Source of the DNA: Pseudorhodobacter sp. E13
GTDB taxonomy: Bacteria; Pseudomonadota; Alphaproteobacteria; Rhodobacterales; Rhodobacteraceae
Direction: 5' to 3'
Length of the DNA: 64,000 bases
Assembly: GCF_003991405.1 (NCBI RefSeq)
Contig: NZ_RPEN01000155.1
Location: 62,001-126,000, forward strand
Shown: one piece after another, positions 1 through 64,000 of the stretch
Numbering within the stretch: the stretch's first letter is position 1
Layout of the letters: each line of letters opens with the position of its first letter
Notes under the pieces: model-generated
Database searches by the model: none
What the model saw: the letters and a program-made list of their open reading frames with translations, nothing else
What the model was told of the DNA's origin: nothing
Position numbers and translations under genes: made by a program

Positions 1-390
1 GAAACGTTCTTTCTGTATTTTGAAGAAACCGAGCTGTGCCACCGCGCCGCAGCGGCGGGCTATCCCACCGATTATGTGCGCGAAAGTGAAGTGACGCATA
101 TCGGTTCGGTTTCCACCGGTATGAAAACCTGGGCGCGGATGCCGGGCTATTGGTTCGACAGCCGGCTGCATTATTTCACCAAGGTGCATGGCCCGGCCTA
201 TGCCGCGCTTGCCACAATCGCGCTTGTGTTCGGGTCTATGCTCTGGCGTGCGCGCTTGTTGATCCAGCGCAAGGACAGGGGCGACCCGCCGCGCTTTCTT
301 CGCGATCTGATCGTGCATTATGTCCGCAGCGTGTCTGGCCGCGGCCCGCAACATAAAGTGACCCCCGCGCCGCAGCGGGAAGGAGTGTAA
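1..390 (+). CDS. Family-2 glycosyltransferase, C-terminal part (5' end outside window)
   Basis: Open from the first base; 129 residues are visible before the TAA at 388-390. The fragment begins with FFLYFEETELCHR, the acidic motif (usual form YFEDxDLCxR) near the active site of GT2 rhamnosyltransferase-like enzymes. VTHIGSVSTGM follows, matching the conserved VxHxxGxS segment after the catalytic base. A hydrophobic stretch (AYAALATIALVFG) near the C-terminus suggests membrane association. Only one base separates it from the next start codon, so it is probably the upstream member of an operon with the hybrid synthetase, which hints at a polysaccharide or glycoconjugate context. The sugar donor and acceptor cannot be told from the fragment. 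Family call is firm; substrate is unknown. Confidence 0.8.
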   Translation, partial: ETFFLYFEETELCHRAAAAGYPTDYVRESEVTHIGSVSTGMKTWARMPGYWFDSRLHYFTKVHGPAYAALATIALVFGSMLWRARLLIQRKDRGDPPRFLRDLIVHYVRSVSGRGPQHKVTPAPQREGV

Positions 391-391
391 G

Positions 392-3300
392 ATGTCCAAC
401 GCCCTGATTATCGGCAATGAATCCCTGACCATCCAATGCGCCGAGGCGCTGCTGGCGCGCGGCCACAGCATTGCGGCGTTGGTCACGCGGAATGCGGATG
501 TGCGGGCATGGGGGCAGGGCAAGGGCCTGCGGGTGGAGGCGCAGGACCAAGGGCTGGCCGACCGTTTGGCCGGGCTGCGGGTGGATTGGGTGCTGTCCAT
601 CGCCAACCTCAATGTGATCCCGGCAGAGGTGCTGTCACTGGCCGATCAGGCGGTGAACTTCCATGATGGCCCGCTGCCGCGCTATGCGGGTCTGAACGCC
701 CCGATCTGGGCCATACTGAACGGTGAGGCGCAGCACGGTATCACCTGGCACCGCATGGTGGCGGGTGTGGATGAAGGGGCCATTCTGGAACAGCGCCTGT
801 TTGATATCGCGCCGACCGAGACGGCGCTGACGCTGAACACCAAATGCTTTGAAGCCGCGATTGACAGTTTCCCCGCCGTTCTGACAGCGCTGGAAACCAA
901 CGCACCGGGGGTGGCACAAGACCTGTCGCTGCGCAGCGAATATCGCCGCGCAGACCGTCCCGCCGCCGCCGCGCGGTTGGATTTCACCCAAAGTGCCGAA
1001 CAGGGGGCCGCCTTGGTGCGGGGCTTGGATCATGGCAGCTATGCCAACCCGCTCGCCCTGCCCAAGATCGAGGTTGAAGGCCGTATCCTGCTGGTCACAG
1101 AGGCCGAAATCCTGCGCGATGCCAATGGCGTGCCGGGTGCTGTGCTGGAGACGACAGAGGCCGGGCTGGTCGTGGCCTGTGCCAGCGGTGCGCTGCGTCT
1201 GGCTGGGTTGCAGGCGCTGGATGGCGCGGCGGTTTGCCCGAAATCGCTTGGGGCCACGCATCTGCCCAGCCCCGGCGGGCAGGGCCAAGCGATCAGTGCT
1301 GCCATCGCCGCCGCGGCCCCCGTGGAAGGCGCGATGCGCCGGGCCTTGGCCGCGCTTACCCCGCTTGACCTGTTGGAAACGCCGACAGGCGCTGACCCGG
1401 ATTGGCACAGCCTACCGCTGCCACATAGCGCCAGCCCCTTTGCCCATGCCTTGGGCGTGGCACGCGCCTTGGGGCAGCCATCGGTTGATCTGGCGGTGAA
1501 ATCGCCGCAGCAATCGCCCTATCTTTCGGGCTGGTCGCCGCTGCATCTGGCAGCGGATGCCACGCTGGCCAAGGCGCAAGAGCAATTCACCGCCGCATGG
1601 GCCAAAGCCGAAACCGCGCCCGGTTTCGCCATTGACCTGCCGCGCCGCGACCCGGCTTTGGCAGGCTTGCGCACGCCTGCGATCGGGTTGTCCACCACTG
1701 GCCCGGTGACGGGCACCGCGATCACCCTGACCGCAGACGCCTTGCATTTTGACGCCGCCCGCATCACCGCAACCGATGCCGCCGCCTTTGTCGCGCGGCT
1801 GGCAACGCTTGCCAAAGCCCTCGCCACCGCCGACCCGCAAAGCACCTGCGCCGCTTTGCCCATCCTGCCTGCGGCAGAGCGTGACCTGATCCTGAACCAA
1901 TGGAACGCGACCGCTAAAGACTATGACCGCGCGCTGACCGTGCATCAGGCCTTTGAAGCGCAGGTCGCCAAAACCCCGGACGCCCCCGCCGTGGTGTTTG
2001 AAGGCAAGGCCCTGACCTATGCGCAACTGAACACCCGCGCCAACCGCGCCGCCCATGTGCTGATGGGCATGGGGGTGGCGCCCGGCACGCTGGTCGGCCT
2101 TTGCGCCACCCGCTCGCTTGACCTTTTGATCGGCGCCTTGGCGATCTTCAAGGCAGGCGGCGCTTACGTCCCGATGGACCCGGCCTATCCGGCCGACCGG
2201 ATCGCCCTGTTCATCGAAGACAGCGCCGCCCCGGTGATCGTGACCCAAAGCGCGTTGGCCGATGGCCTGCCCACGGGCAGCGCCCAAACCCTGTGCATTG
2301 ATACAGACCCGCGCATTGCCCAAGCGCCGGACACCAACCCCGACAGCGGCGTCACCAGCGCCGATCTGGCCTATATGATCTATACCTCCGGCTCTACCGG
2401 GCGGCCCAAGGGCGTGATGGTCGAACATCGCAATGTCGCCAATTTCTTTGCGGGCATGGATGACCGGATCGACCATTCCGCAGGCGCAGTCTGGCTGGCT
2501 GTTACCTCGCTGTCCTTCGACATTTCGGTGCTGGAACTGTTCTGGACCTTGGCGCGCGGCTTCAAGCTGGTGCTGTCTTCGGATGAAAACCGGGCGCTGG
2601 TATCCTCGGGCACCATTACCTCTGACAAGGGGATGGAATTTTCGATCTATTACTGGGGCAATGACGATGGCGCAGGCCCCAAGAAATACGAAATGCTGCT
2701 GGAAGGCGCGAAATTCGCCGATGCCCATGGCTTCTGCGCGGTCTGGACGCCCGAGCGCCACTTCCACGCCTTTGGTGGCCCCTATCCGAACCCGTCTGTG
2801 ACGGGTGCTGCCGTGGCGGCCGTGACGAAAAACATTGGCGTGCGGGCAGGCTCCTGCGTGGCCCCCTTGCACCATCCGGCCCGTATCGCCGAAGAATGGG
2901 CAGTGATCGACAACCTGACCAACGGGCGCGCGGGCCTTGCGATTGCCAGCGGCTGGCACCCCGATGATTTCGTGCTGCGCCCGGAAAACACACCACCCAA
3001 CAACCGCGATGCGATGTTCCAATCCATCGATCAGGTGCGCCGCCTGTGGCGCGGCGAAACGGTTGATTTCCCCACTGCCAAGGGCGGCAGCTTTGGCGTG
3101 GCCACGCAACCGCGCCCGGTGTCGCGCGAATTGCCGATCTGGGTCACCACCGCCGGCAATCCCGCCACATGGCGCGAAGCCGGCGAGATTGGCGCGAATG
3201 TGCTGACGCACCTGCTGGGCCAATCGGTCGAAGAGGTGGGCGACAAGATCAAGATTTACCACGAGGCTTTGCGCAAGGCAGGCCATGACCCGGCGCATTT

Positions 3301-4942
3301 CACCGTCACCTTGATGCTGCACACCTATATCGCGCGGGACCGAGAGCTTTCGCGCGAAATAGCCCGGGAACCGATGAAAAACTACCTGCGCTCGGCGGCA
3401 GGGCTGATCAAGCAATACGCATGGGCCTTTCCGGCGTTCAAGAAACCGGCAGGGGTGGAAAACCCCATGCAGATTGATCTGCAATCCCTCTCGGATGAAG
3501 AGAATGAGGCCATCCTCGATTTCGCCTTCAAGCGGTATTTCGAAGACTCCGGCCTGTTCGGCACGGTCGAGGATTGCTTGGCCCGTGTCGAAAGCCTGAA
3601 GCGCATTGGCGTGACCGAGGTGGCCTGCCTGATCGACTATGGCATCGCGACCGAAACGGTGATGGAAGGGCTTTACCCGCTGGCCGAGGTGCTGCGCCGC
3701 TCCAACCAATCCGGGCCAGAGGCGCATGATTTCTCCATCGCGGCGCAACTGATCCGGCACAAGGTCACGCATCTGCAATGCACACCCTCGATGGCACGGA
3801 TGATCGCGATGAACGATGACAGCCGCGCCGCGCTGGCCGGGGTGAAAACCCTGATGCTGGGCGGCGAGGCGCTGCCCTCCGCCCTTGTCGAAGACCTGAA
3901 CAAAGCGACCACGGCGCGCATTGAAAACATGTATGGCCCCACGGAAACGACGATCTGGTCCACCACCGAAACCGCAACAGCGGGGCAGGGTGTGGTGAAC
4001 ATCGGCACCCCCATCGCCAATACGCAGGTCTATGTGCTCGATGAGGCGCTGGCCCCCGTGCCCTTGGGCGTGGCAGGCGAACTCTGGATTGGCGGCGATG
4101 GCGTGACGCGCGGCTATTGGCAGCGCGATGACCTGACGGCGGACCGCTTCCGCGACAACCCCTTCCATCCGGGCCGCATGTATCGCACCGGCGATCTGGT
4201 GCGCTGGCGGCCCGATGGTCGGCTCGATTTCCTTGGCCGCGCCGATCATCAGGTCAAACTGCGCGGCTACCGGATCGAGTTGGGCGAGATTGAAACCGTG
4301 CTGGAGGCGCAACCCGGCGTCGCGCAAGCCGTCGTCTTGGCGCGCGAAGATAGCCCCGGCGATCTGCGCCTTGTCGCCTATCTGCGCGGCACTGCCGCCG
4401 AGGCCAGTTTGCGCCCGGCGCTGGAGGCCGCCTTGCCCGCCCATATGGTCCCGCAGCATTTCGTGACAGTTGCGGCGTTCCCCCTGACCCCCAACCGCAA
4501 AGTGGACCGCAAGGCGCTGCCCGCGCCCACCTCGGTCAAGGCACCGCAAGTGGAATCCTATGTCGCTCCAAAAGGCGTGGCCGAGGCGCTGGCGGTGGTC
4601 TGGTCGCGCGTTTTGGGCGTGCCGAAAGTTGGGGCCAAGGATAACTTCTTCGCGCTGGGCGGTCATTCCTTGCTGGCGGTGCAGGCGCATCGCGAAATCC
4701 GGGCAGAACTGGGGGCCGCGAAACTCTCGATCACCGACATTTTCCGCTTCCCGGTGCTCGAGGCGCTCGCCGCCCATATCGAGAAATCGGGCGGCACGGC
4801 ACTCGCCGCCCCTGCAACCGCAACCGCGACCTCAACCGCGACAACTGCACCCGCCACCAATGCTGGGAATGACCGTGCCGAGGCCCGCGCGGATGCCATG
4901 GCCCGCCGCCGCGCCATGCGGGCCGGGCGCGCGGCAAGCTAG
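392..4942 (+). CDS. Hybrid formyltransferase / adenylation-(luciferase-like monooxygenase)-carrier protein synthetase (MupA/Atu3671-type)
   Basis: 1516 residues. Residues 1-190 are a formyl_trans_N domain with the catalytic N89-x-H91 and D127 of 10-formyl-THF enzymes. About 195-300 resembles the formyltransferase C-terminal domain. About 320-500 is linker or a degraded condensation-like region with no HHxxxDG. The adenylation domain starts near 505 with A3 YTSGSTGRPKG (about 662) and SFDISVLELFW. It is interrupted at about 745-1100 by a bacterial luciferase-like (FMN) monooxygenase starting MEFSIYYWG, then resumes with NMYGPTETTIWS, YRTGDLVRW and NRKVDRKALP. The carrier domain has LGGHSLL, with Ser near 1426 as the phosphopantetheine site, followed by an Ala/Thr-rich tail. 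The A-LLM-PCP arrangement is the known natural-product LLM type (mupirocin MupA, Atu3671; TIGR04020). It likely activates an amino acid, holds it on the carrier, oxidises it and formylates something. No thioesterase or complete condensation domain is present. Product unknown. Confidence 0.9.
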   Translation: MSNALIIGNESLTIQCAEALLARGHSIAALVTRNADVRAWGQGKGLRVEAQDQGLADRLAGLRVDWVLSIANLNVIPAEVLSLADQAVNFHDGPLPRYAGLNAPIWAILNGEAQHGITWHRMVAGVDEGAILEQRLFDIAPTETALTLNTKCFEAAIDSFPAVLTALETNAPGVAQDLSLRSEYRRADRPAAAARLDFTQSAEQGAALVRGLDHGSYANPLALPKIEVEGRILLVTEAEILRDANGVPGAVLETTEAGLVVACASGALRLAGLQALDGAAVCPKSLGATHLPSPGGQGQAISAAIAAAAPVEGAMRRALAALTPLDLLETPTGADPDWHSLPLPHSASPFAHALGVARALGQPSVDLAVKSPQQSPYLSGWSPLHLAADATLAKAQEQFTAAWAKAETAPGFAIDLPRRDPALAGLRTPAIGLSTTGPVTGTAITLTADALHFDAARITATDAAAFVARLATLAKALATADPQSTCAALPILPAAERDLILNQWNATAKDYDRALTVHQAFEAQVAKTPDAPAVVFEGKALTYAQLNTRANRAAHVLMGMGVAPGTLVGLCATRSLDLLIGALAIFKAGGAYVPMDPAYPADRIALFIEDSAAPVIVTQSALADGLPTGSAQTLCIDTDPRIAQAPDTNPDSGVTSADLAYMIYTSGSTGRPKGVMVEHRNVANFFAGMDDRIDHSAGAVWLAVTSLSFDISVLELFWTLARGFKLVLSSDENRALVSSGTITSDKGMEFSIYYWGNDDGAGPKKYEMLLEGAKFADAHGFCAVWTPERHFHAFGGPYPNPSVTGAAVAAVTKNIGVRAGSCVAPLHHPARIAEEWAVIDNLTNGRAGLAIASGWHPDDFVLRPENTPPNNRDAMFQSIDQVRRLWRGETVDFPTAKGGSFGVATQPRPVSRELPIWVTTAGNPATWREAGEIGANVLTHLLGQSVEEVGDKIKIYHEALRKAGHDPAHFTVTLMLHTYIARDRELSREIAREPMKNYLRSAAGLIKQYAWAFPAFKKPAGVENPMQIDLQSLSDEENEAILDFAFKRYFEDSGLFGTVEDCLARVESLKRIGVTEVACLIDYGIATETVMEGLYPLAEVLRRSNQSGPEAHDFSIAAQLIRHKVTHLQCTPSMARMIAMNDDSRAALAGVKTLMLGGEALPSALVEDLNKATTARIENMYGPTETTIWSTTETATAGQGVVNIGTPIANTQVYVLDEALAPVPLGVAGELWIGGDGVTRGYWQRDDLTADRFRDNPFHPGRMYRTGDLVRWRPDGRLDFLGRADHQVKLRGYRIELGEIETVLEAQPGVAQAVVLAREDSPGDLRLVAYLRGTAAEASLRPALEAALPAHMVPQHFVTVAAFPLTPNRKVDRKALPAPTSVKAPQVESYVAPKGVAEALAVVWSRVLGVPKVGAKDNFFALGGHSLLAVQAHREIRAELGAAKLSITDIFRFPVLEALAAHIEKSGGTALAAPATATATSTATTAPATNAGNDRAEARADAMARRRAMRAGRAAS

Positions 4943-5586
4943 TGACCAACCTCCCGGCCCTGCTTGCCGCCGCCCGCCGCCTTGCCCCGGCGGGCATCGC
5001 TTGGGCGGTGGCAGACCCAACCGCACCCGCGCCGCCCCTTTGGCCGGGGGAAGACATCGGCAAAGCCGTTCCTGCCCGCGCCATGGAATTCGCCGCAGGC
5101 CGCGCCGCCGCCCGCGAAGCCCTTGCTGCCTTGGGCGCGCCCCTTGCCGCCATCCCGCACGGCCCCGACCGCGCGCCGGTCTGGCCGCAGGGCATCAGCG
5201 GCAGCCTGACCCATAGCGCCAGCGCCTGCCTTGCCGCTGTCACCCCTGTGCCACGCTTGATCGGCATCGACCTAGAGCCTAACACCCCACTCGCACCCGA
5301 CCTGTGGGAAACCGTGCTGCTGCCCGCCGAACAGGCGAACCTTCTGTCCAGCCCCAGCCCCGGCCTGCTGGCCAAACACATTTTTTCCGCCAAGGAAGCC
5401 GCCTATAAGGCGCAATACCAACGCTCCCAAACCCTGTTTGATTTCCACGCGCTGGAAGTCACCTTTCGTGAAACCACCTTCACCGCCGGCTTCACCCAAT
5501 CAGTGCCGGGCTTTGCCAAAGATGCGCAGCTTCACGGGCATATCTGCGAGGCCCAAGGCCATATCCTCGCCCTCGCCATCGCCTGA
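4942..5586 (+). CDS. 4'-phosphopantetheinyl transferase (EntD/Sfp superfamily)
   Basis: 214 residues. It transfers phosphopantetheine from CoA to the serine of an apo carrier protein. The Mg-binding motif GIDLEPN (D110, E112), FSAKEAAYK (K151, E152) and the upstream SLTHSASACLAAV segment with its histidine are all present, in the order typical of EntD-like enzymes. The GTG start at 4942 shares one base with the TAG stop of the hybrid synthetase (TAGTG), so translation is probably coupled, and the carrier domain of that protein is the obvious substrate. The gene is followed by the 84-bp hairpin repeat and a convergent response regulator gene. Length is normal for the family. Confidence 0.93.
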   Translation: MTNLPALLAAARRLAPAGIAWAVADPTAPAPPLWPGEDIGKAVPARAMEFAAGRAAAREALAALGAPLAAIPHGPDRAPVWPQGISGSLTHSASACLAAVTPVPRLIGIDLEPNTPLAPDLWETVLLPAEQANLLSSPSPGLLAKHIFSAKEAAYKAQYQRSQTLFDFHALEVTFRETTFTAGFTQSVPGFAKDAQLHGHICEAQGHILALAIA

Positions 5587-5594
5587 TCCGGCAC

Positions 5595-5678
5595 CGCTTT
5601 CTTTTCGGCACAAATATCCTCGGGGGTGTCGCTTTGCGCAGCAAGGCGACTTCGGGGGCAGACAGCCCCCGCGCCCGG
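5595..5678. repeat. 84-bp hairpin-rich intergenic repeat, copy 1
   Basis: This matches 28212-28295 at 82 of 84 positions. It carries an inverted repeat with arms GTCGCTTTGC and GCAAGGCGAC (one G:T in this copy) and a second hairpin GGGGGC-AGACA-GCCCCC. The flank reads AAATATCCTCGGGGG on the plus strand. It lies between the convergent transferase gene (stop 5586) and response regulator gene (stop at 5697) and probably terminates transcription from the minus strand, where GGATATTTGTGCC follows the stems. Similar elements occur intergenically in related genomes as far as I recall; this was not checked. Confidence 0.85.
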
Positions 5679-5696
5679 CACGGGCACAGCACTGGC

Positions 5697-6407
5697 CTAT
5701 TCCCAGATGACATCGCCCAAAAAGATATAGCCCGCACCATAGATCGTCTTGATCAGCAACGGGTTTTTCGGGTCCTCGCCCAGCTTGGTGCGCAAGCGGC
5801 TGATGCGCACATCCATCGCCCGGTCAAAACTGTCCCCCGCAGCACCCCCAAGGCTCGTTTGCATCTGTGCCCGCGAAATCAGCCGCTTGGGCGCGTCCAG
5901 AAACAGGCGCAAGACCTCACCCTCGGCATGGGAAAACGGCACCTCATGGCCTGCCTCATCCACCAATAGATAGCGGTCGAAAAGCGCGGTCCAGCCATTG
6001 AATCGCGCCACCTGTGCCTGACGTTCCGCCCCGCTGCGGCCCTTGCGCAGCCGTGCGCGCACCCGGGCCACCACTTCGGCCGGATCAAAGGGCTTGATGA
6101 TGTAGTCATCGGCCCCAAGCTCCAGCCCCGTCACCCGGTCCTGCACCTGCGCGCGACCCGAAATGATGATGATAGCCGCCCCGGACTCCAGCGCCAGGCG
6201 ATGCACCACCGCCAGCCCATCGCGGTCCGGCAGCCCCAGATCAACCAGACACACATCCGGCGTCACCCGGTTCAGCGCCGCTTCAAACTCTGTCGCCCGC
6301 GCAAAGGCCGCACAGCGAAAGCCCGCCTCCTCCAGCGCGTCCTGCAACATGCGGCGGATTTCCGGCTCATCATCCAGAATGGCGATCAGGGGGGGCTTTA
6401 CACTCAT
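5697..6407 (-). CDS. OmpR/PhoB-family response regulator
   Basis: 236 residues. The receiver domain (about 5-120) has the acidic pair D12-D13, phosphoacceptor D56 in CLVDLGLPD and K105 in IIKPFDP. A winged-helix DNA-binding domain (about 130-233) ends with the typical VRISRLRTKLG and LIKTIYGAGYIF segments. The ATG at 6405-6407 overlaps the stop of the kinase gene by four bases (ATGA), so kinase and regulator are co-translated. The pair is transcribed away from the acyl-CoA synthetase/ABC transporter operon starting at 8565, which makes that operon a natural target; this is inferred from position only. Confidence 0.95.
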   Translation of the reverse strand: MSVKPPLIAILDDEPEIRRMLQDALEEAGFRCAAFARATEFEAALNRVTPDVCLVDLGLPDRDGLAVVHRLALESGAAIIIISGRAQVQDRVTGLELGADDYIIKPFDPAEVVARVRARLRKGRSGAERQAQVARFNGWTALFDRYLLVDEAGHEVPFSHAEGEVLRLFLDAPKRLISRAQMQTSLGGAAGDSFDRAMDVRISRLRTKLGEDPKNPLLIKTIYGAGYIFLGDVIWE

Positions 6408-8362
6408 GTTTGTCCACGCATCAAAAAGGCCGCAAGCTGGCTTGCGTCAAAGGGTTTGGCCAACAGGGGAAATCGCGCCTCCCCCCGCAAGCGCAGCGGC
6501 GCCGAGGCAGGCAGCGAGGTCATCAGAAACCCACGCAGCGGCGGATGGCTTGTCGCCAGTTTTTCCAGCATTTCGACCCCGTTCATTTGGCCCGGCAAGG
6601 AAATATCGCTCAGCACGATCTCAACCCCCGGCAGCGTGGCAAGGCTCAGCCCTTCATCGGTGCTGGCGGCCTCGATCACCGAATGGCCCAGACCGCGCAG
6701 CATTTCGCGCACGTTTTCGCGGATGTCGGGATTGTCCTCGACCAGCAGCACCATCTTTGGCGTGGCATCCGGGGTCGCCCGGCGCAAGGGCAGGCGCAGC
6801 GTCACCCGCCCGCCGCCTGCATCACGATTGGCCAGCCGCACCGTGCCACCCGCAAGCGTCACCTGATCATAAACCATCGCCAGCCCAAGGCCGGACCCTT
6901 CGCCGCCTTTGGTGGTGAAAAACGGGTCCAACCCATGCGCCAGTGCTTCTTCGCTAAAGCCGGGGCCATCATCTTCGACCACAATCTCCAGCCAGGTGTC
7001 GCGCAGGTTGCGCGCGGTCAGGGTAATCTTGCCGGGCCGAGCGCCCCCGGCTTGGCCCACCATCGCATCGCGGGCATTCAGGATCAGGTTGACCAGCGCA
7101 TCCTGCAACATGCCCGCATCCAGCCGCAATGGCGCCTCCAGCCCTTCGCGCTGCATCCATAGCTGGATGTGATCGGGCAAGATCGGTTCTGACAGCGCCG
7201 CCAGATCGGCCAGAAACTGCGGCATCGCGGTGACGACCGGTTTCAATTCGCGCTTGCCCGAAATCCCGGCGATCCGGTCCAGCAACGTGCCGCCCCGCCG
7301 CGCGGCGGCAAGGGTGGCGGCCACCAGACCTTGCGCGCCTTCGGGCAGGGCCAGCCGTTCCAGCCGCCCTTGCAGGCCCAGAATGATGGTCAGAAGATTG
7401 GCGAAATCATGCGCCAGCCCGCTGGTCAGTTGTGCTGCCAACTCCCGCTTGCGGGTTTGCATCAGTGCTGACCGCGCCTGCACCTCCTCGGTCACATCCA
7501 TTGACAAGATGTAAACACCGTTGATCGGCCCGCCATCGGTCTGATCGGGGGTAAAGGCCGCCCGGATGCGCCGCCCGCTTTCATCATCGGCAAATTCGAA
7601 AACCGAGGCTTCGCCCTCCAGTGCGCGATGCAGATAGGCCGCGATTTTCTCAAAGGTGGCTGCACCCAGCGCCTCGCGCCCGGTCAGGCCCAGAATGCTT
7701 TGCGGCCGCCCCGGACCGGGCATCACCGAAGACAGCCTGCGGTTGGAATAGGTGTAGCGCAGATCGCGGCCCACATGGGCGATATGGGCGGGCATCATTT
7801 CGGTGGTCAGGCGGGTGCGGGCCTCCATCTCGGTCAATTCGCGCTTGGTTTCTTCCAGCGCGGCATTGGTCGCGGCAAGCTGTCGGTTGGCTTGGCTCAG
7901 CCGTTCGGCATTGGCCAGAACCTGCTCTGACAACTCCTCGGACCGGGCGCGCAACAGCCCCTCTTGCAGCTTGATTTCGGTGATATCGGTGTAAACCGTG
8001 ACCCAACCACCTTGGGCCAGCGGCGCGCCTTCCACCGAAATCCAGCGCCCGCCGGGGCGCATCCGTTCCATGTAATGCGGCTGAAAGGCGCGGGCGGCCT
8101 CTACCCGTGCGGCCACGGCGGCCTCTACATCCTCTACCGTGCCATATTCGCCGCGCGCCACCAGAAACCGTATCGTATCTTCGAAGGCCGCACCGGGTTC
8201 AGACAGTTCCGGCGGCAAGCTGAACATTTCCGAAAAGCGGCGATTGCAGACGGCCAGCCGCAAATCGCTGTCATAGATCGACAGCGCCTGCTGAATAAGG
8301 TTCAGCCCGGCGGCAGTCATGGCGGCGGTCATCGCGGGGCGGGCGTCTTGGGTCGGGGCCAT
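6404..8362 (-). CDS. Hybrid sensor histidine kinase with two PAS domains and a C-terminal receiver
   Basis: 652 residues from the ATG at 8362, chosen because GAGGAG lies seven bases upstream; an ATG at 8395 is in frame but has no SD. A PAS domain near the N-terminus (SIYDSDLRLAVCNRRFSEMF), a coiled-coil linker, and a second PAS domain (HVGRDLRYTYSNRR) come first. The histidine region GLAHDFANLL follows, then an ATPase domain with N box LVNLILNARDAM, G1 VVEDDGPGFSEE and G2 KGGEGSGLGLAMV. The receiver domain starts VLLVEDNPDIREN with SDISLPG. There is no transmembrane segment, so it should be cytoplasmic. It is coupled to the downstream response regulator. The signal is unknown; PAS domains may bind a small molecule or report redox state. 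Confidence 0.92.
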   Translation of the reverse strand: MAPTQDARPAMTAAMTAAGLNLIQQALSIYDSDLRLAVCNRRFSEMFSLPPELSEPGAAFEDTIRFLVARGEYGTVEDVEAAVAARVEAARAFQPHYMERMRPGGRWISVEGAPLAQGGWVTVYTDITEIKLQEGLLRARSEELSEQVLANAERLSQANRQLAATNAALEETKRELTEMEARTRLTTEMMPAHIAHVGRDLRYTYSNRRLSSVMPGPGRPQSILGLTGREALGAATFEKIAAYLHRALEGEASVFEFADDESGRRIRAAFTPDQTDGGPINGVYILSMDVTEEVQARSALMQTRKRELAAQLTSGLAHDFANLLTIILGLQGRLERLALPEGAQGLVAATLAAARRGGTLLDRIAGISGKRELKPVVTAMPQFLADLAALSEPILPDHIQLWMQREGLEAPLRLDAGMLQDALVNLILNARDAMVGQAGGARPGKITLTARNLRDTWLEIVVEDDGPGFSEEALAHGLDPFFTTKGGEGSGLGLAMVYDQVTLAGGTVRLANRDAGGGRVTLRLPLRRATPDATPKMVLLVEDNPDIRENVREMLRGLGHSVIEAASTDEGLSLATLPGVEIVLSDISLPGQMNGVEMLEKLATSHPPLRGFLMTSLPASAPLRLRGEARFPLLAKPFDASQLAAFLMRGQT

Positions 8363-8431
8363 CTGCGTCTCCTCGCTGTCTTGGCTATCACCCATGGGGC
8401 GGCGGTGAAAAGGCGCAATCGGGGCCTGTTA

Positions 8432-8447
8432 CAATTCGAAAGAATTG
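8432..8447. promoter_or_regulatory. Perfect inverted repeat in the divergent kinase/acyl-CoA synthetase promoter region
   Basis: CAATTCGAAAGAATTG is a 6-bp perfect inverted repeat around GAAA. It lies in the 202-bp gap between the divergent genes starting at 8362 (minus) and 8565 (plus), about 118 bp upstream of the synthetase ATG. It is a plausible operator; the protein that binds it is unknown. Confidence 0.4.
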
Positions 8448-8564
8448 CGAAAAAGTCACGCAAGCATTGCCAACCACCACTAAGGTCAGAACCAACGCGG
8501 CGACAACAGAATCGCCGGGATGGGAAATGACCGGGCCAAGATGGCCTCGATCGGGGAGGATCGA

Positions 8565-10529
8565 ATGACAGTATCAGAGGCGCCCTCCGGCCCGGCCTCC
8601 ATCCCTGCGCTGCTGGCGCGCAATGTGGCCAATCATGGCGACAAACCAGCATATCGCGAAAAAGAATTCGGCATCTGGCAAACCTGGACCTGGGCGCAGG
8701 CCGCGGATGAGATCAACGCCATGGCGATGGGCTTTCTGGCCTTGGGGCTGGCGCCCGGCGACCATGTGGCCATCATCGGCCGCAACCGCCCGCAGCTTTA
8801 CTGGTCGATGGTGGCCGCCCAGATGTGCGGGGCCATTCCGGTGCCGCTGTATCAAGACGCGGTGTCCGAAGAGATGGCCTATGTGCTGGACCATTGCGGC
8901 AGCCGGTTCGTGGTCTGCGGCGATCAGGAACAGGTCGACAAGATCCTCGAAATCGAAGGCAAGGTGCCGCATATCGAGCAGGTGATCTATGTCGACAAGC
9001 GCGGGATGCGGAAATACGACCATTCCCGCATGAACGCGATGGCGGATGTGGTGGCCGAAGGCCGCGCGGGCCATCACCGGTTTGAGGCAGAGCTGGCAAA
9101 GCGCACCGCCGCGCTGGATTACAATTCGACCTGCGTGATGCTTTATACATCAGGCACGACAGGCAAGCCGAAAGGCGTGGTGCTGTCGAACCGCAACATC
9201 ATCGAAACCTCCAAGAATTCGTCAGAATTCGACCATCTGCGCCCGGGGGAGGAGGTTCTGGCCTATCTGCCGATGGCATGGGTTGGCGATTTCATCTTTT
9301 CCATCGGGCAGGCGATGTGGACAGGCTTTTGCGTGAATTGCCCCGAAAGCCCGACCACGATGATGACCGACCTGCGCGAGATCGGGCCAACCTATTACTT
9401 CGCCCCGCCGCGCGTGTTTGAAGGCCAGTTGACCAATGTGATGATCCGCATGGAGGATGCGGGCCGTTTCAAGAAATGGCTGTTTGATAAATACATGGCC
9501 GTGGCCCGCCGCGTTGGCCCCGATATTCTGGATGGCAAACCCGTGTCGGGTGCCGACCGGTTCTCCTATTGGCTGGGCAATATCCTTGTTTATGGCCCGC
9601 TGAAAAACACCCTCGGCTTTTCCCGCGTCCGCGTCGGCTATACCGCCGGTGAGGCAATCGGCCCCGAGATTTTCAGCTTTTACCGCTCGCTCGGGATTAA
9701 CCTGAAACAGCTTTACGGCCAGACAGAGGCATCGGTGTTCATCACCCAGCAGCCCGATGGGCAGGTGCGGGCGGATACCGTGGGCGTGCCAAGCCCGGGG
9801 GTAGAGGTGAAGATTGCCGACAATGGCGAGGTGTTCTACCGCAGCCCCGGCACCTTCGAATCCTACTACAAGAACCCCGAAAGCACGGCGTCCACCAAAG
9901 ATGCCGAAGGCTGGGTTGCCACAGGCGATGCCGGTTTCTTTGAGGAAGGCACCGGCCATCTGCGCATCATCGACCGCGCCAAGGATGTCGGCAAAATGGC
10001 CGATGGCAGCTTGTTCGCCCCGAAATATGTCGAGAACAAGCTGAAATTCTATCCTGCCATTCTGGAGGCCGTGGTGTTTGGCGCCAGCCGTGATTTCTGC
10101 ACCGCCTTCATCAACATCGACCTGACAGCGGTAGGCAATTGGGCAGAACGCAACAACATCGCCTATTCCAGCTATCAGGAATTGTCGCAGCACCCGCGCG
10201 TGCTGGAAATGATCCGCGGCCATGTGGCCGAGGTGAACCAATCCGTTGCCGCCGACCCGATGCTGGCAGGCTGCCAGATTCACCGCTTCCTGATCCTGCA
10301 CAAGGAGTTGGATGCCGATGACGGCGAGATGACCCGCACCCGCAAGGTTCGCCGCAAGGTGATCGAAGAGAAATTCGCCGACCTGATCGCGGCGCTCTAT
10401 GGTGGCAAATCCGAAATCTATACCGAAACCGAAGTCACCTATGAGGATGGTCGCAAAGGCGCGATCAAGGCAACGCTGACGCTGGCCGATGCCGCCGTGG
10501 CACCCGCGCAAAGGATGGCCGCAGAATGA
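8565..10529 (+). CDS. Long-chain-type acyl-CoA synthetase (AMP-forming)
   Basis: 654 residues from ATG 8565, preceded by GGGGAGG five bases upstream; the in-frame ATG at 8520 lacks an SD. It activates a carboxylic acid to its CoA thioester through an acyl-adenylate. The P-loop CVMLYTSGTTGKPKGV, the adenylate motif YGQTEAS and WVATGDAGFFEE (the TGD motif) are present, and the size fits the long-chain (FACL) subgroup. It is the first gene of a long plus-strand operon and overlaps the next gene by ATGA. Sitting with a LIV-type transporter and a second CoA ligase, it probably activates the imported acid. The substrate could be a fatty or an aryl-alkanoic acid; the sequence does not decide. Confidence 0.92.
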   Translation: MTVSEAPSGPASIPALLARNVANHGDKPAYREKEFGIWQTWTWAQAADEINAMAMGFLALGLAPGDHVAIIGRNRPQLYWSMVAAQMCGAIPVPLYQDAVSEEMAYVLDHCGSRFVVCGDQEQVDKILEIEGKVPHIEQVIYVDKRGMRKYDHSRMNAMADVVAEGRAGHHRFEAELAKRTAALDYNSTCVMLYTSGTTGKPKGVVLSNRNIIETSKNSSEFDHLRPGEEVLAYLPMAWVGDFIFSIGQAMWTGFCVNCPESPTTMMTDLREIGPTYYFAPPRVFEGQLTNVMIRMEDAGRFKKWLFDKYMAVARRVGPDILDGKPVSGADRFSYWLGNILVYGPLKNTLGFSRVRVGYTAGEAIGPEIFSFYRSLGINLKQLYGQTEASVFITQQPDGQVRADTVGVPSPGVEVKIADNGEVFYRSPGTFESYYKNPESTASTKDAEGWVATGDAGFFEEGTGHLRIIDRAKDVGKMADGSLFAPKYVENKLKFYPAILEAVVFGASRDFCTAFINIDLTAVGNWAERNNIAYSSYQELSQHPRVLEMIRGHVAEVNQSVAADPMLAGCQIHRFLILHKELDADDGEMTRTRKVRRKVIEEKFADLIAALYGGKSEIYTETEVTYEDGRKGAIKATLTLADAAVAPAQRMAAE

Positions 10530-11350
10530 CTGTGCAAGTAACCGAAGGCTATACCACCGCAGACGGCCGCCAGATCGGCGGCGTGATGATGGAGATGAAA
10601 AACATCACCCTGCGTTTCGGCGGTGTGGCGGCGATTACCAATATCTCTTTCGATATCCGCGAAGGTGAGATCCGCGCGATCATCGGCCCGAATGGCGCGG
10701 GCAAATCCTCGATGCTCAACGTCATTTCCGGTTTCTATGTGCCGCAGGAAGGCGAGGTCTGGTTCCGAGGGGCCAAGCGCCCGCCGATGAAACCCTATCA
10801 GGTGGCAACCCAAGGCATTGCCCGCACCTTCCAGAACATCGCCTTGTTCGAAGGCATGTCGGTGCTGGACAATATCATGACAGGTCGCCTCACGCAGATG
10901 AAATCCAGCTTGCTGTCGCAGGCGGTCTGGTGGGGCCGCGCACAGGCCGAAGAAACCGCGCACCGCGAAAAGGTCGAGAAGATCATCGACTTTCTGGAAA
11001 TCCAGCATATCCGCAAAACGCCCGTGGGTCGTTTGCCCTATGGGTTGAAAAAGCGGGTGGAACTGGCCCGCGCGCTGGCGGCGGAACCAAAGCTTTTGCT
11101 GCTGGATGAACCCATGGCCGGCATGAACGTCGAGGAAAAAGAGGATATGTCCCGCTTCATACTCGATGTGAACGATGAATTTGGCACCACCATCGCCCTG
11201 ATCGAGCATGACATGGGCGTGGTGATGGACCTGTCTGACCGCGTGGTCGTGATGGATTACGGCAAGAAAATCGGTGACGGCACCCCCGATGAGGTGCGCA
11301 ACAACCAAGCCGTGATTGATGCTTATCTGGGGGTCAGCCATGATGAATAA
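10526..11350 (+). CDS. ABC transporter ATP-binding protein, LivG type
   Basis: 274 residues. It has Walker A GPNGAGKSS, the LivG-type region ARTFQNIALFEGMSVLDNI, a divergent signature LPYGLKKRVELARAL, Walker B LLLLDEP with AGMN, and the switch histidine in IEHDMGVVMDL. This is one of two ATPases of a HAAT/LIV-type importer; the other is at 15124. The start ATG overlaps the stop of the acyl-CoA synthetase (ATGA). An N-terminal leader of about 20 residues (TEGYTTADGRQIGG) precedes the usual start of the domain, which is slightly longer than typical LivG. Confidence 0.95.
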   Translation: MTVQVTEGYTTADGRQIGGVMMEMKNITLRFGGVAAITNISFDIREGEIRAIIGPNGAGKSSMLNVISGFYVPQEGEVWFRGAKRPPMKPYQVATQGIARTFQNIALFEGMSVLDNIMTGRLTQMKSSLLSQAVWWGRAQAEETAHREKVEKIIDFLEIQHIRKTPVGRLPYGLKKRVELARALAAEPKLLLLDEPMAGMNVEEKEDMSRFILDVNDEFGTTIALIEHDMGVVMDLSDRVVVMDYGKKIGDGTPDEVRNNQAVIDAYLGVSHDE

Positions 11351-11386
11351 CGCACCCGCAACCGGTTTCACCAAGGGGATGCTTTG

Positions 11387-12373
11387 ATGCCAGATACCTT
11401 CTTTTACGCCGCCGAGGTGATGCTGAACGGGCTGATGGCCGGGGTAATGTATTCCCTTGTCGCCCTTGGCTTTGTGCTGATCTTCAAGGCATCGGGCATT
11501 TTCAACTATGCCCAAGGCGTGCTGGCGCTGTTTGCTGCGCTGACGTTGGTGGGGTTGCAGGAAGGGCAAATACCCTTTGCCCATATCATCAACGCCATAT
11601 TCGGCACCGACCTGCACCATTTCGGCTGGACGCTGCCCGCGGTGGTCGCCATTGCGCTGACGGCTTTGGTGATGGTTGGCATCGCGATTGTCATCGAACG
11701 CTATATCCTTAAACATCTGGTCAATCAGGAACCGATCATCCTGTTCATGGCCACCATCGGCCTTGCCTATTTCCTTGAAGGTCTGGGTGATGTGATGTGG
11801 GGTTCGGATATCAAGAAGCTGGACGTAGGTCTGCCGCAAGGCATTTCCGACACGATCGAGGAAGTGACCTATAACTGGTTCGGCTATGGATTCTTTATCG
11901 ACAAGCTGGATATCGTTGCGGCCCTTGTTGCGGCGGCGCTGGTGATCGCGCTGACGCTGTTTTCCCAATATACCAAATATGGCCGCGCGCTGCGGGCGGT
12001 AGCCGATGACCATCAGGCCGCCCTGTCCGTTGGCATCAGCCTGCGGTTTATCTGGGTGCTGGTCTGGTCTATCGCGGGCTTTGTGGCGCTGGTCGCAGGC
12101 ATCATGTGGGGCTCCAAATCCGGGGTGCAGTTCTCGCTCTCGCTGATCGCGCTCAAGGCGCTGCCGGTGCTGATGCTGGGCGGCTTTACCTCTATCCCCG
12201 GAGCGATTGTCGGAGGCTTGATCATCGGCATGGGCGAAAAGCTGTTTGAATTCGCCATCGGCCCGATGATCGGCGGCGCGACTGAAAACTGGTTCGCCTA
12301 TGTGCTGGCGCTTTTGTTCCTCGTCTTTCGGCCACAGGGCCTGTTTGGCGAAAAAATCATCGAAAGGGTCTGA
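11387..12373 (+). CDS. Branched-chain amino acid-type ABC transporter permease, LivH type
   Basis: 328 residues and about eight hydrophobic segments. ATG 11387 was chosen because AAGGGG sits eight bases upstream; a TTG at 11384 is adjacent. Typical LivH features include the early GLMAGVMYSLVALGFVLIFKASG stretch followed by NYAQG, the GRALRAVADD loop that contacts the ATPase, and LPVLMLGGFTSIPGAIVGG. It forms the inner-membrane channel with the LivM-type permease at 12653. A small membrane protein gene lies between the two permeases. Confidence 0.94.
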   Translation: MPDTFFYAAEVMLNGLMAGVMYSLVALGFVLIFKASGIFNYAQGVLALFAALTLVGLQEGQIPFAHIINAIFGTDLHHFGWTLPAVVAIALTALVMVGIAIVIERYILKHLVNQEPIILFMATIGLAYFLEGLGDVMWGSDIKKLDVGLPQGISDTIEEVTYNWFGYGFFIDKLDIVAALVAAALVIALTLFSQYTKYGRALRAVADDHQAALSVGISLRFIWVLVWSIAGFVALVAGIMWGSKSGVQFSLSLIALKALPVLMLGGFTSIPGAIVGGLIIGMGEKLFEFAIGPMIGGATENWFAYVLALLFLVFRPQGLFGEKIIERV

Positions 12374-12374
12374 C

Positions 12375-12653
12375 ATGGCGGCATCCCCCGTTCAAAAGAT
12401 CATCGCAGTCACGAATGTGGTCGCATGGGCCGGGTTCTGGGCCTTTGGCTACCTCGCGCTGTCCGCCGATTGGACCAATACCGCCCAAACCGTCACCGCC
12501 CTGATCTTGGCGGCACTGGGCGGTGGCTTGGGGCTTTGGGCCTATCTGCGGCTGGTGCGCTATAGCGAGGAAAGCGGTTACGCCCCGGCCCCAAAACGCG
12601 CCGACCGGTCGCATCTTGAGGCGGAATTTCAAGCGTCAGAAGGGAATGGCTAA
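12375..12653 (+). CDS. Small two-helix membrane protein inside the transporter operon
   Basis: 92 residues. ATG 12375 is one base after the LivH stop, and its TAA overlaps the LivM start (TAATG). Two hydrophobic segments (about 8-29 and 38-58) are followed by a charged cytoplasmic-looking tail (SEESGYAPAPKRADRSH). I do not recognise a named family. The tight packing between the permease genes implies it is translated with them and may be an accessory subunit. It is not part of the canonical five-component LIV system. Confidence 0.8.
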   Translation: MAASPVQKIIAVTNVVAWAGFWAFGYLALSADWTNTAQTVTALILAALGGGLGLWAYLRLVRYSEESGYAPAPKRADRSHLEAEFQASEGNG

Positions 12654-13729
12654 TGTTTTACCGTGAAGCCGGTGATTTCAAGACCACCTATAGCGAAGAC
12701 AGCCAAACCTTTCCGATCAAGTTTGATCGCATCCGCTATTATGCCGTGCTGGCGGTGGCCTTTGGTGTCATCCCGTTTTTCATCAATGACTACTGGGCCA
12801 ATGCGGTCTTTGTGCCCTTCCTGATCTATTCCATCGCTGCCATCGGCTTGAACATTCTGGTCGGCTATTGCGGGCAAGTCAGCCTTGGCACGGGCGGGTT
12901 CATGGCTGTGGGGGCCTATGCGGTCTACAAGCTGATGACCGCGTTCCCCGAGGTGTCCATTCTGATCCATGTGCTGCTGGCGGGTGGCATCACGGCGCTG
13001 GTCGGCGTGCTGTTCGGCCTGCCCAGCCTGCGGATCAAAGGGTTCTATCTGGCGGTGGCCACGCTGGCGGCGCAGTTCTTTCTGGTCTGGCTGTTCAACA
13101 AGGTGCCGTGGTTTTACAACTACTCCGCCTCCGGCCAGATTTCCGCGCCGGAACGCGATATCCTTGGCATCATCATCACCGGTCCCAACACCACAGCCTC
13201 GGCCAAATACCTGTTCTGCGCGGTCATTCTGTTGGCGCTGGCATGGCTGGCCCGCAACCTGACGCGGGGCGCTGTGGGCCGCAAATGGATGGCGATCCGC
13301 GACATGGATATCGCCGCCGAGATCATCGGGGTGAACCCGCTGGCGGCCAAACTCTCGGCCTTTGCCATCTCCAGCTTCTTTATCGGCGTGGCCGGGGCGC
13401 TGTTCTTTGCGGTCTATCTGGGGGCCGCAGAGGTGGGCGAAAGCTTTGGCATCCAGAAATCCTTTCTGATCCTGTTCATGGTCATCATCGGGGGGCTTGG
13501 CTCGATCTTTGGCAGCCTTGCGGGCGCGGCGTTTCTGGTGCTGCTGCCGGTGTTCCTCAAGAACGTCTTGGTTGGCATGCTGGGCTGGCCGACCGACCTT
13601 GCCGCCCATATCGAACTGATGATCATCGGTGGGCTTATCATCACATTCCTGATCGCCGAACCGCATGGCATTGCCCAGCTTTGGCGCTTGGCGAAAGAGA
13701 AACTACGCCTCTGGCCCTTCCCGCATTAG
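12653..13729 (+). CDS. Branched-chain amino acid-type ABC transporter permease, LivM type
   Basis: 358 residues with eight or more hydrophobic segments. Family signatures are AIGLNILVGYCGQVSLGTGGFMAVG, GLPSLRIKGFYLAVATLAAQ and RDMDIAAEIIGVNPLAAKLSAF, the ATPase-contacting loop. An N-terminal extension (YREAGDFKTTYSEDSQTF) before the first helix is common in the subgroup associated with acyl-CoA synthetases, as I recall it. It starts in a TAATG overlap with the small membrane protein gene. It partners the LivH-type permease. Confidence 0.94.
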   Translation: MFYREAGDFKTTYSEDSQTFPIKFDRIRYYAVLAVAFGVIPFFINDYWANAVFVPFLIYSIAAIGLNILVGYCGQVSLGTGGFMAVGAYAVYKLMTAFPEVSILIHVLLAGGITALVGVLFGLPSLRIKGFYLAVATLAAQFFLVWLFNKVPWFYNYSASGQISAPERDILGIIITGPNTTASAKYLFCAVILLALAWLARNLTRGAVGRKWMAIRDMDIAAEIIGVNPLAAKLSAFAISSFFIGVAGALFFAVYLGAAEVGESFGIQKSFLILFMVIIGGLGSIFGSLAGAAFLVLLPVFLKNVLVGMLGWPTDLAAHIELMIIGGLIITFLIAEPHGIAQLWRLAKEKLRLWPFPH

Positions 13730-13778
13730 GGCCTTGGCACATCAACAAGACAATCAATCTTTGGGAGGAGACTTGAAA

Positions 13779-15062
13779 ATGAAAATGAAATTCACCGCTT
13801 TGGTTGCAGCCGCCATGATGGCCGCAGCCCCGGCAATGGCCGATCTGGTCGTGCCCAGCCTGTCGTATCGCACAGGCCCCTATGCCCCGGGTGGCATTCC
13901 CTATGCTGACGGCTTTCAGGACTATTTCACCCTGCTGAACGAGCGTGACGGCGGCATCGGCGGCGAAAAGGTCGTCGTGCCGGAATGCGAAACCGCCTAT
14001 AACACCGAAAAAGGCGTGGAATGCTATGAGGCGACCAAGGGTCAGGGCGCGCTGGTTTACAACCCCTTGTCCACCGGCATCACCTATCAGCTGATCCCCA
14101 AGGTCACGGCTGATGGCATCGCGCTGTATACCCCCGGCTATGGCCGCACCTCGGCGTCCAACGGCAAGGTGTTTTCCAATGTGTTCAACTATCCGGCGAA
14201 CTATTGGACGGCGGCTTCTGTGGCGATCAAATATCTGCTGGATGAAAACGGCGGCGACCTGAAGGGCAAGAAAATCGCGCTGGTCTACCACAACTCGGCC
14301 TATGGCAAGGAACCGATCCGCACGCTGGAAGAACTGGCCAAGAAGCACGGGTTTGAGCTGAGCCTGCTGCCCGTCGACCACCCCGGCCAGGAACAGAAAT
14401 CGCAATGGCTGCAAATCCGTCGCGAAAAGCCGGATAACGTCATCATGTATGGCTGGGGCGTGATGAACGCCGTGGCGATTCAGGAAGCGGTCAACATCAA
14501 ATACCCGATGGACCAGTTCATCGGCATCTGGTGGTCGGGCGCAGAACATGACGTGCTGCCCGCAGGTGATGGCGCGAATGGCTACAAGGCGCTGACGATG
14601 CACGGCACCGGGATGGATTACCCCGTCTATGCCGACCTGAAGAAATATGTCGCTGATGCGGGCAAAGGTGCTGGCGCAGGCGATCAGGTTGGCACCGTGC
14701 TGTATTCGCGCGGCATGTATGCAGCCATGGTCATCGCCGAGGCGCTGCGCACCGCGCAAGGCATTGCAGGTACATCGGCCATCAACGCACAGCAGGCACT
14801 GGCTGGTTTCGAAAACCTTGAAATCACCGAGGCCCGCATGGCCGAACTTGGTCTGCCGGACTTTGGCCAAGCCTTCAAATCCACCTGCGAAGATCACGGC
14901 GGCCCCGGCATGGCCCGCTTGCAGCAGTGGGATGCCGCCGCGAAGAAGTGGAACCTGATCACCGGCTGGATTGAGCCGGACATGGACGTGATCAAGCCGC
15001 TTATCATGGAGGATTCCGAAGCTTTCGCCAAGGAAAACAACATCACCGCACGCTGCAACTAA
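13779..15062 (+). CDS. Periplasmic substrate-binding protein of the LIV-type ABC transporter
   Basis: 427 residues. ATG 13779 follows GGGAGGAG with eight bases between. A signal peptide (MKMKMKFTALVAAAMMAAAP, cleavage after AMA at about 21) directs it to the periplasm. The mature part has the type-1 periplasmic binding fold of LivK/AmiC proteins, for example LVYHNSAYGKEPIRTLEELAKK and YGWGVMNAVAIQEA. At over 400 residues it is longer than amino-acid LivK (about 350), as in binding proteins from clusters with acyl-CoA ligases. It probably delivers an organic acid rather than leucine; the ligand is not evident. Confidence 0.93.
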   Translation: MKMKFTALVAAAMMAAAPAMADLVVPSLSYRTGPYAPGGIPYADGFQDYFTLLNERDGGIGGEKVVVPECETAYNTEKGVECYEATKGQGALVYNPLSTGITYQLIPKVTADGIALYTPGYGRTSASNGKVFSNVFNYPANYWTAASVAIKYLLDENGGDLKGKKIALVYHNSAYGKEPIRTLEELAKKHGFELSLLPVDHPGQEQKSQWLQIRREKPDNVIMYGWGVMNAVAIQEAVNIKYPMDQFIGIWWSGAEHDVLPAGDGANGYKALTMHGTGMDYPVYADLKKYVADAGKGAGAGDQVGTVLYSRGMYAAMVIAEALRTAQGIAGTSAINAQQALAGFENLEITEARMAELGLPDFGQAFKSTCEDHGGPGMARLQQWDAAAKKWNLITGWIEPDMDVIKPLIMEDSEAFAKENNITARCN

Positions 15063-15075
15063 GCGCGCAACCCTT

Positions 15076-15117
15076 CGGCCGCTGCACCCGTGGCGGCCGG
15101 AGATTCCGAATATTTTT
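15076..15117 (+). terminator. Hairpin plus T-run between binding protein and second ATPase
   Basis: A 7-bp stem CGGCCGC/GCGGCCG with a 10-base loop (15076-15099) is followed by GAATATTTTTG. It may attenuate rather than end transcription, giving more binding protein than ATPase. The tail (AATATTTTTGCAAAGATGAAG) resembles the end of the 84-bp repeat read on its minus strand. Confidence 0.55.
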
Positions 15118-15123
15118 GCAAAG

Positions 15124-15957
15124 ATGAAGCCCATGCTGGACGCACCCCAAACGCCGGAAACGCTGCTTGAAGTCAACAATATCGAGGTGATTTATAACCA
15201 CGTCATCCTCGTGTTGAAGGGTGTCAGCCTGACCGTGCCGAAAGGCCGGATCACCGCCCTTTTGGGGGGCAATGGCGCGGGCAAGACCACCACGCTCAAG
15301 GCGATTTCCAACCTGCTGCATTCCGAACGCGGCGAGGTGACGAAGGGCTCCATCTCTTTCAGCGGCCAGAATATCGCCAACCGTGACCCCGCCGAAATGG
15401 TGCGCAACGGCGTCATTCAGGTGATGGAAGGCCGCCACTGCTTTGAGCATCTGACGGTTGAGGAAAACTTGCTGACGGGCGCCTATACCCGCACGCAAGG
15501 GGCAGGGGCGATCAGCGCCGATCTGGAGATGGTGTATAACTACTTCCCACGCCTGCGCGAACGCCGCAAATCGCAGGCTGGCTATACCTCGGGCGGGGAG
15601 CAGCAGATGTGCGCCATCGGTCGCGCATTGATGAGCCGCCCGTCGATGATCTTGCTGGATGAGCCGTCGATGGGCCTTGCGCCGCAACTCGTCGAACAGA
15701 TTTTTGAGATTGTGAAAGCCGTGAATGAAAACGAAGGCGTGACCTTCCTTCTGGCGGAACAGAATACCAACGTTGCCCTGCGCTATGCCCATACCGGTTA
15801 CATTCTGGAATCGGGCCGCGTGGTGATGGAAGGCACCGCGCAAGAATTGCGCGAAAACCCGGATGTGAAAGAGTTTTACCTCGGCATGTCCGACAAGGGC
15901 CGCAAAAGCTTTCGGGATGTCCGCAGCTATCGCCGCCGCAAGCGGTGGCTGGCATGA
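15124..15957 (+). CDS. ABC transporter ATP-binding protein, LivF type
   Basis: 277 residues. It has Walker A GGNGAGKTT, signature YTSGGEQQMCAIGRAL, Walker B MILLDEPS with MGLAPQLVEQIFE, and LLAEQNTN with the glutamine seen in LivF in place of the switch histidine. The C-terminus is extended and basic (RKSFRDVRSYRRRKR). Start is uncertain: ATG 15124 has no SD, and ATG 15133 has AAAG nine bases upstream and gives a protein beginning MLDAPQ. It completes the importer with the LivG-type ATPase. Confidence 0.93.
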   Translation: MKPMLDAPQTPETLLEVNNIEVIYNHVILVLKGVSLTVPKGRITALLGGNGAGKTTTLKAISNLLHSERGEVTKGSISFSGQNIANRDPAEMVRNGVIQVMEGRHCFEHLTVEENLLTGAYTRTQGAGAISADLEMVYNYFPRLRERRKSQAGYTSGGEQQMCAIGRALMSRPSMILLDEPSMGLAPQLVEQIFEIVKAVNENEGVTFLLAEQNTNVALRYAHTGYILESGRVVMEGTAQELRENPDVKEFYLGMSDKGRKSFRDVRSYRRRKRWLA

Positions 15958-15968
15958 AGGATTTAGCC

Positions 15969-17165
15969 ATGACCCATTTCGACGCCTTGGAAACCCGCAG
16001 TCAGGATCAGCGCGAAGCCGATCAGTTGCGCCAGCTTTGCGCCCAGATCGCGCGGGTCGCGACCGCGCCGGGGGCCTGCCGCATCACCGATGTGCAACCG
16101 CAAACGCTCGCCGATCTGGCCAAGCTGCCGGTGCTGCGCAAATCGGACCTGAGCACTTGGCAAAAGGAAAACCCGCCCTTTGGCGGCATCCCCACCGCCA
16201 ATATCCACCACATCTTTCAATCGCCGGGGCCGATCTATGAACCCGGCGGCACCAGCCATGACTGGTGGCGCATGGGCCGGTTCCTGCACGCCTGCGGCAT
16301 TGGTGCTGCGGATATCGTGCAGAACTGCTTTGGCTATCACCTGACGCCAGCGGGCATGATTTTCGATTCCGGCGCGCGGGCCGTGGGGGCAAAGGTGATC
16401 CCCGCAGGGACCGGGCAAACCGAATTGCAGGTGCGCGCGGCGGTGGATATCGGTTCTACCGCTTATGCGGGCACACCGGATTACCTGAAGATCATTCTGG
16501 ACAAGGCCGACGCCACGGGCGAGCGGTTGAAGATCACCCGCGCGGCGGTGGGCGGCGGTGCGCTGTTCCCGTCTTTGCGCAAGGAATACGCGGACAGGGG
16601 CATCCAGACGCTGCAATGCTATGCCACGGCCGATCTTGGCAATATCGCCTACGAATCCCCCGCGATGGAGGGGATGATTCTGGACGAAGGCGTGATCGTT
16701 GAAATCGTGCGCCCCGGCACCGGCGACCCGGTCGCGCCGGGCGAGGTGGGCGAGGTGATCGTCACCACGCTGAACCCCGATTACCCGCTGATCCGCTTTG
16801 CCACCGGCGATCTGTCTGCGATCATGGAAGGCACCAGCCCTTGCGGGCGCACCAACACCCGCATCAAGGGCTGGATGGGCCGCGCCGACCAGACCACCAA
16901 GATCAAGGGCATGTTCGTGCGCCCCGAACAAGTGGCCGCCTTCGTCGCCGCCCATGAAGAGGTGAGCCGTGCGCGGGTTATTGCCACCCGGAACGGCGAA
17001 ATGGACGAAATGACAATAAAGGTTGAAACCCGCGCGGCAAATCCGGCGTTATATGAAGGGACCGTCCTTGAAACGCTGAAGCTTCGGGGCAAGGTTGAAC
17101 TGGTTCCGCCGGGCTCGCTGCCCAATGACGGCAAGGTGATCGAAGACCTGCGCCAATACGACTAA
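15969..17165 (+). CDS. Phenylacetate-CoA-ligase-like AMP-binding protein with altered P-loop
   Basis: 398 residues from ATG 15969 (AAGGA about eight bases upstream); ATG 15954, which overlaps the previous stop as ATGA, is the alternative. The fold follows PaaK-type ligases: GTPDYLKIILDKA, CYATADLGNIAYES in the adenine-binding region, RFATGDLSAI and GRADQTTKIKGMFVRPEQV at the domain hinge. The usual phosphate-binding SSGTTG is replaced by QSPGPIYEPGG. It closes the operon. It probably acts on the same imported acid or a metabolite of it, but the altered loop leaves catalysis unproven. Confidence 0.88.
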   Translation: MTHFDALETRSQDQREADQLRQLCAQIARVATAPGACRITDVQPQTLADLAKLPVLRKSDLSTWQKENPPFGGIPTANIHHIFQSPGPIYEPGGTSHDWWRMGRFLHACGIGAADIVQNCFGYHLTPAGMIFDSGARAVGAKVIPAGTGQTELQVRAAVDIGSTAYAGTPDYLKIILDKADATGERLKITRAAVGGGALFPSLRKEYADRGIQTLQCYATADLGNIAYESPAMEGMILDEGVIVEIVRPGTGDPVAPGEVGEVIVTTLNPDYPLIRFATGDLSAIMEGTSPCGRTNTRIKGWMGRADQTTKIKGMFVRPEQVAAFVAAHEEVSRARVIATRNGEMDEMTIKVETRAANPALYEGTVLETLKLRGKVELVPPGSLPNDGKVIEDLRQYD

Positions 17166-17286
17166 CCGCACGCCCCCGGCACGGTAGGGGCCATGGTTTT
17201 GCCGCACAACAAAGGGGCGGATACCACCCGCCGCCACAGACAGCAGCGGGCAACCGCTTGGCGTTGGATCGTCAGGCCGGGCGGGT

Positions 17287-18171
17287 TCAGCCCGGCCGCG
17301 CCCTGCGGCGCGCGAGCGTAAACAGCGCCTCGACCATCGGGGTCAGCGGGTCACGCGGGGCGGCGACAAGGCCGACTTGATGCTCTGCCTCTGGCTCCAC
17401 AATTGGAATGGCGACCAGATCGCCTTCCGTCACCATCTGCGCCAGCCCCATCGGCACGACCGAGGCCCAGAACCCGGTGCGCACATGCGAGATCAGCGCG
17501 ATGGAGGAATTGCTTTCCACCTGTGCCTCAACCCGGGTTCCGGCCTCGGCCAGATGCTGGTTGATGATGCGGCGGTTCTGCATGTCACTGGTCAGCAGGC
17601 ACAAAGGCTGTGCCGCAACCTCGGCCCAGGTCACTTGGCGCTGCCCCGACAGGGGCGACCCCTTGGCACATAGCAGTCGGTAAAACTCGGTGTAAACCGG
17701 GGCAGAGATCACCCGGCCCAAAGGTTCATTGTCCAGATAGGTCAGGCCCGCATCCAGCTCCAACGCCTCAATCCCCGCCAAAATCTCGGTGGAGGTGTGC
17801 GAGGTGATCTGCAAGCGCACACCGGGGTGCTTTTGCGCAAACGGTCCGGTCAGATCGGCGATCACCGGCAGGGCGGTGGGAATGACGCCAAGGCGCAACA
17901 CGCCCGTCAGCCCCTCTTTGGCGGCGCGCATTTCAGCCCGCAGCGCACGGGCATCGGCCACGATCCGCCGCGCCCAATCCAGCGCGCGCTGCCCTTCCGG
18001 CGTCAGCCCCTGAAAGCGAGAGCCGCGAAACACCAGTTGCACGCCAAGCTGATCCTCCAACTGCCGGATTGCCGAAGACAGCGTGGGTTGCGTGACGCCG
18101 CAGCGCAAAGCGGCGCGGCCAAAATGCGCCTCTGCCGCAAGGGCGAGAAACATCTCCAGCTTGTCGATCAT
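17287..18171 (-). CDS. LysR-family transcriptional regulator
   Basis: 294 residues from ATG 18171 (MIDKLEMF). The frame stays open further upstream, but that part has no LysR similarity. The N-terminal helix-turn-helix is HFGRAALRCGVTQPTLSSAIRQLEDQLG, and an effector domain follows with GVLRLGVIPTALPVI. Effector and target are unknown. It lies tail to tail with the transporter operon and head to head with the S49 peptidase gene (153-bp gap), so either could be its target. Confidence 0.93.
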   Translation of the reverse strand: MIDKLEMFLALAAEAHFGRAALRCGVTQPTLSSAIRQLEDQLGVQLVFRGSRFQGLTPEGQRALDWARRIVADARALRAEMRAAKEGLTGVLRLGVIPTALPVIADLTGPFAQKHPGVRLQITSHTSTEILAGIEALELDAGLTYLDNEPLGRVISAPVYTEFYRLLCAKGSPLSGQRQVTWAEVAAQPLCLLTSDMQNRRIINQHLAEAGTRVEAQVESNSSIALISHVRTGFWASVVPMGLAQMVTEGDLVAIPIVEPEAEHQVGLVAAPRDPLTPMVEALFTLARRRARPG

Positions 18172-18324
18172 CACGGCCCCCCGGTTTTCGCCCCTGTGCT
18201 GGCAGGGCTTTTGCGCGCCAGACCTGCGCGATACCTTGCAGGAAATGCCACGCAGCGCAAGAAATCCGCAACTTCCAGCGCAAGCCGCCTTGTCGGGCAG
18301 GGCAGTGCAGCTTACATCGGCCAC

Positions 18325-19143
18325 ATGCGCAAACACATCCCCTTTCTGAACAAGCCGGCCTTCGTCCCGGTGATCCGCCTGTCCGGCGCCATCGGCGGCG
18401 GCAGCCGTTTCAGCCCCGCCCTCAGCGATGCGGCCCTTGCCCCGCTGATCGAACGCGCGTTTTCGCGTGGCAAACCCACCGCCGTGGCCTTGGTCATCAA
18501 TTCCCCCGGCGGGTCGGCGGTGCAATCCAGCCTGATCGCCGCGCGTATCCGCAGGTTGGCGGATGAAAAGGGCATCCCCGTGCATGCCTTTGTCGAAGAT
18601 GTCGCCGCCTCGGGGGGCTATTGGCTGGCCTGCGCCGCCGATAATATCTGGGTCGATAACAGCTCTATCGTCGGGTCCATCGGGGTTATTTTTGCCAGTT
18701 TCGGTTTCCCCGGTCTGATGGCCAAACACGGGGTAGAGCGGCGCGTGCATACGGCAGGCACCTCTAAGTCGCTGGCCGATCCGTTCCTGCCCGAAAAGCC
18801 CGAAGATGTCGCCCGCCTGAAGGCGCTGCAAGCACCGATCCATGAGGCGTTTATCGCCCATGTGAAGGCCCGGCGCGGCCAACGGCTCAGCACCACCACC
18901 GACCTGTTCAACGCCGATATCTGGGTGGGGCAGGGCGCGGTGGAACTGGGGCTGGCCGATGGCGTGGCGCATCTGGTGCCAAAGATGAAGGCGCTTTACG
19001 GCGATAAGGTGGCCCTGCGCCCGATGGGGCAGCGCAAACCCTTCCTTAGCCGCTTTGGCCTTGGCCAGATGGGCGCAGATATCGCCGCCGCAACAATGGC
19101 CGAGGTGGAAGAGCGCGCGCTCTGGTCCCGGTTCGGGCTTTGA
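18325..19143 (+). CDS. S49-family peptidase (SppA/SohB-like)
   Basis: 272 residues from ATG 18325. The fold is ClpP/crotonase-like: INSPGGSAVQSSLIAARIRRL, then VAASGGYWLACAAD with the nucleophile at S96, GSIGVI, and K148 in HTAGTSKSLADPF as the general base. Length fits single-domain bacterial SppA. There is no obvious N-terminal membrane anchor, so membrane attachment is uncertain. It would degrade signal peptides or membrane protein fragments. It is followed immediately by a small Cys4 protein gene whose start nearly abuts the stop. Confidence 0.92.
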   Translation: MRKHIPFLNKPAFVPVIRLSGAIGGGSRFSPALSDAALAPLIERAFSRGKPTAVALVINSPGGSAVQSSLIAARIRRLADEKGIPVHAFVEDVAASGGYWLACAADNIWVDNSSIVGSIGVIFASFGFPGLMAKHGVERRVHTAGTSKSLADPFLPEKPEDVARLKALQAPIHEAFIAHVKARRGQRLSTTTDLFNADIWVGQGAVELGLADGVAHLVPKMKALYGDKVALRPMGQRKPFLSRFGLGQMGADIAAATMAEVEERALWSRFGL

Positions 19144-19145
19144 TC

Positions 19146-19346
19146 GTGGTTAAATTCGTCTCTCTTTTTCTGGTCGTGATCGTGGTCTTGGCGATGTTTG
19201 GCAAACTGGGGTGGCTGGGCAGCCTTGCGCCAAAGCGGATGCGCGACGCCACCCGGCGCAAGCCCGTGACCTGCCTGAAATGCGGCCGCCATATCATCGG
19301 CTCCCATGGCTGTGACTGCCAAAAATCCACCGGAAACAAGGGATAG
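19146..19346 (+). CDS. Small single-pass membrane protein with two CxxC/CxC motifs
   Basis: 66 residues from GTG 19146; a TTG at 19140 is an alternative that overlaps the previous stop. An N-terminal hydrophobic helix (VKFVSLFLVVIVVLAMFG) is followed by a basic stretch and a CLKCGRHIIGSHGCDC zinc-knuckle-like tail. I recall similar short proteins in other Rhodobacteraceae but know no function. Its position suggests co-expression with the S49 peptidase and the exchanger downstream. Confidence 0.75.
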   Translation: MVKFVSLFLVVIVVLAMFGKLGWLGSLAPKRMRDATRRKPVTCLKCGRHIIGSHGCDCQKSTGNKG

Positions 19347-19353
19347 CCGCGCT

Positions 19354-20295
19354 GTGCTGATGGATGTTGTATATGTGATTGCAGGGCTTGTGCTGCTGGT
19401 GCTGGCCGGTGATGCCTTGGTGCGCGGCTCGGTCAATCTCAGCTTGCGGCTGGGGATTCCGCCGCTGATCGTGGGCCTGACGGTGGTGGCCTTTGGCACC
19501 TCGGCGCCCGAATTGCTGGTGTCGGTCAGCGCCATTCTGGACGGTGTGCCGGGCATCGCGCTGGGCAATGTCGTGGGGTCCAACATCGCCAATATCCTGC
19601 TGGTGCTGGGCGTCCCCGCGATGATCACGACCATTCATTCCAGCACCTTGGGCGTGTCGCGCGGGTTTATCACCATGCTGGCCGCAACGGCATTGTTCAT
19701 CGTGCTGTGCTTCATGGGGCCAATCACCTGGTGGCATGCCGCGATTTTGCTGGTTGGCTTGGCGCTGATGATCCTGGACAACATCCGCAGCGCCCGCGGG
19801 GCGCGCACGGCTGCCTCGGTCGATGATCTGGAAGGCGCAGACCTGTCCGCCCCGTGGTGGAAGATCATCGCCTTTCTGCTGGCTGGCATCATCGGCCTGC
19901 CCCTTGGCGCAGATTTTCTGGTGGAAGGGGCCGCCAATATCGCCCGCATCTTTGGGATTTCGGAAACCGTGATCGGCTTGACGCTGGTCGCCGTTGGCAC
20001 CTCGCTGCCGGAACTGGCAACCTCGGTGATCGCGGCGTTCAAGAAACAGGCCGATGTGGCGATGGGCAATGTGATCGGCTCTAACGTGTTCAACCTTTTG
20101 GGCATTATCGGGGTGGCGGGCTTTGTCGGCCCGATCCCGGTGCCTGCGTCGATGCTGCAATCGGACCTGTGGGTGATGGCGGCGACCTCGTTGCTGCTGA
20201 TCCCGTTTATCCTGATGCGGCATGATATCACTCGCACCGTCGGTGCGCTTTTTGTGGCGGCCTATGCCGTCTATACCGTTTCATTGGTGGTGTAA
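19354..20295 (+). CDS. CaCA-family sodium/calcium exchanger (YrbG-like)
   Basis: 313 residues with about ten hydrophobic segments. The two inverted alpha-repeats are clear: GTSAPELLVSVSAIL with GNVVGSNIANILLVLG, and GTSLPELATSVIAAF with GNVIGSNVFNLLGIIG. The conserved acidic and asparagine residues of both ion sites are kept. GTG 19354 has AAGGGA ten bases upstream; ATG 19360 is the alternative. It is a paralogue of the gene at 36109. It likely exports calcium across the inner membrane against sodium or protons. Confidence 0.93.
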   Translation: MLMDVVYVIAGLVLLVLAGDALVRGSVNLSLRLGIPPLIVGLTVVAFGTSAPELLVSVSAILDGVPGIALGNVVGSNIANILLVLGVPAMITTIHSSTLGVSRGFITMLAATALFIVLCFMGPITWWHAAILLVGLALMILDNIRSARGARTAASVDDLEGADLSAPWWKIIAFLLAGIIGLPLGADFLVEGAANIARIFGISETVIGLTLVAVGTSLPELATSVIAAFKKQADVAMGNVIGSNVFNLLGIIGVAGFVGPIPVPASMLQSDLWVMAATSLLLIPFILMRHDITRTVGALFVAAYAVYTVSLVV

Positions 20296-20296
20296 T

Positions 20297-21076
20297 ATGG
20301 CACGCGCACTTGTCACCGGGGCTGCACGCAGATTGGGCCGGGCGATGGCCCTGTATTTGGCCAAACGGGGCCATGATGTCGCCATCCATTACGCCAGTTC
20401 CGCCGCCGATGCCGATGCGACAGTGGCCGAGATTGAGGCGATGGGTCGCCGCGCCGTCGCCCTGCAAGCCGATCTGCTGGACGAGGATGAAACCGCATCC
20501 CTTATCCCCCGCGCGACAGAGGCACTGGGCGGGCCGCTGACCGTGTTGGTCAACAATGCGTCGATCTTTGAATATGACAGCATCCGCAGCGCCACCCGCA
20601 GCAGTTGGGACCGGCATATCGGCTCTAACCTGCGCGCGCCCTTTCTGCTGACGCAGGCTTTCGCGGCCCAGGCCCTGCCCGCGACCCTTGACGAAAACGG
20701 AGAGGCGCTTGCCCCGTCGCTGATCGTCAATATGCTGGACCAACGCATCCGCAAACTGACGCCCGAATTCATGACCTATACGCTGGCGAAAATGGGGCTG
20801 TGGGCGCTAACCCAAACCGCCGCACAGGGGCTTGCACCGCAGATCCGCGTCAATGGCATTGGCCCCGGCACCACCATGATCGGCACCCGCCAGACGCAAG
20901 ACCACTTTTCCAGCCAGCGCGCCAACAGCCCGCTGCAACGGGGCGCGAACCCGTCGGATATCACCGCCGCTCTCGGGTTTTTCCTCGATGCGCCCGCCGT
21001 TACCGGGCAGGTGCTTTGCGTCGATGGCGGCCAACATCTCAGCTGGAAAACACCGGATATTATCGGCGATCAGTAG
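20297..21076 (+). CDS. Short-chain dehydrogenase, pteridine-reductase-like
   Basis: 259 residues, start ATG 20297 one base after the exchanger stop. The nucleotide-binding motif is TGAARRLG with an arginine, the NADPH-preferring form of PTR1/FolM proteins. NNAS is present. The catalytic region is NMLDQRIRKLTPEFMTYTLAK, with Asp in place of the usual SDR serine, then Tyr and Lys. This Asp-Tyr-Lys set is the pteridine reductase arrangement. It may reduce dihydromonapterin or dihydrofolate, as FolM does, but this is inference from motif. Confidence 0.85.
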   Translation: MARALVTGAARRLGRAMALYLAKRGHDVAIHYASSAADADATVAEIEAMGRRAVALQADLLDEDETASLIPRATEALGGPLTVLVNNASIFEYDSIRSATRSSWDRHIGSNLRAPFLLTQAFAAQALPATLDENGEALAPSLIVNMLDQRIRKLTPEFMTYTLAKMGLWALTQTAAQGLAPQIRVNGIGPGTTMIGTRQTQDHFSSQRANSPLQRGANPSDITAALGFFLDAPAVTGQVLCVDGGQHLSWKTPDIIGDQ

Positions 21077-21198
21077 GTTTCGGCCTTGACCCTGCGACAA
21101 GTTGTGCACCGCACACGGGTTCGTTACAGAATCGTTACTATTTCTCCTTTCTTTTCAGTTATTTGCCATGCGTATAATAAAATATTGTTTGAAATCAG

Positions 21199-21212
21199 AT
21201 ATTTGCAAATAT
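21199..21212. promoter_or_regulatory. 14-bp perfect palindrome upstream of uvrC
   Basis: ATATTTGCAAATAT is fully self-complementary and sits about 20 bases after a TATAAT hexamer at 21173-21178, that is, where a repressor could block a promoter. It does not match the alphaproteobacterial LexA sequence (GTTC-N7-GTTC). The binding protein is unknown. Confidence 0.4.
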
Positions 21213-21289
21213 GCCCATTTTTTAGGCAATGCTTGGAAAGGGGCCAAATACAAGGGAAATTCCGGACTGGCAGATTATTCCTAACAGAG

Positions 21290-21298
21290 TTATCCACA
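21290..21298 (+). promoter_or_regulatory. Perfect DnaA box
   Basis: TTATCCACA matches the strong DnaA-binding consensus exactly and lies 90 bp upstream of the uvrC start. I saw no second convincing box in the gap, so this is not evidence of an origin. It could be a DnaA regulatory site or chance. Confidence 0.4.
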
Positions 21299-21387
21299 GA
21301 AACCGGGGATAGGTTTCCTCTTGCCCCGGCCCGTGGTTCATTGCAGCGATCAGGGGAATCAACGTATCTCAGACGGAAGTTTAGCGC

Positions 21388-23253
21388 GTGACAGAAGACG
21401 GAGCAGAAATCCCGACCGGGCATGGCGTCATTCAGGCCTATCTTAAAACGATAGATGGCTCTCCGGGGGTCTACCGGATGTTGAATGCGGCGTCCGAGGT
21501 GCTTTACGTCGGCAAGGCGCGCAACCTGCGGAACCGGGTTTCCAACTATGCACGGCCTTCGGGACATTCGGGCCGGATTGCGCGAATGATCTCGGAAACC
21601 GCGTCGATGATGTTCCTGACCACGCGCACCGAAACCGAGGCGCTGCTGCTGGAACAGAACCTGATCAAGCAGCTGAAACCGCGCTATAACGTGCTGCTGC
21701 GCGATGACAAATCGTTTCCCAATATCCTGATCCCGACCGATCACCCTTTCCCGATGATCAAGAAGCATCGCGGCAAACGGTCGGAAAAGGGGCATTACTT
21801 TGGCCCCTTCGCCAGTGCAGGCGCGGTGAACCGGACGCTGAACCAGTTGCAGCGCGTGTTTTTGCTGCGCAACTGCTCAGACGCGATGTTTGCCAGCCGC
21901 ACCCGCCCGTGCCTGCAATATCAGATCAAGCGCTGCGCCGGGCCTTGCGTCGACAAGATCAGCGCCGAGGATTACGGGCGCCTCGTGGCCGATTCCAAGC
22001 GCTTTCTGGAAGGCAAGACCACCGATGTGCAGGCCAATCTGGCCGCTGAAATGTCGCGGGCATCCGAGGAGATGGAGTTTGAACGCGCCGCCGCGCTGCG
22101 CGACCGGATCAAGGCGCTGACGCAGGTGCAATCGGCGCAAGGGATCAACCCGCGTGGCGTGGCCGAGGCGGATGTGATCGCGCTGCATCTGGAAAACGGG
22201 CAGGCCTGTGTGCAGGTGTTCTTCATCCGCGCCAATCAAAGCTGGGGCAACCGCGATTTCTACCCCCGCACCCCGGCCGGGGCCGAGGAGCCGGAGATTC
22301 TGGAAGCCTTCCTGACCCAGTTCTATGACGACAAGGAACCGCCGCGCCTGCTGTTGCTGTCGCATCCTGTCGATAATGATGACCTTGTCGCGCAGGCCTT
22401 GTCGGAACGCGCGGGCCGCAAGGTGGAAATGTCCGTGCCCCAACGCGGCGAAAAGGCCGAGCTGGTGGAAAACGCCGCCCGCAACGCCCGCGAAAGCCTT
22501 GCGCGGAAAATGTCGGAAAGTGCCACGCAGAACAAACTGCTGTCCGGTCTGGCCGAAGCCTTTGATCTGGACGCCCCGCCCAAACGGATCGAGGTTTACG
22601 ACAACTCCCACATTCAGGGCACCAATGCTGTGGGCGGCATGATCGTGGCGGGGGCCGAAGGGTTCCTGAAATCGCAATACCGCAAGTTCAACATCAAATC
22701 CGATGCGGGCGCCAACAGCGACGATTTCGGCATGATGAAAGAGGTGCTGACCCGCCGCTTTGAACGCCTGCTGAAAGAAGACCCCGATCGGAAAACCGAT
22801 GCCTGGCCGGACCTGTTGCTGATCGACGGCGGGGCGGGGCAGGTTTCGGCGGTAGAAGGGATCATGGCCGAACTCGGCGTCGATGATATTGCCATGATCG
22901 GTGTCGCCAAAGGGGTGGACCGTGATCACGGTAAGGAAGAATTCCACCGCCCCGGCCAGCGCCCCTTTGCTCTGCGGATGAATGACCCCGTGCTGTATTT
23001 CGTGCAACGTCTGCGCGATGAGGCGCATCGCTGGGCCATTGGCGCGCATCGGGCCAAGCGCGCCAAAGCCGTCAGCGCCACGCCTTTGGATGATATTCCG
23101 GGTGTTGGCGCGGCCCGCAAACGCGCGCTTCTGGCGCATTTCGGCTCGGCCAAGGCGGTCAGCCGCGCGGCCATTCCTGACCTGATGGCCGTGGACGGAA
23201 TTTCCGAGCCCTTGGCGCAAAAGATCAGCGATTTCTTCAACGCCAAGGGCTAA
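21388..23253 (+). CDS. uvrC: Excinuclease ABC subunit C
   Basis: 621 residues with a GTG start at 21388. UvrC makes both incisions in nucleotide excision repair with UvrA and UvrB. The N-terminal GIY-YIG nuclease ([26 protein letters not shown]) makes the 3' cut. The UvrB-contacting UVR segment is near 210-245 ([18 protein letters not shown]). The RNase H-like domain with [19 protein letters not shown] and [10 protein letters not shown] makes the 5' cut. A helix-hairpin-helix pair ([17 protein letters not shown]) ends the protein. It is preceded by the AT-rich gap and ends tail to tail with the cyclodeaminase gene. Confidence 0.97.
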
Positions 23254-23295
23254 GGCCGCCTGCCTGCACCTGATATCAGGCGCAAGCCGCCGCCT

Positions 23296-24210
23296 TTACC
23301 GCCCTTTCCACGCCGCCAGAATGTAGGAGGCCGTCATCAGGTCCAGATGCGCGCCGCCGCCGTTCTTGGCGATGGTAATCTCATCCTCGCTGCGGCGGGC
23401 ATAGGTGCCCTTGGACAGATCGTAGAAATCCGCCTCGATATCGCCTTCGGTAATCGCGCCAGAGGCCAGTGGTTTCATCAACTCACCAATATGGTGCAGC
23501 GTGGTGGCGCGGGCATCGACAAAGACGCGGGCGCGGGCCATGGCGGCATCATCCACCTCGCGCATGTCGGGCCTATAGGCCCCGATCAGGTCAAGGTGCT
23601 GGCCGGGCTGCAACCATTCGCCCATGATCAGCGGCTCTTTCGACATGGTGGCCGTGCAGATGATATCGGCGGCGCGGGTTGCGGCCTCAAGCTCTGTGGC
23701 GACCTGCACGCCGTGGCTGTCGGCAAAGGCCTTGGCCGCCACCGGATTGCGGCCCCAGACGGTGAAGCGCGCATCCGGGATCAGGCTGGAATAGGCGCTG
23801 ATCATCGACGCCGCAACCGTGCCCGCGCCCACCAGCAAGATGTTCCGACTATCCGGCCGCGCCAGTTTCTTGGCCGAAAGCAGGCTGTCCCCGGCGGTTT
23901 TCCATTTGGTGACAAGGTGAAAATCCACCAACGCCTCCAGCACGCCGGTTTGATCGGCGTAAAGCGTGACAGCCCCATTGACCGAGGCCAGCCCATGCGC
24001 GCCATTGCCGGGAAATACCGTCGCGCATTTCACCAACTGGCCCAAGCCATCAATCCATGCCGCACGGTTCAGCAATGTATCATTGCCCCGATACAGCAAG
24101 CTGTCGGCCACCTCGGCGCGCGGCAAGCGGTGCCCCGCCTCCAGCGCATCGGTCAGGCTGTGCCAGCTCAGCAGGGTTTCCGCCTCGGCGGGGACGATTT
24201 CAATGGTCAT
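23296..24210 (-). CDS. Ornithine cyclodeaminase/mu-crystallin family protein
   Basis: 304 residues, ATG 24210 preceded by AGGAGG. It is an NAD(P)-binding protein with a Rossmann motif NILLVGAGTVAASMISAY, conserved FHLVTKWKTAGDSLLSAKKLARP and DLIGAYRPDMREVDD. The family includes ornithine cyclodeaminase, alanine dehydrogenase and ketimine reductases, and substrate cannot be assigned from motifs alone. The start overlaps the stop of the HAD hydrolase gene by four bases (ATGA). It is the last gene of an EamA-HAD-OCD minus-strand operon. Confidence 0.88.
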   Translation of the reverse strand: MTIEIVPAEAETLLSWHSLTDALEAGHRLPRAEVADSLLYRGNDTLLNRAAWIDGLGQLVKCATVFPGNGAHGLASVNGAVTLYADQTGVLEALVDFHLVTKWKTAGDSLLSAKKLARPDSRNILLVGAGTVAASMISAYSSLIPDARFTVWGRNPVAAKAFADSHGVQVATELEAATRAADIICTATMSKEPLIMGEWLQPGQHLDLIGAYRPDMREVDDAAMARARVFVDARATTLHHIGELMKPLASGAITEGDIEADFYDLSKGTYARRSEDEITIAKNGGGAHLDLMTASYILAAWKGR

Positions 24211-24833
24211 GGCATGGCCTCCTGTGGGGTAAGCAGTCCTGCGGTGTGCAGGCAATCGGCCCAGCCTTGCGGGCCGGTGAAAAGATGGGTTTGCCACCCG
24301 CGCGCGGCGGCGGCGGCGATGTTTTCCGCGCGGTCATCGGTAAACAAAAGCGCCGCGGGGCTGATGCCGCAATCCGCCTCCAGCATCTCATAGATCCGGG
24401 GGCTGGGTTTGGTCACTTTCATCCGGCCCGAGACATAGGCGCGATCAAACTCATTCAGAAACTCATACTGGGTTTGCGCATAGGCAAAGGCATCATCGCC
24501 AAAATTCGTCAGCGCGAAAACCGGGATGCCCTTGGCCCGCAACCGCCGCAGCAAGGTGATCGACAGTTCAATCCGGGGAGAGGCAAGGTTGATCCAATGG
24601 TCATACCACCAGCGGATCTCGGCTTCCCATTTCGGATGGGCGGCGGCAGTGTCATAGATCGTATCGCGGAACAGCCCGCCTGCATCGACGCGTTCGTTCA
24701 TGCCGTGCAGGTCCACCTCGGCAAACAAGGCGCGGCGGCGCGCTTCGCCAATGCGGGCATCGTAATAGCGTTCCGGCTGCCATTCGATCAGCACATTGCC
24801 GATGTCAAAGATCACCGCCTCTGGGGTCTGCAT
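24207..24833 (-). CDS. HAD-superfamily hydrolase (haloacid dehalogenase-like phosphatase)
   Basis: 208 residues from ATG 24833. Motif I is VIFDIGNVLIEW (nucleophilic Asp followed by I-G-N), motif II is ALTNFG, the lysine lies in GRMKVTKPSP and motif III is LFTDDRAENI. The Asn at the DxGNV position is typical of the YihX/alpha-D-glucose-1-phosphatase-like branch. It overlaps the cyclodeaminase gene and lies one base from the EamA transporter stop. The natural substrate is unknown. Confidence 0.9.
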   Translation of the reverse strand: MQTPEAVIFDIGNVLIEWQPERYYDARIGEARRRALFAEVDLHGMNERVDAGGLFRDTIYDTAAAHPKWEAEIRWWYDHWINLASPRIELSITLLRRLRAKGIPVFALTNFGDDAFAYAQTQYEFLNEFDRAYVSGRMKVTKPSPRIYEMLEADCGISPAALLFTDDRAENIAAAAARGWQTHLFTGPQGWADCLHTAGLLTPQEAMP

Positions 24834-24834
24834 C

Positions 24835-25848
24835 TCAGCTATCCGTTTCCGTCCCACCAAGCGCCGAAGATCGCAGGTTTCCGGGGGCGGATGCAAGGGG
24901 CGGATCCACCGGATTGGCACGGGTTTCACGCCACACCACATACAGCCCCGCGCCACAAATCAGCGCGATGCCCAGCCATGCAATCGGGTCCGGCCATTCG
25001 CCAAAAATCACCAGCCCGAACACAATCGCCAACGGCATGGAGATATATTCGAACGGCGCCACCACCGCCGCCTCACAAGACCGGTAGGCATGGGTGATCA
25101 ACAGCGCCCCAATCGCCGACGACAGCCCGATCAGTGCCAAAATCGGCCAGTCGCCGGGCGTGGGCCAGACCCAAGGGCGCGTCAGAAAGGCCAATGAGGC
25201 GTTCGCCTCAGAGTAAAAGGCCCCGCCGCCCAGCACCAACCCGCTCAGGATACAGACCGCGACAAAGGTCATCTGCACATAAAGCGTCAGCGTGACCGCA
25301 CTTTCCGTGGCCCCCATGCGGCGCGTCAGCATATGCAGCATCGCATAGCAAAAGGCAGCAAACAGCGGCAGCAACATGGCGGGGTGGAATATCCCCATCC
25401 CCGGCCGCAGCATGATGATCACACCGATCAGCCCAACCCCCACAGCGGCCCAACGGCGCGGGCCCACCTTTTCGCCCAGCATCGGCACCGACAGCGCCGT
25501 AATCAGCAAGGGCGCAACAAAGAACAACGCCACCGCATCGGCAATCGGCATCGCCGCCAGCCCCAGAAAGAAACAGAAGTTAGAGGTGACAACAAAGCCA
25601 CCGCGCAGCAGATGCAGGCCCAGACGCCGCGTCCGAAACGCCGCCAATCCGCCGCGCGTGGGCAGCACCAAAACCATCATCACCGTCAGCCCGATCAAAG
25701 ACCGGATCAGCACAATCTCATGCAAGGCATAGCCGCCCGACAAGAACTTGATCGAACTGTCATTGATGGAAAAGAAACACGAGGCCCCCATGGCCGAGGC
25801 AATGCCCAGCAGCAGGATACGGCGGTCAGTGGCGGAATGATCGGTCAT
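24835..25848 (-). CDS. EamA-family (DMT superfamily) transporter
   Basis: 337 residues from ATG 25848; a GTG at 25863 is a longer alternative. Ten hydrophobic segments form two EamA repeats, with the end-of-repeat signature MPLAIVFGLVIFGEWPDPIAWLGIALICGAGLYVV. It is an inner-membrane metabolite transporter, probably an exporter, of unknown substrate. It is the first gene of the operon with the HAD hydrolase and cyclodeaminase. The window holds three more members (34074, 35202, 53671). Confidence 0.9.
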   Translation of the reverse strand: MTDHSATDRRILLLGIASAMGASCFFSINDSSIKFLSGGYALHEIVLIRSLIGLTVMMVLVLPTRGGLAAFRTRRLGLHLLRGGFVVTSNFCFFLGLAAMPIADAVALFFVAPLLITALSVPMLGEKVGPRRWAAVGVGLIGVIIMLRPGMGIFHPAMLLPLFAAFCYAMLHMLTRRMGATESAVTLTLYVQMTFVAVCILSGLVLGGGAFYSEANASLAFLTRPWVWPTPGDWPILALIGLSSAIGALLITHAYRSCEAAVVAPFEYISMPLAIVFGLVIFGEWPDPIAWLGIALICGAGLYVVWRETRANPVDPPLASAPGNLRSSALGGTETDS

Positions 25849-25897
25849 CCGGCAAGGCAACACGGCACAAGCGGCCCTGTCTGTTCCCTGCGCGACA

Positions 25898-26350
25898 TCA
25901 CAGCGCTTTTGCCGCGCGCGTCACCCGCTCCAGCGCTTCGGAAAACCGCGAGCGGTCGGCCTTGGAAAACGGCTTGCCGCCGCCTTGCCGGAACGGGTCA
26001 GCGCTGCGCAGGTCCTGCATCAGATCGCGCGTGGCCAGCACTTGCCCGATGTTGCGGGCATGCAATTCCTCGCCATTGTGTTTCAACACCTTGGCCCCCG
26101 CCTCCACGCATTTCGCGGCCAAGGGGATATCGCCCGTGATGACCACATCACCAAGACCCGCGCGTTCGGCAATCCACATATCCGCCACATCCGGCCCGTC
26201 CGAAACGAACACACTTTCCACCAAAGGGTTCTGCGACGGGCGAATGCCCCCGTTCGACACAAGGATCATCCGCAACCCATGCCGCGTGGCCACCTTTTCG
26301 GCCTCGGCCTTCACCGGGCAGGCATCGGCGTCGATATAGATCACCGTCAT
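25898..26350 (-). CDS. YaiI/YqxD family (DUF188) PIN-like protein
   Basis: 150 residues. It begins [14 protein letters not shown], the family hallmark with acidic residues at the putative metal site, and continues with [20 protein letters not shown], a PIN-domain-like segment. The C-terminal basic part ([17 protein letters not shown]) is also conserved in the family. A nuclease-like fold is suspected, but no activity is established. It starts next to the S-formylglutathione hydrolase stop, with six bases between. Confidence 0.93.
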
Positions 26351-26356
26351 GCGCGG

Positions 26357-27187
26357 CTACGCATACAGCGCCTCGGTGTGAAAGGCGATATGATCCTCCA
26401 TGAAGCTGGAGACGAAGTAATAGCTGTGGTCATAGCCCTTTTGCATGCGGACCATCGCATTTTGCCGGCTGGCCATCATCGCCTCGGCCAAGGCTTCGGG
26501 CTTCAACAGATCCAGAAACTGATCCGCCGCGCCCTGATCAATCAGAATAGGCCCGTCAAAGCCGCGCTTCTTCATCAGCAAGGTCGCATCATGCGGCGCC
26601 CATTTCGCCTCATCCTCGCCCAGATAGGCGGTGAACTGCTTGCGCCCCCAGTCACTTGCCGAAGGGTTGGCAATCGGCGCAAAGGCGGAAACAGAGCGGA
26701 AGCGACCGGGAAAAGACATCGCAATCGTCAGCGCCCCATGCCCCCCCATGGAATGGCCCATGATGGCTTGGCGGCCCTCGTCCAACGGATAGGCGCTGAA
26801 CAGCAGATGCGGCAATTCCTCGGTCAGGTAATCCCACATCTTGAAATGCCGCGCCCATTTCCCTTCGGTGGCGTTCACATAAAACCCGGCGCCTTTGCCC
26901 AGATCAAAGGCCTCATCATCCGGCACATGATCGCCGCGCGGGCTGGTATCGGGAAAGATCAGCGCGACACCATTTTCGGCGGCCCAGCCTTGCGCGCCCG
27001 CCTTGGTCATGGCGTTTTCATGCGTGCAGGTCAGCCCCGACAGATACCAGATCACCGGCACCGCCTCATGCTCGGCCTCCTCGGGCAGGAACAGACCAAA
27101 GGTCATATCACAGCCACAGACCTCGGAGGCGTGGCTATACACACCTTGCACACCGCCAAAGGCCCGGTTTTCAGAAATGGTCTTCAT
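26357..27187 (-). CDS. fghA: S-formylglutathione hydrolase
   Basis: 276 residues from ATG 27187, preceded by AAGGGGAAG. It hydrolyses S-formylglutathione to formate and glutathione in glutathione-dependent formaldehyde oxidation. It has the esterase D signature WYLSGLTCTHENAM, the nucleophile S146 in MGHSMGGHGAL, an aspartate in LIDQGAADQFL and a histidine in KGYDHSYYF. The partner alcohol/formaldehyde dehydrogenase gene is not adjacent. The neighbours are the DUF188 protein and an AEC transporter. Confidence 0.95.
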   Translation of the reverse strand: MKTISENRAFGGVQGVYSHASEVCGCDMTFGLFLPEEAEHEAVPVIWYLSGLTCTHENAMTKAGAQGWAAENGVALIFPDTSPRGDHVPDDEAFDLGKGAGFYVNATEGKWARHFKMWDYLTEELPHLLFSAYPLDEGRQAIMGHSMGGHGALTIAMSFPGRFRSVSAFAPIANPSASDWGRKQFTAYLGEDEAKWAPHDATLLMKKRGFDGPILIDQGAADQFLDLLKPEALAEAMMASRQNAMVRMQKGYDHSYYFVSSFMEDHIAFHTEALYA

Positions 27188-27198
27188 CGTCTTCCCCT

Positions 27199-28125
27199 TC
27201 AGCCCATGACAAGGGCCATAACAATCGTCACCGTCACGATGCTGATCGCGGTTGATATCAGGATCGAGGCCGAAACCCGCTGCGGGGCCACCCCGAAATG
27301 CTGCGCCAGAATGTAGACATTGCCCGCCACTGGCAAGGCGGCGGCGGCAATCATTACACCAGCAGGGCCGGGCTCCACCTTGAACAGCACAAGCGCGGCA
27401 AAGGCCACGGCGGCAGGGTGCAACACCAGCTTGCAAAACGACAGCCACCCCGCCACCGCCAACCGCTCCGCCGATTTGGTGGCAAGCGACGCCCCAATCG
27501 CGAACAGGGCACCCGGCGTCGCAGCCCCGCCCAGCAACGCCATGAAATCATTGATCGGGGCAGGCACCGCAAACCCGGTGGCAGACCAGCCAAGCCCCAA
27601 GACCATCGAAACGATCATCGGGTTCTTCAGCAACCCCACCCCCAACACACGCAACACACCAAGGCTCATCCGCCCTTCGCGAACGCCTGTGATGACCAGC
27701 GTGATGATCGTGGAAAACACAATCAGATCAATCGCAAGCACCATCAACACCGGCCCCGCCGCCTGTGGCCCCATCAAGACCACCAGCATCGGCACGCCCA
27801 GAAAACCTGTGTTGCCAATCACCGCACATTGCGCCTCGATCGCGGCTTCCTCGGTCGAAATCCCGCGCCAAAAGGCAACCCCCATGGCAATTGCATAAAC
27901 CACGCCACAGCCCCAAAGATAGGCCGCAACAAAGCGCCCGTCCCAAATCTCGGCCAAAGACAGGTTCGAGGCAAAGCGGAACAGCATCGCCGACAGCGCG
28001 AAATAAAACACAAACTTCGTCAGCCAGCCCGTCGCCTCAGGCGTGAAAAACCGCACCCGCCCCGCCCAATAGCCAAGCCCGATCAGCGCAAAAAAGGGCA
28101 AGGTCTTGAACAAGATGGGCAGCAT
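27199..28125 (-). CDS. AEC-family (auxin efflux carrier-like) transporter
   Basis: 308 residues from ATG 28125; a TTG is directly upstream at 28128. About ten hydrophobic segments. The family pattern is seen in FFALIGLGYWAGRVRFFTPEA at the N-terminus, in NTGFLGVPMLVVLMG and in PAAVAFAALVLFKVEPG. Bacterial members move malate, malonate and other organic acids, and substrate cannot be set here. It is probably co-transcribed with fghA, 11 bases downstream. Confidence 0.9.
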   Translation of the reverse strand: MLPILFKTLPFFALIGLGYWAGRVRFFTPEATGWLTKFVFYFALSAMLFRFASNLSLAEIWDGRFVAAYLWGCGVVYAIAMGVAFWRGISTEEAAIEAQCAVIGNTGFLGVPMLVVLMGPQAAGPVLMVLAIDLIVFSTIITLVITGVREGRMSLGVLRVLGVGLLKNPMIVSMVLGLGWSATGFAVPAPINDFMALLGGAATPGALFAIGASLATKSAERLAVAGWLSFCKLVLHPAAVAFAALVLFKVEPGPAGVMIAAAALPVAGNVYILAQHFGVAPQRVSASILISTAISIVTVTIVMALVMG

Positions 28126-28211
28126 CAAGCAGGCTCTTTCAGTTGATCATGCTCTAGCTTCCACGGCTCGGCCCCAGATGCAAGACAACCCCCGGAATTC
28201 CAAGGCCCCAG

Positions 28212-28295
28212 CGCTTTCTTTTCGGCAAAAATATCCTCGGGGGTGTCGCTTTGCGCAGCAAAGCGACTTCGGGGGCAGACAGCCCCCGCGCCCGG
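28212..28295. repeat. 84-bp hairpin-rich intergenic repeat, copy 2
   Basis: This is 82/84 identical to 5595-5678. In this copy the main stem is perfect: GTCGCTTTGC-GCA-GCAAAGCGAC (28246-28268), followed by GGGGGC-AGACA-GCCCCC. It abuts the stop codon of the minus-strand glycosylase gene (28296), as copy 1 lies 18 bases past the response regulator stop. Read on the minus strand the stems are followed by GAGGATATTTTTGCC, so terminator function is likely. Confidence 0.85.
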
Positions 28296-29501
28296 TCACC
28301 CGTCCCGCAGCCAGTCGTCGGCAAAGGCCACCCGGTCACACTCCGCAAACCGCGCCAGCTTGCCCAAGGCGGCCTCCAGCCGTGCCACGCGGCCCGGGCC
28401 CATTCGCACGCCCGCTTCCGGCCAGAAGGCGGTCACGCGCAAACAGCTTTCGTCGCGGAACGCCTTGGCATCGACCCGCCCGATCAAGCGCTCGCCTTCC
28501 AGCACCGGAAAAACGTAATAGCCATACTGGCGCTTGGCCTCGGGCACGAAAACCTCGATCCGGTAGAAAAACCCGAACAACCGCTCGGCCCGCGCCCGGT
28601 CGCGCAGCGCGGGATCAAAGGGGGACAAGACCCGCAGGCGGGCAGGGGCAGGCGGCAGGTTCGCCGCTTCCGTCACCACATCCGGGCGGGCAAAGCTGCG
28701 GCGCTGGCTGCCATCGGCGGCCTCGACCGCGATCTCGATGATCTCTCCCCGCCGAAGCGCCGCCGCGCACCAATCACGCGCCTCTGCATTGGGCACGGCG
28801 GCCCAATAGGCAGCCAGCTCCCCGGCGGTGGCAAAGCCAAGGCGGTCCAGTGCCGCGCGGCAGGCCCAATCCAGATGCGCGGCCTTCTCCACCGGCGCGT
28901 CCAGATGAGCGGCGGGGATCACGCGCTCAGTCAGGTCATAGACTTTCTGAAAATTCTCGCGCCGGGTGATGGACAGCACACCCGTCCGCCACAGCCATTC
29001 CAGCGCGGTTTTGGATGGGTGCCAGTCCCACCAGCCGCCCTTGCCCCGCGCCTCGCCCTCCCCGACATCAGAACAGGTGACAGGTCCCTCCGCCTCGATC
29101 CGGCGCAGGATGGTGTCAAACTGCGCTTCATAGCCATCGCGGAACCAGCGTTTCCACCCGTTCCGCAACCGCGCGGCATCGCGGTCAAAGCGGTGCTGCC
29201 ACTGCGGAAACTGATGCACCGGGATGATCGAGGCGTCATGGGTCCAATGTTCGAACAGCGCCCGGTCACGTTCCAGCAGGTCTTTGAGCGCCTTGGGCCT
29301 GTAAGCCTGCCGCCGCGAAAACAGGATCATATCATGCGCGCGGGCCACGGTGCGGATACTGTCGACCTGCACAAATCCGATCCGGTCAATCAGCCCTGCC
29401 AAGTCTTCGCCTTTGCCCGGCCCTGTGGGGGCGTCGCCCAAAGCATGGCGATGCAGGAACAGGCGGCGGGCGAGGCTGTTGGAAAGGGTTTGCGGGGTCA
29501 T
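28296..29501 (-). CDS. YcaQ/AlkZ-like winged-helix DNA glycosylase family protein (HTH_42)
   Basis: 401 residues from ATG 29501. It belongs to the HTH_42 family of tandem winged helices, whose members unhook interstrand crosslinks or remove alkylated bases. GFVQVDSIRTVARAHDMILFSR carries a QxD triad where AlkZ has QxQ, as in the YcaQ/AlkX branch. SPFDPALRDRARAERLFGF with RIEVFVPEAKRQYGYY is the conserved C-terminal block. It is preceded by an AT-rich promoter region and followed directly by repeat copy 2. Confidence 0.88.
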   Translation of the reverse strand: MTPQTLSNSLARRLFLHRHALGDAPTGPGKGEDLAGLIDRIGFVQVDSIRTVARAHDMILFSRRQAYRPKALKDLLERDRALFEHWTHDASIIPVHQFPQWQHRFDRDAARLRNGWKRWFRDGYEAQFDTILRRIEAEGPVTCSDVGEGEARGKGGWWDWHPSKTALEWLWRTGVLSITRRENFQKVYDLTERVIPAAHLDAPVEKAAHLDWACRAALDRLGFATAGELAAYWAAVPNAEARDWCAAALRRGEIIEIAVEAADGSQRRSFARPDVVTEAANLPPAPARLRVLSPFDPALRDRARAERLFGFFYRIEVFVPEAKRQYGYYVFPVLEGERLIGRVDAKAFRDESCLRVTAFWPEAGVRMGPGRVARLEAALGKLARFAECDRVAFADDWLRDG

Positions 29502-29671
29502 GGAGGGCAGATTAGCAGGCGCAGACCTGCCGCGAAAGTGCCAGCGGAATCGCACGCGATTCTTTTGATATGCTATTGATAATAATAGAATACATTAAAA
29601 TTTTTAACCGAAAATTAAGGTCTGCATCGCGGTTGTCGGGCAAGGCTGTGCCATGACCTTTCCGGCCAGTT
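29502..29671. promoter_or_regulatory. AT-rich gap upstream of the glycosylase gene
   Basis: 170 bp, very AT-rich at 29555-29620, with the inverted repeat CTATT-GATAAT-AATAG and poly-A/T tracts. It separates two minus-strand genes and most likely holds the promoter of the glycosylase gene. No clear -35/-10 pair or known operator was identified. Confidence 0.4.
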
Positions 29672-30178
29672 TCAAGGAAATCGCGGTAGATAGGGATTCG
29701 CTTCAGACGCTGTTGTGTCGGGGGGCTGTTCGGGCCCCCGTGTCGTGGCAGCGGCCCGATCCAGAACGCGGCCCGCTATCCAGCTATGGCTATGGTTCGG
29801 AAAGGGAGCATTGAATTTGCGCATGAGCGCGTAATAGCTATAACCAAGCTCCGACGCCTTGCACAGACGTTCGCCATTTGCCGCCTTTTGCAAGATCAAC
29901 CCACCACCGGATTCCGCCAGACGATAGCCTTTGGCGGTAAGCCGCCTTTGCAGATCACCCCAATGCGCGGCATAGGCAAAATCATCCGCGAGGAGCGCCC
30001 GTAAGGGAGTGACGAGCTGCTCATCCGCCCTGATGGGCGTCTTCGCTTGTTCGCGCCGCCGCAGGTCGCGGGTGATAGCTTCGCGGATCAACTGGCCCAC
30101 GGACACATCCTCCTGCACCGCGATCCGGGTCAGGGCAGCGATGGTTTCAACCGGGAGTTTGAGGTCAAAGGGTTCCAT
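29672..30178 (-). CDS. Ribbon-helix-helix-like hypothetical protein
   Basis: 168 residues from ATG 30178; GTG 30187 is an alternative. The N-terminal 45 residues (DLKLPVETIAALTRIAVQEDVSVGQLIREAITRDL) have the strand-helix-helix pattern of CopG/Arc-type DNA-binding domains. The middle (YAAHWGDLQRRLTAKGYRLAESGGGLIL) resembles the domain found with relaxase-associated or antitoxin-like proteins, but I cannot name it. The C-terminal 30 residues are Pro/Thr-rich and probably disordered. No toxin gene is adjacent. Likely a regulator; target unknown. Confidence 0.75.
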   Translation of the reverse strand: MEPFDLKLPVETIAALTRIAVQEDVSVGQLIREAITRDLRRREQAKTPIRADEQLVTPLRALLADDFAYAAHWGDLQRRLTAKGYRLAESGGGLILQKAANGERLCKASELGYSYYALMRKFNAPFPNHSHSWIAGRVLDRAAATTRGPEQPPDTTASEANPYLPRFP

Positions 30179-30228
30179 ACCCTTCACTTTGCGCCACCAT
30201 GGTAAAGGCTAGGTTAACGCGGGCCGCC

Positions 30229-31416
30229 TTACCCGCCCAAGCCCGCCTCGGCCTCTATCTCCTTGCGCGATTTGCGCGCGCGCTCGGTCGCCGATTTCAA
30301 CTGCCCGCAGGCGGCCATGATATCTTCGCCGCGCGGTTTGCGGATGGGCGAGGCATAGCCCGCCGCGTTGATGATATCGGCAAAGGCGTGAATCCGGTTG
30401 CCGGAGGAGCGTTTGTAGGGCGCGCCCGGCCATTCGTTAAAGGGGATCAGGTTCACCTTGGCCGGAATGCCGCGCAACAACTCGATCAGGCGGTAGGCAT
30501 CTTCCTTGCTGTCATTCACCCCGTCCAGCATCACATATTCAAAGGTGATCCGTTCAGAATTGCTGAGGCCCGGATAGTCGCGCAGGGCATCCAGCAGGGT
30601 GGCGATGTTCCATTTCTTGTTGATCGGCACCAACACATCGCGCACCTCATCGGTGGTGGCGTGGAAGGACACCGCCAGCAGACAACCGATTTCCCGCGCG
30701 GTGCGCGCAATTTCCGGCACCACGCCGCTGGTGGACAGGGTGATGCGGCGGCGGCCAAGGGCAATGCCTTCGCCATCCATCACGATATGCATCGCATCCC
30801 GCACGTTTTCAAAATTATACAGCGGCTCGCCCATCCCCATCAGCACGATATTGCTGACCAGCCGCGCGGCCGGGTCGGCGTTGGACGCGCCTTTGACGGG
30901 CCATTCATCCAGATCATCCCGCGCCAGCATCACCTGGCCCACGATTTCCGCCGGGGTCAGGTTGCGCACCAGTTTCTGCGTGCCCGTATGGCAGAAGGAA
31001 CAGGTGAGCGTGCAACCGACCTGACTGGAAATGCACAGCGTCCCGCGATCGGTTTCGGGGATATAGACCACCTCTACCTCATGCCCGCCTTGGATGCGCA
31101 CCAGATACTTGCGCGTGCCATCCTCGGATATCTGGCGCGTCACCACTTCGGGCAGCACCAGTTCAAACTTTTCGGCCAGCAGGGCGCGGAAATCCTTGGA
31201 CAGGTTGGTCATTTCGGCAAAATCGCGCAGGCCAAAGAAATACACCCATTGCCAGATTTGCCCGACCCGCATCTTGGCCTGCTTTTCCGGGCAACCCGCC
31301 GCAATCAGCGCCGCGCGCAACTGGTCCCGCGTCAGGCCGATGATGTTGATCTTGCCCCCTTCCGGCAGTTTGCGCGGAATGGTGTGAACATCTTGGGTGA
31401 TCGGGGCAGTGGTCAT
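30229..31416 (-). CDS. rlmN: 23S rRNA (adenine2503-C2)/tRNA (adenine37-C2) methyltransferase
   Basis: 395 residues from ATG 31416, with AGGA eight bases upstream. It is a radical-SAM enzyme that methylates C2 of A2503 in 23S rRNA and A37 of some tRNAs. The 4Fe-4S cysteines are C135, C139 and C142 (CTLTCSFC), and the C-terminal catalytic cysteine lies in [29 protein letters not shown] and LIPFNEWPG are family blocks. The position between the IalB-like gene and the RHH protein gives no further functional clue. Confidence 0.97.
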
Positions 31417-31460
31417 GAGAGGCATCCTGTTGTGCAAGCCGGGTCTATACCGGATTCGCG

Positions 31461-31501
31461 GGCAAAAGAAAACGCCCCGGCGCGCGCGGCACCGAGGCGT
31501 T
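31461..31501 (-). terminator. Rho-independent terminator of the IalB-like gene
   Basis: On the minus strand AACGCCTCGG and CCGGGGCGTT form a 10-bp stem (one T:G pair) at 31501-31471, followed by TTCTTTTG. It lies 21 bases past the stop of the gene ending at 31522. Confidence 0.75.
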
Positions 31502-31521
31502 CTGAAACGAAAGGTAGCGGC

Positions 31522-32046
31522 TTATTTGCAGCGCTGTTCAGCCTCGGTCATCGCGGCGGTGAAGCCTTGCAGCGAGAACGTGTCTTTTGTCTGCGTGCCA
31601 CGGCCTGAACGCGCGGTCACGATGGCGGAGGAACCGGCCTTCATGGCTGCCAGCAGCCCAGCGTCATCCGAGGTGTTTGCCGGCCAAGCCCATTCGCCAT
31701 CGGTAAACAGCTCAAACTCTTTGCCGTCGATATTGACATTGACGGTCGAGCCGGAGGCGAAAGGGTAGCCACCGGTAAAGGAAACCTCACCCTTGGCACC
31801 GCCACCGGGGCGGAAGGTGACGAACATCAGAATGTCGCCGCGCCGTGCCGAGACAACCTTGCCGTCGCGGCTGTTCACGGTTTCCTTGGGCTTGGACACA
31901 CCCCAGCATTCCTTGGGCTGTTGCCAGACACAAACGCTCCAGTCCGTTTTGGCGGAAACACATTCCGTTTCTGATTGTGCGAAGGCGGCGGAGGCCCCCA
32001 TCCCAAGCAAAGCGCCGAAAAACGCCCCGATGATGCGTGATGTCAT
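31522..32046 (-). CDS. Invasion-associated locus B (IalB) family exported protein
   Basis: 174 residues from ATG 32046. A signal peptide (MTSRIIGAFFGALLGMGASA, cleavage after AFA at 23) predicts a periplasmic or surface protein. WSVCVWQQPKECWGVSKPKETVNSRDGK and MFVTFRPGGGAKGEVSFTGGYPF match the IalB pattern, including paired cysteines (and a C-terminal cysteine in EAEQRCK). Bartonella IalB is linked to erythrocyte entry, but free-living Alphaproteobacteria carry many homologues of unknown role. It is divergent from the asparaginase gene and has its own terminator. Confidence 0.88.
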   Translation of the reverse strand: MTSRIIGAFFGALLGMGASAAFAQSETECVSAKTDWSVCVWQQPKECWGVSKPKETVNSRDGKVVSARRGDILMFVTFRPGGGAKGEVSFTGGYPFASGSTVNVNIDGKEFELFTDGEWAWPANTSDDAGLLAAMKAGSSAIVTARSGRGTQTKDTFSLQGFTAAMTEAEQRCK

Positions 32047-32236
32047 GTCGTTCACAGCCTCCAGCTGTTTGATGCCTCTGGCCCTTGCCACGTCACTAGT
32101 TGTGCTAGCTTTTCCTGTAGCGCGGGTGGTTTCAACTCGATATTCCATGCATAACGCAAAAAGGGCAGTCCGTAAAAGCCCCATGCGCAGAAAATCGCGC
32201 ATGTTTGATGCGGAAAACGGGAGAGGGATGAAGAAA

Positions 32237-33226
32237 ATGGCGCAACCAGTCGCATTTGCAGAGCTTTGGCGCGGTGGGCAGTTGGAAAGCACGCATCTGG
32301 GTCATGCCGTGATTTGCGGGGCCGATGGCTCTGTCGAGGCGGCATGGGGCGATCCGAACGCAATCATCTTTCCCCGGTCCAGTTGCAAGATGGTGCAGGC
32401 GCTGCCTTTGATGGAAAGCGGGGCAGGGCGGAATTTGACGCAGAAGCAACTGGGCCTTGTTTGCGCCAGCCATAACGGGGCGGCCATTCACACCGAGGCG
32501 GTCGCCGCGTGGCTGGCCGATCTGGGGCTGGGTGAGGCGGATCTGCGCTGCGGTATTCAGGAACCCGCTGACCGGCCAGAGCGCAACCGGTTGATCAAGA
32601 CCGATGAAAGCCCCTGCCAGTATCACAACAATTGTTCGGGCAAACATGCGGGCTTTCTGATGCTCAACAAACACATGGGCGGCCATTCCGAATATGTGGA
32701 GGCCGACCACCCGATTCAGATCGCCATTCGCAACAGCTTTGAGGAAGTGACGGGCGAAACCAGCCGTGGTTACGGGATTGATGGCTGCTCGGCCCCGAAT
32801 TATTCCACCTCGGTTCACGGTCTGGCCCGCGCGATGGCATTTTTCGCGACCGCCAAAGAGGGTGGCGATGCCCGGCAAGATGCGGCGTATAAGCTGTCGC
32901 GCGGTATGATGGCCTTTCCGGAAATGGTGGCGGGCGAGGGGCGCGCCTGCACCGAATTGATGCGCGCCATGGGGGGCAAGGTGGCGATCAAGACGGGGGC
33001 AGAGGCGGTGTTTGTCGCCATCATCCCCGAATTGCAAAAGGGTATCGCGCTGAAAGTGACCGATGGCGGCACGCGCGGGGCGGAACTGGCGATCTGTGCC
33101 TTGCTGGTCAAGCTAGGTGTGCTGGACCCGGAACACCCGGCCACCCGCAAATATCTTAACACCGTGGATCGAAACCGCCGCAACATCGAAACCGGCACGC
33201 TGCGGGCTGCCCCCGGCTTTGCATGA
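32237..33226 (+). CDS. L-asparaginase, Rhizobium etli type (Asparaginase_II, PF06089)
   Basis: 329 residues. It hydrolyses asparagine to aspartate and ammonia. ATG 32237 was chosen over 32228 because GAGAGGGA then has a normal spacing and because the catalytic Ser-x-x-Lys falls at S48/K51, the same numbers as I recall for the R. etli enzyme. Other family blocks are CASHNGAAIHTEAV (S78), HNNCSGKHAGF, GIDGCSAPNYS and the lysine in VAIKTGAEAVF. This family is unrelated to the E. coli asparaginases and is probably cytoplasmic (no signal peptide). It overlaps the next gene by ATGA. Confidence 0.93.
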   Translation: MAQPVAFAELWRGGQLESTHLGHAVICGADGSVEAAWGDPNAIIFPRSSCKMVQALPLMESGAGRNLTQKQLGLVCASHNGAAIHTEAVAAWLADLGLGEADLRCGIQEPADRPERNRLIKTDESPCQYHNNCSGKHAGFLMLNKHMGGHSEYVEADHPIQIAIRNSFEEVTGETSRGYGIDGCSAPNYSTSVHGLARAMAFFATAKEGGDARQDAAYKLSRGMMAFPEMVAGEGRACTELMRAMGGKVAIKTGAEAVFVAIIPELQKGIALKVTDGGTRGAELAICALLVKLGVLDPEHPATRKYLNTVDRNRRNIETGTLRAAPGFA

Positions 33227-33636
33227 CAGCAGCCGAAACGGTCTTGCTTGATTTGGGGGCATGGGCCCCCAAACTGGTGCAAACGGCGACAGGGTTTGAA
33301 TTTCAGATGCCAGTGGAAAGCGGCATCGTCTCTTGGTCGCTAGCCTTTGCGGTCAGCGCGGAACAGGCGCGGGTGCTCTGCGCGGATGAACAGCGCTGCC
33401 ATTTCCTTTGGGCCGCGCTGCACCATCCGCATCAATTGGGCCGCCTGTCACGGGCCGAGGTGGAAACCTATTTGCAGCGCATTGTCAGCGGCCCCTGCGC
33501 CGAGGCGGAGGCCTTCTTGTCGCAGCTTGATCTGGCCGCAAACCGGGCGATTTCAAACCATGTGCGGATCATGCTGGGGCGCGACCAAGCCGCGATGATC
33601 GCAGGTCGCTGGTTCCTGCCCCGCGCCCCAAAGTAA
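33223..33636 (+). CDS. Hypothetical protein co-translated with asparaginase
   Basis: 137 residues; the ATG overlaps the asparaginase stop (ATGA). No domain is recognised. It is a compact soluble protein with a mixed start (LDLGAWAPKLVQTATGFEFQMPVESG) and a helical second half (RLSRAEVETYLQRIVSGPCAEAEAFLSQLDLAANRAI), with no signal or membrane segment. Strong coupling and a following terminator support a real gene. A link to asparagine metabolism is only positional. Confidence 0.8.
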   Translation: MTAAETVLLDLGAWAPKLVQTATGFEFQMPVESGIVSWSLAFAVSAEQARVLCADEQRCHFLWAALHHPHQLGRLSRAEVETYLQRIVSGPCAEAEAFLSQLDLAANRAISNHVRIMLGRDQAAMIAGRWFLPRAPK

Positions 33637-33638
33637 GA

Positions 33639-33679
33639 AACGCCGCCAGCCCCTTACCCGGTGCTGACGGCGTTCTTTT
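33639..33679 (+). terminator. Rho-independent terminator after the asparaginase operon
   Basis: Arms AACGCCGCCAGC (33639-33650) and GCTGACGGCGTT (33663-33674) pair with one mismatch and are followed by CTTTTA. It begins two bases after the stop at 33636. The rest of the gap to the tRNA (33680-33919) shows no gene. Confidence 0.75.
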
Positions 33680-33919
33680 AGGTGTAGCGGACTGACCCGG
33701 CAATCCGGTCTGGGTGGGGGCAATAAGTCCGAACCACCGAGCCAATCTCAATCGCTACTGAAGCCTGTATGCCGGGGATTCGTGTCAGGATCTGGGCAAG
33801 GGTGGGGCATTGTTGCGGTGATTTCAAAACGCCGCCACCCGCCGCGCCGAAACCAGACGCCACACCCCGAAAGGCGGCCAGAAGGCCCGGATTTCGTATC
33901 TGTGATGAAGGCGGGAAAT

Positions 33920-33996
33920 TGGTCGGAGCGAGAGGATTCGAACCTCCGACCCCCTGCTCCCGAAGCAGGTGCGCTACCAGGCTGCGCTACGCTCCG
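33920..33996 (-). tRNA. tRNA-Pro (anticodon CGG)
   Basis: 77 nt on the minus strand. Acceptor stem CGGAGCG/CGCTCCG, D arm AGCGCAGCCTGGTAGCGC, anticodon stem CCTGC-TTCGGGA-GCAGG with CGG at the anticodon, T loop GGTTCGAATCC, discriminator A and an encoded CCA. Confidence 0.96.
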
Positions 33997-34073
33997 ACCG
34001 TGAGGCGGGGGTTAAACCCATCGCGGCGCTTTTGCAATAGGGCAGAAGGCGCGTTTGAGCAAAAAAGCCGCGC

Positions 34074-35036
34074 TTACTTGTTTCCCCTGTCGCGTGACAG
34101 CAGCAGGCTGATGCGCGGCAGGGTGCCGGTTTCATGCCGGGTGCGCGATTCCAGAACCGGGCTGTGCTTGGATACTTTCGCCCGGCTTTCGCGCAGCACA
34201 ATATAAAGCCCGCTGGCCATGATGACAGCCGCGCCGATCAGGGTGATCTGGTCCGGCGTTTCGTCAAAGATCAGCAGGCCAAAGATGATCGCCCAGATCA
34301 TCTGGCTGTATTGCATCGGGGCCACGATCACCGCTTCGGCGTTCTTATAAGCGCTGATGATGAACAGGCTGGCGACGAAGCCAAAGGCGGCGATGACGCC
34401 GATCATGCCCAGATGTTCAATTGGCATGGGTTTGTAAACCAAGGGCAGCGCCGCGCCCAACACCAGGAAATTGGCAATCATCGGGAACAGCAGCAGCACG
34501 ACCGAGCGTTCCTCTTGCCCGATCTTGCGCACGATGACCGAGGCGAGCGAGGAACAAACCGCCGCCAGCAAGGCCGCCGCATGGCCCAGGCCCAGCTCTG
34601 CCCCGGTTGGCCGCAGCACGATCATCACCCCGGCCAAGCCTACCACAATTGCAAGCCCGCGGCGGATGCCCACCTTTTCACCCAGAATGGGAATCGCCAG
34701 CAAGGTGATCAGCAGCGGCGTGGCAAACAGGATCGCATAGGTTTGGGCCAGCGGCAGCACCGAAAACGCGTAGAAGGCCGCAACGCCTGTAATCAGCGCC
34801 GAGACTGTGCGCAAAGCTGTCCACCACGGATGGCGCGGCCGCAGATTGCCATCATTGCGGTCCCCGATCAGCATCATCGCCACCAGCGGAAAGCTGAACG
34901 TGACCGAGAAAAAAATGATCTGCACGGGCGAATAATGCCCGCCCAGAAACTTCACAAAGACATCATGCGTCGCATAGATGGCAAAAGCGATCAGCGCCAT
35001 CAGCGCCCCGCGCAGGTTTGATTTCACAATTGGCAT
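34074..35036 (-). CDS. EamA-family (DMT superfamily) transporter
   Basis: 320 residues from ATG 35036; the frame stays open upstream but that part is not EamA-like. Ten hydrophobic segments in two repeats with the markers FAIYATHDVFVKFLGGHYSPVQIIFF, ILFATPLLITLLAIPILGEKVG and PMQYSQMIWAIIFGLLIFDETPD. There is a polar C-terminal tail of about 30 residues. It is divergent from another EamA gene at 35202 (165 bp apart), but the two are not close copies. Substrate unknown. Confidence 0.9.
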   Translation of the reverse strand: MPIVKSNLRGALMALIAFAIYATHDVFVKFLGGHYSPVQIIFFSVTFSFPLVAMMLIGDRNDGNLRPRHPWWTALRTVSALITGVAAFYAFSVLPLAQTYAILFATPLLITLLAIPILGEKVGIRRGLAIVVGLAGVMIVLRPTGAELGLGHAAALLAAVCSSLASVIVRKIGQEERSVVLLLFPMIANFLVLGAALPLVYKPMPIEHLGMIGVIAAFGFVASLFIISAYKNAEAVIVAPMQYSQMIWAIIFGLLIFDETPDQITLIGAAVIMASGLYIVLRESRAKVSKHSPVLESRTRHETGTLPRISLLLSRDRGNK

Positions 35037-35201
35037 CGACAGTCTCGGAAGCACTTGGGTTCGCTTTGGTATTGCGCCTGTTAGCGCTGTAGCGCAAGGG
35101 CAGAGCGGGTAAATTCCGCCATATCGCCCGCTTTGCCCCCCAAAGGCACGGGGGCGCAAAACCCGATTGGCAGCGCAGGGCGAAGCGGCTATGCCAAGGC
35201 T

Positions 35202-36092
35202 ATGACCACAGCACCCACCCCAACCAAGAAACATCACCCTTTGGCGGGGCTTGTGCTGGGCTTTGTCGGGGTGGTCATTTTCGGGGCCACGCTGCCTGTG
35301 ACCCGCGTGGCGCTGACGGGGTTTGACCCGGCCTTCATCACCTTTGCACGGGCGTTTCTGGCGGGGCTTGCCTCGGCCATTGCCTTGGTCGTTGCCCGTA
35401 AACGCCTGCCCAAACGCCACCTTGCCGCCTTTGCGATGATCGGGGTGACGCTGGTCTTTGGCTTTCCCGGTCTGGTGAATGTGGCGATGCAAACCGTGCC
35501 CGCCGCGCATGGCGGGATCGTGCTGGGGGTTTTGCCGCTGCTGACCGCCATTTTCGCGGCCCTCATCGGCGGAGAACGGCCCGGCCCTGCCTTTTGGGCT
35601 TGGGGTGTGGCAGGGGCGGCGCTGGTGCTGGGCTTCACGCTGCGGGGGGGCGGCTTTGTGCCGGGCATCGGCCATCTGTGGCTGGGCTGCGCGGCGATGG
35701 TATCGGCGCTGGGCTATGTGGTGTCGGGCAAGTTGGCGCGGGAATTGCCGGGGTGGGAGGTGATCGCATGGGCGCTGGTGCTGTGCCTGCCGCTGACGGG
35801 TCTGGGCACATGGTGGGCATGGGCAGGCGGGGTGCATGCGCCACAAGGCCCGGCGCTTTGGGCCTTGGCCTATCTGGCCTTCGGGTCCATGTTCGCCGGG
35901 TTCTTCTTCTGGAATGCCGGTCTGGCGATGGGTGGCATTGCTCGCGTGGGGCAGGTGCAATTGCTGCAAACCTTTGTCACGCTTGGTATTGCCGCGCTGT
36001 TGCTGGGGGAACAGATCACCCCGGTCATGCTGGGTTTTGCCGCAGCCGTGGCCGTGGTTGTCTGGTGCGGTCGCAAGGCGCGGGTGGCGTGA
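35202..36092 (+). CDS. EamA-family (DMT superfamily) transporter
   Basis: 296 residues from ATG 35202. Ten hydrophobic segments in two EamA repeats: TLPVTRVALTGFDPAFITFARAF in the first, VLPLLTAIFAALIGGERP at its end, and GQVQLLQTFVTLGIAALLLGEQITPVMLGFAAAVAVVV closing the second. It ends 16 bases from the convergent CaCA exchanger stop. It differs from the neighbouring EamA gene and has no recognisable substrate. Confidence 0.9.
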   Translation: MTTAPTPTKKHHPLAGLVLGFVGVVIFGATLPVTRVALTGFDPAFITFARAFLAGLASAIALVVARKRLPKRHLAAFAMIGVTLVFGFPGLVNVAMQTVPAAHGGIVLGVLPLLTAIFAALIGGERPGPAFWAWGVAGAALVLGFTLRGGGFVPGIGHLWLGCAAMVSALGYVVSGKLARELPGWEVIAWALVLCLPLTGLGTWWAWAGGVHAPQGPALWALAYLAFGSMFAGFFFWNAGLAMGGIARVGQVQLLQTFVTLGIAALLLGEQITPVMLGFAAAVAVVVWCGRKARVA

Positions 36093-36108
36093 CGCGCCTT
36101 GCGGCGCT

Positions 36109-37026
36109 TTAGCCCTGCGCCGTCAGGATATAGGCCGCATAAAGCGCCAAAGCAGCCACGCCGATACCGCGCCCGATGATCTTGCGGGTCAGCAGCAACC
36201 CCGTCAGCGCCACCGAAGCCGCGATCATGATCGGCAGATCAAAGGTCAGGAACCTGTCGGCCACGGGCACAGGGCTTATCAACGCGGTCAGGCCAAGGAT
36301 GCCCAGCACGTTGAAGATGTTGGAGCCGACGATATTGCCAATCGCGATTTCCGATTGCTTGCGAAACGCCGCGATGACCGAGGTGGCGAGTTCCGGCAGC
36401 GATGTGCCCACCGCCACGATGGTCAGCCCGATAAACGCCTCTGACACGCCAAAACCGCGCGCGATGGAAACGGAACCTTCAACCAGAAACCGCGCGCCAA
36501 AGATCAGCGCGACAAAGCCCCCCGCAACCCAAAGCGCCGATACCAGCGCAGAGCTTGGGGCGGCGTCCAGATCTTCCTCGGCGGCGCTGCCCGGTTGCAG
36601 ATAGGCCCATGTCAGATAGCCCGCGAGGCCCAGCACCAGCAACACGCCCGCCAACCGCCCGATCTGCCCCATGGCGAACAGCGGGATCAGCACAGCAGCG
36701 GCGGCCAGCATCACCGCCGTATCCCGCTTCAGGGTGGAGCCTGAAACGCGGATGGGCCAGACAAGGCAGGTCAGCCCCACGATCAACAGAATATTCGCGA
36801 TATTCGACCCGATGATATTGCCAATGGCGATATCGGGCACGCCGCGCCATGCCGCTTCAACCGATACCAGAAGTTCGGGGGTCGAGGTGCCAAAACCCAC
36901 CACCGTCAGCCCGATCAGCAAAGGCGAAATGGCCATGCGCCGCGCCAGCCCGACGCTGCCCCGCACCAGCCCTTCGCCGCCAAGAAACAGGCCGATAAGC
37001 CCGGCGACAACATAGATGTAATCCAA
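36109..37026 (-). CDS. CaCA-family sodium/calcium exchanger (YrbG-like), second paralogue
   Basis: 305 residues. Two alpha-repeats: GTSTPELLVSVEAAW with GNIIGSNIANILLIVG, and GTSLPELATSVIAAFRKQSEIAIGNIVGSNIFNVLGILG. About ten hydrophobic segments, separated midway by a short acidic loop (GSAAEEDLDAAP). It is similar in layout and motifs to the protein encoded at 19354, so the genome keeps at least two. The promoter should lie in the 37027-37152 gap. Confidence 0.93.
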   Translation of the reverse strand: MDYIYVVAGLIGLFLGGEGLVRGSVGLARRMAISPLLIGLTVVGFGTSTPELLVSVEAAWRGVPDIAIGNIIGSNIANILLIVGLTCLVWPIRVSGSTLKRDTAVMLAAAAVLIPLFAMGQIGRLAGVLLVLGLAGYLTWAYLQPGSAAEEDLDAAPSSALVSALWVAGGFVALIFGARFLVEGSVSIARGFGVSEAFIGLTIVAVGTSLPELATSVIAAFRKQSEIAIGNIVGSNIFNVLGILGLTALISPVPVADRFLTFDLPIMIAASVALTGLLLTRKIIGRGIGVAALALYAAYILTAQG

Positions 37027-37152
37027 TGAAACTCTCCCTCGGGCGGTTGTTCCGCCTTGGGGATTAAATGGTGGTGAGCGGTGGTCCGCCGCAAGGGGGG
37101 CTTGCGGGGCTTTTGTAAATAAATGCGGGCCGGTCGGGTTGTGGCAAATACG

Positions 37153-37179
37153 AAAAAGGGGGCCGTTTGGCCCCCCTTT
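37153..37179 (-). terminator. Rho-independent terminator of leuB
   Basis: On the minus strand AAAGGGGGGCC-AAAC-GGCCCCCTTTTT forms a strong stem with a T tract, 21 bases past the leuB stop. Confidence 0.85.
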
Positions 37180-37199
37180 GGTGCTGTCTCAATCCGGTC

Positions 37200-38309
37200 T
37201 TAAAGTGAGGCGTCCAGCGCCGCCACGATCGCATCGCCCATCTGGGCCGTGCTGATCGGGGTGCCGCCATCCTTGCCCATCAGATCGGCGGTGCGGGCGC
37301 CATCGGCCAGCACTTTTTCGACCGCTTTTTCAACCCGCGTCGCCTCATCCCCCAGATCGAAGGAATAGCGCAGCGCCATCGCAAAGCTGAGGATGCAGGC
37401 AATCGGGTTCGCCTTGCCGGTGCCCGCGATATCGGGGGCAGAGCCGTGGACGGGTTCATACAGGGCCTTCGGGCGGCCATTGGCCTGCGGCGCGCCAAGG
37501 CTAGCCGAAGGCAGCATCCCAAGGCTGCCCGTCAGCATCGCGGCGCAATCCGACAGCAGGTCGCCGAACAGGTTATCGGTGACGATCACGTCAAACTGCT
37601 TGGGCCAGCGCACCAACTGCATCGCGCCGTTATCAGCATACATATGCGACAGCTCTACCTCGGGGTATTCATTGTCATGCACCCATTGCACCTCTTCGCG
37701 CCACAGGATGCCGGATTCCATCACATTGGCCTTCTCCATCGAGCAGACCTTGTTATTGCGCCGCTTGGCCAGTTCAAAGGCCGAGCGGGCGACGCGGCGG
37801 ATTTCCTCGGTGGTGTAGCGCTGGGTATTCACGCCCACGCGGCCACCTTCGTTATCCGGGAAAATCCCGCGCGGTTCACCGAAATAGACACCCGAGGTCA
37901 GTTCGCGCACGATCATGATATCCAGACCGGCGATGATATCCTTTTTCAGGCTTGAGAAATCGGCCAGCGCGTCAAAACATTGCGCGGGGCGCAGGTTGGA
38001 AAACAGGTCCATTTCCTTGCGCAGACGCAGCAGGCCGCGTTCCGGTTTTACGCTGAAATCGAGGTTGTCATACTTCGGTCCGCCCACCGCGCCCAGCAGC
38101 ACCGCATCCACTTCCATCGCGCGGGCCATCGTTTTGTCATGCAGCGGGGTGCCGTGCTGATCATAGGCGCAACCGCCGACCAGATCTTCGGACACATCGA
38201 ACTGCACGCCGCGCTTATCGCCGAACCATGCGATGATCTTTTTGACCTCGGTCATGACTTCGGGGCCGATGCCGTCACCGGCGAGGATGAGAAGGGAAGG
38301 ATTGGCCAA
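37200..38309 (-). CDS. leuB: 3-isopropylmalate dehydrogenase
   Basis: 369 residues from TTG 38309. It oxidatively decarboxylates 3-isopropylmalate to 2-oxoisocaproate in leucine synthesis. Typical blocks: [16 protein letters not shown] at the start, [56 protein letters not shown] and [18 protein letters not shown]. The TTG is preferred to the in-frame ATG at 38324 because AGGAG lies six bases before the TTG (inside the longer frame) and homologues begin M(S)NPSLLILAG. It is separated from leuDC by two unrelated genes on the same strand. Confidence 0.97.
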
Positions 38310-38387
38310 GGAACGCTCCTGCATTTTAAGGAAAATGGGTTGGCGTTGGCCTAGCGTTTCAGGCGCGTAAGGTCAAGCTGCGCAGGG

Positions 38388-39470
38388 TTATTGCGGCGGG
38401 TGGGGCAAGGCGATATCCACCCAGACCGGGCGATGCCGCGAAGCGCGGGCCAGCGTGGCGGCCATCGGGTCCGCATCATCGGGCCACAGCACCCCTGCGG
38501 CCAGCACCGTCAGATCGGCAGAAGGCAGGATATACTCCACCCGCAAACCGCCGGGGTCATCATATAGCGCGGTATCCAGCGCCGGATCACCGCTTTGGCC
38601 CACATCCTGGCGCGGGTTCTGGCCCTTTGGGGCGGGGTCTTGCAGCGCCGGGTGGGTCAGCAGGGCGGTGATCGCCTGCGCGCGGCCATTGCCATCGACG
38701 GGGTCCAGATTGGCATCACCCAGCAGCACAAAGGGCGCAGGCGGGGCAGGGAAAGGCAGCGTGCCGTCCAGCATCCGCAGCCAGAAGGCGGCCTCATCAT
38801 GGTTGCGGCGGCCGTTGCGATCCTTTGGCCCGTCAAAGACGGGGGGCGTTGCGTGCCAGACCAACAGGTGCAGCGGCGCGCCATCGGGCAAAAGAACAGG
38901 CACATCCCAATGCGCGGTGGTAGACAGGCGTTGAATCGCCAGCGCGGGTTCGGTCAGGCTGTCACCGATGCGGTTTTCGGGCAGGTCGCGCCACAGAAAA
39001 CCGCTGAAATCACGGGCGTTTGCCGCATCAATCGGCAGGCGGGACAGCAGGGCCATACCCGCCGAGCCTGCGAAAAAGCCAAAGCCCTGCGCATCCCCCG
39101 GCCCGCCCTTGCGGCCATCGCCATCCATATCCAGCCCGGTGGCCATGCCGGTATTGGGGCGGGTGGCAAAGCGGTGCGGATAGGGCGCGCCCGCCTGTTC
39201 CAGCGCCTGCGCCAGTGCCGTCAGCGCGACAAGATCATGGTCGAAATCGACATCCGTCAGCACCAGCACATCGGCATCCAGCACCCGCAGCGTTTCGACG
39301 ACGGCGGCGATCTGTGCGTCTTTGCCCGACAGAATATCGCGCAGCAGCAGGCCGGGGCCTTTGCGCCCCAGCGCGGCGTTATAGGTGGCAATACGCAGGC
39401 TTGCAGGGTCTTGCGCGAAACCGGGCTGCGCCATCGCCATCAGCAGGGCAATGGTCAGCCAGACCTTCAC
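38388..39470 (-). CDS. Exported endonuclease/exonuclease/phosphatase (EEP) fold protein
   Basis: 360 residues from GTG 39470, whose GTGA overlaps the stop of the membrane protein gene upstream. A signal peptide (MKVWLTIALLMAMAQPGFAQ) predicts export. EEP motifs follow: LRIATYNAALG at the first strand, DADVLVLTDVDFD, the catalytic block LLGDANLDPVDGNGR, and the final histidine in ASRHRPVWVDI. The family covers DNases, phosphodiesterases and phosphatases, and an extracytoplasmic nuclease or phosphatase is plausible. It pairs with the membrane protein at 39467. Confidence 0.87.
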   Translation of the reverse strand: MKVWLTIALLMAMAQPGFAQDPASLRIATYNAALGRKGPGLLLRDILSGKDAQIAAVVETLRVLDADVLVLTDVDFDHDLVALTALAQALEQAGAPYPHRFATRPNTGMATGLDMDGDGRKGGPGDAQGFGFFAGSAGMALLSRLPIDAANARDFSGFLWRDLPENRIGDSLTEPALAIQRLSTTAHWDVPVLLPDGAPLHLLVWHATPPVFDGPKDRNGRRNHDEAAFWLRMLDGTLPFPAPPAPFVLLGDANLDPVDGNGRAQAITALLTHPALQDPAPKGQNPRQDVGQSGDPALDTALYDDPGGLRVEYILPSADLTVLAAGVLWPDDADPMAATLARASRHRPVWVDIALPHPPQ

Positions 39471-40303
39471 GCGGTGATATAGCCCGGCACGCCTTGTTCG
39501 GTGCTGCGCTCTCTTTTGTTGCGGATCATGCCGGCGATGCGGATCATGGCGATGCCGCGCATGAACAAGGAGGCGGGCAAGAAGGCCCAGGTTGCAATCA
39601 CCCAAACCAGCGTGGGGGCGTAATTCAGATCAATCGCGCCCAGACCCATACCGCCCAGCTTGACCACCGCCGGAATAAGGAAGGGCAGCAAGAAGCCCAT
39701 CGCAAGGTTGAAACGCGCGTCGCGTTCCAGCCGGGTCACCACATCGCCGCCCGCTGTCGGGTCAAAGGTGGGCAGGTTGATCCAGACATTGAACGCGCCA
39801 TTCGTCGACGGCCAGTCGCGCAAGCGCAGGATGAGGGCAAAGATCGACAGGGCGATCAGCGAAAACAGATAGGCCACCCCTGCCGCAGACCGCACCGCTA
39901 TCACCTGCGCGGGCGTGCTGTTCTCTGCCAGCGTCAAGGTGACAAGGCGCACGGGGGAATAGGGGAAATCCAGCGATTTGCCGATCAGAATGCCCACCGC
40001 CTCAAACAACCGCGCAAGGGTGGAGGGCATCACCTCGCTGCGGGCCATGATGGACAGGAAGAACACGATCGACAGCAGCATCAGAAAGCGCGTGCGGTTA
40101 TAGGGCGGGGCATCGCGGAATTCGATCAGGCCGGGATAGGTTGCATTATATTCCACAAAGGTCAGCACGCCGACAAACAGCGCCACCAAGGCGACCATTT
40201 GCTTGCCGTCCGCCGTTACCCCCGGCAAAAGCACCGAAGGCGTCGCGATCAACACCATAACCATAAAGGCCCGCATAAGCGCGCCCGTGAATTGTGAAAG
40301 CAC
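39467..40303 (-). CDS. Polytopic membrane protein of unknown function
   Basis: 278 residues from GTG 40303, with GAGGGTAGAG upstream; the frame extends further 5' without resembling protein. There are about six hydrophobic segments (for example AFMVMVLIATPSVLLPG, MVALVALFVGVLTFVEY, FLMLLSIVFFLSIMA and VAYLFSLIALSIFALIL). No known domain is recognised, though I recall similar proteins in Rhodobacteraceae. The last segment is followed by a basic tail (MIRNKRERSTEQG). It is co-translated with the exported EEP protein, so a joint envelope function is likely. Confidence 0.82.
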   Translation of the reverse strand: MLSQFTGALMRAFMVMVLIATPSVLLPGVTADGKQMVALVALFVGVLTFVEYNATYPGLIEFRDAPPYNRTRFLMLLSIVFFLSIMARSEVMPSTLARLFEAVGILIGKSLDFPYSPVRLVTLTLAENSTPAQVIAVRSAAGVAYLFSLIALSIFALILRLRDWPSTNGAFNVWINLPTFDPTAGGDVVTRLERDARFNLAMGFLLPFLIPAVVKLGGMGLGAIDLNYAPTLVWVIATWAFLPASLFMRGIAMIRIAGMIRNKRERSTEQGVPGYITA

Positions 40304-40507
40304 TGCTGCTCTACCCTCATGTGAGGCAGGTTCGATACGATGCCGAACCTTTATCCCCAGAATTTCCCGCCAATTGTGGCGGATTGCCTTAATCTTGCCC
40401 AAATTGTGCCTTCTTTCGGTTTCCCAAGCAACCATTGCTGTGAAGAAATCAAAAGTTTATGGCCGTTTAGCGGAAAATGTGTCGCTAGATTGCATCAAAT
40501 TATGGTT

Positions 40508-40535
40508 AAAAAAAGGGCCGCCACGCGGGCGACCC
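40508..40535 (-). terminator. Rho-independent terminator of leuCD
   Basis: On the minus strand GGGTCGCC-CGCGT-GGCGGCCC (8-bp stem, one T:G) is followed by seven Ts. It lies 25 bases past the leuD stop. The rest of 40304-40559 holds no gene and should contain the promoter of the gene starting at 40303. Confidence 0.9.
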
Positions 40536-40559
40536 TAGATGTTGTGTGTTGGGCTGAAA

Positions 40560-41165
40560 TCAGACCCAAGGGCGCAGGGTGCCTGCTTTGGCCTCATAGC
40601 TGTCGATGCTGGCGGCCTTTTCCATCGTCAGGCCGATATCGTCCAAGCCATTCATCAGACAGTGCTTTTTGAAAGCGTCCACCTCGAAGGCAAAGACCTG
40701 CCCGTCCGATGCGGTGACGGTCTGTGCCTCAAGGTTGATCTCCATCCGGGCATTGGCGCCTTTTTCGGCGTCTTTCATCAACACATCCACAGCCTCTTGC
40801 GGCAAGATGATCGGCAGGATGCCGTTCTTGAAGCAGTTGTTGTAAAAGATATCGGCAAAAGAGGTGGAGATGACCGACTTAATCCCGAAATCGGCCAGCG
40901 CCCAAGGCGCATGTTCGCGCGAGGAGCCGCAGCCGAAATTGTCGCCCGCAACGATGATCTGCGCATCGCGGTAAGCGGGCTTGTTCAGCACGAAATCCGG
41001 GATTTCATTGCCCTGCCGGTCATAGCGCATTTCGTCAAACAGGTTCACGCCAAGGCCCGACCGTTTGATGGTTTTCAAAAACACCTTGGGGATGATCATA
41101 TCGGTGTCGATATTGACCAAGGGCATGGGTGCGGCGATGCCGGTGACGGTGGTAAACTTTTCCAT
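40560..41165 (-). CDS. leuD: 3-isopropylmalate dehydratase small subunit
   Basis: 201 residues. With LeuC it isomerises 2- to 3-isopropylmalate through an aconitase-type mechanism. Family blocks are [36 protein letters not shown] (substrate-binding loop) and [17 protein letters not shown]. The ATG overlaps the leuC stop by one base (TAATG), so the two subunits are made together. A strong terminator follows. Confidence 0.97.
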
Positions 41166-42568
41166 TACATCATCTCCCGCACGTCGGTCAGATGACCGGT
41201 GATCGCTGCTGCGGCAGCCATGGCCGGCGACACAAGATGCGTGCGCCCTTTGTAGCCTTGCCGCCCTTCAAAGTTCCGGTTCGAGGTCGAGGCGCAACGC
41301 TCACCTTCCGCCAATTGGTCGGGGTTCATGGCAAGGCACATGGAACAGCCCGCAAGCCGCCATTCAAAGCCCGCTTCCTTGAAGATATCGGCCAGACCTT
41401 CTTCTTCGGCCTGCGCGCGCACAAGGCCCGAACCGGGGACAACCATTGCCCGCATCCCGTCCTTGATCTTCTTGCCTTTCAGGATCGCGGCAGCGGCGCG
41501 CAGATCCTCGATCCGGCCATTGGTGCAAGAGCCGATGAACACGGTATCAATCTGAATATCGGTCAGCTTTTGCCCCGCGGTCAGGCCCATATAGTCCAGC
41601 GCGCGCTTGGCTGCTTCGACCTTGCCACCGCTGAAGCTTTCGGGGGCAGGTACAGAGGCGGTGATCGGCAGAACATCCTCGGGCGAGGTGCCCCAAGTGA
41701 CGACCGGCGCGATATCTTCGCCCTTCAAGGTGATGACCTTGTCAAAATGCGCGCCTTCGTCCGAGAACAGGGTTTTCCAATAGGCGACGGCGGCTTCCCA
41801 TGCGGCGCCTTTGGGGGCGTGCGGGCGGCCTTTGCAATAGTCGTAAGTCTTTTCATCCGGGGCGATCAGGCCCGCGCGGGCGCCGCCTTCGATGGCCATG
41901 TTGCACACGGTCATCCGGCCTTCCATCGACAGATCGCGGATCGCCTCGCCGCAATATTCGATGACGTAACCGGTGCCGCCTGCGGTGCCGGTGGCCCCGA
42001 TTACGGAGAGGGTGATATCCTTGGCGGTGACGCCGGGGCGCAGCTTGCCAGTGATTTCCACCTTCATGTTCTTGGATTTCTTCTGGATCAGGGTCTGGGT
42101 TGCCAGAACATGCTCCACCTCCGAGGTGCCGATGCCATGGGCCAGCGCACCAAAGGCACCATGGGTGGCGGTGTGGCTGTCGCCGCAAACCACGGTCATG
42201 CCCGGCAGGGTCCAGCCCTGTTCGGGGCCGACGATATGCACGATGCCTTGGCGCACATCGGACACCGGATAATAGTGAACGCCGAAATCCTTGGCGTTCT
42301 TGTCCAGCGCATCGACCTGAATACGGCTTTCTTCGTTGTCGATGCCTTTGGCGCGGTCCAGCGTGGTGGGGACGTTATGGTCCGGCACGGCGATGGTTTT
42401 TTCCGGCGCGCGCACCTTGCGGCCCGTCATGCGCAGCCCTTCAAAGGCCTGCGGGCTGGTGACTTCATGCACCAGATGGCGATCAATATACAGCAGGCAG
42501 GTGCCGTCTTCGGCTTGATGGACGACGTGGTCGTCCCAGATTTTATCATAAAGCGTGCGAGCTTTCAT
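41165..42568 (-). CDS. leuC: 3-isopropylmalate dehydratase large subunit
   Basis: 467 residues. It is the iron-sulphur subunit of isopropylmalate isomerase. It starts [46 protein letters not shown], the cysteine in [15 protein letters not shown] and [12 protein letters not shown] supply the three 4Fe-4S ligands. It ends [12 protein letters not shown]. It is the first gene of leuCD; the upstream gap to 42829 is shared with the divergent MscS gene. Confidence 0.97.
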
Positions 42569-42829
42569 GGCTCTGATCTCTCATATAGCTAGGATTATGG
42601 GGTAGGGCCGCGCAACTGGCGGCAGGCATCCGCGCCGGATCAAAGGCGCGCAAGCACGGTTCGGCACTGGCCGAAAAACCGCCAGGGCAAGCGCGCGCGA
42701 TCATCCATGTCAAAAAAGCGTATCATGCGCGTTGTCATACGCGTTTCAGGCCTATTGGGCAATGTGATTTGCATCATGGGGCGCGGGCTCTATGCTCAGG
42801 GACCCGATTGCAGAAGGCAAAGGCCCCCT
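42569..42829. promoter_or_regulatory. Divergent leuC / MscS promoter region
   Basis: 261 bp without a gene. It holds an inverted repeat CGCGCC-N8-GGCGCG (42631-42650), the repeat GCGTAT-N13-ATACGC (42718-42742) and a degenerate FNR-like site GTGAT-TTGC-ATCAT (42764-42777) about 59 bp before the MscS ATG. A TTGACA reads on the minus strand at 42713-42708 without a clear -10. Confidence 0.4.
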
Positions 42830-44185
42830 ATGGACCCCATCAACCAGATCAACCCCGAGATATTGGACGCCACGCAGGGGCTTTTGTCACAGGCCGAAGC
42901 CTTCATCATGTCGTTGATCGTGCCGTGGCGGTTGTATCAGCTTGGCGGCATCATCACGATTTTGGTGCTGGCGTGGGTGATGCGGGGCTTTGTCTCGCGC
43001 CGATTGATGGCGTGGGCGCGGGCGCAAGAGGGCATGAAGAAATGGCAGTTGCGGATCATCGTCATCTTTGACCGCAATCTGACCTTGCTGTTGTTTACGC
43101 TGCTGAACTGGATGGTGTTCTGGGTCATGCAGAGGGTCACATGGCCCTCGCGCAGTCAGTTGTTTGAGGTGGCGGCCAGCATCGGGATTGCCTTGCTGAT
43201 CGTGAGTGTTGCCGGGCGGCTGATTGGCAACCGCTTTATCGGGCGGATTGTGACCTGGGGGGCGAGCATCTGGGTCGTTGCCCTGATTCTGGGGTTCGAC
43301 ACAGGTGTCTTGTCTTTCCTTGACAGCCTTGCCGTGACCTTTGGCGATTTCCGGCTGTCGGCGCTGACGGTGATCAAGGCGCTGATCGTCACCGGGATTT
43401 TGGTGACGGGGGCGCGGCTGCTGACGCGGGGGGCCACCAACCGGATCAGGAAGAACCCCGATATCAGCCCCTCGATGCAGGTGCTGGCGATCAAGGGGAT
43501 ACAGTTGTTCCTGTTCGGCGGCGCGATTTTCATCGGGCTGAAAGCGGTGGGATTCGATCTGACGGGGCTTGCCGTCTTGTCGGGGGCGATTGGTGTGGGC
43601 CTTGGGTTTGGCCTGCAAAAGGTGGTGTCGAACCTTGTGTCGGGCATCATCATCCTGCTGGATAAATCCATCAAGCCCGGCGATGTGATCAGCCTTGGCG
43701 ATACCTTCGGCTGGATCGAAAGCCTTGGCGCGCGCTATGTCTCGGTCGTCACGCGGGATGGCAAGGAATACCTGATCCCGAACGAAGACCTGATTACGGG
43801 CCAAGTGGTGAACTGGTCCCATTCCGACGAATTTGTGCGGCTGGATCTGTTTTTCGGCACCGCCTACAGCGACGATCCGCATCTGGTGCGCAAGCTGGCG
43901 ATCGAGGCGGCGGGCCGCGTGAACCGCGTCCTGAAAGACCGCCCCTCGGTGTGCCATATCGTTGGGTTTGGCGACAGCTCGGTCGACTATATCCTGCGCT
44001 TCTGGATCAAGGACCCGACCGATGGTCTGACCAATATCAAGGGCAATGTTTACTTGGCGCTGTGGGACATTTTCAAGGAAAACAACATTTCCATCCCCTT
44101 CCCCCAACGCGAGGTCAAGCTGCTCAACGATCCGGCAGAGTCGCGGCGCGCGGCCTTTGGGGCTGCCGAGGGCATGGGTTCGTAA
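42830..44185 (+). CDS. MscS-family mechanosensitive channel
   Basis: 451 residues from ATG 42830 (AAAGG upstream); the frame extends 5' without support. Several N-terminal hydrophobic segments precede the pore helix and gating region (LSGAIGVGLGFGLQKVVSNLVSGIIILLDKSIKPGDVI), the MscS signature. The beta domain (GWIESLGARYVSVVTRDGKEYLIPNEDLI) and the vestibule ending NNISIPFPQREVKLL follow. It has more transmembrane helices than E. coli MscS, as in MscK/YbdG-like forms. It releases solutes on hypo-osmotic shock. The last 45 codons overlap an antisense small gene. Confidence 0.93.
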   Translation: MDPINQINPEILDATQGLLSQAEAFIMSLIVPWRLYQLGGIITILVLAWVMRGFVSRRLMAWARAQEGMKKWQLRIIVIFDRNLTLLLFTLLNWMVFWVMQRVTWPSRSQLFEVAASIGIALLIVSVAGRLIGNRFIGRIVTWGASIWVVALILGFDTGVLSFLDSLAVTFGDFRLSALTVIKALIVTGILVTGARLLTRGATNRIRKNPDISPSMQVLAIKGIQLFLFGGAIFIGLKAVGFDLTGLAVLSGAIGVGLGFGLQKVVSNLVSGIIILLDKSIKPGDVISLGDTFGWIESLGARYVSVVTRDGKEYLIPNEDLITGQVVNWSHSDEFVRLDLFFGTAYSDDPHLVRKLAIEAAGRVNRVLKDRPSVCHIVGFGDSSVDYILRFWIKDPTDGLTNIKGNVYLALWDIFKENNISIPFPQREVKLLNDPAESRRAAFGAAEGMGS

Positions 44186-44322
44186 TAGCCGGCAAATTTT
44201 CCGCGGGCGATATCGCGCTCGCGGCATTCCAGATCATAGCGGCTGACGGAGCCGTTCAGATATGCGCGTTCCGCTTCGGACCGGGTCATACCGCGTGGAA
44301 AAAGCTGGGCGAAAAAGGACAT
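44050..44322 (-). CDS. Small DUF3563-like protein, 3' end antisense to the MscS gene
   Basis: 90 residues from ATG 44322, with GGAG about eight bases upstream. The first 45 residues (AERAYLNGSVSRYDLECRERDIARGKF) follow the short DUF3563-like pattern (YLxxSxDxxDLExRxRxxxxGxF). The other 45 residues lie within the coding end of the MscS gene on the opposite strand and do not look conserved, so the natural stop may have been lost. The overlap makes the full length doubtful; the N-terminal half is the supported part. Confidence 0.5.
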   Translation of the reverse strand: MSFFAQLFPRGMTRSEAERAYLNGSVSRYDLECRERDIARGKFAGYYEPMPSAAPKAARRDSAGSLSSLTSRWGKGMEMLFSLKMSHSAK

Positions 44323-44428
44323 GGATACGCTCCGTCTTGTGATGTCTTTCCCCCCTTGCGCTATCTGGGCTGGTCGCGCGGCTTTGACCAGCGCCAAAAA
44401 CGGCAAGCCGGGTTGCACGGCGCGCATG

Positions 44429-44644
44429 TCAGCCGGTCTTGACCGCCTCCAGAATGTCACCGGGTTGGCAATCCAGCACCTCGCAAATCCGGGCCAGTGT
44501 TTCGAATCGGATGCCTTTGACCTTGCCGGATTTCAGCAGGCTGATGTTTTGTTCGGTGATCCCCACCGCCTCGGCCAATTCCCGCGACCGCATTTTACGC
44601 AGGGCCAGCATCACATCCAGCCGCACAATGATCTCGACCGCCAT
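44429..44644 (-). CDS. Small helix-turn-helix (XRE/Cro, YozG-like) regulator
   Basis: 71 residues, almost entirely one HTH domain: MLALRKMRSRELAEAVGITEQNISLLKSGKVKGIRFETLARICEVLDC. It belongs to the short Cro-like group usually encoded after a DUF2975 membrane protein. Its ATG overlaps the stop of that gene by one base. It probably regulates the pair's own promoter (45208-45236). Confidence 0.92.
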   Translation of the reverse strand: MAVEIIVRLDVMLALRKMRSRELAEAVGITEQNISLLKSGKVKGIRFETLARICEVLDCQPGDILEAVKTG

Positions 44645-45180
44645 TACACAAAACCTGCGTTTTCATCGGCAATGCGGGCGGCATCGCGCAGCGCCCAGCC
44701 GATCACCGTCAGCAGCCCCGCGATCAGGAAAACCGCCACGGTGTTGCTGGAGGCCGAAATTGACAAGACCCGCGCGCCGGGCGGGTTGTCAAAGGTCAGG
44801 GCCAAGCCTTGCAGCGTCGGCAGCGCAAGCGCCATGCCCGCCGCCCCCATCAGCCATTGGCCGATACGGGTGATGTGTTGGGCGCAAGGATTGGTCAGAA
44901 TCTCGGCCCTGCGATAGCGCCCGAACAGCCCGCGCATATGCACAAAGGCCATGAGCAAGGGCAAGAAGGTGAACGCTCCCAAAGCGATCACCAGACCGGA
45001 TTTCAGCGGGGTGATTTGGGTTTCGGGCGGCAGGTTTGGGAAGGTGGTCAACAGAAAATCCGGGTGCGCAAAGGCATAGCCAAACGCCCAGATCACGCCA
45101 ACCGGCGCTGCCAATAGCACGGCGGATACCAGCCAATAAAGCCGGTTGGAAACTTTGGCGATGCGCGCTTGGCTTGACAT
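44644..45180 (-). CDS. DUF2975-type membrane protein
   Basis: 178 residues, start ATG 45180 with AAGAGG upstream. Four hydrophobic segments: LYWLVSAVLLAAPVGVIWAFG, LKSGLVIALGAFTFLPLLMAFVHM, IGQWLMGAAGMALALPTLQGLAL and NTVAVFLIAGLLTVIGWAL. The pairing with a small XRE regulator is typical of DUF2975 loci. Function is unknown; it may sense or stabilise the membrane, by analogy only. Confidence 0.85.
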   Translation of the reverse strand: MSSQARIAKVSNRLYWLVSAVLLAAPVGVIWAFGYAFAHPDFLLTTFPNLPPETQITPLKSGLVIALGAFTFLPLLMAFVHMRGLFGRYRRAEILTNPCAQHITRIGQWLMGAAGMALALPTLQGLALTFDNPPGARVLSISASSNTVAVFLIAGLLTVIGWALRDAARIADENAGFV

Positions 45181-45207
45181 GAAAACCTCTTTTCAAGATG
45201 ATAATTT

Positions 45208-45236
45208 AATGTAATACAATAAAAAATACCTGTCAA
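45208..45236 (-). promoter_or_regulatory. Sigma-70-type promoter of the DUF2975/HTH operon
   Basis: On the minus strand a perfect -35 TTGACA (45236-45231) is followed after 17 bases by TACATT (45213-45208; four of six -10 positions). It lies just upstream of the SD AAGAGG and ATG 45180. Confidence 0.6.
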
Positions 45237-45249
45237 TTTGAGATTCGCT

Positions 45250-45824
45250 ATGCGCCTTCTTGCCCCCTTGCTTATGGGTTTGACCCTGTCTGCCTACGCG
45301 TCACTTGTGCCCAGCACGGTTGCATGGCTGGCGGGCCAGTCCCCGATTGATGCCGATCCGGCGACCCTGACCGTGGCGCTTGTGCTGCCCGAAGGGTTGC
45401 GCGCCCAAAAGGATGGCGCGCGGCTGGAGGTGACAGTGAAACGCTTTGATACGGGCGAGGCGCTGCACGGCATTTACAATTGGCCGAAACACCCGCCAAT
45501 GCCGCCGATTTTGGCGGCGAGGACGGGGCCAGCGCACGGTTTTATGGCATCAGGCCAGCCGATGTCGTGAAGATGCGGGCTTTGCAAGACCGCGTGCGCG
45601 CATGGGAAGGGCCGGACCTGAAAGGCAAGCGCGAAGGCAGCTTTGGGATTGGGCTGGATGCCTGCAAACTGGGCGCAGGGCCCGCGCCGGATGCCGTTGC
45701 CTCGTTCTACATCCGCAACGATCCGGCTGGCGCGTTCCGGCCCTTGTTGCGCCGTGCCCGGCTGACCTCCGTCTTGGGGCCGGAGGTTATGGCGCAGATA
45801 CCGGCCTGTCCCGGTGCCAAGTAA
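45250..45824 (+). pseudogene. Frameshifted exported hypothetical protein
   Basis: ATG 45250 opens with a signal-peptide-like start (MRLLAPLLMGLTLSAYASLV) and reads in frame 1 to about 45480, ending ...TGEALHGIYNW. The meaningful sequence then continues in another frame (LAETPANAADFGGEDGASARFYGIRPADVV...) to 45824. One extra base near AATTGG at 45479-45483 would join them into a protein of about 190 residues. Either the gene is decayed in this strain or there is a one-base sequence error. No family is recognised; the mature part looks like a small exported domain with two cysteines (DACKLG, IPACPG). Confidence 0.65.
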
Positions 45825-45962
45825 AACCTGTCGTCAAGGGTTGCGAAGCCGCGCCCGCTGTGATTGAGGTTTGCGCCGCAGGGTGCTACCCTGTCCGCAA
45901 CACCCGGCGTCGGGGGTGTGCGATGCATTTGGATGGTCTGGCGCGTGATATTCTGGAGGACA

Positions 45963-46025
45963 ATGTCCTGTCTCATTCTGATCCTGCGACCGGGCTTCCG
46001 GTCGGACCACGGGCCGCGCGCATGA
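45963..46025 (+). CDS. Possible 20-codon leader ORF overlapping rsfS
   Basis: ATG 45963 is preceded by GGAGGA (spacing only two to three bases) and reads 20 codons to a TGA that overlaps the rsfS ATG at 46022 (ATGA). The rsfS start itself has no SD, so reinitiation from this leader could drive it. Supported only by layout. Confidence 0.35.
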   Translation: MSCLILILRPGFRSDHGPRA

Positions 46026-46408
46026 CGGCCCCGACAAACCCTTCCGCTGATCTGACCTCAGAGACGCTTCTGGCGGCTGTCATGGCATCGCTGGACGATG
46101 ACAAGGCCGAAGAGGTCGTGCAGATCGACCTGCGCGGCCGGTCCGATATGGCCGATTACATGGTGATCGCCTCGGGGCGGTCCTCGCGTCAGGTGGCGTC
46201 GATTTCCGAAAAGCTGGCGGACCGTCTGAAGCAGGATTTTGGCCTGATCTGCAAGATGGAAGGCAAGGAAACCGGCGATTGGGTGCTGATTGATACGGGC
46301 GATGTGATCGTCCATGTTTTCCGCCCCGAAGTGCGCGAGTTTTATGACCTTGAAAAGATGTGGCTGCCCGGCGGCCATATGGGCATAGGCGTGCGCGAGG
46401 ACGACTGA
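46022..46408 (+). CDS. rsfS: Ribosome silencing factor (RsfS/Iojap)
   Basis: 128 residues from ATG 46022. RsfS binds uL14 on the 50S subunit and blocks subunit joining in stationary phase. The conserved core DDKAEEVVQIDLRGRSDMADYMVIASGRSSRQVASISEKL, then KMEGKETGDWVLIDTGDVIVHVFRPEVREFYDLEKMW, is complete. An in-frame ATG at 45923 would add 33 residues that do not fit the family. The stop overlaps the rlmH start (TGATG). Confidence 0.93.
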   Translation: MTAPTNPSADLTSETLLAAVMASLDDDKAEEVVQIDLRGRSDMADYMVIASGRSSRQVASISEKLADRLKQDFGLICKMEGKETGDWVLIDTGDVIVHVFRPEVREFYDLEKMWLPGGHMGIGVREDD

Positions 46409-46878
46409 TGCGGGTGCATCTGTGCGCTGTGGGGCGGCTGCGTGGCGGCCCCGAGCGTGATCTGATCGACGATTATGTCACCCGGTTCAACCGGACGGGC
46501 CGGGCCTTGGGGCTTGGCCCTTTTGCTTTGTCCGAGGTCGAGGACCGCAAAGGTGGCGGGATGGAGGCCGAAGCGGCGCTGCTGGCCCGCGCGGTGCCAT
46601 CGGGTGCGCTGACCGTGGTGATGGATGAACGCGGGCGCAGCCTGACCAGCCCTGAATTTGCCGATCAACTGGCGAAATGGCGCGATGCCGGGCGGCAGGA
46701 TGTGGCCTTTTGCATTGGTGGGGCCGATGGTCTGGCGCCGTCCTTGCGGGACAGTGCCGATTTCGCGCTGTCCTTTGGCGCGATGGTCTGGCCGCATATG
46801 CTGGTGCGGGTGATGTTGGCCGAACAGCTTTACCGTGCGGCGTCCATTCTGGCGGGCAGCCCCTACCACCGGGAATAG
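46408..46878 (+). CDS. rlmH: 23S rRNA (pseudouridine1915-N3)-methyltransferase
   Basis: 156 residues, a normal length. It is a SPOUT-fold enzyme that methylates pseudouridine 1915 of 23S rRNA on the 70S ribosome. Family blocks are VVMDERGRSLTSPEFADQL, FCIGGADGLAPSLR and LSFGAMVWPHMLVRVMLAEQLYRAASILAGSPYHRE, the last being the near-invariant C-terminus. Start overlaps the rsfS stop, the standard rsfS-rlmH pair. Confidence 0.97.
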   Translation: MRVHLCAVGRLRGGPERDLIDDYVTRFNRTGRALGLGPFALSEVEDRKGGGMEAEAALLARAVPSGALTVVMDERGRSLTSPEFADQLAKWRDAGRQDVAFCIGGADGLAPSLRDSADFALSFGAMVWPHMLVRVMLAEQLYRAASILAGSPYHRE

Positions 46879-46964
46879 GCGCGGGGGAATAAGCGCGAGG
46901 GAATGAGACTTGTCGGGCGCGGTTTCGCTGCCTAGGCTACCCGCGAACCACGGGGGGGCCGCGT

Positions 46965-47945
46965 ATGACCACAGTATCCTTGGACGATATCGAAGCCACA
47001 ACCGTGCAGGCGTTGCGCGCGCATGGGGCCGAAGACTGGATCGCGGCAGAGGTTGCCCGCGCCGTGCGCCGGGCCGAGGAAACCGGCAATGTGATCTGCG
47101 GGCTGTATTACCTTGAAAGCTATTGTGTGCAGTTACGCTCCGGTCGGGTGCAAGGCGCGGTGGAACCTGTTGTCGCCGCCCCGCGTCCGGGGGTGGTGCA
47201 GGTGGATGCCGGGTTCGGTTTTGCCCAAGCGGCCTTTCGGCGCGGATTGGCTGCGGCGGTTGCGGCGGCGCGGGCCAATGGCATTGCGACTTACGCGATT
47301 TGCCATGCGCATACCTGCACCTCGCTGGGCTATTTCACCGAACAGATTGCCGCCGAAGGCTTGGTCGCCATTGGCATGACCAACGCGACCCCCATTGTCG
47401 CCGCCCCCGGTGGCACCAAGCGGCTGATCGGCACCAACCCGATAGCGTTTTCAGTGCCGGGCCGCGCCGGGGGGCGGGCGCTGCATTTCGACTTTTCCAC
47501 CTCGGGGGTGGCGTTGGGCAAGATCACCATGGCGGCGGCGGCAGGCCAATCCATACCGCTGGGCTGGGCCGTGGATGCGCAGGGCCAGCCCACGACCGAC
47601 CCGAATGCCGCGCTGAAAGGCGCATTGGTCGGGGCGGGCGGGCATAAGGGCTGGGGCTTTGGCCTGATGGCCGAAGTGTTGGTGGCGGGGCTGACAGGGT
47701 CGCTCAATTCCATCGACGTGGCCCCGCTGAAGGCACCGACGGGCAAGCCGCATGATCTGGGGCAGGTCTATCTGCTGATCGACCCGGCGCAGAACGCAGG
47801 GTTTTTCGACCGGTTGGAGCGGCTGCAAACAGCGGTGGCCGAGGACCCGGAGGCGCGGCTGCCCGGAAGCCGCCCGCGCAGGCTGGACCCGGTGGAGGTG
47901 CCCGATGCGCTGTGGTCACTGGTCACGGGCCTGGCGGCGGGCTGA
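46965..47945 (+). CDS. Malate/lactate/ureidoglycolate dehydrogenase family oxidoreductase (Ldh_2)
   Basis: 326 residues. It belongs to the NAD(P)-dependent family that includes sulpholactate, ureidoglycolate and delta-1-piperideine-2-carboxylate reductases. Seen: the active-site histidine region AICHAHTCTSLGYF, TNATPIVAAPGGTKRLIGTNPIAFSVPG, HFDFSTSGVALGKI and GGHKGWGFGLMAEVL. The exact substrate cannot be set. It sits between rlmH and gpmI on the same strand, each with short gaps, without an obvious pathway link. Confidence 0.9.
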   Translation: MTTVSLDDIEATTVQALRAHGAEDWIAAEVARAVRRAEETGNVICGLYYLESYCVQLRSGRVQGAVEPVVAAPRPGVVQVDAGFGFAQAAFRRGLAAAVAAARANGIATYAICHAHTCTSLGYFTEQIAAEGLVAIGMTNATPIVAAPGGTKRLIGTNPIAFSVPGRAGGRALHFDFSTSGVALGKITMAAAAGQSIPLGWAVDAQGQPTTDPNAALKGALVGAGGHKGWGFGLMAEVLVAGLTGSLNSIDVAPLKAPTGKPHDLGQVYLLIDPAQNAGFFDRLERLQTAVAEDPEARLPGSRPRRLDPVEVPDALWSLVTGLAAG

Positions 47946-48053
47946 CGGGGTGGGCTGACGGGGGGGTAGGCGGGGCGCAAGCCTGCCTGAAACCGATTGA
48001 ACGCGGTCTGCACAAGGCGTAAACCGGGGGCAATTCAAAGGAGGCGCCTTGCT

Positions 48054-49571
48054 ATGACCGTTCCGAAACCCGTTGTTTTGTGCATTCTGGATGGCTGGGG
48101 GCTGAACGAAGACACCAGCGCAAATGCCCCGGTTCTGGCGAAAACCCCGCATTTTGACCGGCTGATGGCAAGCTGCCCGCATGCAACGCTGGTGACGCAT
48201 GGCCCCGATGTGGGTTTGCCGCGCGGGCAGATGGGCAATTCCGAAGTGGGCCATACCAATATCGGCGCGGGCCGCGTGGTGGCGATGGATCTGGGCGCGA
48301 TTGATCTGGCGATCGAGGAAGGCACCTTTGGCAAAAACCCGCAGCTTATGGATTTCATCGCGCGGCTGAAGGCCAGTGGCGGGGTGGCGCATCTGATGGG
48401 CGTGATCTCGGACGGGGGGGTGCATGGCCATGTGGCGCATGTGATCGCCGCCGCCAATACCGTGGCCGGGGCAGGCGTGCCGGTGGTCATCCATGCCATC
48501 ACCGATGGCCGCGATGTCGCCCCCAGTTCCGCACCCGAGCATATGGCCCGGCTGATCGAAGGTCTGGCGCCGGGGGTGCAGATTGGCACCGTGATTGGCC
48601 GCTATTGGGCGATGGACCGCGACAACCGCTGGGACCGCGTTGGCCGCGCCTTTGACGCGATGGTGGCCGGCAAGGGTGAGGCCGCAGCCGACCCGCAAGC
48701 CGCCATTGCCGCCGCCCATGCGCGCGGTGAAACCGATGAGTTTATCGCGCCGACGGTGATGGCGGGCTATGCTGGTGCCAAGCAAGGCGACGGCTTCTAT
48801 TGCCTGAATTTCCGCGCCGACCGTGCCCGCGAAATTCTGGCGGCATTGGGTGATCCGGCCTTTGACGGGTTCGATGCCAGCGCCCGCCCGAAATGGGAGG
48901 CGATGCTGGGGATGGTGGATTATTCGGCCCATCACAATGCCTATATGCTGACGGCCTATCCCAAGCCCGTGCTGAACAATACGTTGGGTGAATGGGTGTC
49001 CAAGCAGGGGCGCACGCAGTTTCGCCTCGCGGAAACAGAGAAATACCCGCATGTGACGTTTTTCCTGAATGGTGGCGCAGAGGCAGCCAGCCCCGGCGAG
49101 GACCGCGCGATGCCGAAATCGCCAAAGGTGGCAACCTATGACCTGCAGCCCGAAATGTCGGAACCCGAGGTCGCGGAAAAGCTGGTTGGGGCCATCGAGC
49201 ATGGCTATGACCTGATCGTGGTGAATTTTGCCAACCCCGATATGGTGGGCCACACCGGCGATCTGGCCGCTGCGATCAAGGCTTGTGAGGCGGTGGACAA
49301 TGGTTTGGGGCAGGCCTTGGCCGCGCTGGAAAAGGTGGGCGGGGCGATGATCGTGACCGCCGATCATGGCAATTGCGAAACCATGGTGGACCCGGTGACA
49401 GGCGGGCCGCATACCGCGCATACCACCAATCTGGTGCCGGTGATCCTGTATGGCGGGCCTGCGGGTGCGCGTTTGCGCAGCGGTCGCCTGGCCGATCTGG
49501 CCCCCACGGTGTTGCAATTGATGGGGCTGGACCAACCCGCCGAGATGACGGGGCAAAGCCTGATCCAATGA
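48054..49571 (+). CDS. gpmI: 2,3-bisphosphoglycerate-independent phosphoglycerate mutase
   Basis: 505 residues from ATG 48054, with AAAGGAGG upstream. It interconverts 3- and 2-phosphoglycerate using two Mn ions. The alkaline-phosphatase-like fold shows VVLCILDGWGLN, the nucleophilic serine in QMGNSEVGHTNIGAGR, ITDGRDVAPSS, NFANPDMVGHTG and TADHGNCETM. The TGA overlaps the next start (ATGA). It heads the gpmI-envC-ctpA-rppH run that is common in Alphaproteobacteria. Confidence 0.97.
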   Translation: MTVPKPVVLCILDGWGLNEDTSANAPVLAKTPHFDRLMASCPHATLVTHGPDVGLPRGQMGNSEVGHTNIGAGRVVAMDLGAIDLAIEEGTFGKNPQLMDFIARLKASGGVAHLMGVISDGGVHGHVAHVIAAANTVAGAGVPVVIHAITDGRDVAPSSAPEHMARLIEGLAPGVQIGTVIGRYWAMDRDNRWDRVGRAFDAMVAGKGEAAADPQAAIAAAHARGETDEFIAPTVMAGYAGAKQGDGFYCLNFRADRAREILAALGDPAFDGFDASARPKWEAMLGMVDYSAHHNAYMLTAYPKPVLNNTLGEWVSKQGRTQFRLAETEKYPHVTFFLNGGAEAASPGEDRAMPKSPKVATYDLQPEMSEPEVAEKLVGAIEHGYDLIVVNFANPDMVGHTGDLAAAIKACEAVDNGLGQALAALEKVGGAMIVTADHGNCETMVDPVTGGPHTAHTTNLVPVILYGGPAGARLRSGRLADLAPTVLQLMGLDQPAEMTGQSLIQ

Positions 49572-50686
49572 TCCGCGCCGCTCTTCTGTCCCTCATGCTT
49601 TGCACTGCCGCCGAGGCCCAGACCGCGGCACAGCAGGCCACCGATGCCGCTGCCGCTTTGGCAAAGGCTGTGGCGGGGATGGAAGAAGCGGAAAGCGCGC
49701 GCGACCGGGTATCGGCGCTGACCAGCACCATTCAGGCCTATGAACAAGGGTTAAGCGCGCTGCGCGACGGGTTGCGGCAAGCCAAGGTGCGCGAGGCGTC
49801 ACTGCTGTTGCAATTCGAATCCGAGCGCAACCGCGTCGGGCAATTGCTGGGCGTTCTGGGCCAGTTGGAGGCAACCCCCGGCCCCTTGCTGTTGCTGCAC
49901 CCGTCCGGGCCTTTGGGCACTGCGCGGTCGGGCATGATTATTTCCGAGGTGACACCCGCCTTGCAGGCCGAAGTGGCGCGCTTGCAGGCGGAACTGACCG
50001 AATTGCGCGATCTGCGCGCCTTGCAGGTCGCAGCGGGCGAGGTGTTGGCGAATGGGCTGACCGTGGCGCAATCGGCGCGCACCGCGCTGAGCCAAGCGAT
50101 TTCAGACCGCACGACCCTGCCGCGCCGCTTTACCGAAGACCCGGAAGCCCTGCGCAGCTTGCTGGAAAGCGCCGACACGCTGGCCGCCTTTGCCGACGGG
50201 TTGGAATTGGACGCAGAAGGCAGCGACAGCCTGCGCAGCTTTGCCTCGGCCGAGGGGAAACTGGCGCTGCCGACGCTGGGAAGTTTGCTGTTGCGCGCGG
50301 GTGAAGCCGATGCCAGCGGCACCCGCCGCCCCGGTATCACCCTGTCCACCCGCGCCCGCGCGCTGATCACCGCACCCTGGGCAGGGACCATCCGCTACCG
50401 CGGTCCGCTGCTCGACTACGGAAATGTGATTATCCTTGAGCCGGGAGGCGGCTATCTTATGATCATGGCCGGGCTGGGCACAGTCTACGGCGAAGTCGGG
50501 GAAGTGGTGGGAATCGGTGCGCCTTTGGGCCTTATGGGCGGTGGCAGCGATGAGATAAACGAAGAGTTTTTGGCCAGTGCCGCCGATGTGGGTGGTATTC
50601 GCGAGACAGAAACGCTTTATATTGAGATCAGAAAAGGCACCGAGCCGGTCGATCCGGCGCCATGGTTCGCCGCAACAAGGGATTGA
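49568..50686 (+). CDS. EnvC-like murein hydrolase activator with degenerate LytM domain
   Basis: 372 residues. A signal peptide (MIRAALLSLMLCTAAEAQ) leads to a long coiled coil (about 30-260), with repeated heptad-like segments such as ALQAEVARLQAELTELRDLRAL. The C-terminal LytM/M23 domain (APWAGTIRYRGPLLDYGNVIILEPGGGYLMIMAGLG) lacks the HxxxD and HxH zinc ligands; the usual YAHL is MAGL. It should therefore activate amidases at division rather than cut peptidoglycan. Coupled to gpmI by ATGA; ctpA follows. Confidence 0.9.
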   Translation: MIRAALLSLMLCTAAEAQTAAQQATDAAAALAKAVAGMEEAESARDRVSALTSTIQAYEQGLSALRDGLRQAKVREASLLLQFESERNRVGQLLGVLGQLEATPGPLLLLHPSGPLGTARSGMIISEVTPALQAEVARLQAELTELRDLRALQVAAGEVLANGLTVAQSARTALSQAISDRTTLPRRFTEDPEALRSLLESADTLAAFADGLELDAEGSDSLRSFASAEGKLALPTLGSLLLRAGEADASGTRRPGITLSTRARALITAPWAGTIRYRGPLLDYGNVIILEPGGGYLMIMAGLGTVYGEVGEVVGIGAPLGLMGGGSDEINEEFLASAADVGGIRETETLYIEIRKGTEPVDPAPWFAATRD

Positions 50687-50694
50687 GACAGGCA

Positions 50695-52032
50695 ATGAAG
50701 AGATTCGCTATGGCTGCTTTGGGCGGCACCGTTGCAGGCGTTCTGCTGACAACGCAGATCGCAGGCCCGCTTTTGGCGCAGGAAACCAAGAAAAGCGCCA
50801 CCGTCTATGAGCAGCTTGACCTGTTCGGCGATATTTTTGAACGTATCCGCGGCCAATATGTCGAGGAAGTGGATACCAACAAGCTGATCGAGGCGGCGAT
50901 CAACGGCATGCTGACCTCGCTTGATCCGCATTCCAGCTACCTTGCGCCCAAGGATTTCGACGACATGCGCGTGCAGACGCGGGGCGAGTTTGGCGGCCTT
51001 GGCATCGAGGTGACGCAGGAAGAAGGCTATGTGAAGGTCGTCTCTCCGATGGATGACACGCCTGCGGATGCCGCCGGGATCGAGGCGGGTGATTTCATCA
51101 CCCATGTGAATGGTGAGTCGGTTCTGGGCCTGACGTTGGATGCGGCGGTGGAACTGATGCGCGGCCCGGTCGGGTCCGAGATCATCATCACCGTTGTGCG
51201 CGAAGGCACGGCAGAGCCGTTCGACGTGTCGATCATCCGCGACACGATCAAGCTGACGGCGGTGCGCACCCGCGCTGTGGGCAGCACCATCGTGGTGCGG
51301 ATGACCACCTTCAACGATCAGACCTATCCGGGGCTGGAAGAGGGGCTTGCCAAAACATCCGAGGAACTGGGCGGCTGGGACAATGTCAGCGGCGTTGTGC
51401 TGGACCTGCGCAACAACCCCGGTGGTTTGCTGAATCAGGCCATCGCGGTGTCGGATGCGTTTCTGGACAAAGGCGAGATTGTTTCGACCCGTGGGCGTGA
51501 GGCCAGCGACGGTGAGCGGGTGAATGCAACGCCGGGCGATCTGACCGGGGGTAAACCTTTGGTCGTGCTGATCAATGGCGGCTCTGCCTCGGCATCGGAA
51601 ATTGTGTCGGGCGCTTTGCAGGACCATCGCCGCGCGATTATCGTGGGGACGAAAAGCTTTGGCAAAGGCTCGGTGCAGACCATCATCCCGCTGCGCGGCG
51701 AAGGGGCGATGCGCCTGACCACCGCGCGCTATTACACGCCGTCGGGCCGCTCTATTCAGGCGCTGGGCGTGGCCCCCGATATCATCGTGAACCAGCCGCC
51801 GCGCAAACCCGTGACCGAAGAGGAGGAAGCCGCAAGCGCGGTTCAGGCCCGGACCGAGGCATCCTTGCGCGGGGCCTTGGACAACGACTCGATGTCGGAG
51901 GATGAGCGCAAGCAGCTGGAAGAAGATCGCGCCCGCGAGGAAGAAACCGCCAAGCTGCGCGAAGAAGATTATCAACTGGCCTATGCCGTGGATATTCTGA
52001 AAGGCCTGAACGCTTTGGCCGTGAAACCCTGA
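50695..52032 (+). CDS. ctpA: C-terminal processing peptidase (S41)
   Basis: 445 residues from ATG 50695. A signal/anchor ([20 protein letters not shown]) is followed by the N-terminal helical part, then a PDZ domain (about 90-175; [24 protein letters not shown]), then the protease core. The core has LDLRNNPGG, the nucleophile in [14 protein letters not shown] and the lysine in [13 protein letters not shown]. The C-terminal Glu/Arg-rich tail is probably a coiled coil. It is periplasmic and degrades or matures envelope proteins, possibly murein hydrolases given the EnvC neighbour. Confidence 0.96.
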
Positions 52033-52050
52033 TCGGGGCAGAAACACGTC

Positions 52051-52084
52051 AAAGGGGCGCGCAACCGTGCGCCCCTTTTGTTTA
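52051..52084 (+). terminator. Rho-independent terminator between ctpA and rppH
   Basis: AAAGGGGCGC-GCAACCGT-GCGCCCCTTT is a perfect 10-bp stem, followed by TGTTT. It lies 18 bases past the ctpA stop and only 13 bases before the rppH start. Confidence 0.85.
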
Positions 52085-52096
52085 CCGGGACGCGGA

Positions 52097-52585
52097 ATGA
52101 TGACGACAGCAAGCAACCTTCCCTACCGCCCCTGTGTGGGTGTGATGTTGATCAATGCCCAAGGCCAGATTTTCGCCGGGCAGCGGCTGGATGCCCCTGC
52201 CGGGGTGGCGGCTTGGCAAATGCCGCAAGGCGGGATTGATGCCGGCGAAAAGCCGCGCGTGGCCGCGCTGCGCGAATTATGGGAAGAAACCGGGGTGACG
52301 GCGGATCTGGTGGAGAAGCTGGCCAAAACCGAGGACTGGGTGACTTATGACCTGCCGCCCGAATTGCTGGGCAAGGTTTGGGGCGGCAAATATCGCGGCC
52401 AGCGGCAAAAGTGGTTTTTGTATCGCTTCACCGGGCGGGATGATCAGATCAACATCGCCACCGAACACCCGGAGTTTTCGCGCTGGCGCTGGATCGGGGC
52501 GGAGGAGATGGTCGCCTCTATCGTGCCCTTCAAGCGCGGCGTTTATGAAGAGGTTGTCGCGGCTTTCCGCAACTGGCTGGCGTGA
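52097..52585 (+). CDS. rppH: RNA pyrophosphohydrolase (Nudix)
   Basis: 162 residues from ATG 52097 (ATG 52100 is adjacent). It removes pyrophosphate from the 5' end of mRNAs and so starts RNase E-dependent decay. The Nudix box is [23 protein letters not shown], with the glutamates in place. [21 protein letters not shown] at the start and [11 protein letters not shown] are RppH features. A terminator separates it from ctpA, and a hairpin shared with msrA follows. Confidence 0.95.
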
Positions 52586-52586
52586 T

Positions 52587-52612
52587 CGCCCGCTGAGCAT
52601 CCTCAGCGGGCG
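52587..52612. terminator. Bidirectional hairpin between rppH and msrA
   Basis: CGCCCGCTGAG-CATC-CTCAGCGGGCG is a perfect 11-bp stem in the convergent gap, one base after the rppH stop. There is no long T tract on either side, so strength is uncertain. Confidence 0.7.
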
Positions 52613-52626
52613 TGGTTGCAGTGCGG

Positions 52627-53139
52627 CTATTCGGCGGCGCGGGTGTCACGCTTGGGCAAAACCCAATCGGGGCGCGCGAAATGGCAGGTATAGCCATTGG
52701 GCTGGCGTTCCAGATAATCCTGATGCTCTGGCTCGGCTTCCCAGAACTCGCCCACCGGTTCCAGCTCTGTCACTACTTTGCCCGGCCACAGGCCGCTGGC
52801 GTTCACATCGGCGATGGTATCTTCGGCAACGGATTTTTGCACATCATCGACGTAATAGATCGCCGAGCGATAGCTTGGCCCGCGGTCATTGCCTTGCCGG
52901 TTCGGCGTGGTCGGATCATGGATCTGGAAGAAGAATTCCAAAATCTCGCGATAGCTGGTCTGCGCGGGGTCAAAGATGATCTCGATGCCTTCGGCATGGC
53001 TGCCATGATCGCGGTAGGTGGCATTGGCGACATCGCCGCCGGTATAGCCCACGCGCGTGCGCAGGATGCCGGGCCGCTTGCGGATCAGGTCTTGCATGCC
53101 CCAGAAACAGCCTCCGGCCAATACTGCGCGTTCGGTCAT
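52627..53139 (-). CDS. msrA: Peptide-methionine (S)-S-oxide reductase
   Basis: 170 residues from ATG 53139, which overlaps the msrB stop (ATGA). It reduces the S epimer of methionine sulphoxide. The catalytic cysteine is C11 in [39 protein letters not shown] and IYYVDD are family blocks. There is no signal peptide, so cytoplasmic. Operon order is msrB-msrA. Confidence 0.96.
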
Positions 53140-53594
53140 GCCCGTCCCTCCACTTGATCCAGATAAGCGCCGTAGCCTTCGGCCTCCATCTCGTCTTTCG
53201 GCACGAAACGCAGGCTGGCCGAGTTGATGCAATAGCGCAGGCCGCCCATCGCACGCGGGCCATCGTTGAACACATGGCCCAGATGGCTGTCGGCGTGTTT
53301 GGACCGCACTTCAACCCGGACCATGCCATGCGACACATCGCGATGCTCGGTCACGTTATCAATCGGTTTGGAAAACGCGGGCCAGCCGCAGCCGGAATTG
53401 AACTTGGCCGAGGAGGCGAACAGCGGCTCCCCCGACACCACATCGACATAGATACCGGGTTCGAAATGCTTGTCATATTCGCCGGTAAAGGCGCGTTCGG
53501 TGCCGTTTTCCTGCGTGACGCGGAATTGCTCGGGCGTCAGGCGGGACAGGGCGTCGCCGGTTTTGGTGTAAGCCCCGGTTTTTGTGTCAGTCAT
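53136..53594 (-). CDS. msrB: Peptide-methionine (R)-S-oxide reductase
   Basis: 152 residues. It reduces the R epimer of methionine sulphoxide. The blocks are [38 protein letters not shown] and [13 protein letters not shown], with the catalytic cysteine in RYCINS. The zinc-binding CxxC pairs of many MsrB proteins are absent. Together with msrA it restores both epimers. It lies 76 bp from the EamA gene end. Confidence 0.96.
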
Positions 53595-53670
53595 GGCGCA
53601 CTCCCGTTTTCTGGTGATGGGTAGTATATGGGGCGATGGGCGCGTTTCGCCAAGCCCCCGTAGCGCGGGC

Positions 53671-54591
53671 TTAGCCTTGCGGGGTCATCGCTTTGCGCTG
53701 TTTGGCGCGTTCCAGCCCCAGCTTGCGTTCGCGCCAGATAATCAGCACGCCCGCCGTGACCACAAGTGACGCGCCGCCCAGCATGGTCAGGGTGGGCACC
53801 TCGTCAAACACCCAATAGCCGATGCCAAGCGCAAAGATCATGGAGGCATAGTCGAACGGCGCCACCACCGAGGCATCAGCCTCGCGGTAGCTGGAGGTGA
53901 GCAGAATTTGCCCCACGCCGCCCAAGAGGCCCGCCAGCACCAGCAGCAGCGCCTCGCGGGGGGCGGGGATGACCCAGCCGAAGGGCAAGGTGACAAGCGA
54001 CAGCACCGAAGCGGTGAGCGAGAAGTAGAACACAATCGCGGGGGTTTTTTCGGTCATCACCAATTTGCGTACGAACACCTGTGCGAGGGCGGCAAAGACC
54101 GCGCCCCCCAGCACCAGCATCGCGCCCAGCGTGGCGGCATCATTGCCGGGGCCGGGCACCACCGACAGGCGCGGGCTTAGCACGATCAACACCCCGATCA
54201 GCCCCAGCACGACGGCCGAGATGCGGAACAGCCGCACATCCTCGCCCAGAAACATCGCGGCGAAAATCACGGTCAGCAAGGGCGCGGCATAGCCGATGGC
54301 TGTCACTTCGGGCAGGGGCAGATAGGCAAGGCCCGCAAAGCCAAGCCCCATCGCCATGGTTCCCACCACCCCGCGCCAGATATGGCCCATCGGCGCGCTG
54401 GCCCGCAGCCCGGTTGTCAGTTCCTTGCGCATGGCCAGCCAGATCACGATCACCGGCATGGCAAAGAACGACCGGAAGAACACCGCCTCGCCCGGTGGCA
54501 CATGGTCGGCGGTGGCCTTGATCAGCGCGGCCATGACGATGAAGGTCATGACCGAGCAAAGCTTATACAGGATGCCGCGCATCGGGCGCAT
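53671..54591 (-). CDS. EamA-family (DMT superfamily) transporter
   Basis: 306 residues from ATG 54591, with AAAGG eight bases upstream. Ten hydrophobic segments: [33 protein letters not shown] in repeat one, [25 protein letters not shown] at its end, and [41 protein letters not shown] closing repeat two. The APFDYxSM motif resembles that of the paralogue at 24835 (APFEYISM). Substrate unknown. It is divergent from the adenine deaminase gene (124 bp). Confidence 0.9.
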
Positions 54592-54715
54592 GATTGGGGC
54601 CTTTGCAAAGGGGTGCCACTGGTGGACCATCCTTTGCCGCCGGGTGCAAGCCCCCAAAGGGCTGGACGCCGCCCGCGCCATCGGCTTTGCTGTGGCAAAG
54701 CAAAGGATGAAGCCC

Positions 54716-56416
54716 ATGACCACCGCCCCCCTTTCCGCCCGCATTGCCCAAGGTGCGGGCGACCAGCCTGCCGACACTGTTTTGCGCGGCGGGCGGGTGT
54801 TTGACCTGATCACCGGCGATCTGGTGGCAACCGATGTGGCGCTGTGCGGTGATACGATTGTCGGGGTCTATGGCGATTATGACGCGGCAGAGGTGGTCGA
54901 TGTCAGCGGCAAAATCCTGGTGCCCGGTTTCATTGATACCCATCTGCATATCGAAAGCAGCCTTGTCACCCCGTTCGAATTTGACCGCTGTGTGACGCCT
55001 TTGGGCGTGACCACCGCGATTTGCGACCCGCATGAGATTGCGAATGTCTGCGGGTTGACCGGTATCCAGTATTTCCTTGAGGCGTCATCGCTGACCTTGA
55101 TGGATATTCGCGTGCAGCTTTCGTCTTGCGTGCCCTCCACCCATATGGAAACCGCCGGCGCGGTGTTGGAGGCCGCCGATATTCTGCCCCTGCGCGACCA
55201 TCCGCGCAGCCTTGGGCTGGCGGAATTCATGAATTTTCCCGGTGTGCTGATGCAGGATGCAGGGGTGATGGCCAAGCTGGAAGGCTTCAAGGGGCGGCAT
55301 ATTGATGGCCATTGCCCCTTGCTGCGCGGCAAGGCGCTGAACGGCTATATCGCGGCGGGTATCCGCACGGAACACGAAGCGACGACAGCCCCGGAAGGGC
55401 TGGAGAAGCTGCGCAAGGGCATGCGGCTGTTGATCCGCGAAGGCTCGGTGTCCAAGGATTTGCACGCGTTGGCCCCGCTGATCACCGAACGCCACAGTCC
55501 CTATATCGCCTTTTGCACCGATGACCGGAACCCGCTGGATATCAACGAGCAGGGGCATCTGGATTACATGATCCGCACCGCGATTGCGCTGGGGGCCGCG
55601 CCCTTGGCGGTTTACCGCGCGGCCAGTCTTTCGGCCGCCGAAGCGTTTGGTCTGAAGGATCGCGGGCTGATCGCCCCCGGCAAGCGCGCCGATATTGTGG
55701 TGATCGACAGTCTGGAAAGCTGCCGCGCCGCGATGGTGTTCGCGGGCGGCGTGCAGGTGACAGATACCGCCTTTGCCGCGTGCAAGACCATCCCGCCCGT
55801 GGCCCGCCACTCGGTCAAGGCGCCCCCCATCGCGGCGGCAGATTTCCGCACCGGGGGCAACCGGGTGGAAACCCCTGTGATCGGGATCATCCCCGGCAAG
55901 ATCATCACCGAACATCTGACCTATGACATCGCGCCGGAAGGTGGCGACAAACGCCCCGATATCGCCCGCGATCTGGTCAAAATTGCCGTGATTGAACGGC
56001 ACGGAAAGAACGGCAATCGCGCGACCGGCTTTGTCAAAGGCTTTGGCTTGCAGCGCGGAGCGATTGCGTCGACCGTGTGCCATGACCATCACAACATCGC
56101 GGTGGTCGGTGCGGATTACGACGATATGGCCTTGGCCGTGGCGCGGCTGGGCCAGATTGAGGGCGGCTTTGTCGTGGTCGAAAGCGGGCGCGTGCTGGCC
56201 GAACTGGCGCTGCCCGTGGCTGGCTTGATGAGCCTGGAGCCGTTTGAAGCGGTGCGCGCGGCGCTGGAGCATCTGCGCGCCGCCGCGCGGGGCCTTGGCG
56301 TAACGCTGGAGGAGCCGTTCTTGCAGCTTGCTTTCCTGTGCCTGCCCGTGATCCCGCACCTGAAGATCACCGATCACGGCATGGTGGATGTAGACCGGTT
56401 TGAGGTGATGCCATGA
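54716..56416 (+). CDS. ade: Adenine deaminase
   Basis: 566 residues from ATG 54716 (AAGGA eight bases upstream; ATG 54707 is the alternative). It converts adenine to hypoxanthine plus ammonia. Amidohydrolase metal ligands: [46 protein letters not shown] with IRTEHEATT, and [21 protein letters not shown]. The Ade-specific C-terminal domain carries [10 protein letters not shown]. With deoD further downstream it supports purine salvage. Its stop overlaps the esterase-like gene (ATGA). Confidence 0.95.
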
Positions 56417-57363
56417 GCGGATATGACCCGAAATATGACGCGCTGATTGATGCCGAAACATGGGCGTTCATCCGCGAAACCGAAAGCTGGTATCCGCCCG
56501 ATGCCATTGGCCTGACGATCGAGGATCAGCGCGCGGTTTACAACAAGATGTGCCGCGCTTTTCATGCCGGCTACCCCAAAGGGGTGCAGGCGACCGATGG
56601 CGTGATCGCAGGGCCGCACCCCATTCCCGTCCGGCGTTATACCTTTGGCGGCGGTGCTGCGCGGGTGGTCTATTTCCATGGCGGCGGCTTTGTCGTGGGG
56701 GGCTTGGACAGCCATGATGACGTCTGCGCCGAGATTTGCGCGGCCACTGGATATGATGTGACAGCGGTGGATTACCGGCTTTCGCCCGAACACCCCTTTC
56801 CCGAAGATTTCAACGATGCGCTGGCCGCAGCACGGGCCGAGGCCGCGCGCGGCCTGCCGGTGCTGCTGGTCGGTGACAGTGCGGGCGGCAATCTGTGCGC
56901 GGCGGTGGCGGCGGCGCTGCGTGGCACGGATTTGGCCCCGATTGGTCAGGTGCTTGTCTATCCCGGCCTTGGGGCAGCAGAGGAAACGCATAGTGCCAAA
57001 GCCCATTCCGTGGCCCCGATGCTGACGGTGCAGGATATGGCGTTCTATGCAGCGATTCGTGCCAGTGCGGATGATACCGCGCAGGCGAACCCATCCTTCT
57101 CGCCGCTGCGCGCCAGCGATTTCGCAGGCCTGCCGCCCACGATTGCCATCACCGCCGAATGTGACCCCCTGTCAGATGACGGCGCGCTTTATGCTGCGCG
57201 GTTACAGGCCGCAGGGGGGCGGGCGCTGCATATCGAAGAACCGGGCCTTGTGCATGGCTATCTGCGCGCGCGGCACCGCGTTACCCGCGCCAGACACAGC
57301 TTTGACCGTATTCTGCGGGCGATTGCTGCCTTGGGGCAGGGGGCTTGGCCAGAGGCCTTATAA
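56413..57363 (+). CDS. Alpha/beta hydrolase of the hormone-sensitive lipase (HSL) group
   Basis: 316 residues. Seen: oxyanion motif [13 protein letters not shown], nucleophile in [13 protein letters not shown], acid in [13 protein letters not shown] and base in [12 protein letters not shown]. It is probably a cytoplasmic carboxylesterase or amidase of the arylformamidase-like/HSL type. It starts inside the adenine deaminase stop (ATGA), so the two are co-translated, but no metabolic link is known to me. A strong terminator follows. Confidence 0.9.
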
Positions 57364-57393
57364 GGGGCAGCGCCAACCCAAGCCCGGAAACGC

Positions 57394-57422
57394 AAAAAGC
57401 CGGGCGCGAACCCGGCTTTTTT
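57394..57422 (+). terminator. Rho-independent terminator after the ade operon
   Basis: AAAAAGCCGGG-CGCGAA-CCCGGCTTTTT is a perfect 11-bp stem ending in a T tract. It lies between the hydrolase gene and the convergent tRNA-Ala and is symmetrical, so it may act on both strands. Confidence 0.92.
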
Positions 57423-57429
57423 GAGAATT

Positions 57430-57505
<76 letters not shown>

Positions 57506-57630
57506 ACTATGCGACCCTTGCAGATCACTCGGGCTATTTAGGGGAGGGGGAATGGCGCTGCAAGAGGAAAAATCACTCTCGCGCAAAATCATCCCCGAAC
57601 CGCCCCAAACCGCGCCCGACGCGCAAGCGC

Positions 57631-57656
57631 CAAAGCCGCGCCCGATCAGGCGCGGC
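57631..57656 (-). terminator. Terminator-like hairpin after the TIGR02300 gene
   Basis: On the minus strand GCCGCGCC-TGATCG-GGCGCGGC is a perfect 8-bp stem followed by TTTG, 12 bases past the stop at 57668. The T tract is short. Confidence 0.65.
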
Positions 57657-57667
57657 CAAAAGCCTGT

Positions 57668-58009
57668 TCAGTTTTCGTCATCCGGGCTGCTGACATCGGC
57701 CAGATCGTCCAGCGAAACGGTGTCGTCGCTGTCATCTTCCAGCAGATCATCATCCACATCATCCGAATCATCGTCTTCGACAACGGCGAGCAGATCATCA
57801 TCATCGTCCAGATCGTCGACCAGCACTTCGTCATCATCCTTGGCCGTGGCTTTGGAGGCCGAAGTGGTGACGGAAATCTTGCGGCGCGCGCTTTCAATAT
57901 CCACGATTTCGCCTGTATAGGGGCTGACAATCGGGTTTTTGTTCAGGTCGTAAAAGCGCTTCCCGGTGGTGGGGCAAAGGCGCTTGGTGCCCCATTCTTC
58001 TTTGGGCAT
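57668..58009 (-). CDS. TIGR02300 (FYDLN acidic domain) protein
   Basis: 113 residues. The first 40 are the conserved domain MPKEEWGTKRLCPTTGKRFYDLNKNPIVSPYTGE with the FYDLN signature and a single cysteine. The remaining 70 are extremely acidic (runs of Asp), as is usual in this family, encoded by a GAT/GAC-rich low-complexity stretch at 57690-57860. Function is unknown; the family is nearly confined to Alphaproteobacteria. It is divergent from the YgjP-like gene (239-bp gap, 58010-58248, with no gene seen). Confidence 0.95.
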   Translation of the reverse strand: MPKEEWGTKRLCPTTGKRFYDLNKNPIVSPYTGEIVDIESARRKISVTTSASKATAKDDDEVLVDDLDDDDDLLAVVEDDDSDDVDDDLLEDDSDDTVSLDDLADVSSPDDEN

Positions 58010-58248
58010 GGTATTCCCCTTGTGACATCGGCTTCAAACGGGGGCCCATGGCGGGCCTCGCAATTCCGGCAAAGGCGTCGATTGCCACAGGCGCGGGCGG
58101 CTGTCAAAGGCTTTTGCGCGGAAAACCCCAATGGCAAGCGGTTTGCGCCGTGCTGAAAGGCTGTGTGGCGGGCGCGTGCGGGCCGCAAATGGGCTTGCGG
58201 CGGGTGCAGGGCGCGGGCATCTTGCGGGGCAAAGCTGAAAGAGGCCTC

Positions 58249-58935
58249 ATGCCGATCCTGCCCGGACTGCCCCCCGTCGAAGTGACCCTGCGCCGCACCG
58301 CGCGGGCGCGGCGGATGTCGCTGCGGGTGTCGCGGCTGGATGGTCGGGTGACGCTGTCCTTGCCGCCCCGCGCGCGTGAGGCAGAGGCGATGGCTTTCCT
58401 GCGCGCGCAGGAAGACTGGATTCGCAAGGCTTTGGCCAATGTGGTCGCCTCGGATGCCGTGGGCTTTGGCGCCGAGATCCCGGTCGAGGGGCAGATGGTG
58501 CGCGTGGTGCCGGGGGCGGGACGCAGCGTGGTGCTGACGGGCGATGAATTGCAGGTGCCGGGTGATGCGGCGCGGGCAGGCGTGCGGGTGGCGGCCTTCC
58601 TCAAGACGCGGGCACGGGACCGGCTGGCGCAAGCCTCGGACCATTATGCCCATCGCATCGGGCGGCGCTATCGCACGCTGACGCTGCGCGACACACGGTC
58701 GCGCTGGGGCTCTTGCACGGCCGAGGCAGGGTTGATGTATTCGTGGCGGCTGATCATGGCACCGCCTTTGGTGCTGGATTATGTCGCCGCGCATGAGGTG
58801 GCCCATCTGGCCGAGATGAACCATTCGGACCGGTTCTGGGCCATCGTGGCCGATCTGATGCCGGATTATGCGCGCCCTCGCAAATGGCTGAAATCCGAAG
58901 GCCATGTGCTGCACAGCTATCGGTTCAGCGAATGA
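58249..58935 (+). CDS. YgjP/SprT-like zinc metallopeptidase (DUF45)
   Basis: 228 residues from ATG 58249, with AAGAGG five bases upstream. The zinc motif is AAHEVAHLAEMNHSDRFW (HExxH, then a third histidine). SRWGSCTAEAGLMYSWRLIMAPP is the family block before it, and an N-terminal RRTARARRMSLRVSRLDGRVTLSLP strand region is typical. Bacterial YgjP proteins are poorly characterised; protein hydrolysis is presumed. The frame extends upstream without SD or homology. Confidence 0.92.
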   Translation: MPILPGLPPVEVTLRRTARARRMSLRVSRLDGRVTLSLPPRAREAEAMAFLRAQEDWIRKALANVVASDAVGFGAEIPVEGQMVRVVPGAGRSVVLTGDELQVPGDAARAGVRVAAFLKTRARDRLAQASDHYAHRIGRRYRTLTLRDTRSRWGSCTAEAGLMYSWRLIMAPPLVLDYVAAHEVAHLAEMNHSDRFWAIVADLMPDYARPRKWLKSEGHVLHSYRFSE

Positions 58936-58990
58936 ACCGCCGCAGAGCCGATGTTCACGGGGACGATATTGCGCTTGACGCTTTCGCGCG

Positions 58991-59680
58991 ATGGGTGCTT
59001 GGCTGGCGGCCATGTTGACCGCGCGCCCCACCAGCCCCCTGTCCCGTCCCGTCGTGCCGAATGCGGCGGCGCATGAACGGCTGTATCGCAGCCTGCGCAG
59101 CCAGGTGATGCATGGCGAGTTGCCCCCCGGGCAGGCGCTGACCCTGCGCGGCATTGCCCGCAGCTTTGACGTGTCGATGACCCCTGCGAGAGAGGCGGTG
59201 CGGCGTCTGGTCGCCGAAGGGGCGCTGTCGCTGTCCTCCTCGGGGCGGGTGGCAACGCCAGAACTTTCGCCCGAACGGATAGAGGAGCTGGCCTCGATCC
59301 GCGCATTGCTGGAACCGGAACTGGCTGCCCGCGCGCTGCCCCGCGCCCATTTCGCGCTGATCGACCGTTTGGCGGCGATCAATGTGGCGAATACCGAAGC
59401 GGTGCAGAAACAGGATGCGGTGGCCTATATCCGCACCAATCTGGAATTTCACCGCACGCTTTACCTGCGCGCACAGGCCCCGGCGATGCTGGCGCTGACG
59501 GAAACGGTCTGGCTGCAACTTGGGCCGACGATGCGCGCGCTGTATGGCCGTTTGCGCCGGAATGAGCCGCCGCCCTATCACCGCCTGATCCTTGCTGCGC
59601 TGAAAGCGGGAGATGAGCCGGGGTTGCGGCTGGCGATCCGCACCGATGTGACGCAGGGCCTGCGGCATCTGGCAAGCTGA
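58991..59680 (+). CDS. GntR-family regulator, FadR/FCD subgroup
   Basis: 229 residues from ATG 58991; ATG 59012 is an alternative and neither has a clear SD. The winged HTH is near 30-95 (LYRSLRSQVMHGELPPGQALTLRGIARSFDVSMTPAREAVRRLVAEGAL). The FCD ligand domain has RALLEPELAARAL, NLEFHRTLYLRA and YHRLILAALKAGD with histidines for a metal site. Ligands of this group are usually carboxylates. The target is unknown; no catabolic genes are directly coupled to it. Confidence 0.92.
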   Translation: MGAWLAAMLTARPTSPLSRPVVPNAAAHERLYRSLRSQVMHGELPPGQALTLRGIARSFDVSMTPAREAVRRLVAEGALSLSSSGRVATPELSPERIEELASIRALLEPELAARALPRAHFALIDRLAAINVANTEAVQKQDAVAYIRTNLEFHRTLYLRAQAPAMLALTETVWLQLGPTMRALYGRLRRNEPPPYHRLILAALKAGDEPGLRLAIRTDVTQGLRHLAS

Positions 59681-59683
59681 GGC

Positions 59684-59697
59684 TTGATTTGCATCAA
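59684..59697. promoter_or_regulatory. FNR/FnrL box
   Basis: TTGATTTGCATCAA matches the FnrL/ANR consensus TTGAT-N4-ATCAA at all ten positions. Its centre is 67.5 bp before the ATG at 59758, and it lies four bases past the GntR stop, so it should control the DUF6455-like gene in low oxygen. Confidence 0.75.
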
Positions 59698-59757
59698 GGC
59701 CAAACCCCCGCCGATCTGCAAAGAGATCCGCAGCTATCCGGACCTGGAGGGGCCAGT

Positions 59758-60129
59758 ATGTTTGATGCTGTGAAAGAAACCGTTGCGCGCTGGCGGGCGC
59801 AGGCGCAGGTAGAGGCGATGTCGGATCGGGAATGTGCCGATCTGGGGGTTGGGCGCGATACGCTGCGCCGCCATGCGGGCATGCCACCCACCGTTGAGGC
59901 CCGCATGTCGCAGATGGCGGCTGTGCAAGGGGTGGATATGTCGCGCTTGCGGCACGACCGCGATTCTTATCTGGAAGCGGTAGAGACGTGCGATTCTTGC
60001 GGCGTGACCAAGCGTTGCAAATCGTTTCTGGCCCGCCCGGACAGCCCGGCGGCTGAGGCTGCGTTTTGCCCCAATTCCACGCTGTATTCCCAACCCGCCC
60101 TTGCGCGCACGGCCAGTGTAAAAGACTGA
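59758..60129 (+). CDS. DUF6455-like small cysteine-rich protein
   Basis: 123 residues from ATG 59758, with GGAGGGG upstream. The N-terminal half is helical ([41 protein letters not shown]), similar in style to DUF1127 proteins. The second half carries [14 protein letters not shown] and FCPN, four cysteines that could hold a metal or cluster. The perfect FNR box upstream points to microaerobic or anaerobic expression. Function is unknown. Confidence 0.85.
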
Positions 60130-60199
60130 GCCCGGCGCGTTTTTCGCTTTCAGGTCGTTTGCCCCGCGCCTATCCTTGGCCCAAAACAAGGAGCGTGCG

Positions 60200-60907
60200 A
60201 TGACAGTTCATATCGGGGCCAAGCCCGGCGAGATTGCCGAAACCGTCTTGATGCCCGGCGACCCTTACCGCGCGCGCTGGGCAGCGGAGACGTTTCTGGA
60301 CGATGCCAAACTGGTGAATGAGGTGCGCGGGATGCTGGGTTATACCGGCACATGGCAGGGCCACCGCGTCACGATCCAAGGGTCGGGCATGGGCATGCCG
60401 TCACTGTCGATCTATGCCAATGAGTTGATCCGCGATTATGGCGCGCAAACGCTGATCCGCATCGGCTCGGCCGGGGCGATGCAGCCGGGGATCAAGGTGC
60501 GCGATCTGGTGCTGGCGATGTCGGCTTGCACCTTGTCCACCCCGTCGCGCGGGATTTTCCGAGAGTTGAACTTTGCCCCCACCGCCGATTTCGGAATGCT
60601 GCAAGCGGCGTTTCGCGCGGCACAGGGGCGCGATGTGGCCACCCATGTCGGGCAGATTTATTCGTCGGATGTGTTTTATGACGAACGCCCGGACCTGACC
60701 GAACAGATGCAGCGCCACGGCGTGCTGGCGGTGGAAATGGAAGCGGCAGAGCTTTACACCCTAGCCGCCCGTTATGGCCGCCGCGCCTTGGCGATCCTGA
60801 CCATTTCTGACCATCTGGTCACGCATGAGGCGCTGCCCTCGGACCAACGCGAACGCAGCTTTGGCGATATGGTGGAGATTGCGCTGAAAGCGGCTTTCGC
60901 AGGCTAG
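60200..60907 (+). CDS. deoD: Purine-nucleoside phosphorylase, DeoD type
   Basis: 235 residues from ATG 60200, with AAGGAG seven bases upstream. It cleaves purine (deoxy)nucleosides with phosphate. Blocks: [64 protein letters not shown] and [12 protein letters not shown]. It is the hexameric type. Its TAG stop and that of the convergent LysR gene share the palindrome CTAG. It works in the same salvage route as adenine deaminase. Confidence 0.96.
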
Positions 60908-61776
60908 GGCCCCGCGGCCTTGAGCCAGCCCGCGACGATGGCCGCGGCGCTGCCCTTGGCAAGCGGTCGCGCCGACCACAAGCGCAAGGCGCGGGGCAGG
61001 GCGCAATGCAAATCAAAAGGGGCGACCAACCGGCCCTGCGCCAGATGTCCGGCGACCAACGCGCCGTGGCCCATCAAGACACCTGCACCATGCGCGGCCT
61101 CTTCAACCGCCAGCGCATAAAGCGAAAATACCGGCCCACGTGGCACAAACCCGTGCAGGCCTGCCGTTTGGGCCCAAAGGCTCCAATCCTCGGCCCAGAC
61201 AGCATCCGAGAGGCACGGCAGGTTGCGCAGGTCTTCGGGTCTGCGTATCTGCGCGGCAAGGGCGGGGGAACAGACCGGAAAGATCAGATCTTCGGTCAAG
61301 ACCTCGCCCATGCCATCGCCGTAAAACAGGCAGAGATCAAAGGCGGCACGTTTCAGGTTCGGCGGCGCTTCCATTGCGGTGATGGAGATTGAAATCTGGG
61401 GTGAGGCTGCGCGCAAGGCGGGCAAGCGCGGCGACAACCAGAGCTGGGCAATCGCGGGCAGGGTGGCGATATGCACGACCTTTGGGGCCGCTTCGGCGCG
61501 CAACACCTGAACGGCATGGCCCAACGCGTCAAAGGCGGCAGACATTTCGGGCAAGACCCGCGTGCCAAGACCTGTCAGCCGCACGCCCTTGGCGTGGCGT
61601 TCAAACAGGTCAGCCCCTAATTCAGCCTCGAGCGCCTTGATATGGGCGGTGATCGCCCCGGCGCTGACGCCAAGTTCCGCCCCCGCCGCAGCAAACCCAC
61701 CCAGCCGTGCCGCGGCTTCGAAGGCGCGCAAGGCCGTCAGCGGCGGGACTTTGGGTTTGGGTGGGGCAACAGCCAT
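60904..61776 (-). CDS. LysR-family regulator, GcvA-like
   Basis: 290 residues from ATG 61776, with GAGG six bases upstream; ATG 61803 would be longer. The HTH is [50 protein letters not shown], with the [14 protein letters not shown] opening of the GcvA group. The effector domain follows. It is divergent from the SHMT-fold gene (96-bp gap), the classical layout for a LysR target, so it probably regulates that gene. Confidence 0.93.
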
Positions 61777-61872
61777 TTCAGCCTCAATTTTTCTAACCCT
61801 CATTTTCCGCAAAACTGATTTGCTGGCAAGGGTTTTGGCCTGCCACAATGTTCAAAACAACGGAGAGAGCCA

Positions 61873-63195
61873 ATGCCCCGCCTTGCCCCGCGCCCTTGGG
61901 TGCCTGCTGCCTGTGAAACGCTTGTGCAGCGCTATGCGACCCAGACGGCTGCTGCCTCGGCGCAGGTTGCGGGGCGGATTGAGGCGCTGATCGCCCGCAA
62001 TGCCGAAATCCATGATGTCGATTGTTTCAACCTGAATCCTGCGACCAATGTGATGAACCCGCTGGCCGAGGCGGCACTGTCACGCGGATTGAGCAGCCGC
62101 CCCAGCCTTGGCTACCCCGGTGACAAATACGAAATGGGGCTGGAGGCGATGGAGGAGATTGAGGTTATCGCCGCCGAACTCGCCGCCGAAATTTTCAACG
62201 CGAAATATGCCGAATTGCGCGTGGCCTCGGGTGCGATGGCGAACCTTTACGGCTTTATGGCGCTGACCAAACCGGGGGATAGCATCATCGTGCCGCCCGG
62301 TGCCGTGGGGGGCCATGTGACCCATCATAAAGCCGGTTGCGCCGGGCTTTACGGCCTTGTCAGCCATGCGGCACCAGTGAATGCCGATGGCTATAGCGTT
62401 GATCTGCCTGCTTTGCGGGACTTGGCGCATAAGCTGCGGCCAAAGCTGATCACCATTGGCGGCAGCCTGAACCTGTTTCCGCATCCGGTGGCAGAGTTGC
62501 GCGCGATTGCCGATGAGGTGGGGGCGAAGCTGCTGTTTGATGCGGCGCATCAATGCGGGATCATCGCGGGGGGCGCTTGGGCCAATCCGTTGGAACAGGG
62601 CGCGCATCTGATGACGATGAGCACCTATAAATCCCTTGGCGGGCCTGCGGGTGGCCTGATCGTGACCAATGACGCGGCGATTGCCGAGGCACTGGACCGT
62701 ATCGCCTTTCCCGGCATGACCGCAAATTTTGACGCGGGCAAAACCGCCGCCCTTGCCATCAGCCTGCTGGATTGGCGCGACCATGGGCGGGCCTATGCCA
62801 CGGCGATGGTGGACCTGTCGCAAGCCTTGGCGCGCGCCTTGGCAGCGCAGGGTCTGCCCGTGTTCGGGGCCGCGCAAGGCAAGACCCAAAGCCACCAATT
62901 CGCGATTGAAGCGGCGGGTTTTGGGGGTGGGCAAGCCGCCTCGAAAACCCTGCGAAAGGCCGGGTTTCTGGCCTGTGGCATTGGCCTGCCGATTGCCGAG
63001 GTTGCGGGCGATTTGAACGGTTTGCGCATCGGCACGCCGGAACTGGTGCGGCGTGGGGTGACGCCTGACCACGCCCCCGCCTTGGCCGCGCTGATCGCAG
63101 AGGCCTTGCGGTCCAATGATCCGGCCAGCATCGCGCCGCGCACCAAGGCGCTGCGGGCGCAGTTTCAGGGCCTGCATTTCATTCGCAAGGGTTGA
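61873..63195 (+). CDS. Serine hydroxymethyltransferase-fold PLP enzyme (2-methylserine/aldolase-like candidate)
   Basis: 440 residues from ATG 61873, with GGAGAGAG upstream. The fold-type I layout of SHMT is clear: SSRPSLGYPGDKYEMGLEAMEEIE, RVASGAMANLYGFMAL, LFDAAHQCGIIAGG (the Asp that holds the pyridine nitrogen) and the lysine in MSTYKSLGGPAGGLIVTN. It differs from housekeeping GlyA at the usual N-terminal and substrate blocks, and resembles the 2-methylserine hydroxymethyltransferase/aldolase group. The substrate is inferred, not shown. The GcvA-like gene is divergent and an aldo/keto reductase gene follows at 55 bases. Confidence 0.82.
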   Translation: MPRLAPRPWVPAACETLVQRYATQTAAASAQVAGRIEALIARNAEIHDVDCFNLNPATNVMNPLAEAALSRGLSSRPSLGYPGDKYEMGLEAMEEIEVIAAELAAEIFNAKYAELRVASGAMANLYGFMALTKPGDSIIVPPGAVGGHVTHHKAGCAGLYGLVSHAAPVNADGYSVDLPALRDLAHKLRPKLITIGGSLNLFPHPVAELRAIADEVGAKLLFDAAHQCGIIAGGAWANPLEQGAHLMTMSTYKSLGGPAGGLIVTNDAAIAEALDRIAFPGMTANFDAGKTAALAISLLDWRDHGRAYATAMVDLSQALARALAAQGLPVFGAAQGKTQSHQFAIEAAGFGGGQAASKTLRKAGFLACGIGLPIAEVAGDLNGLRIGTPELVRRGVTPDHAPALAALIAEALRSNDPASIAPRTKALRAQFQGLHFIRKG

Positions 63196-63249
63196 CGCAA
63201 CCGATTCGCGCGGGTCTACTCCGCTGCCCTTCGGGAAAAGGATAGTGGA

Positions 63250-64000
63250 ATGAAACAACGGCAACTTGGGGCAAATGGCCCACAGGTATCGGCTATTGGG
63301 CTTGGCTGCCTGAGCTTTGGTGGCATCTTTGGCGCGACGGATCGCGCGGAGTCTTTTGCAGCACTCGATGCGGCATGGGAGGCAGGGATCACCTTTTACG
63401 ACACGGCGAATATCTATGGTTCGGGCGTGTCGGAAACCGTGCTGGGCGATTGGCTGGCTGATCGCGGGCATGATGCGGTGGTGGCGACCAAGGTTGGCAT
63501 CGTGACCACCCCGCCGCGCGGCTTCAACAATTCGGAACCCTATATCCGGGCAGAGTTGGAGGCCTCGCTGCGCCGCCTGAAAACCGATCATGTCGCGCTG
63601 TATTACATCCACCGCCGCCAGCAGGATATCCCGGTAGAGGATGTTGCGGGCTTTATGGCGCGGTTGATCGACGAAGGCAAAATCGGCGGTTACGGATTGT
63701 CAGAGGTGGCCCCCCATACCATCCGCCGCGCCCATGCGGTGCATCCGGTGCGGGCGGTGCAGAATGAATATTCGCTGTGGACGCGCCTGCCGGAACTGGG
63801 GGTAATCCGCGCCTGCAAGGATCTGGGCGTGGCCTTCGTGCCGTTTTCGCCTGTTGCGCGCGGGATGCTGACGGATGCGCAACCCGACCCGGCGCAGATG
63901 GGCGAGGGTGATATTCGCCGCAATATCCCGCGTTTTCAGGAACCGAACCTCAGCGCGAACCGGGCCGCGATTGAACCGTTCCGCGCCTTTGCCGCGGCCA
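63250..64000 (+). CDS. Aldo/keto reductase (3' end outside window)
   Basis: ATG 63250 (AAAAGGA upstream); 250 residues are visible and the frame is open at the end of the window. It is an NADPH-dependent TIM-barrel reductase: GLGCLSFGGIFG, the catalytic aspartate and tyrosine in FYDTANIYGSG, the lysine in VVATKVGIV, the histidine in LYYIHRRQQD and GKIGGYGLSEV. It is the YajO/Tas-like group by look. It may be in an operon with the SHMT-fold gene. Confidence 0.92.
   Translation, partial: MKQRQLGANGPQVSAIGLGCLSFGGIFGATDRAESFAALDAAWEAGITFYDTANIYGSGVSETVLGDWLADRGHDAVVATKVGIVTTPPRGFNNSEPYIRAELEASLRRLKTDHVALYYIHRRQQDIPVEDVAGFMARLIDEGKIGGYGLSEVAPHTIRRAHAVHPVRAVQNEYSLWTRLPELGVIRACKDLGVAFVPFSPVARGMLTDAQPDPAQMGEGDIRRNIPRFQEPNLSANRAAIEPFRAFAAA

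Follow-up and report, generated by a model that had tools for sequence, protein, structure and literature searches.

The window, as we call the whole 64,000-nucleotide stretch of Pseudorhodobacter sp. E13 DNA analysed here, opens on a gene for a large enzyme that joins a formyltransferase, an interrupted adenylation (A) domain and a carrier domain in one polypeptide. What does such an enzyme make, and does it work alone? As a rule, NRPS-PKS lines are taken to produce secreted natural products. Here the big enzyme at the window edge begins a small assembly line of two parts, and the product of that line is probably an unusual small acid, built from glycine, that decorates a polysaccharide.

Anatomy of the loading protein

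The features of the locus, by window position, are the following.

1 to 390, + strand: 3' end of the gene for a GT2 family glycosyltransferase of 333 aa (whole gene G000:C155:61389-62390), which sits between the PKS and NRPS genes
392 to 4942, + strand: NRPS loading protein, FT-(C remnant)-A-LLM-A-PCP, 1516 aa; ORF open and intact
392 to 1267, + strand: formyltransferase (FT) domain of ArnA/Fmt type, aa 1-292 (Pfam and structure comparison)
656 to 658, 662 to 664 and 770 to 772, + strand: formyltransferase residues N89, H91 and D127
1277 to 1906, + strand: linker with condensation domain remnant, aa 296-505; by sequence, its end alone can be recognised, from about aa 450
1934 to 2626, + strand: first part of the A domain, aa 515-745, with A3 motif IYTSGSTGRPKG and A4 motif FDISVLELFW (Pfam, alignment)
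2639 to 3691, + strand: FMN-dependent luciferase-like monooxygenase (LLM; TIGR04020) inside the A domain, aa 750-1100 (NCBIfam)
3713 to 4519, + strand: second part of the A domain, aa 1108-1376 (Pfam, alignment)
4586 to 4780, + strand: peptidyl carrier domain (PCP), aa 1399-1463, phosphopantetheine site S1426 (Pfam, alignment)
4871 to 4939, + strand: basic tail at the C terminus, DRAEARADAMARRRAMRAGRAAS; 74 of 78 rows, counting that of the window, fit a loose pattern
4942 to 5586, + strand: Sfp/PptT-type 4'-phosphopantetheinyl transferase (PPTase), 214 aa, GTG start; ORF open (Pfam)

Much of this anatomy had been read correctly in the original prediction. The intact formyltransferase site, the intact A domain split by an FMN monooxygenase, the intact carrier domain and the lack of a complete condensation or thioesterase domain are all borne out by domain searches. 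Pfam places Formyl_trans_N at residues 48-163, Formyl_trans_C at 193-281, AMP-binding from 521 and PP-binding at 1399-1463, and detects no condensation or thioesterase domain in the 1516-aa polypeptide. A complete condensation domain between the formyltransferase and the A domain was considered and rejected, as Pfam finds none and profile comparison with McyB recovers just the domain's end and the C-A linker (E 3.4e-10, profile 154-225). Equally accurate were the adjoining glycosyltransferase and the coupled PPTase gene, which overlaps the NRPS stop by one base and scores 75.2 bits for 4PPT_N (cut-off 27) and 47.1 bits for ACPS (cut-off 25).

Among the best 80 of 165 relatives, chosen for closeness, 77 proteins are at least 1400 aa long. 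N89, H91 and D127 are invariant in all 77, as are the tested A-domain motif residues; the PCP serine is kept in 76, with one residue unread in the remaining row. These invariant sites rule out both a chance ORF and an inactive formyltransferase or A domain. The protein has the make-up of an F-A-PCP initiation module: a formyltransferase with the N-H-D site, a whole A domain and the serine of the carrier, but no complete condensation domain. It resembles LgrA of linear gramicidin synthetase, in which formyltransferase, A and carrier domains stand in the same order at the start of the line. In contrast to LgrA, however, the protein has a monooxygenase in its A domain and a condensation remnant between the formyltransferase and A domains, the line continues to a PKS, and the formyltransferase is closer to ArnA and Fmt (E 5e-18 and 5e-16) than to LgrA (about 2e-4). 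A formyltransferase and a glycine A domain also load the PKS in OzmO of oxazolomycin and in conglobatin, which have N-formylglycine starters. These lines are not known to have an embedded LLM or a polysaccharide context.

The predicted structure of residues 1-520 (mean pLDDT 93.4) matches the ArnA formyltransferase domain with Z 26.6 and 2.3 A over 282 residues at 30% identity, the matches of this model being taken up by the formyltransferase part and not by the middle of the linker. ArnA is among the nearest solved structures, as are WbkC and other sugar N-formyltransferases. The domain may thus formylate a nucleotide-activated amino sugar, as those enzymes do, its fusion to the NRPS serving co-regulation and the amino acid staying unformylated; the polysaccharide context described below, and the DegT aminotransferases held by some clusters, would suit such a role. 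Arguing against it, methionyl-tRNA formyltransferases, at Z 26.1, are level with ArnA in fold, related formyltransferases occur in plasmid genes annotated as NRPS and in two loci outside polysaccharide clusters (L093 and L145), and F-A-PCP is already a known initiation order, that of LgrA. We consider amino-sugar formylation very unlikely.

The split adenylation domain and its predicted substrate

The embedded monooxygenase is a MupA/Atu3671-type LLM, matching TIGR04020 with 488.7 bits over positions 1-340 of 341 (curated cut-off 244.45) and with 493.3 bits in a search of the genome; PuwE (6ket) is its best sequence match among solved structures. Read from both A-domain parts, the adenylation code DILQMGMIWK is, as far as sequence can tell, of the glycine-plus-monooxygenase type. 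Both marks of a glycine A domain with an embedded monooxygenase (MOX), the LLM insertion and the glycine-type code, are thus present in the sequence. The pattern DILQxGM(I/V)W recurs in 29 of 30 A-embedded LLMs, and in 10 of the 11 outside the main clade, which belong to Pseudomonadota, Actinomycetota, Cyanobacteriota and Deinococcota. The underlying alignment drew on 39 LLM loci, from which eight without A-domain flanks were excluded (L096, L161, L171, L172, L175, L176, L179 and L180) and one whose LLM lies outside any A domain was dropped later (L177). According to the accessible text of a published survey, DILQLGMIWK is the code of each of the four glycine A domains in it that have a MOX, and every MOX in it sits in a glycine A domain (PMC12283262). 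The window code differs from DILQLGMIWK only at position 299, where L occurs in 9 of the 77 relatives (among the best 80 of 165).

An LLM within the A domain and a DILQxGM-type code are features of the glycine A domains with a MOX, a group to which MtaG/MelG and the starter modules of necroxime and lobatamide are assigned. The products of those lines are large secreted polyketides, whereas the window line consists of two modules and lies among polysaccharide genes. In necroxime, too, glycine serves as the primer, the likeness being one of primers; the word 'formyl' is absent from the text of the necroxime paper (PMC7318616).

As the atom of glycine that is oxidised we favour the nitrogen, as set out below. 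Alternatively, a MtaG/MelG-like MOX may hydroxylate the alpha carbon after N-formylation, in which case the N-formyl hemiaminal would lead to an aldehyde (4-oxocrotonyl type) or an amido-butenolide; the product would still decorate the polysaccharide, so that this variant is compatible with the core reading. MtaG and MelG are precedents for alpha-hydroxylation by a MOX, and the embedded LLM is of the same family (TIGR04020). Against the variant, the known MOX of that type act on a chain-end glycine whose nitrogen lies within the chain; here glycine is the starter, with its nitrogen free until formylated. In its favour, the survey text that is accessible links MOX in glycine A domains to hydroxylation followed by backbone cleavage to a terminal amide, and not to N-hydroxylation (PMC12283262). 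Again counter to the variant, in the accessible account of necroxime the oxygenase and other domains work on a glycine primer and give an oxime (PMC7318616). We regard alpha-hydroxylation as a serious but lesser possibility.

The partner polyketide synthase

The genes run in tandem in the order PKS, glycosyltransferase, NRPS, PPTase. The 2117-aa modular PKS (KS-AT-KR-DH-ACP-TE by Pfam) stops 616 bp before window base 1, and the first 612 bases of the glycosyltransferase gene likewise precede the window. The PKS supplies the ketosynthase and thioesterase that are missing from the NRPS protein. It fits the modular cis-AT type I pattern and its active sites are intact: the KS (C/H/H), AT (S/H), KR (K/Y), DH (H/D), ACP (S) and TE (S/D/H) residues are identical in every one of the 69 relatives with 1900 aa or more, and so is Ser 1310, the likelier catalytic serine of the KR. 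Weighing against our preferred reading, the neighbouring Ser 1309 is Ala in 17 of the 69, and extender specificity is not readable from the AT motif, IAAHS.

The original prediction had called the NRPS protein free-standing and self-contained, a device that would load, oxidise and formylate an amino acid without a partner. It does come with a PPTase gene of its own and lacks any complete condensation or thioesterase domain. That description fails all the same, given a PKS two genes upstream in the window genome, immediately upstream in 73 of the 74 loci that have room (among the best 80 of 165 relatives) and present in all 11 mapped FT-plus-A-LLM loci, with distances that track those of the NRPS. 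A self-contained device is thus extremely improbable.

In the same set of 74 loci with room (among the best 80 of 165), the glycosyltransferase lies between PKS and NRPS in 72 and the PPTase lies downstream in 65; the nine in which no downstream PPTase was found count against the preferred reading. Single loci depart from the pattern in their own ways: L023 fails the PKS test since its PKS frame ends early in the assembly, the ORF-based glycosyltransferase test misses L027 owing to a long ORF extension, and in L016 the glycosyltransferase is upstream of the PKS.

NRPS and PKS distances agree closely (Mantel r 0.92 over 70 rows, with 0 of 999 permutations as high), and both trees, quick ones rooted on chosen outgroups, put Hydrogenophaga within Rhodobacterales rows (support 94 and 98). 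On the strength of these comparisons the genes seem to travel together. The basic C-terminal tail of the NRPS protein is a putative docking element for the PKS. The predicted structure of the cluster partner (L004:138-2768) is of moderate quality (pLDDT 72.2).

Genomic context and distribution

The window's own cluster encodes a sugar transferase, Wzz, WecG, three glycosyltransferases and a Wzy-like protein. Bac_transf, WecG, GT1, GT2 and Wzz match above Pfam cut-offs, which covers an initiating transferase, glycosyltransferases and chain-length control. Counting against the preferred reading, the Wzy_C match of the Wzy-like protein stays under its cut-off (25.9 vs 31.7 bits), no Wzx or Wza was found among those genes of this cluster that were scanned, and no acyltransferase to attach the product could be clearly identified in it. 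Wzx is present in many relatives.

Among the best 80 of 165, all 65 relatives with at least 23 kb carry at least one polysaccharide marker class, 62 of them at least two and three a single one (L016, L036 and L084); the markers were chosen on the basis of the window's own cluster and plasmid loci L088-L091, which favours close relatives and makes the counts for those plasmid loci circular. Seven of the 80 loci, all of at most 18.6 kb, show no marker (L018, L026, L027, L029, L038, L077 and L081). Markers were likewise absent from the 16 control stretches of 20 kb, a non-random choice from two contigs of one genome. The glycosyltransferase beside the NRPS gene is therefore not incidental, for it lies inside an exopolysaccharide cluster and, in 72/74 loci, between both genes. 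RkpA of Sinorhizobium meliloti, a multidomain PKS/FAS-like protein needed for the K-antigen surface polysaccharide, may offer a parallel, in that both are PKS-like and tied to a surface polysaccharide; RkpA is fatty-acid or lipid related and is not known to involve an NRPS, formyltransferase or LLM.

Matches to the formyltransferase-linker part occur in 71 of 198 genomes (the window's family, one per genus, the window's own included), a count of that match alone; by this measure the two-protein assembly line is widely shared among Rhodobacteraceae. The polysaccharide link spans Rhodobacterales, Hyphomicrobiales and Burkholderiales and extends, in split form, to a Deinococcus, where a separate formyltransferase, an A-LLM-PCP protein and a KS-AT-KR-DH-ACP-C protein are also found amid polysaccharide genes. 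Loci in Aliiroseovarius (L093) and in G498 (L145) have the same FT-A-LLM and PKS with no polysaccharide genes beside them, and that in G225 (L141) has none adjoining save one glycosyltransferase about 14 kb away. The chemistry thus does not need a polysaccharide.

Some matches proved to be of another kind. The Agrobacterium vitis match (L096) was rejected, for its NRPS/PKS cluster is of another sort, in which the LLM stands apart and a 'siderophore biosynthesis protein' is present. Two A-embedded LLMs were set aside, one in a large NRPS without a formyltransferase or PKS match (G485, L183) and one in Nostoc with PKS domains and no formyltransferase match (L094). G393 (L149) shows just a formyltransferase, at a contig end, and is left unclassed.

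Orphan clusters have been noted in the same taxa. Tritonibacter mobilis AK171 is reported to have T1PKS and NRPS-like clusters that resemble none already known (PMC11225332), and PKS and NRPS genes are reported for Phaeobacter inhibens (PMC4062626). The accessible parts of these sources describe neither an FT-A-LLM architecture nor a polysaccharide link, and the likeness is one of taxa.

Could the product instead be a diffusible metabolite, such as a siderophore, signal or toxin, whose genes merely sit in polysaccharide loci or help to regulate them? The distant relatives with both proteins outside polysaccharide clusters and the thioesterase at the PKS end would fit, and formyl-hydroxamates serve as siderophore groups (PMC7347517, accessible text). 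Yet polysaccharide genes adjoin in every long relative (65/65), the glycosyltransferase is in the operon in nearly all, and the link persists while the surrounding gene order varies between groups. Moreover, no siderophore receptor or transporter was noticed among the annotations in plasmid loci L088-L091. A diffusible metabolite is, in our view, unlikely.

A proposed pathway

The role of the enzyme as a loading half, its spread in Rhodobacteraceae and its exopolysaccharide setting together suggest that the line probably makes an unusual glycine-based acid that decorates the polysaccharide. The chemistry and the destination of the product we infer from the anatomy, conservation and context described above. 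The PPTase, by its family, would arm the carrier domains, and the split A domain, by its code, would load glycine onto the PCP. The embedded FMN monooxygenase would oxidise the glycyl thioester, nitrogen being in our view a likelier site than the alpha carbon, and the N-terminal formyltransferase would formylate the same nitrogen to give N-formyl-N-hydroxyglycyl-PCP. To go by its domain order and intact sites, the upstream PKS would add one C2 or substituted C2 unit, and reduction and dehydration would follow, yielding for example a 4-(N-formyl-N-hydroxyamino)but-2-enoyl thioester. The thioesterase may then release the acyl group or pass it to an acceptor. The conserved context points to a sugar of the surrounding cluster's exopolysaccharide as the most likely acceptor, perhaps the sugar that the glycosyltransferase of the intervening gene adds. 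In the accessible text of the papers concerned, necroxime provides a precedent for oxidation of a starter glycine (PMC7318616), and acylation following N-hydroxylation prevents over-oxidation (PMC7347517).

The job first proposed for the protein, to load an amino acid, oxidise it and then formylate it or pass it on, is thus the likely one. We put about even weight on the core reading, in which the protein is the loading module of an NRPS-PKS line, compact and made up of two proteins, whose acyl product is meant for an exopolysaccharide, whichever atom is oxidised. Granted that reading, oxidation on nitrogen would take roughly half of our expectation, and oxidation on the alpha carbon somewhat under half. 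Our literature search, which covered few subscription papers, found no product or biochemistry for the FT-A-LLM/PKS family and no published description of the FT-A-LLM architecture, in keeping with the earlier statement that no product is known.

Taken further, many Rhodobacteraceae and, by transfer, Hydrogenophaga may be coated with an exopolysaccharide bearing an N-formyl-N-hydroxyamino C4 acid made by an NRPS-PKS line dedicated to glycan decoration. Such a formyl-hydroxamate, bound to the polysaccharide, could bind Fe(III) and would make the slime a siderophore-like one tethered to the cell surface, and Deinococcus would have a counterpart, either convergent or ancient. We think this reading unlikely. 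The compact two-protein system lends itself to settling how A-embedded LLMs act on a starter glycine. If the product is a glycan substituent, an orphan cluster type would become accessible to ordinary glycan NMR, and assembly-line chemistry would contribute to the diversity of surface polysaccharides among common aquatic bacteria.

Architecture of the NRPS and its operon

As read from sequence, the formyltransferase-containing NRPS protein forms the loading half of a two-protein NRPS–PKS line that is conserved and, in its main clade, lies in exopolysaccharide clusters. The components are as follows.

NZ_RPEN01000155.1:55031-61384, forward strand, PKS, 2117 aa, outside the window; KS 13-390, AT 538-809, KR 1158-1354, DH 1380-1651, ACP 1755-1817, TE from 1856
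NZ_RPEN01000155.1:61389-62390, forward strand, GT2 glycosyltransferase starting at an in-frame ATG, downstream of the PKS and followed by the NRPS
Window 392-4942 (contig start 62392), forward strand, NRPS, 1516 aa
NRPS residues 48-163 and 193-281, formyltransferase domain (Pfam)
NRPS from residue 521, second part 1108-1376, adenylation domain
NRPS residues 750-1100, MupA/Atu3671-type luciferase-like monooxygenase (LLM; TIGR04020), inserted in the adenylation domain
NRPS residues 1399-1463, carrier domain
Window 4942-5586 (contig start 66942), forward strand, phosphopantetheinyl transferase (PPTase), 214 aa, overlapping the NRPS gene by one base

Domain searches confirmed the anatomy originally predicted: a formyltransferase, an adenylation domain split by an LLM, a carrier, and a PPTase gene overlapping by one base. 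The LLM scores 488.7 bits against TIGR04020 (cut-off 244.45) and is the only match above cut-off in a search of the whole genome. The predicted structure of residues 1-520 (mean pLDDT 93.4) best matches the ArnA formyltransferase domain (Z 26.6, 2.3 Å, 282 residues, 30% identity); in the fold comparison, methionyl-tRNA formyltransferases are level with it (Z 26.1). Between the formyltransferase and adenylation domains, only the last part of the linker is similar to the final stretch of a condensation domain with its C–A linker (A3 profile, McyB, E 3.4e-10).

The PKS, glycosyltransferase, NRPS and PPTase genes share one strand, and neighbours overlap or lie 1-4 bp apart. The genes upstream of the PKS form an exopolysaccharide cluster, encoding a Wzy-like protein (25.9 bits, under Pfam's 31.7), WecG, a GT2, a ParA-like protein, Wzz, a Bac_transf sugar transferase, a GT1 and a GT2. 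Also outside the window, at NZ_RPEN01000155.1:42138-44768 (138-2768 of locus L004), is an 877-aa protein with no Pfam family and with relatives in many of these polysaccharide clusters. Its N-terminal part is SGNH-like (Foldseek: DUF4886, carbohydrate esterase family 3, PatB), its C-terminal part has weak glycosidase-like matches, and its structure model is only moderate; separate genes of about 320 aa related to its N-terminus occur in several clusters, Hydrogenophaga included. It is a candidate that may add or strip acyl groups on the polysaccharide. On the other side, window 5697-10529 adjoins the operon and has homologues in the same place in two relatives' loci (L010 and L063); from their translations, we take these genes to be a response regulator, a histidine kinase and an acyl-CoA synthetase.

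Conservation and spread of the pair

A scan of bacterial genomes yielded 165 relatives, and the best 80 (mainly Rhodobacterales, also Hydrogenophaga and other Burkholderiales records) were retained; the NRPS is nearest those of Pseudorhodobacter (85-86% identity). The idea that the NRPS is free-standing did not survive this comparison: within these best 80 of 165, 73 of the 74 loci with at least 2.5 kb upstream have the PKS immediately upstream in the same orientation, 72 of those 74 have the glycosyltransferase between the two, and a PPTase lies downstream in 65 of 74 loci with at least 0.9 kb there.

Sites were compared in those of the same best 80 of 165 whose NRPS is 1400 aa or longer (77) or whose PKS is 1900 aa or longer (69). 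The formyltransferase N/H/D and the tested A3, A4, A7 and A8 residues are invariant in all 77, as are adenylation code positions 235, 236, 239, 278, 301, 331 and 517, numbered after GrsA. Position 299 varies (M 52, F 14, L 9, Y 2), position 322 is M in 76 with one X, and position 330 is I in 76 and V in one. The carrier serine is present in 76 of 77, the remaining one being X. In the PKS, KS C/H/H, AT S/H, KR K/Y, DH H/D, ACP S and TE S/D/H are invariant (69/69); of two adjacent KR serines, 1309 is alanine in 17 and 1310 is serine in all 69.

NRPS and PKS distance matrices are strongly correlated (Mantel r 0.92, 70 rows; the highest value in 999 permutations was 0.14). Hydrogenophaga nests among Rhodobacterales rows in both trees (support 94 for NRPS, 98 for PKS), which points to transfer of the gene set to Hydrogenophaga; both trees are quick and rooted on hand-picked rows, and the PKS tree is flagged for long branches (L084 with L090). 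A Curvibacter MAG (L016), with its glycosyltransferase upstream of the PKS, nests beside Fuscibacter inside Rhodobacteraceae, apart from Hydrogenophaga, and may reflect transfer or bin contamination. In Hydrogenophaga pseudoflava (L023) the PKS frame stops early in the assembly. A record titled Exiguobacterium profundum MAG (CP059262.1) holds a Rhodobacteraceae-like locus (NRPS 64%, PKS 69% identical) and is probably a mislabelled or mixed assembly.

A search of 198 family genomes, one per genus, gave matches to the formyltransferase-linker region in 71 (E 1e-30); phylum-wide, 20 of 398 genomes matched (E 1e-20). G126 and G132, both of the family, each carry two matches to the formyltransferase–NRPS region. 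Plasmid formyltransferases of the same type (matches H58-H100, about 34-43% identity) occur in Bradyrhizobium, Rhizobium, Sinorhizobium, Mesorhizobium and Mycetohabitans; a large share of them fall under genes annotated NRPS or NRPS/PKS.

Association with polysaccharide genes

Polysaccharide context was scored with eight marker classes. Among relatives of at least 23 kb (from the best 80 of 165), at least one class is present in 65/65, at least two in 62/65 and at least three in 54/65; over all 80 the counts are 73, 69 and 58. Control stretches drawn from two contigs of the same genome (16, each 20 kb long) contained none.

The usual order in Rhodobacterales and Hydrogenophaga is PKS, glycosyltransferase, NRPS, PPTase. 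Aminobacter and Shinella have a divergent PKS, with polysaccharide genes adjoining the NRPS/PKS pair. On a Deinococcus actinosclerus plasmid (CP029777.1, L182:16029-28014) a separate formyltransferase gene is followed by A-LLM-PCP and then a PKS, with neighbours annotated CapK, UDP-glucose 6-dehydrogenase, sugar transferase, glycosyltransferase and DegT aminotransferase. This PKS ends in a condensation domain, with no thioesterase there, which would suit amide transfer onto an amine. A FemAB/GNAT-like gene precedes this split locus.

PKS domains occur in all 11 mapped loci that have formyltransferase plus A-LLM. Two more distant systems of this kind with a PKS, in Aliiroseovarius (L093, 13781-27520) and genome G498 (L145, L146, L188), had no polysaccharide marker; the former lies near VPLPA-CTERM/XrtD genes. 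Two others, in genome G225 (L141, L142, L187) and Methylobacterium (L092), have a single glycosyltransferase about 14 kb and 12 kb off, respectively, and a weak BcsQ match. Genome G525 (L185, L186) has A-LLM and PKS, with neither a formyltransferase nor a marker match. Given these distant loci, the polysaccharide link, as far as gene context indicates, belongs to the main clade and the Deinococcus locus, not to the chemistry as such.

Substrate and oxidation

The ten code positions of the adenylation domain read DILQMGMIWK. Of 39 LLM loci, 31 had enough flank for alignment, and L177 was excluded for an LLM outside the A domain. Among the remaining 30, the first nine positions are DILQxGM(I/V)W in 29, the exception being L173 (DMVQLGMVW); outside the main clade the pattern holds in 10 of 11 (L092, L093, L094, L097, L155, L156, L157, L168, L173, L174, L178). 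An A-domain survey gives DILQLGMIWK as common to four glycine domains with monooxygenases, and places every monooxygenase found in a glycine domain (PMC12283262). Together, these codes make glycine the likely substrate.

Two oxidations deserve consideration if glycine is loaded, oxidised, formylated and extended by the PKS into a small acyl group for exopolysaccharide. In one, glycine would be N-hydroxylated and then N-formylated. In necroxime biosynthesis, the first modules (oxygenase, dehydratase and methyltransferase domains) turn a glycine primer into an oxime (PMC7318616). Glycine would be the primer in the present system too, which has a formyltransferase. A review states that acylating N-hydroxy amines, typically via formyl-THF, can prevent over-oxidation, and names coelichelin and rhodochelin as formylation cases (PMC7347517). 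On these grounds we favour oxidation on nitrogen, and judge its chances to be about even. In the other, the alpha carbon would be hydroxylated, in keeping with the survey's link between these monooxygenases and hydroxylation followed by cleavage to a terminal amide (PMC12283262); we regard this as a serious possibility, falling somewhat short of even.

Our literature search, which covered few subscription papers, recognised no description of the architecture or its polysaccharide link; the accessible parts of roseobacter papers report PKS/NRPS genes without detail of the formyltransferase-A-LLM architecture or polysaccharide (PMC4062626, PMC11225332). The product and its destination are putative, and every domain is of a known kind; what appears new is their combination and their location.
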